Origin: Deltaproteobacteria bacterium
Lineage (GTDB): Bacteria; Campylobacterota_A; Desulfurellia; JAGGSF01
DNA length: 13,027 nt
Assembly (NCBI GenBank): GCA_021159235.1
Contig: JAGGSF010000059.1
Location: 1 to 13,027, forward strand
Reading direction: 5' to 3'
Each line of letters opens with the position of its first letter. The stretch's first letter is position 1. Position numbers and translations under genes: made by a program. Positions 1-13,027 of this stretch are shown here, piece by piece. Below the pieces are notes generated by a model, which worked only from the letters and a program-made list of their open reading frames with translations, searched no databases and was not told where the DNA came from.

Positions 1-332
1 ATTTTCTTGAAATCAGCATAGAAAAGGCACGCACCATGGCTTTTACCGGTATCGTTATCCTGGAAATGGTAAACATCTGGAACTTCCGCTCCTTAAGGAT
101 GCCCTTAGCAAAGATAGGCTTGTTCAGCAATCCCTGGTTCATTGTAGCCTGGCTACTCAGTATCGGCTTACAAATTGCTGTTGTCTATGTGCCGTTCATG
201 CAAAAGATGTTTCACACTATAGCTCTTTCTTTAAATGACTGGCTGTTTATGATTGTTATTTCTTTACCTATATTTGTTATACCAGAGATTATAAAGTTAC
301 TCCTTTTTCAAAGGTCTTCTCATCAACTCTGA
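1..332 (+). CDS. P-type cation (probably Ca2+) ATPase, C-terminal fragment
   Basis: This is the 3' end of a gene that begins left of the window; the frame is open from base 3 (FLEISIEKARTMAFT...), so the ATG at 36 is internal. The fragment matches the C-terminal membrane domain of P2-type ATPases such as SERCA and PacL. It has the end of one helix (AFTGIVILEMVNIWN), a helix at NPWFIVAWLLSIGLQIAVVYV, and a last helix at DWLFMIVISLPIFVIPEIIK, with the family's 'E..K' ending. The Glu in 'ILEMVN' (codon 63-65) aligns with the Ca2+-binding Glu of SERCA helix M8 (IEMCN), so Ca2+ is the likely ion. This is inferred, since the remaining ion-binding and phosphorylation motifs lie outside the window. 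The last 36 bases overlap the 3' end of gpsA on the other strand. Confidence 0.85.
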   Translation, partial: FLEISIEKARTMAFTGIVILEMVNIWNFRSLRMPLAKIGLFSNPWFIVAWLLSIGLQIAVVYVPFMQKMFHTIALSLNDWLFMIVISLPIFVIPEIIKLLLFQRSSHQL

Positions 333-1283
333 TAAAACCTGAAACGGTTTTTTGTCCTGGTATAGAATATCATAGACTGCAAATGTAATGGGCATATCCA
401 CATTATACCTCTTTGCCAGTTTAGTAGCTGACTTTGCGGTATCTATACCTTCAGCCACCATAATCAAATTTTGAATAATATGAGATAGTTTTTCTCCTCT
501 GCCCAACCTTAATCCCACCTCCCTGTTTCTACTCAATTTTCCAGTGCAGGTGAGAATTAAATCTCCAGCACCGGAAAGACCCATAAATGTTTCCTCTTTC
601 GCATTCAATCTCTTTCCCAATCTCTTTATCTCCACCAGTCCTCTGGTAATCAAAGCCGCTCTGGCATTTTCGCCTAAATTGAGCCCATCCGATATACCAC
701 AGGCAATGGCAACCACATTCTTCAACGCACCTGCCAGTTGCACGCCCAAAACATCATTCGAGGTATAGGTGCGAAAATAGGGGGTAAAAAAGATATGCTG
801 CAGCTCTGTTGCTAAATTCATATCATAAGAGGCAATTACGGTAGCAGTGGGCAATTCCATAGCCACTTCTAAAGCAAAATTTGGACCTGAGAGCTGAGCA
901 AAATTCTCTACATTCAATATCTCTTTCACAATGTCTGATGGAAGATATAGTGTCTGTTTTTCAATGCCCTTGCCGCAGTTTACAAATATATGCCTCTTTG
1001 TTACATGGTCTTTTATCCTTAGAAGTGTTTCCCTTAAGAATTGAACAGGCACCGCCAGAACCACAATCTCCGCCTGAGACAAACATTCATCTACTGAAGA
1101 TGTAAATTTCAATTGAGGACAAAGCCTTACCCGAGGCAAATATATTTCATTAATTCTCTTTTCATTCAATATCCCAAGCAGTTTTTTACTTCTTACATAC
1201 AGTGAAACATCATAATTCTTCTTTGCTAAAAGATTGGCCAAAGCCGTACCCCATGAACCTCCCCCAATAGCACAAATCTTCAT
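297..1283 (-). CDS. gpsA: glycerol-3-phosphate dehydrogenase [NAD(P)+]
   Basis: The enzyme reduces dihydroxyacetone phosphate to sn-glycerol-3-phosphate in the cytosol, supplying the backbone for phospholipids. The 328-residue length is normal. The N-terminal Rossmann motif is IGGGSWGTALA (residues 6-16). NCGKGIE (102-108) and GPNFALEV (133-140) follow, then the catalytic helix LAGALKNVVAIA with the catalytic Lys at 188. Substrate-site motifs are GENARAALITRGL (204-216) and LSGAGDLILTCTG (236-248). The start ATG shares the four bases ATGA with the coaX stop, which implies translational coupling. It is the last gene of the hom operon, and its 3' end overlaps the convergent ATPase gene. No intrinsic terminator is visible there. 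Confidence 0.96.
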   Translation of the reverse strand: MKICAIGGGSWGTALANLLAKKNYDVSLYVRSKKLLGILNEKRINEIYLPRVRLCPQLKFTSSVDECLSQAEIVVLAVPVQFLRETLLRIKDHVTKRHIFVNCGKGIEKQTLYLPSDIVKEILNVENFAQLSGPNFALEVAMELPTATVIASYDMNLATELQHIFFTPYFRTYTSNDVLGVQLAGALKNVVAIACGISDGLNLGENARAALITRGLVEIKRLGKRLNAKEETFMGLSGAGDLILTCTGKLSRNREVGLRLGRGEKLSHIIQNLIMVAEGIDTAKSATKLAKRYNVDMPITFAVYDILYQDKKPFQVLSELMRRPLKKE

Positions 1284-2038
1284 CTATTCTTCTCGTACAG
1301 TATCTTTAATCCATAGAGGGTAAGATGTGGTCTCAGATAATCAATGGAAGGAACACAACGATGAAAAAATCCTGCCTGCCCACCGGTAGCTACCACTACA
1401 GCTTTGCTACCAATTTCCTTCTTTATCCTTTTAATCATGCCTTCCACCATTGAAATATATCCATACACAAGCCCAGATTGAATACTGGAAACGGTGTTCT
1501 TCCCTATGACAGAAGGAGGAAGAACCAATGGCACTTTGGGTAGCTTAGCTGTTTTTTCACTTAAAGCTTCCGAGGCAATAGAAATACCAGGTGAGATTGC
1601 TCCTCCCATATATTCTCCCTTACTGGATACCACATCAAAGGTAATTGCAGTGCCATAATCAACAACGATAAGATCTGTTTTAAATTCACTATAGGCAGCT
1701 ACAGCATTTACAATTCTATCTGCACCCACTTCTTTTGGACTGTCGTATTTTATAGTTATTCCTGTTTTAATACCCGGCTCTACCTGAATAACATCTACAT
1801 TGAATAAAACATTTATCGCTTTTGACATATCCTGCGTAGTTTGAGGAACAACGCTGGATATAATAGCTCCTTCAACATGCTTTCTAAATTTGTGCATATT
1901 AAATATCTCATGAAGGAAGACACAGTATTCATCCCTTGTTCTATCTGGCTGAGTGGAGATAGTTGAATGGTACAGTTTATCTCCATCAAATATTCCAATA
2001 TCCGTATGGGTATTACCTATATCCACCACCAGAATCAT
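1280..2038 (-). CDS. coaX: type III pantothenate kinase
   Basis: CoaX phosphorylates pantothenate, the first step of coenzyme A synthesis. The type III enzyme belongs to the ASKHA fold, needs a monovalent cation and is not feedback-inhibited by CoA. The 252-residue length is typical. Visible motifs are the N-terminal phosphate loop DIGNT (6-10), SSVVP (61-65), GADRIVN (105-111, containing the catalytic Asp), DYGTAITFD (127-135), GGAISPG (145-151), and a TGG near 218. The start Met directly precedes the conserved ILVVDIGNT strand. This makes the 26-bp overlap with the end of tyrS real rather than a start-site artefact; AAGGA and GAGGG lie just upstream. It overlaps gpsA by 4 bp. Confidence 0.95.
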
Positions 2039-3239
2039 TAATCCTTACCCTCTTTATGCGTTTTTTTCCCACCTTTATTGTAAATTCTACTCCTGGAGAA
2101 AGGTGCCTGTCTATGTCCAGCACCTGTTTGCCATCAATCTTCACCGCACCGCTTCCTATCAATCTTCTTGCTTCAGAGGTAGAACTGCAAAGGCCTATGT
2201 TTTTTAAAAGACGACATATCCACACATCCTCTTCTGATTTTATCTCCACCGTTTCTATTTCCTGCGGTATTTCTCTATGCACAAACATCGTATCAAAATA
2301 CCTCTTTGCTCTTTCTGCCTCCTTCGCAGAGTAAAATCTCTTTACCATCTCCAAAGCCAAGATACTCTTTGCTTCCTTGGGATGTAGATTTTTTTTTATA
2401 TCTTCAATTTCACGCATATCCTTTTCACTCAAAAGTTCGTAATACCTCCACATAAGCTCATCAGAGATGGACATAATCTTTCCATAGATTTCCTCCGGCG
2501 GTTCTGTGATGCCTATACAATTCCCCAGGCTTTTACTCATCTTCCGCACACCATCCAGCCCTTCCAAAAGGGGTACTGTTATTACAACCTGCAGCTTCTG
2601 TCCAAAATCTTTCTGCAAGTTTCTCCCTACCAGCAGATTGAATTTTTGATCTGTCCCCCCTATCTCTACATCGGCTCCGATATGAACAGAATCGTAAGCC
2701 TGCAATAGCGGATAAAGAAATTCATGAATATAAATGGGGATGTTGCCTTTAAATCTCTTATCAAAGTCATCCCTCTCTAACATTCTTGCTACCGTCATCT
2801 TAGAAGAAAGGTTGATCATCTCTCTGGCAGAAAGCTTGCCGCACCATTCGCTGTTGTACAAAACAACTGTTTTCTCAGGATCTAATATTTTGAATACCTG
2901 ATTTCTATATGTCTCTGCATTCTCCTTTACCTGTTTTTCAGAAAGGGGTTTCCTCACCTCATCCCTTCCCGAGGGGTCACCAATCATGGCTGTAAAATCA
3001 CCAATAATAAAATAGACTGTATGCCCTAAGTCCTGAAATTGTCTTAACTTATTCAATAAAACCACATGACCTAAGTGAATATCAGGCGCTGTAGGATCAA
3101 ATCCCACCTTTATCTTCAAGGGTTTGTCCTTCTGTATGGATTCCCGCAGTTTTTCCTTCAATTCCTGTTCCTCTATGAGTTCTGCTATCCCTCTCTTTAT
3201 CACCCGTATTTCTTCTTGAACCACATCTTCTATATTCAT
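2013..3239 (-). CDS. tyrS: tyrosine--tRNA ligase (TyrZ-like type)
   Basis: This class I aminoacyl-tRNA synthetase charges tRNA-Tyr. It has 408 residues, normal for the family. The ATP-binding HIGH signature appears as HLGH (55-58) in [11 protein letters not shown], followed by [15 protein letters not shown] (78-92). KMSKS is at 233-237. An S4 RNA-binding domain occupies the C-terminal 60 or so residues ([27 protein letters not shown]...). The long N-terminal helix and the '[13 protein letters not shown]' context point to the TyrZ-like subgroup rather than the E. coli TyrS form. The recJ stop and tyrS start are directly adjacent (TGA-ATG). A good SD, GAGGAG (3246-3251), lies inside the recJ end with a 6-nt spacer. 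Confidence 0.96.
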
Positions 3240-4886
3240 TCAATTCTCCTCGAATATTTCTTCTATGTTAAAAAATGGGAAGTTCAGTTGGGGACTGAAA
3301 AGAATATAGTACATTTTATCCTGTTTTATCTTCTTCGTTGAAGACTTTTTTATGTATGCATCCCACAGTTTTCCCCCCTGTAGAATATGTGCCTTACTGT
3401 CATAAGCTACGATTCTCGCTTTAGTGAGAAAACGAGGAAATGGGTTGCCTTCTCCAAAAGGCTGCATCCGTGCAATTTCCCTGAGCGTCTTTTTTTCAAA
3501 TACATCAAGCTTTATCTCGCAGTCCACATCTATGGAAGGGTAATATGTATCTTTTACCAGCCTCATAAATCTATCTGCAAAATCCCTTATCTTTTCTGTT
3601 TTTATGGTAAATCCCACTGCCCTTTCATGTCCTCCAAACCTATCTAAGAATGTACTCACCTCCTCCATCGCTTCAAACATATTAAATCCGTTCACACCTC
3701 TTCCCGAACCAACACTCAGAAACCCGTTTTCGGAGATGATAACCGCAGGTTTTCCATACTGGTAAGTAACCTGATTTGCCACCAGCCCGACAATACCTCT
3801 ATGCCAATGAGGAGAGGAAAGGACAATAGCCGGATCGTCTGTATTAATGTGTTTCCTTATAACCCTCAATACATTTTTCTGAATATCCTGCCGAAGTTTA
3901 TTCAATTCAATCAGCTTTCTTGCCAATCTGGCACTCTCCTCCTCATCACTTGAGGTGAGGAGTTCAACAGAAAGGGATGGCAAATCCATTCTTCCTGCGG
4001 CATTGATGTGAGGAATCAATATATGAGAAAAATACCTGTCTCCTCTAAACCGATAATCGTTACACAATTTCTTTAACATCTTTATGCCTGTACAACCGTC
4101 TCTCTCTATCTCATCCATACCGTAGATTGTCCACAATCTGTTTTCCTTGATCAGGGGCACCATATCTCCCATTGTTCCCAGAGCTACCACATCTAAATAC
4201 TTTCTCAGGTTGGGTTCTCTTGATTTGAAGTAACCTCTTTCCCTCAATTTCATTCTTAAAGCAACGATAAAACAAAACGCAATGCCCACCGCAGCCAAAT
4301 CCCTCAGGGGAAACCTATTTTCTTTTCTTTGGGGATTGATCAATATAAAATTTGCATCTTCCTTTGTAAGTTTGTGGTGATCAATCACAATAACATCCAT
4401 TCCTCTGTTCTTTGCGTATTCTATTTCTGAAAAGGCATTCGTTCCATTGTCCACTGCAATAATCAAACTACAGCCTGTTTCTTTCGCATAATCTATGGCA
4501 TTCTTATTTATACCATATCCCTCTTCCCTCTTTGGAATGTACCAGCCTGCACCTTTTCCTATCTCATTGAAAAAGTTCACAAGCAATGCAGTCCCTGACA
4601 AACCATCCACATCATAATCTCCCACCACGAGGATTCCCTCATTGTGCTCTATGGCGTGTATAGTTCGTTCTACCCCCTCCTCCATATCAGGTAACAAAAA
4701 GGGAGAAGACATGTCTCCCAATGTAGGATGAAAGAAAGACCTGACCTCCTTATAAGAAACATTCCTATTTTTCAACAGAACTTTTGTTAAAGTGCTTACA
4801 TCCAGATTGGGAAAGTCATCCTTCTCTTCATACTTACCAATGATATTTATGTTTTTGTATACACCATCAATATTTCGAAGGAGCAT
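3240..4886 (-). CDS. recJ: single-stranded-DNA-specific exonuclease RecJ
   Basis: RecJ is a 5'-to-3' ssDNA exonuclease acting in recombination and mismatch/base-excision repair. Starting at the ATG at 4886 the protein has 548 residues, near the usual length. The DHH phosphoesterase domain shows GDYDVDG (89-95), AVDNGT (144-149), IDHH (168-171) and GTMGDMVPL (237-245). A linker motif PHINAAGRM (292-300) follows; many relatives have PR here, so the His is a small variation. The DHHA1 domain has HRGIVG (362-367), GSGRG (394-398) and GGH (418-420), and an OB-like segment contains PFGEGNP (476-482). The frame stays open upstream to 4982, but that extension lies inside the Nudix-coding sequence and lacks family similarity. 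From 4886 the overlap with the upstream gene is only 20 bp. The SD is weak (TTTTGAGA), so expression may depend on coupling. Confidence 0.93.
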   Translation of the reverse strand: MLLRNIDGVYKNINIIGKYEEKDDFPNLDVSTLTKVLLKNRNVSYKEVRSFFHPTLGDMSSPFLLPDMEEGVERTIHAIEHNEGILVVGDYDVDGLSGTALLVNFFNEIGKGAGWYIPKREEGYGINKNAIDYAKETGCSLIIAVDNGTNAFSEIEYAKNRGMDVIVIDHHKLTKEDANFILINPQRKENRFPLRDLAAVGIAFCFIVALRMKLRERGYFKSREPNLRKYLDVVALGTMGDMVPLIKENRLWTIYGMDEIERDGCTGIKMLKKLCNDYRFRGDRYFSHILIPHINAAGRMDLPSLSVELLTSSDEEESARLARKLIELNKLRQDIQKNVLRVIRKHINTDDPAIVLSSPHWHRGIVGLVANQVTYQYGKPAVIISENGFLSVGSGRGVNGFNMFEAMEEVSTFLDRFGGHERAVGFTIKTEKIRDFADRFMRLVKDTYYPSIDVDCEIKLDVFEKKTLREIARMQPFGEGNPFPRFLTKARIVAYDSKAHILQGGKLWDAYIKKSSTKKIKQDKMYYILFSPQLNFPFFNIEEIFEEN

Positions 4887-5298
4887 ATTTCTCAAAATAA
4901 TCGCCAAGAATCCTTTTGTGATCAAAGGCCATCCTATCTGGAATTTCACCCCTTCTGAATATTGCAGCTTCCATAGCATCATCTCCTGCCCTTAGAATTC
5001 CTTTCCCCTTTGCCACAAACACAACAGACAGGGTATGGCTGCGTGGATCCCTATCGGGATCTGAATAAACACCTAAGATATCCTTTAACTCTACACTTAA
5101 GCCTGTCTCCTCCTTCGCTTCTCTTATTGCTGCATCTTCTGCACGCTCACCCCATCCTATAAATCCTCCTGGTATTGCCCATCCGTAAGGATAATTCCTC
5201 CTCTTTATGAGCACTATTCCCCCTTTGAATTCAGTGATAATATCTACCGTAGGGATAGGATTTTCATATACCTTAACCGGATAACTGCATCTGGGACA
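4867..5298 (-). other. Nudix hydrolase domain region of the ArgH fusion
   Basis: This part of the argH ORF encodes the C-terminal Nudix module (residues 465-607). It starts at CPRC, half of the zinc ribbon often found at the N-terminus of free-standing Nudix enzymes of this type. The catalytic helix carries all consensus Glu and Arg residues of the Nudix box, so activity on a nucleoside-diphosphate-linked substrate is expected. ADP-ribose is the likeliest substrate by family resemblance (RDPR-H and AFDH motifs); 8-oxo-dGTP and other nucleotides cannot be excluded. A stand-alone relative would begin only a few residues before CPRC, so essentially the whole enzyme is appended. Confidence 0.88.
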
Positions 5299-6690
5299 AC
5301 CGATAATCCTTCCTTCTTCCTTTATTTTTCTTTCCCTTTTAATCTCATCAATAATCTTTTTTACACCTACCCTTGCTGTGCCCCCATAAGAAGTGCGATT
5401 CTCTATAGATCTTTCAATATCAAACACACTGTATACATCCTCATCAAACAATGGAGAAAAATCCCTCAATTCATCTATTTTAAGCTCCTTTAAATGCCTT
5501 TTATTCTGCTCACAAAAAGAAACAATACCGCCTACAACCCGATGGGCATTCCTAAAAGAAAGGCCTTTCCTTACTAGATAATCAGCAAGGTCTGTAGCAA
5601 CAATGAATTCATCCATCGCCTCCCTCATTCTCTCTTTACGCAATACAATCCCCGGCAACAAAGAGTTAAAAATGTTTAAAACATCTATCGTTGTTTCCAC
5701 AGAATCAAATATGCATTCTTTGTCTTCCTGGAGGTCTCTATTGTATGAAAGCGGCAATCCCTTCATGGTTACTAAAAGTGAAATGAGATTTCCATATATT
5801 CTTCCCGTTTTCCCTCTGATGAGTTCCAATGCATCAGGATTCTTTTTCTGAGGCATCATACTGGAACCAGTGCAAAATGCATCAGGAAGTTCCAAGAAAC
5901 CAAACTCTGGAGAGGAAAATAGTATAAAATCCTCACACAATCTGGAAGTATGCATAAAAAAAATACTGCAATTGGAAAGAAATTCCACAGCGAAATCCCT
6001 GTCCGATACACTATCTATACTATTCCGAGAAAGCTTTGAAAAATTGAGTTTTTCAGCCACAAATTTCCTGTCAATAGGAAAAGATGTGCCAGCCAGTGCT
6101 CCTGAACCCAGCGGCATAACATCAATTCTATTTATGGAAGAGAGAAACCTCTCTCTATCCCTTTTGAACTTTTCGTAATAGGCTAAGATATAATGAGAAA
6201 AAAGAATAGGTTGAGCATGTTGAAGATGTGTAAATCCAGGCATAACTGCATCTATGTTCTTCTCTGCAAGCTCCAAAATCTTTTCTAAAAGCTCATCTAT
6301 TCCGTCTATAATCTCTACGCTCTTCTCCCTTAAATATAATCTCTCATCTAAAGATATCTGATCGTTCCTGCTCCTGGCGGTATGCAGCTTTGCCGCCGCA
6401 TCTCCGATCTTCTCTAAGAGTCTCTTTTCTATTGCGGTATGTATATCTTCATCCTGTATCTGAAATCTAAAATTGCCACTTTCAATCTCTTCCTTTATTT
6501 CATTCAAACCTCTAACGATCCTTTCTCCCTCTTCCTTCCCGATTATACCTTGCTTTGAAAGCATTTCAACATGAGCAATACTGCCCTCAATATCATACTT
6601 GTACAACTTCTTATCAAAACTGATGGATTGACTGAATCTCTCCATCAAATCGCTAATACCCTCTCTGAACCTGCTATCCCACATCTTCAT
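4867..6690 (-). CDS. argH: argininosuccinate lyase fused to a Nudix (ADP-ribose pyrophosphatase-like) domain
   Basis: Residues 1-455 are a complete argininosuccinate lyase, which splits argininosuccinate into arginine and fumarate in arginine synthesis. Motifs are HTARSRNDQ (103-111), HLQHAQP (155-161), the fumarase/ASL signature GSSMMPQKKNPD (275-286) with its catalytic Ser, and NRDLQEDKE (317-325). After a charged linker (about 450-463) comes a full Nudix module of about 143 residues. It has CPRC (465-468), YENPIPTVD, and a perfect Nudix box GX5EX7REXXEEXG at 509-530. The SDPDRDPRSHT and MAFDHKRIL segments resemble COG1051 ADP-ribose pyrophosphatases. The frame is continuous and both parts keep their key residues. 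No ATG, GTG or TTG lies in frame near the junction to make a separate Nudix protein. The start overlaps hom by 17 bp; the ATG at 6684 is an alternative. Confidence 0.93.
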   Translation of the reverse strand: MKMWDSRFREGISDLMERFSQSISFDKKLYKYDIEGSIAHVEMLSKQGIIGKEEGERIVRGLNEIKEEIESGNFRFQIQDEDIHTAIEKRLLEKIGDAAAKLHTARSRNDQISLDERLYLREKSVEIIDGIDELLEKILELAEKNIDAVMPGFTHLQHAQPILFSHYILAYYEKFKRDRERFLSSINRIDVMPLGSGALAGTSFPIDRKFVAEKLNFSKLSRNSIDSVSDRDFAVEFLSNCSIFFMHTSRLCEDFILFSSPEFGFLELPDAFCTGSSMMPQKKNPDALELIRGKTGRIYGNLISLLVTMKGLPLSYNRDLQEDKECIFDSVETTIDVLNIFNSLLPGIVLRKERMREAMDEFIVATDLADYLVRKGLSFRNAHRVVGGIVSFCEQNKRHLKELKIDELRDFSPLFDEDVYSVFDIERSIENRTSYGGTARVGVKKIIDEIKRERKIKEEGRIIGCPRCSYPVKVYENPIPTVDIITEFKGGIVLIKRRNYPYGWAIPGGFIGWGERAEDAAIREAKEETGLSVELKDILGVYSDPDRDPRSHTLSVVFVAKGKGILRAGDDAMEAAIFRRGEIPDRMAFDHKRILGDYFEKYAPSKY

Positions 6691-7978
6691 CTTCTTCCAC
6701 CCTTATAAGTAAGGTCTTATCTCTTACCACATCCAACTTGTCTACAATTTCCACCGCTTTTTTTACATCCTTCTCTCTTGCCCTATGCGTCATAAGGACA
6801 ACAGGTACCCACTCCTTCCCATGACCCAGCTGAATCACAGATTTTATACTGATTCCATGATTACCTAAAACATTGGCTATCTTAGCCAGAACGCCAACAC
6901 TGTCTATAACCCTGAACCTCAGGTAATATTTCATACTCAATGAATTTATATCAATTGTAGGCAGTTTTCTTATATGTTGAAAGGGAAAAGAGAGAAGAGG
7001 AATCCTCAGGTGGGTCTTATAATAAATATTTCTGGAAACATCCATTATGTCAGATACAACACTGGATGCAGTGGGAAAGCTACCCGCCCCCTGACCAATA
7101 TAGGTGGTATCCTCTACTACATCACCCTTTACCGTAATGGCATTGTATACACCATCCACTTTTGCTAAGGTATCCGTTTCCCTTATCATTGCAGGATGAA
7201 CCCGCGCATCTATCTTTCCGCCTTTCATTTTAACAATGCCCAGCAATTTTACCTTATATCCCAATCTCCTGGCGTATTCTAAATCACTGTATTCTATGCC
7301 TCTTATTCCCTCCGTATATACCTCCTGCGCGGTGAGGACTGTTCCAAAAGCCAACGATGCCAAAATTGCCGTTTTATGTGCAGAATCTATACCATCTATA
7401 TCCAGAGAAGGATCTTTCTCTGCAAACCCCAAATCCTGTGCTCTTTTCAATATTTCCTGAAAGGTCTTCCCTTCCTCCAACATACTTGTCAGGATGTAGT
7501 TCGCAGTACCGTTAACGATGCCTTTAATACTCAAGATATTGTTGGCACATAAACCTTCTTTTATCGCCCTTATGATGGGTATTCCTCCTCCAACGCTGGC
7601 CTCAAAGCCCACATCTACCTTTTTCTCATAAGCCTTTTTGAAAATTTCAAAACCGTGTGTAGAAAGCAAAGCCTTGTTTGCTGTAACTACAGAAGAACCA
7701 TTTTCAATAGCCTTTAAAATATACTCCTTTGCCTTATCTATTCCCCCTATGAGTTCTACCACAATATCTAACTTTTCTTTAAACAATTCCTCCGCATCTC
7801 TGGTTATAGTATTGGAAGGAAAAAGCCTTTCAAAAGACCTATCGTATTCAAGGCTTGCAATCTTCTTTATAAAAAGTGGAAACCCCAATCGTTTTTCTAT
7901 TATTTCCCTGTTCTTAACCAGCGTTTTAACTGTTCCAGAGCCTACCGTCCCTAAGCCAATAATACCAATACTTACCAT
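6674..7978 (-). CDS. hom: homoserine dehydrogenase with C-terminal ACT domain
   Basis: The enzyme reduces aspartate semialdehyde to homoserine, the branch point to threonine and methionine. The 434-residue length fits the monofunctional (non-ThrA) form. The N-terminal Rossmann motif is IGLGTVGSGTV (7-17). The substrate domain contains TANKALL (99-105), GGGIPII (130-136), GIVNGTANYIL (153-163) and DIDGIDSAHKTAILA (193-207) with the catalytic Lys at 202. An ACT domain (about 351-428; RFRVIDSVGVLAKIANVLG) suggests allosteric control by threonine. It is the first gene of the operon. The 5' UTR is only about 27 nt, which leaves no room for a riboswitch or attenuator. A GGGGG tract (7990-7994) 11 nt before the ATG is the best SD candidate. 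Confidence 0.96.
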   Translation of the reverse strand: MVSIGIIGLGTVGSGTVKTLVKNREIIEKRLGFPLFIKKIASLEYDRSFERLFPSNTITRDAEELFKEKLDIVVELIGGIDKAKEYILKAIENGSSVVTANKALLSTHGFEIFKKAYEKKVDVGFEASVGGGIPIIRAIKEGLCANNILSIKGIVNGTANYILTSMLEEGKTFQEILKRAQDLGFAEKDPSLDIDGIDSAHKTAILASLAFGTVLTAQEVYTEGIRGIEYSDLEYARRLGYKVKLLGIVKMKGGKIDARVHPAMIRETDTLAKVDGVYNAITVKGDVVEDTTYIGQGAGSFPTASSVVSDIMDVSRNIYYKTHLRIPLLSFPFQHIRKLPTIDINSLSMKYYLRFRVIDSVGVLAKIANVLGNHGISIKSVIQLGHGKEWVPVVLMTHRAREKDVKKAVEIVDKLDVVRDKTLLIRVEEDEDVG

Positions 7979-8011
7979 AAACTTTTCAACCCCCGCACTA
8001 TTTCTTTCAGA

Positions 8012-8040
8012 TTTATAATAAAATCGCTACTCTTTGTCAA
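8012..8040 (-). promoter_or_regulatory. sigma70-type promoter of the hom operon
   Basis: On the minus strand a perfect -35 TTGACA (8035-8040) is followed, after exactly 17 bp, by the -10 TATAAA (8012-8017). Transcription should start near 8005, about 27 nt before the hom ATG. It is the only good promoter I saw for the six overlapping genes down to gpsA. Confidence 0.8.
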
Positions 8041-8058
8041 AGAAAAGTTTTGTTTTAC

Positions 8059-8087
8059 TTGAAAAGTTCATACAACTGTGTTAATTT
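8059..8087 (+). promoter_or_regulatory. possible promoter of the tRNA-Pro/tRNA-Arg unit
   Basis: TTGAAA (8059-8064), a 17-bp spacer and TAATTT (8082-8087) preceded by TGT (extended -10) lie just before tRNA-Pro. The spacing and the short leader, with a start near 8094, resemble the clearer promoter before tRNA-Lys. The -10 matches consensus at only three of six positions, so this is tentative. Its -35 lies 18 bp from the -35 of the divergent hom promoter. Confidence 0.4.
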
Positions 8088-8097
8088 TTGGTGATTG

Positions 8098-8171
8098 CGG
8101 GGTGTAGCGCAGCCTGGTAGCGCACCTGCTTTGGGAGCAGGGAGTCGGAGGTTCAAATCCTCTCACCCCGA
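8098..8171 (+). tRNA. tRNA-Pro (TGG)
   Basis: A full cloverleaf is visible. The acceptor CGGGGTG pairs with CACCCCG over seven pairs, and the D stem is GCGC/GCGC. The anticodon arm is CCTGC-TTTGGGA-GCAGG with anticodon TGG, and the T arm has the loop TTCAAAT. The discriminator is A at 8171. The 3' CCA is not encoded (the next bases are CT), so it must be added after transcription. Only two bases separate it from tRNA-Arg. Confidence 0.95.
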
Positions 8172-8173
8172 CT

Positions 8174-8250
<77 letters not shown>

Positions 8251-8314
8251 CTTTTAAATAGCAACCACACAATCAAAACAAAAAGCTTGATAAATTGATG
8301 AAAGCAAAGTAAAG

Positions 8315-8320
8315 TATAAT
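8315..8320 (+). promoter_or_regulatory. -10-like element before the flavoprotein gene
   Basis: A perfect TATAAT lies 32 bp before the start codon of the flavoprotein gene. The nearest -35-like boxes are badly spaced: TTGATA (8287-8292) gives a 22-bp spacer and TTGATG (8295-8300) gives 14 bp. The promoter may rely on an activator, or the gene may be partly read through from the upstream tRNAs. The rest of 8251-8340 is A/T-rich with no other clear signal. Confidence 0.45.
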
Positions 8321-8352
8321 CAATAAAAAAATATTAAAAAGGGAGGCGTGAG

Positions 8353-9783
8353 ATGAAAAAGTCTACAGATGTGTTTTGCATTGGTGCTTCTGCAGCAGCA
8401 GGAGCTGCAGCTATTGCAAGCCGAAGATGGTATCCAGAAAAGAAGGTTACCTGCGTAAGAAACGTAAGCGCAGCAGGAGCTGCAGCTGTTGCAAGCCGAA
8501 GATGGTATCCAGAAAAGAAGGTTACCTGCGTAAGGAATGTAAGTTATACCGTTGTTCCCTGCGGTATTCCTTACATCTATGGTTACTTAGGTGGCAGTGT
8601 GGAAAAGAATAAGATTCCTGATGAACTTCTAACGGGAAAGGGGATAGAACTGCTCACCGACAATGTGATAGATGTAGACATCAGAGGTAAGGTAGTAAAA
8701 TTAGAGGGCGGGGATGAATACTCTTATGAGAAGCTGGTTTTTGGTACCGGCTCTCATCCCTTTGTTCCTCCTATCGGCGGGTTGGACCTGAAAAATGTCT
8801 TCACAGTAAAAAAAGACCCGAAGTATTTGGAAGAAATCGGTAAAGCCCTGGAAGGTGCAAACGATGTTGTAGTCATTGGCGGCGGATTTATTGGGGTTGA
8901 AATGGCTGAACAAATCAAAATGAAAGGCATTCCCAATGTTACTATTGTAGAACTTCTACCCCATTGTCTGCTTCTGGCATGCGAAGAAGAAATGGCCATT
9001 AGGGCAGAGGAAGAATTAAGAAAACTTGGTGTAAATATCATTCTGAATGCAAGTGCCAAAAACATTGTAGGCAATGGCAAGGCAGAAGCAGTTGAACTTT
9101 CAACAGGACAAAAGGTGAAGGCAGATGTGGTTATAATAGGCATCGGTGCAGCAGCAGAGGTAGATTTAGCAGAAAAAGTTGGACTTAAAGTAGACAGAAA
9201 AATGGGTATCATCGTAGATAGATATATGAGAACCTCTGAGAAAGATGTTTTTGCCTGCGGTGACTGCGCAACAAAGCCCTCATTTATCACAGGAAATATA
9301 GTGCCCATCAGACTTGCTTCTGTTGCCTGCTCAGAAGGAATAATTGCTGGTAGTAACCTGTACAAATTAAACAGACAAACATTGGGTGCAGTGGGTGCAT
9401 TTGCCACCAAGATAGGCAACCTCTGCATCGGTGCAGCAGGTCTTTCCACAAAGATGTGCAAGGATAACGGAATAGATTACTACACAGGAGAGATTCAAGC
9501 TCCGGACAGACATCCAGGGGGATTGCCCGGCTGCACAATGAACATGAAAGCAAAACTCATATTCAGAAAGAGCGATAATAAGATCATCGGTGGACATGTA
9601 GCAGGCGGCATGGGAGCAGCAGATATGGCAAATATCATTTCTGTAGCTATTCAGAGTGGTCTAACCTCTGATGAACTGGCGGTAAGACAGATTGCCACAC
9701 ATCCCCTTCTCACCGGTTCTCCACTTGTAACCCATGTAATGTGGGCAGCAGAAGATGGTGTTCTAAACAAAAATAAACAGTAA
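8353..9783 (+). CDS. FAD-dependent pyridine nucleotide-disulfide oxidoreductase (CoA-disulfide reductase/NADH oxidase-like)
   Basis: This is a flavoprotein of the CoA-disulfide reductase/NADH oxidase group, which uses NAD(P)H and one redox Cys to reduce disulfides, polysulfides or O2; the actual substrate cannot be read from the sequence. Visible parts are the FAD-binding IGASAAAG (10-17), the active-site Cys at 70 in YTVVPCGIPYI, the NAD(P)H Rossmann motif VVIGGGFIGVE (173-183), the second FAD motif ACGDCA (301-306), and the dimerization end with HPLLTGSP (450-457). The protein has 476 residues instead of about 450, because residues 15-39 are repeated at 40-64 (see the repeat entries). A strong SD, GGGAGG (8341-8346), lies 6 nt before the ATG. 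The gene stands alone, flanked by tRNAs and followed by a hairpin. Confidence 0.9.
   Translation: MKKSTDVFCIGASAAAGAAAIASRRWYPEKKVTCVRNVSAAGAAAVASRRWYPEKKVTCVRNVSYTVVPCGIPYIYGYLGGSVEKNKIPDELLTGKGIELLTDNVIDVDIRGKVVKLEGGDEYSYEKLVFGTGSHPFVPPIGGLDLKNVFTVKKDPKYLEEIGKALEGANDVVVIGGGFIGVEMAEQIKMKGIPNVTIVELLPHCLLLACEEEMAIRAEEELRKLGVNIILNASAKNIVGNGKAEAVELSTGQKVKADVVIIGIGAAAEVDLAEKVGLKVDRKMGIIVDRYMRTSEKDVFACGDCATKPSFITGNIVPIRLASVACSEGIIAGSNLYKLNRQTLGAVGAFATKIGNLCIGAAGLSTKMCKDNGIDYYTGEIQAPDRHPGGLPGCTMNMKAKLIFRKSDNKIIGGHVAGGMGAADMANIISVAIQSGLTSDELAVRQIATHPLLTGSPLVTHVMWAAEDGVLNKNKQ
8395..8469 (+). repeat. 75-bp in-frame tandem repeat, copy 1
   Basis: This copy encodes AAGAAAIASRRWYPEKKVTC plus VRNVS (residues 15-39), the first helix and second strand of the FAD-binding Rossmann fold. 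It is directly followed by copy 2. By eye the two copies differ at four of 75 positions: one Ile/Val change and three silent third-position changes. Confidence 0.95.
8470..8544 (+). repeat. 75-bp in-frame tandem repeat, copy 2
   Basis: The second copy encodes residues 40-64 and leads straight into the conserved YTVVPCG active-site segment, just as copy 1 would in an unduplicated relative. The reading frame is preserved because the unit is 25 codons. The few differences from copy 1 show that it is not a simple assembly copy of the same bases. Confidence 0.95.
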
Positions 9784-9784
9784 C

Positions 9785-9808
9785 TTAGGAGGGGTCATCC
9801 CCTCCTAA
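9785..9808 (+). terminator. hairpin after the flavoprotein gene, probable terminator
   Basis: A perfect 10-bp inverted repeat, TTAGGAGGGG / CCCCTCCTAA with loop TCAT, starts two bases after the stop codon. There is no U-tract after it on the plus strand (CAAAATTACC follows), so it is not a textbook intrinsic terminator. It may still end transcription or protect the mRNA 3' end. The following 9809-9863 shows nothing further. Confidence 0.6.
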
Positions 9809-9863
9809 CAAAATTACCTGAATTAAATTTGCAGTGTTTTAAGCAATTACACGAATGATAGTA

Positions 9864-9892
9864 TTGACAACCAAAAAAGAGGTATATATTAT
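9864..9892 (+). promoter_or_regulatory. promoter of the tRNA-Lys/Glu/HU/tRNA-Val/Asp unit
   Basis: A perfect -35 TTGACA (9864-9869), a 17-bp spacer and the -10 TATTAT (9887-9892) give a predicted start near 9899, about six bases before tRNA-Lys. No comparable promoter is seen in the short gaps between the downstream genes, so it probably drives the whole unit to 10539. Confidence 0.8.
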
Positions 9893-9904
9893 GGTTATGC
9901 CCTA

Positions 9905-9979
9905 GGGCCGTTAGCTCAGGGGTAGAGCAGTAGCCTTTTAAGCTATTGGTCGCAGGTTCGAATCCTGCACGGCTCACCA
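9905..9979 (+). tRNA. tRNA-Lys (TTT)
   Basis: The acceptor GGGCCGT pairs with ACGGCTC, including one G-T pair. The D stem is GCTC/GAGC. The anticodon arm is GTAGC-CTTTTAA-GCTAT with anticodon TTT, and the T arm is GCAGG-TTCGAAT-CCTGC. CCA is encoded (9977-9979). It is the first gene of the mixed tRNA/HU unit and, as an ANN-codon reader, a likely t6A37 target. Confidence 0.96.
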
Positions 9980-9998
9980 TGTTCTTTATTATAAGGTT

Positions 9999-10075
9999 GT
10001 CCCCATCGTCTAGTTGGCCAAGGACATCGCCCTTTCACGGCGAAAACGTGGGTTCAAATCCCGCTGGGGACGCCA
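9999..10075 (+). tRNA. tRNA-Glu (TTC)
   Basis: The acceptor GTCCCCA pairs with TGGGGAC. The anticodon arm is TCGCC-CTTTCAC-GGCGA with anticodon TTC, and the T arm is GTGGG-TTCAAAT-CCCGC. The discriminator is G and CCA is encoded (10073-10075). The SD of the HU gene begins only ten bases after this tRNA ends. Confidence 0.96.
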
Positions 10076-10096
10076 AATATTAAAAGGAGGTTGTTT

Positions 10097-10372
10097 ATGA
10101 AAAAAGCGGATCTGGTAAACCAAATTGCTGAATCTACAAACCTAAGCAAGGTCAATGTAAAAAGGGTAATTGATGCCGCCATCAAACACATTATGGAAGC
10201 GGTAAGTAATGGTGAAAAGGTTAGCTTCGTAGGTTTTGGCACTTTTGGTGTCAGTAATAGAGCGCAGAGAACAGGGAGAAATCCACGCACTGGAGAAAAG
10301 ATCACCATCAAATCATCTAAGTTGCCAAAGTTTAAGTGCGGTAGGATTTTTAAGGAAATGGTCAATAAGTAA
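10097..10372 (+). CDS. HU family DNA-binding protein
   Basis: HU is a small histone-like dimer that bends and compacts DNA. From the ATG at 10097 the protein has 91 residues, the usual HU size. It begins MKKADLVNQIAESTNLSK, has the FVGFGTFGV strand turn, and has the DNA-binding arm RAQRTGRNPRTGEKITI with the conserved RNP-TG tip. It ends in the PKFKCGRIFKEMVNK helix. An in-frame TTG at 10091 would add two residues. The ATG is preferred because AGGAGG (10085-10090) lies 6 nt before it and directly abuts the TTG. The gene sits between tRNA-Glu (21-nt gap) and tRNA-Val (10-nt gap), so its mRNA is probably released by tRNA processing at both ends. Which HU/IHF paralog it is cannot be decided. Confidence 0.95.
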   Translation: MKKADLVNQIAESTNLSKVNVKRVIDAAIKHIMEAVSNGEKVSFVGFGTFGVSNRAQRTGRNPRTGEKITIKSSKLPKFKCGRIFKEMVNK

Positions 10373-10382
10373 CAGAAAAAAA

Positions 10383-10454
10383 GGGCGAGTAGCTCAGGGG
10401 AAGAGCGCCTGCCTTACAAGCAGGAGGTCACAGGTTCAAATCCTGTCCCGCCCA
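10383..10454 (+). tRNA. tRNA-Val (TAC)
   Basis: The anticodon arm is CCTGC-CTTACAA-GCAGG with anticodon TAC. The D stem is GCTC/GAGC with a short 7-nt loop, and the T arm is ACAGG-TTCAAAT-CCTGT. The acceptor GGGCGAG faces CCCGCCC, which leaves an A-C mismatch at the sixth pair (6:67); the other six pairs are Watson-Crick. The discriminator is A and no CCA is encoded (TTT follows). It is probably functional because all other arms are intact. Confidence 0.92.
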
Positions 10455-10462
10455 TTTCAAAC

Positions 10463-10539
10463 GGGGCCGTAGTTCAGCTGGTTAGAACGCCGGCCTGTCA
10501 CGCCGGAGGTCGCGGGTTCAAGTCCCGTCGGCCCCGCCA
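10463..10539 (+). tRNA. tRNA-Asp (GTC)
   Basis: The acceptor GGGGCCG pairs with CGGCCCC over seven G-C pairs. The D stem is GTTC/GAAC. The anticodon arm is CCGGC-CTGTCAC-GCCGG with anticodon GTC, and the T arm is GCGGG-TTCAAGT-CCCGT. The discriminator is G and CCA is encoded (10537-10539). The convergent pfkA stop codon begins at the very next base, so no intergenic space is left. Confidence 0.96.
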
Positions 10540-11499
10540 TCAACGGGATTTCTTCTTTGCAAACTGGAGTAGGTTTTTATCCTCTATACCTCTTTTATGA
10601 GTGACCACCTTTTCTATTGAAGTACATGTTGTCCTGGATCTGTTTAACCCTACCATATACCCATACTTTCCTTCCAGGAGACTCTTTATCGCCTTTGCAG
10701 CAAAACGAAAAGCCAATAATCTATCAAACACCGTAGGGGAACCACCCCGCTGTATATGTCCCAACACTGTCATCCTGGTGTCAAATCCTGCATCTTCCAA
10801 CTTACCCAGTACTTCTCCCGTAGCTCTTGTTCCCTCAGATACTATTACAATACTATAGGTTTTACCAGTTTTATGCTCTTTTTCTAACCGTCTTATAATA
10901 GAATCCACATCAAACTTTACTTCAGGAATAAGCACCGCATCTGCTCCTGAGGCAAGAGCGCTTGTTGCCGCTAAATAGCCGCACTTCCTTCCCATTGTTT
11001 CCACCACAAATACTCTGCCATGAGAAGAGGCGGTATATCGTATAATATCCAGGGCCTGAATAATTACATTTAAGGCTGTATCCACCCCTAACGCTATATC
11101 CGTCCCATATATATCGTTATCAATAGAAGCTGGTATACCAACTACAGGAACACCTGCCTTATACAGCTTCTCCGCTCCCTTCATTGAACCATTACCACCA
11201 ATCACAACCAACCCCTCTATCCTGTTTTCAGCTATTACATCTAAAGCCTTTTTAAAAACATGCTCTTCTTTAAACTGAGGATAGCGGGATGTCATCAAAA
11301 ACGTCCCCCCTTTTTGAACCGCATCCTCAACAACCTTAAAATCTATCTTTTCGCAATTGCCATTAACCAAACCCTTGTAACCTTCACGAACAGCTACAAC
11401 CTCCACATTGTTCATAAAACACTCTACCACAACACCTTTTATTGCCGCATTCATCCCCGAACAATCCCCTCCACTGGTCAAAACAGCTATCCTCTTCAT
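10540..11499 (-). CDS. pfkA: 6-phosphofructokinase, probably ATP-dependent
   Basis: PfkA phosphorylates fructose 6-phosphate to the 1,6-bisphosphate, the committed step of glycolysis. From the ATG at 11499 the protein has 319 residues, the same as bacterial PfkA, and its numbering runs parallel to E. coli for the first two thirds. Motifs are LTSGGDCSGMN (7-17), SRYP (71-74), GGNGS (101-105), PASIDNDIYGTD (123-134) with the catalytic Asp at 127, GRVFVVETMGRKCG (161-174), SEG (221-223) and GHIQRGG (247-253). Gly104 and the absence of Lys124 argue for ATP rather than PPi. Asn103 replaces the Asp that binds Mg2+ in E. coli. GAGGG lies just before the ATG and 8 nt separate it from the tsaD stop. 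A GTG at 11511 (four extra residues, GTGA overlap with tsaD) is a less likely start. Confidence 0.93.
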   Translation of the reverse strand: MKRIAVLTSGGDCSGMNAAIKGVVVECFMNNVEVVAVREGYKGLVNGNCEKIDFKVVEDAVQKGGTFLMTSRYPQFKEEHVFKKALDVIAENRIEGLVVIGGNGSMKGAEKLYKAGVPVVGIPASIDNDIYGTDIALGVDTALNVIIQALDIIRYTASSHGRVFVVETMGRKCGYLAATSALASGADAVLIPEVKFDVDSIIRRLEKEHKTGKTYSIVIVSEGTRATGEVLGKLEDAGFDTRMTVLGHIQRGGSPTVFDRLLAFRFAAKAIKSLLEGKYGYMVGLNRSRTTCTSIEKVVTHKRGIEDKNLLQFAKKKSR

Positions 11500-11507
11500 T
11501 TTTTCCC

Positions 11508-12494
11508 TCACAAATCTAAATGTGGCTCAGCATCTATACTGCTATAGTTAAAAGTAGATTCATCCCTGTTTTTATATGCAACCATAGCAACCATAGCTCC
11601 ATTGTCCATACACAGAGCGGGAGAAGGAAAGTAAACTTCAATCTTCTTTTTACTACATGCGTTGTAAAGTACCTCCCTTAAGCGAGAATTACAGGCAACA
11701 CCTCCCCCTATTACCATTCTCCTTGCCCCTGTTATATCTGCCGCTTTAAAAAGCCTCTTTACTATTACATCAACCACAGATTCCTGAAAAGAAGCGGCAA
11801 TGTTTGCCACATTGGTTTTTGACAATTTACCCAGCTTTTCAACATACTTTTTGACAGCCGTTTTTACACCACTAAAACTGAAATTCAATGTCTCTTCTTT
11901 CTCCAAAGCCCTGGGAATATCAAGAAATGTAGCACTTCCTGTTTTTGACAGCCTATCAATAACTGGCCCACCTGGAAAGGAAAACCCCAACAGACGCGAA
12001 ACCTTATCAAATGCCTCTCCCGCTGCATCATCCAATGTTTTCCCTAAGAGTCTATAATTTTTCTCCCCCAAAACCAAATAAAGATGCGTATGGCCTCCAG
12101 AGACAACCAGCGCCAAAAACGGATATTCAACATCATGCTCTAAAAATATAGCGTTGATATGAGCCTCTATATGATTTACAGGCACTATAGGAATGCCTCT
12201 TCCATAACAAAAACCTTTGGCAAAACAAACACCAACCAACAGAGATGGCATAAGTCCTGGACCCACAGTGACTCCTACCATATCTATTTGAGAAACACCT
12301 GCCTCTGCCATTGCCTTCTCTACACAAAGAGAAATTGCCTCGGTATGCATACGAGCAGCCATCTCCGGAACTATTCCTCCAAATCGTGCATGCACTTCAT
12401 TCTGGTCAATGACTACATTGGATCTTAATACTTTATCTTCCAGCACAGCACAAGAGGTATCATCACAGGAGGTATCTATACCTAAAATGTACAT
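11508..12494 (-). CDS. tsaD: tRNA N6-adenosine threonylcarbamoyltransferase TsaD
   Basis: TsaD transfers the threonylcarbamoyl group from TC-AMP to A37 of tRNAs that read ANN codons, working with TsaB and TsaE. It is universal and usually essential. The 328-residue length is normal. The ASKHA fold starts GIDTSCDDTS (5-14), followed by HARFGGIVPEMAAR (35-48), GPGLMPSLLVG (78-88), the metal-binding VNHIEAH (106-112; His108 and His112), VVSGGHTHLY (130-139) and IGGGVACNSRLR near the C-terminus. It overlaps the upstream yibQ-like gene by 13 bp. AGAGGA lies a few bases before the ATG. TsaB and TsaE are not in the window. Confidence 0.96.
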   Translation of the reverse strand: MYILGIDTSCDDTSCAVLEDKVLRSNVVIDQNEVHARFGGIVPEMAARMHTEAISLCVEKAMAEAGVSQIDMVGVTVGPGLMPSLLVGVCFAKGFCYGRGIPIVPVNHIEAHINAIFLEHDVEYPFLALVVSGGHTHLYLVLGEKNYRLLGKTLDDAAGEAFDKVSRLLGFSFPGGPVIDRLSKTGSATFLDIPRALEKEETLNFSFSGVKTAVKKYVEKLGKLSKTNVANIAASFQESVVDVIVKRLFKAADITGARRMVIGGGVACNSRLREVLYNACSKKKIEVYFPSPALCMDNGAMVAMVAYKNRDESTFNYSSIDAEPHLDL

Positions 12495-13027
12495 AAGTTC
12501 CTCTTTATATCCACAATCTGAATATCGCTTTTATTCAAAATGCCAATGGACTCTTTTAATGCCTCGTATGTTACTTTATCACAATGAGCAATAGCTATTG
12601 CTCGACCCTTCCTGCAAGCAATATACAACGCACTGTTCAATTGCTTTTTAATATAAGAAACATCCTTTACATTATCCAAGAATACATCCCTCTTAGCGAA
12701 AGGAATGCCTTCGTCCTCTGCTTCCAAGTAACCAACGCTACGAGGTGTAGTCATACTATCTACAAAAAATAAATATTTTCGTTTTAAAAATCGCATCACT
12801 ATATCCATCTTGTCTGCAGATTGACTGAACCGAGAACCTTCATGAACATCCAATCCTTCGGCAAAAGGCACATTTCTATACGCCTCCTCCAGCCTCTTCT
12901 CAATCTCCTTTTCTGATGTATCAACAAATAACGCCCCCGGGCCTAAGCCGTGAAACGGGTAATGAATGGGTTCACAAGGCATATGCAGCATCACGGTATA
13001 ACCCATTTCATGAAGCTTGTTCGCAAT
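12482..13027 (-). CDS. divergent polysaccharide deacetylase family protein (YibQ/DUF610), 5' end outside window
   Basis: The C-terminal part (about 181 residues) of a YibQ/DUF610-type protein. The frame stays open to the right edge (IANKLHE precedes the Met at 13006), so the true start lies outside the window. Family features are HEMGYTVMLHMPCEP, then GLDVHEGSRFSQ (relatives usually have a NHMGS form, here VHEGS), FFVDSMTTPRSV, RDVFLDN, and a late AIAIAHCDKVTYEAL segment with the conserved His. These proteins share the NodB-like barrel and are thought to act on cell-envelope glycans, but the substrate is not established. Any signal peptide lies outside the window. The stop overlaps tsaD, so tsaD and pfkA probably belong to its operon. 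Confidence 0.88.
   Translation of the reverse strand: MANKLHEMGYTVMLHMPCEPIHYPFHGLGPGALFVDTSEKEIEKRLEEAYRNVPFAEGLDVHEGSRFSQSADKMDIVMRFLKRKYLFFVDSMTTPRSVGYLEAEDEGIPFAKRDVFLDNVKDVSYIKKQLNSALYIACRKGRAIAIAHCDKVTYEALKESIGILNKSDIQIVDIKRNLCTF

Follow-up and report, generated by a model that had tools for sequence, protein, structure and literature searches.

An argininosuccinate lyase fused to a Nudix hydrolase domain and conserved across a bacterial phylum

The 13,027-nucleotide stretch of DNA analysed here (the window) carries on its minus strand an open reading frame, 6690..4867, in which a complete argininosuccinate lyase (ArgH, residues 1-453) is followed by a short linker and a complete Nudix domain (residues about 474-602), and the same architecture is present in 24 of the 25 genomes of the window's phylum that were examined, spanning four families and eight genera. 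Since 24 genomes of the phylum have the same arrangement, chance is excluded as its cause. The reading we favour, and hold to be reasonably probable, is that of a housekeeping two-enzyme protein, an argininosuccinate lyase and an ADP-ribose pyrophosphatase that were fused once, with the fused copy replacing the free enzyme.

Architecture and conservation of the fused protein

The frame runs through 607 codons plus stop without interruption, as an earlier note on this DNA had observed, and the plus strand in the same interval is rich in stops. The note had also considered both enzymes intact, with the Nudix box and the RDPR and AFDH motifs in place, and this agrees with the profile matches and motif positions. 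Pfam matches above the curated cut-offs comprise Lyase_1 (residues 8-300, E 8.4e-74), ASL_C2 (residues 362-430, E 1.8e-26) and NUDIX (PF00293; residues 484-595, E 2.1e-21, 76.8 bits), and residues 3-453 score 617 bits with TIGR00838 argH against a cut-off of 279.5, which places them in the ArgH family. In the window protein the Nudix box at residues 509-531 (GFIGWGERAEDAAIREAKEETGL) fits GX5EX7REUXEEXGU exactly, and SDPDRDPR (543-550) and AFDH (588-591) are both intact. The gene, its parts and its neighbours are laid out as follows.

4867..6690, minus strand: argH-nudix fusion gene, a single open frame of 607 aa plus stop, its architecture repeated in 24/25 phylum genomes
5332..6690, minus strand: argininosuccinate lyase domain, residues 1-453 (TIGR00838; AlphaFold model compared with ASL structures)
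6361..6384, minus strand: ArgH motif HTARSRND, residues 103-110, invariant in every fused protein covering it
6208..6234, minus strand: ArgH motif FTHLQHAQP, catalytic His region, residues 153-161, invariant save L/M156
5833..5868, minus strand: ArgH signature loop GSSMMPQKKNPD with the catalytic Ser, residues 275-286; GSS, MPQK and NPD invariant (24/24), I/M278 and K/R283 varying
5272..5331, minus strand: linker with a CxxC (CPRC) half zinc-ribbon, residues 454-473; model confidence low around the linker
5287..5298, minus strand: CPRC motif, residues 465-468, shared by certain standalone Nudix relatives, among them L181 and L192
4885..5271, minus strand: Nudix domain, residues about 474-602 (PF00293, 76.8 bits; AlphaFold; best structural match 2yyh)
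5098..5166, minus strand: Nudix box, residues 509-531; G509, E515, R523, E524, E527 and E528 invariant (24/24)
5041..5052, minus strand: RDPR motif, residues 547-550; R547, D548 and R550 invariant (24/24)
4918..4929, minus strand: AFDH motif, residues 588-591; F589, D590 and H591 invariant (24/24)
6674..7978, minus strand: hom, homoserine dehydrogenase with an ACT domain, directly upstream of argH-nudix and adjoining it in all four families; outside the proposed mechanism
3240..4982, minus strand: recJ, directly downstream (TIGR00644, 439 bits), a conserved neighbour in families f1, f3 and f4

The tight packing of neighbouring genes that the earlier note described is seen in the 17-bp overlap of hom with argH and in the called recJ frame, which overlaps the 3' end of the fusion gene; recJ probably starts further downstream than called. 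Families f1, f3 and f4 keep hom, argH-nudix and recJ together in this order, and in f2 hom and argH-nudix keep theirs, with recJ found on other contigs.

In the AlphaFold model the ArgH half is matched by Foldseek to ASL/delta-crystallin structures over about 450 columns (TMt 0.93-0.97), and the Nudix half is predicted with pLDDT 91-98 over residues about 481-600 (mean pLDDT 88.2). The Nudix half is best matched by 2yyh from Aquifex (Z 23.3, rmsd 1.8 over 129 residues), with 3cng also among the best; of the structures whose ligand or role is known, the nearest are 3gz8, the NrtR Nudix domain in complex with ADP-ribose (Z 19.1), and 2qjt, a NadM/ADP-ribose pyrophosphatase (Z 18.0).

The catalytic residues of both halves are conserved in all copies that cover them. 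Within ArgH, G275-S277, P280, K282, N284 and P285 of the signature loop (GSSxMPxKxNP) and T154-H155 of the catalytic His region are invariant where covered; within the Nudix domain RExxEE is invariant (24/24), and several members have Ser or Asn in place of the final Gly of the box. Both domains evolve under purifying selection: in close genome pairs with finite dS, dN/dS is about 0.015-0.13 for ArgH and about 0.04-0.20 for the Nudix domain. The linker generally has dN/dS values above those of both domains and varies in length.

Distribution and origin of the fusion

Within the phylum, 21 of the 24 fusions are read as one uninterrupted frame, including that of G021, which reaches its contig end inside the Nudix domain, and the remaining three are broken by contig ends (G002, G017) or by Ns (G013). 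The check on sister genomes that the earlier note had proposed, for a conserved junction or else a stop or frameshift between the domains, thus returns the fusion in 24/25 genomes, the apparent breaks being contig ends or Ns. Proteins of the same genus share 85% identity with that of the window, and those elsewhere in the phylum about 50-63%. G001 is the sole genome without the fusion; since hom, argH and recJ are absent from it together, a missing segment is the likely and simplest reading. The join is accordingly an old trait of the whole phylum and not a recent local event. We infer that the phylum corresponds to the Hippea/Desulfurella lineage of thermophilic sulfur reducers; Hippea is thermophilic (PMC3156395).

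Outside the phylum the two enzymes are encoded apart. Among the matches listed (to about E 1e-129) for 361 genomes of other phyla, from a sample of 386, none enters the Nudix domain, and since a fused protein normally outscores ArgH-only matches, a fusion outside the phylum should have shown in that list. ArgH and the closest Nudix relatives are there separate genes, the latter on other contigs or distant from argH, and the standalone relatives of the Nudix half share 45-58% identity with it. No Nudix gene of the fused type lies near any of 86 out-of-phylum argH loci; one distant Nudix near such a locus, L093, was set aside, as on reading it looks like a NudC-type protein. In the phylum of G051 the sole matches at E 1e-155 or better end at residue 460 or before, no plasmid record gave a match spanning 80% of the query, and viral contigs yielded no relative when scanned by pattern with the Nudix sequence of the window; the relatives that an alignment-based scan did return were used solely for alignment depth. 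Searches of two tiny phyla, made at a threshold that a fusion alone could pass and without a positive control, add little. A scan of genome contigs, with no member of the phylum among the matches listed, is likewise of little use for judging the distribution. In the literature searched, with most subscription journals outside its scope, no paper describing an ArgH-Nudix pairing was found, and a review of the Nudix clan mentions neither argininosuccinate nor lyase. The architecture is apparently undescribed, although domain databases may already list it automatically, and the impression in the earlier note that it is not a standard one is upheld both by its absence from the matches listed for the 361 genomes and by the literature.

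As to how the fusion arose, all fused sequences fall into one group in the ArgH tree (SH-aLRT 87). In the free Nudix tree, which is weaker than the ArgH tree, the three f2 sequences stand apart from the rest on long branches, so that a second fusion or a domain swap in f2 is possible; a single clade of fused domains is nevertheless not rejected by the Nudix data (AU p 0.27), and the pattern is most simply explained by one fusion that preceded the diversification of the phylum. The f2 sequences have lost the CxxC and have a shorter linker, and the CPRC-type motif is present in f1, f3 and f4. Some standalone Nudix relatives, L181 among them, begin with MKCPYC, and in the fused members the last ArgH helix is followed by CPRC within roughly ten residues, an almost end-to-end join. 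On this account argH would have been joined once, nearly end to end, to a standalone nudix gene before phylum diversification. The origin by loss of a stop codon between adjacent genes that the earlier note envisaged is plausible from such a join, but argH and nudix are not neighbours in the outsiders examined and hence no unfused adjacent pair was found there.

Function of the two halves and competing readings

The N-terminal 450 residues would act as an ordinary argininosuccinate lyase releasing arginine and fumarate, and argG, found in 24/25 phylum genomes, indicates that ArgH has work to do. The C-terminal, RDPR/AFDH-type Nudix domain would most likely split ADP-ribose into AMP and ribose 5-phosphate, with ADP-ribose supplied by NAD breakdown, whether heat-driven or enzymatic. 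Heat converts NAD to ADP-ribose (PMC10663502), a compound that would suit a thermophile's enzyme as substrate. CinA, which takes part in pyridine-nucleotide recycling, is present in 25/25 phylum genomes. A lyase that retains its usual tetrameric form would bear four Nudix units per particle on short linkers, acting independently and with no cross-talk between lyase and Nudix. The fast-evolving, length-variable linker together with the intact catalytic residues favours two enzymes that share one chain, and of the two roles that the earlier note had offered for the join, that of simply housing a clean-up enzyme is the one we prefer.

The fused Nudix domain would also have taken the place of a free enzyme. 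The window genome (1.127 Mb, 122 contigs, rated 100% complete) has no Nudix besides the fused one, and no standalone Nudix of the fused type was found in the phylum's genomes examined. Where other members have a second Nudix, it matches the family profile weakly or looks to be of another subtype, and may be a coenzyme A-type hydrolase; G001 and G002 have an additional zinc-ribbon Nudix. With the second Nudix of other members weak or of another subtype, and none in the window genome, the phylum appears to have no other Nudix domain of the fused type.

It is conceivable, if rather unlikely, that the protein is bifunctional as proposed but that its Nudix domain works mainly on 8-oxo-dGTP, dinucleoside polyphosphates, NADH or capped RNA ends. 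For 2yyh, which among solved structures is nearest to the Nudix half, the entry's title says no more than Nudix family protein and the chain name is 8-oxo-dGTPase domain, so that it does not fix the substrate of the Nudix half, and Nudix families with differing substrates follow close behind in structure (Z 16-18). A proline at position 16 after the Nudix-box Gly has been quoted as an ADPRase marker (PMC10663502); P545, invariant (24/24), stands at +15 from that Gly, or at 16 if the Gly is counted, such that its match to the marker depends on the counting. Against these alternative substrates, the RDPR and FDH motifs are invariant and common to the nearest solved relatives, and the ligand-bound structural neighbours include ADP-ribose complexes.

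We regard it as improbable that the fusion serves regulatory coupling, with the ADP-ribose or NAD state bound by the Nudix domain tuning the lyase, or the lyase tuning the hydrolase. Nudix domains are used as ADP-ribose sensors in NrtR and TRPM2, and the fusion is kept across the phylum; however, the catalytic glutamates of the Nudix box are all retained (24/24), a pattern that fits an enzyme better than a pure sensor, the fast and variable linker, whose CxxC is lost in f2, does not suggest a tight allosteric joint, and the neighbours are genes for homoserine dehydrogenase (upstream) and RecJ (downstream), with no NAD genes among them. The more specific picture of a lyase tetramer that holds the Nudix units such that arginine is made at a rate governed by NAD damage or by the level of ADP-ribose, the units perhaps being paired via shared CxxC zinc sites, is a shade less probable still, and the link between arginine synthesis and ADP-ribose or NAD turnover that the earlier note had raised finds no support in the evidence gathered.

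That the protein is cut, or its halves separately translated, into two ordinary enzymes in the cell is very doubtful: the linker is flexible in the models and a purine-rich AAGGAAGAAGGAAGG stands just before the CPRC codons in the window, but residues 436-488 of the window protein contain no in-frame ATG, GTG or TTG and no linker start codon is conserved in position across members, which makes separate translation of the Nudix half unlikely. An assembly or binning artefact, which the fragmentation of the window genome into its 122 contigs might bring to mind, is refuted, and a frameshift ruled out with it, by the presence of the fusion in independently assembled genomes, including the single-contig G004 and G009.

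Significance and relation to known systems

The ArgH-Nudix protein marks out an entire lineage of sulfur-reducing thermophiles. The findings also suggest that the lineage's only enzyme of the ADP-ribose type is hidden within ArgH. Annotation is affected, with such proteins likely named just argininosuccinate lyase or just Nudix hydrolase. A long-kept fusion of unrelated housekeeping enzymes, in a phylum with cultured members, also offers a simple test case for whether such joins reflect regulation or frozen chance; were the coupling reading true, NAD turnover and amino-acid synthesis would be covalently linked across a phylum.

Stand-alone ArgH (TIGR00838; e.g. Thermus 2e9f) shares with the window protein the full-length catalytic domain, its motifs and its fold, but stops near residue 453-460, where the window protein adds a C-terminal Nudix domain. 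Nudix ADP-ribose domains are known in NrtR and fused to NadM. In the NadM-Nudix bifunctional proteins (2qjt, 2qjo) a Nudix domain of similar type likewise lies C-terminal to another enzyme, but the partner there is a nucleotidyltransferase of the NAD pathway, whereas in the window it is Lyase_1/ASL_C2, a lyase of arginine synthesis. NrtR (3gz8), an ADP-ribose sensor built from a Nudix domain and a winged helix, has a similar Nudix fold (Z 19.1) but is a transcription regulator, whereas the window protein keeps its RExxEE catalytic residues intact and has an enzyme as partner. The nearest solved relative of the Nudix half, Aquifex aeolicus 2yyh (46-47% identity), is a stand-alone protein annotated as an 8-oxo-dGTPase domain, in contrast to the fused domain of the window. 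An ArgH with a C-terminal partner is already known in argH(A), an ArgH-N-acetyltransferase fusion of marine gammaproteobacteria (Moritella, Vibrio-like) (PMC1382215), which resembles the window protein in having a second enzyme at the ArgH C-terminus and in its confinement to a single clade. The window protein carries NUDIX in place of the N-acetyltransferase, and its match to PRK12308, an argininosuccinate lyase model of 624 positions, is limited to positions 1-460 and below cut-off. The partner in argH(A) serves the same pathway, by glutamate acetylation, whereas that in the window is an unrelated Nudix hydrolase, and in the literature searched the pairing of ArgH with Nudix is apparently a new combination.

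The CPRC motif of the linker
The linker between the lyase and Nudix domains carries a lone half zinc-ribbon, which is retained in three families of the phylum and has been lost from the fourth (f2).

Residues 465-468, window 5287-5298, minus strand: CPRC in the linker of argH-nudix

With only two cysteines per argH-nudix chain, zinc binding would require a partner chain.

Other reading frames in the window
Window 3240-4982, minus strand: recJ, frame as called, overlapping argH-nudix by 116 bp
Window 8353-9783, plus strand: CoA-disulfide-reductase-like ORF

Most homologues align with the called protein from around residue 20-70 onward, so the true recJ start probably lies downstream of the called one. 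The reductase-like ORF contains an in-frame 75-bp tandem duplication (8395-8543, plus strand; 2.0 copies, 95% matches), which doubles the 25-residue stretch AAGAAAIASRRWYPEKKVTCVRNVS in its N-terminal FAD-binding region and may either have arisen recently or reflect misassembly.

Other Nudix proteins and a further fusion
G001 contig C80 (locus L112) and G002 contig C77 (locus L116): extra Nudix, 166 aa, four-cysteine zinc ribbon
Locus L180, 2299-3318, plus strand: Nudix and cytidylyltransferase-like frame, 340 aa, in G051, a genome outside the phylum

The additional zinc-ribbon Nudix occurs in two members of the window's genus and was not found in a search of the window genome. The G051 Nudix, closely related to that of argH-nudix, bears an N-terminal zinc ribbon. 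It shares its single frame with a cytidylyltransferase-like domain (PF01467) that looks CoaD-like, and the locus is a further fusion involving the Nudix type of argH-nudix.
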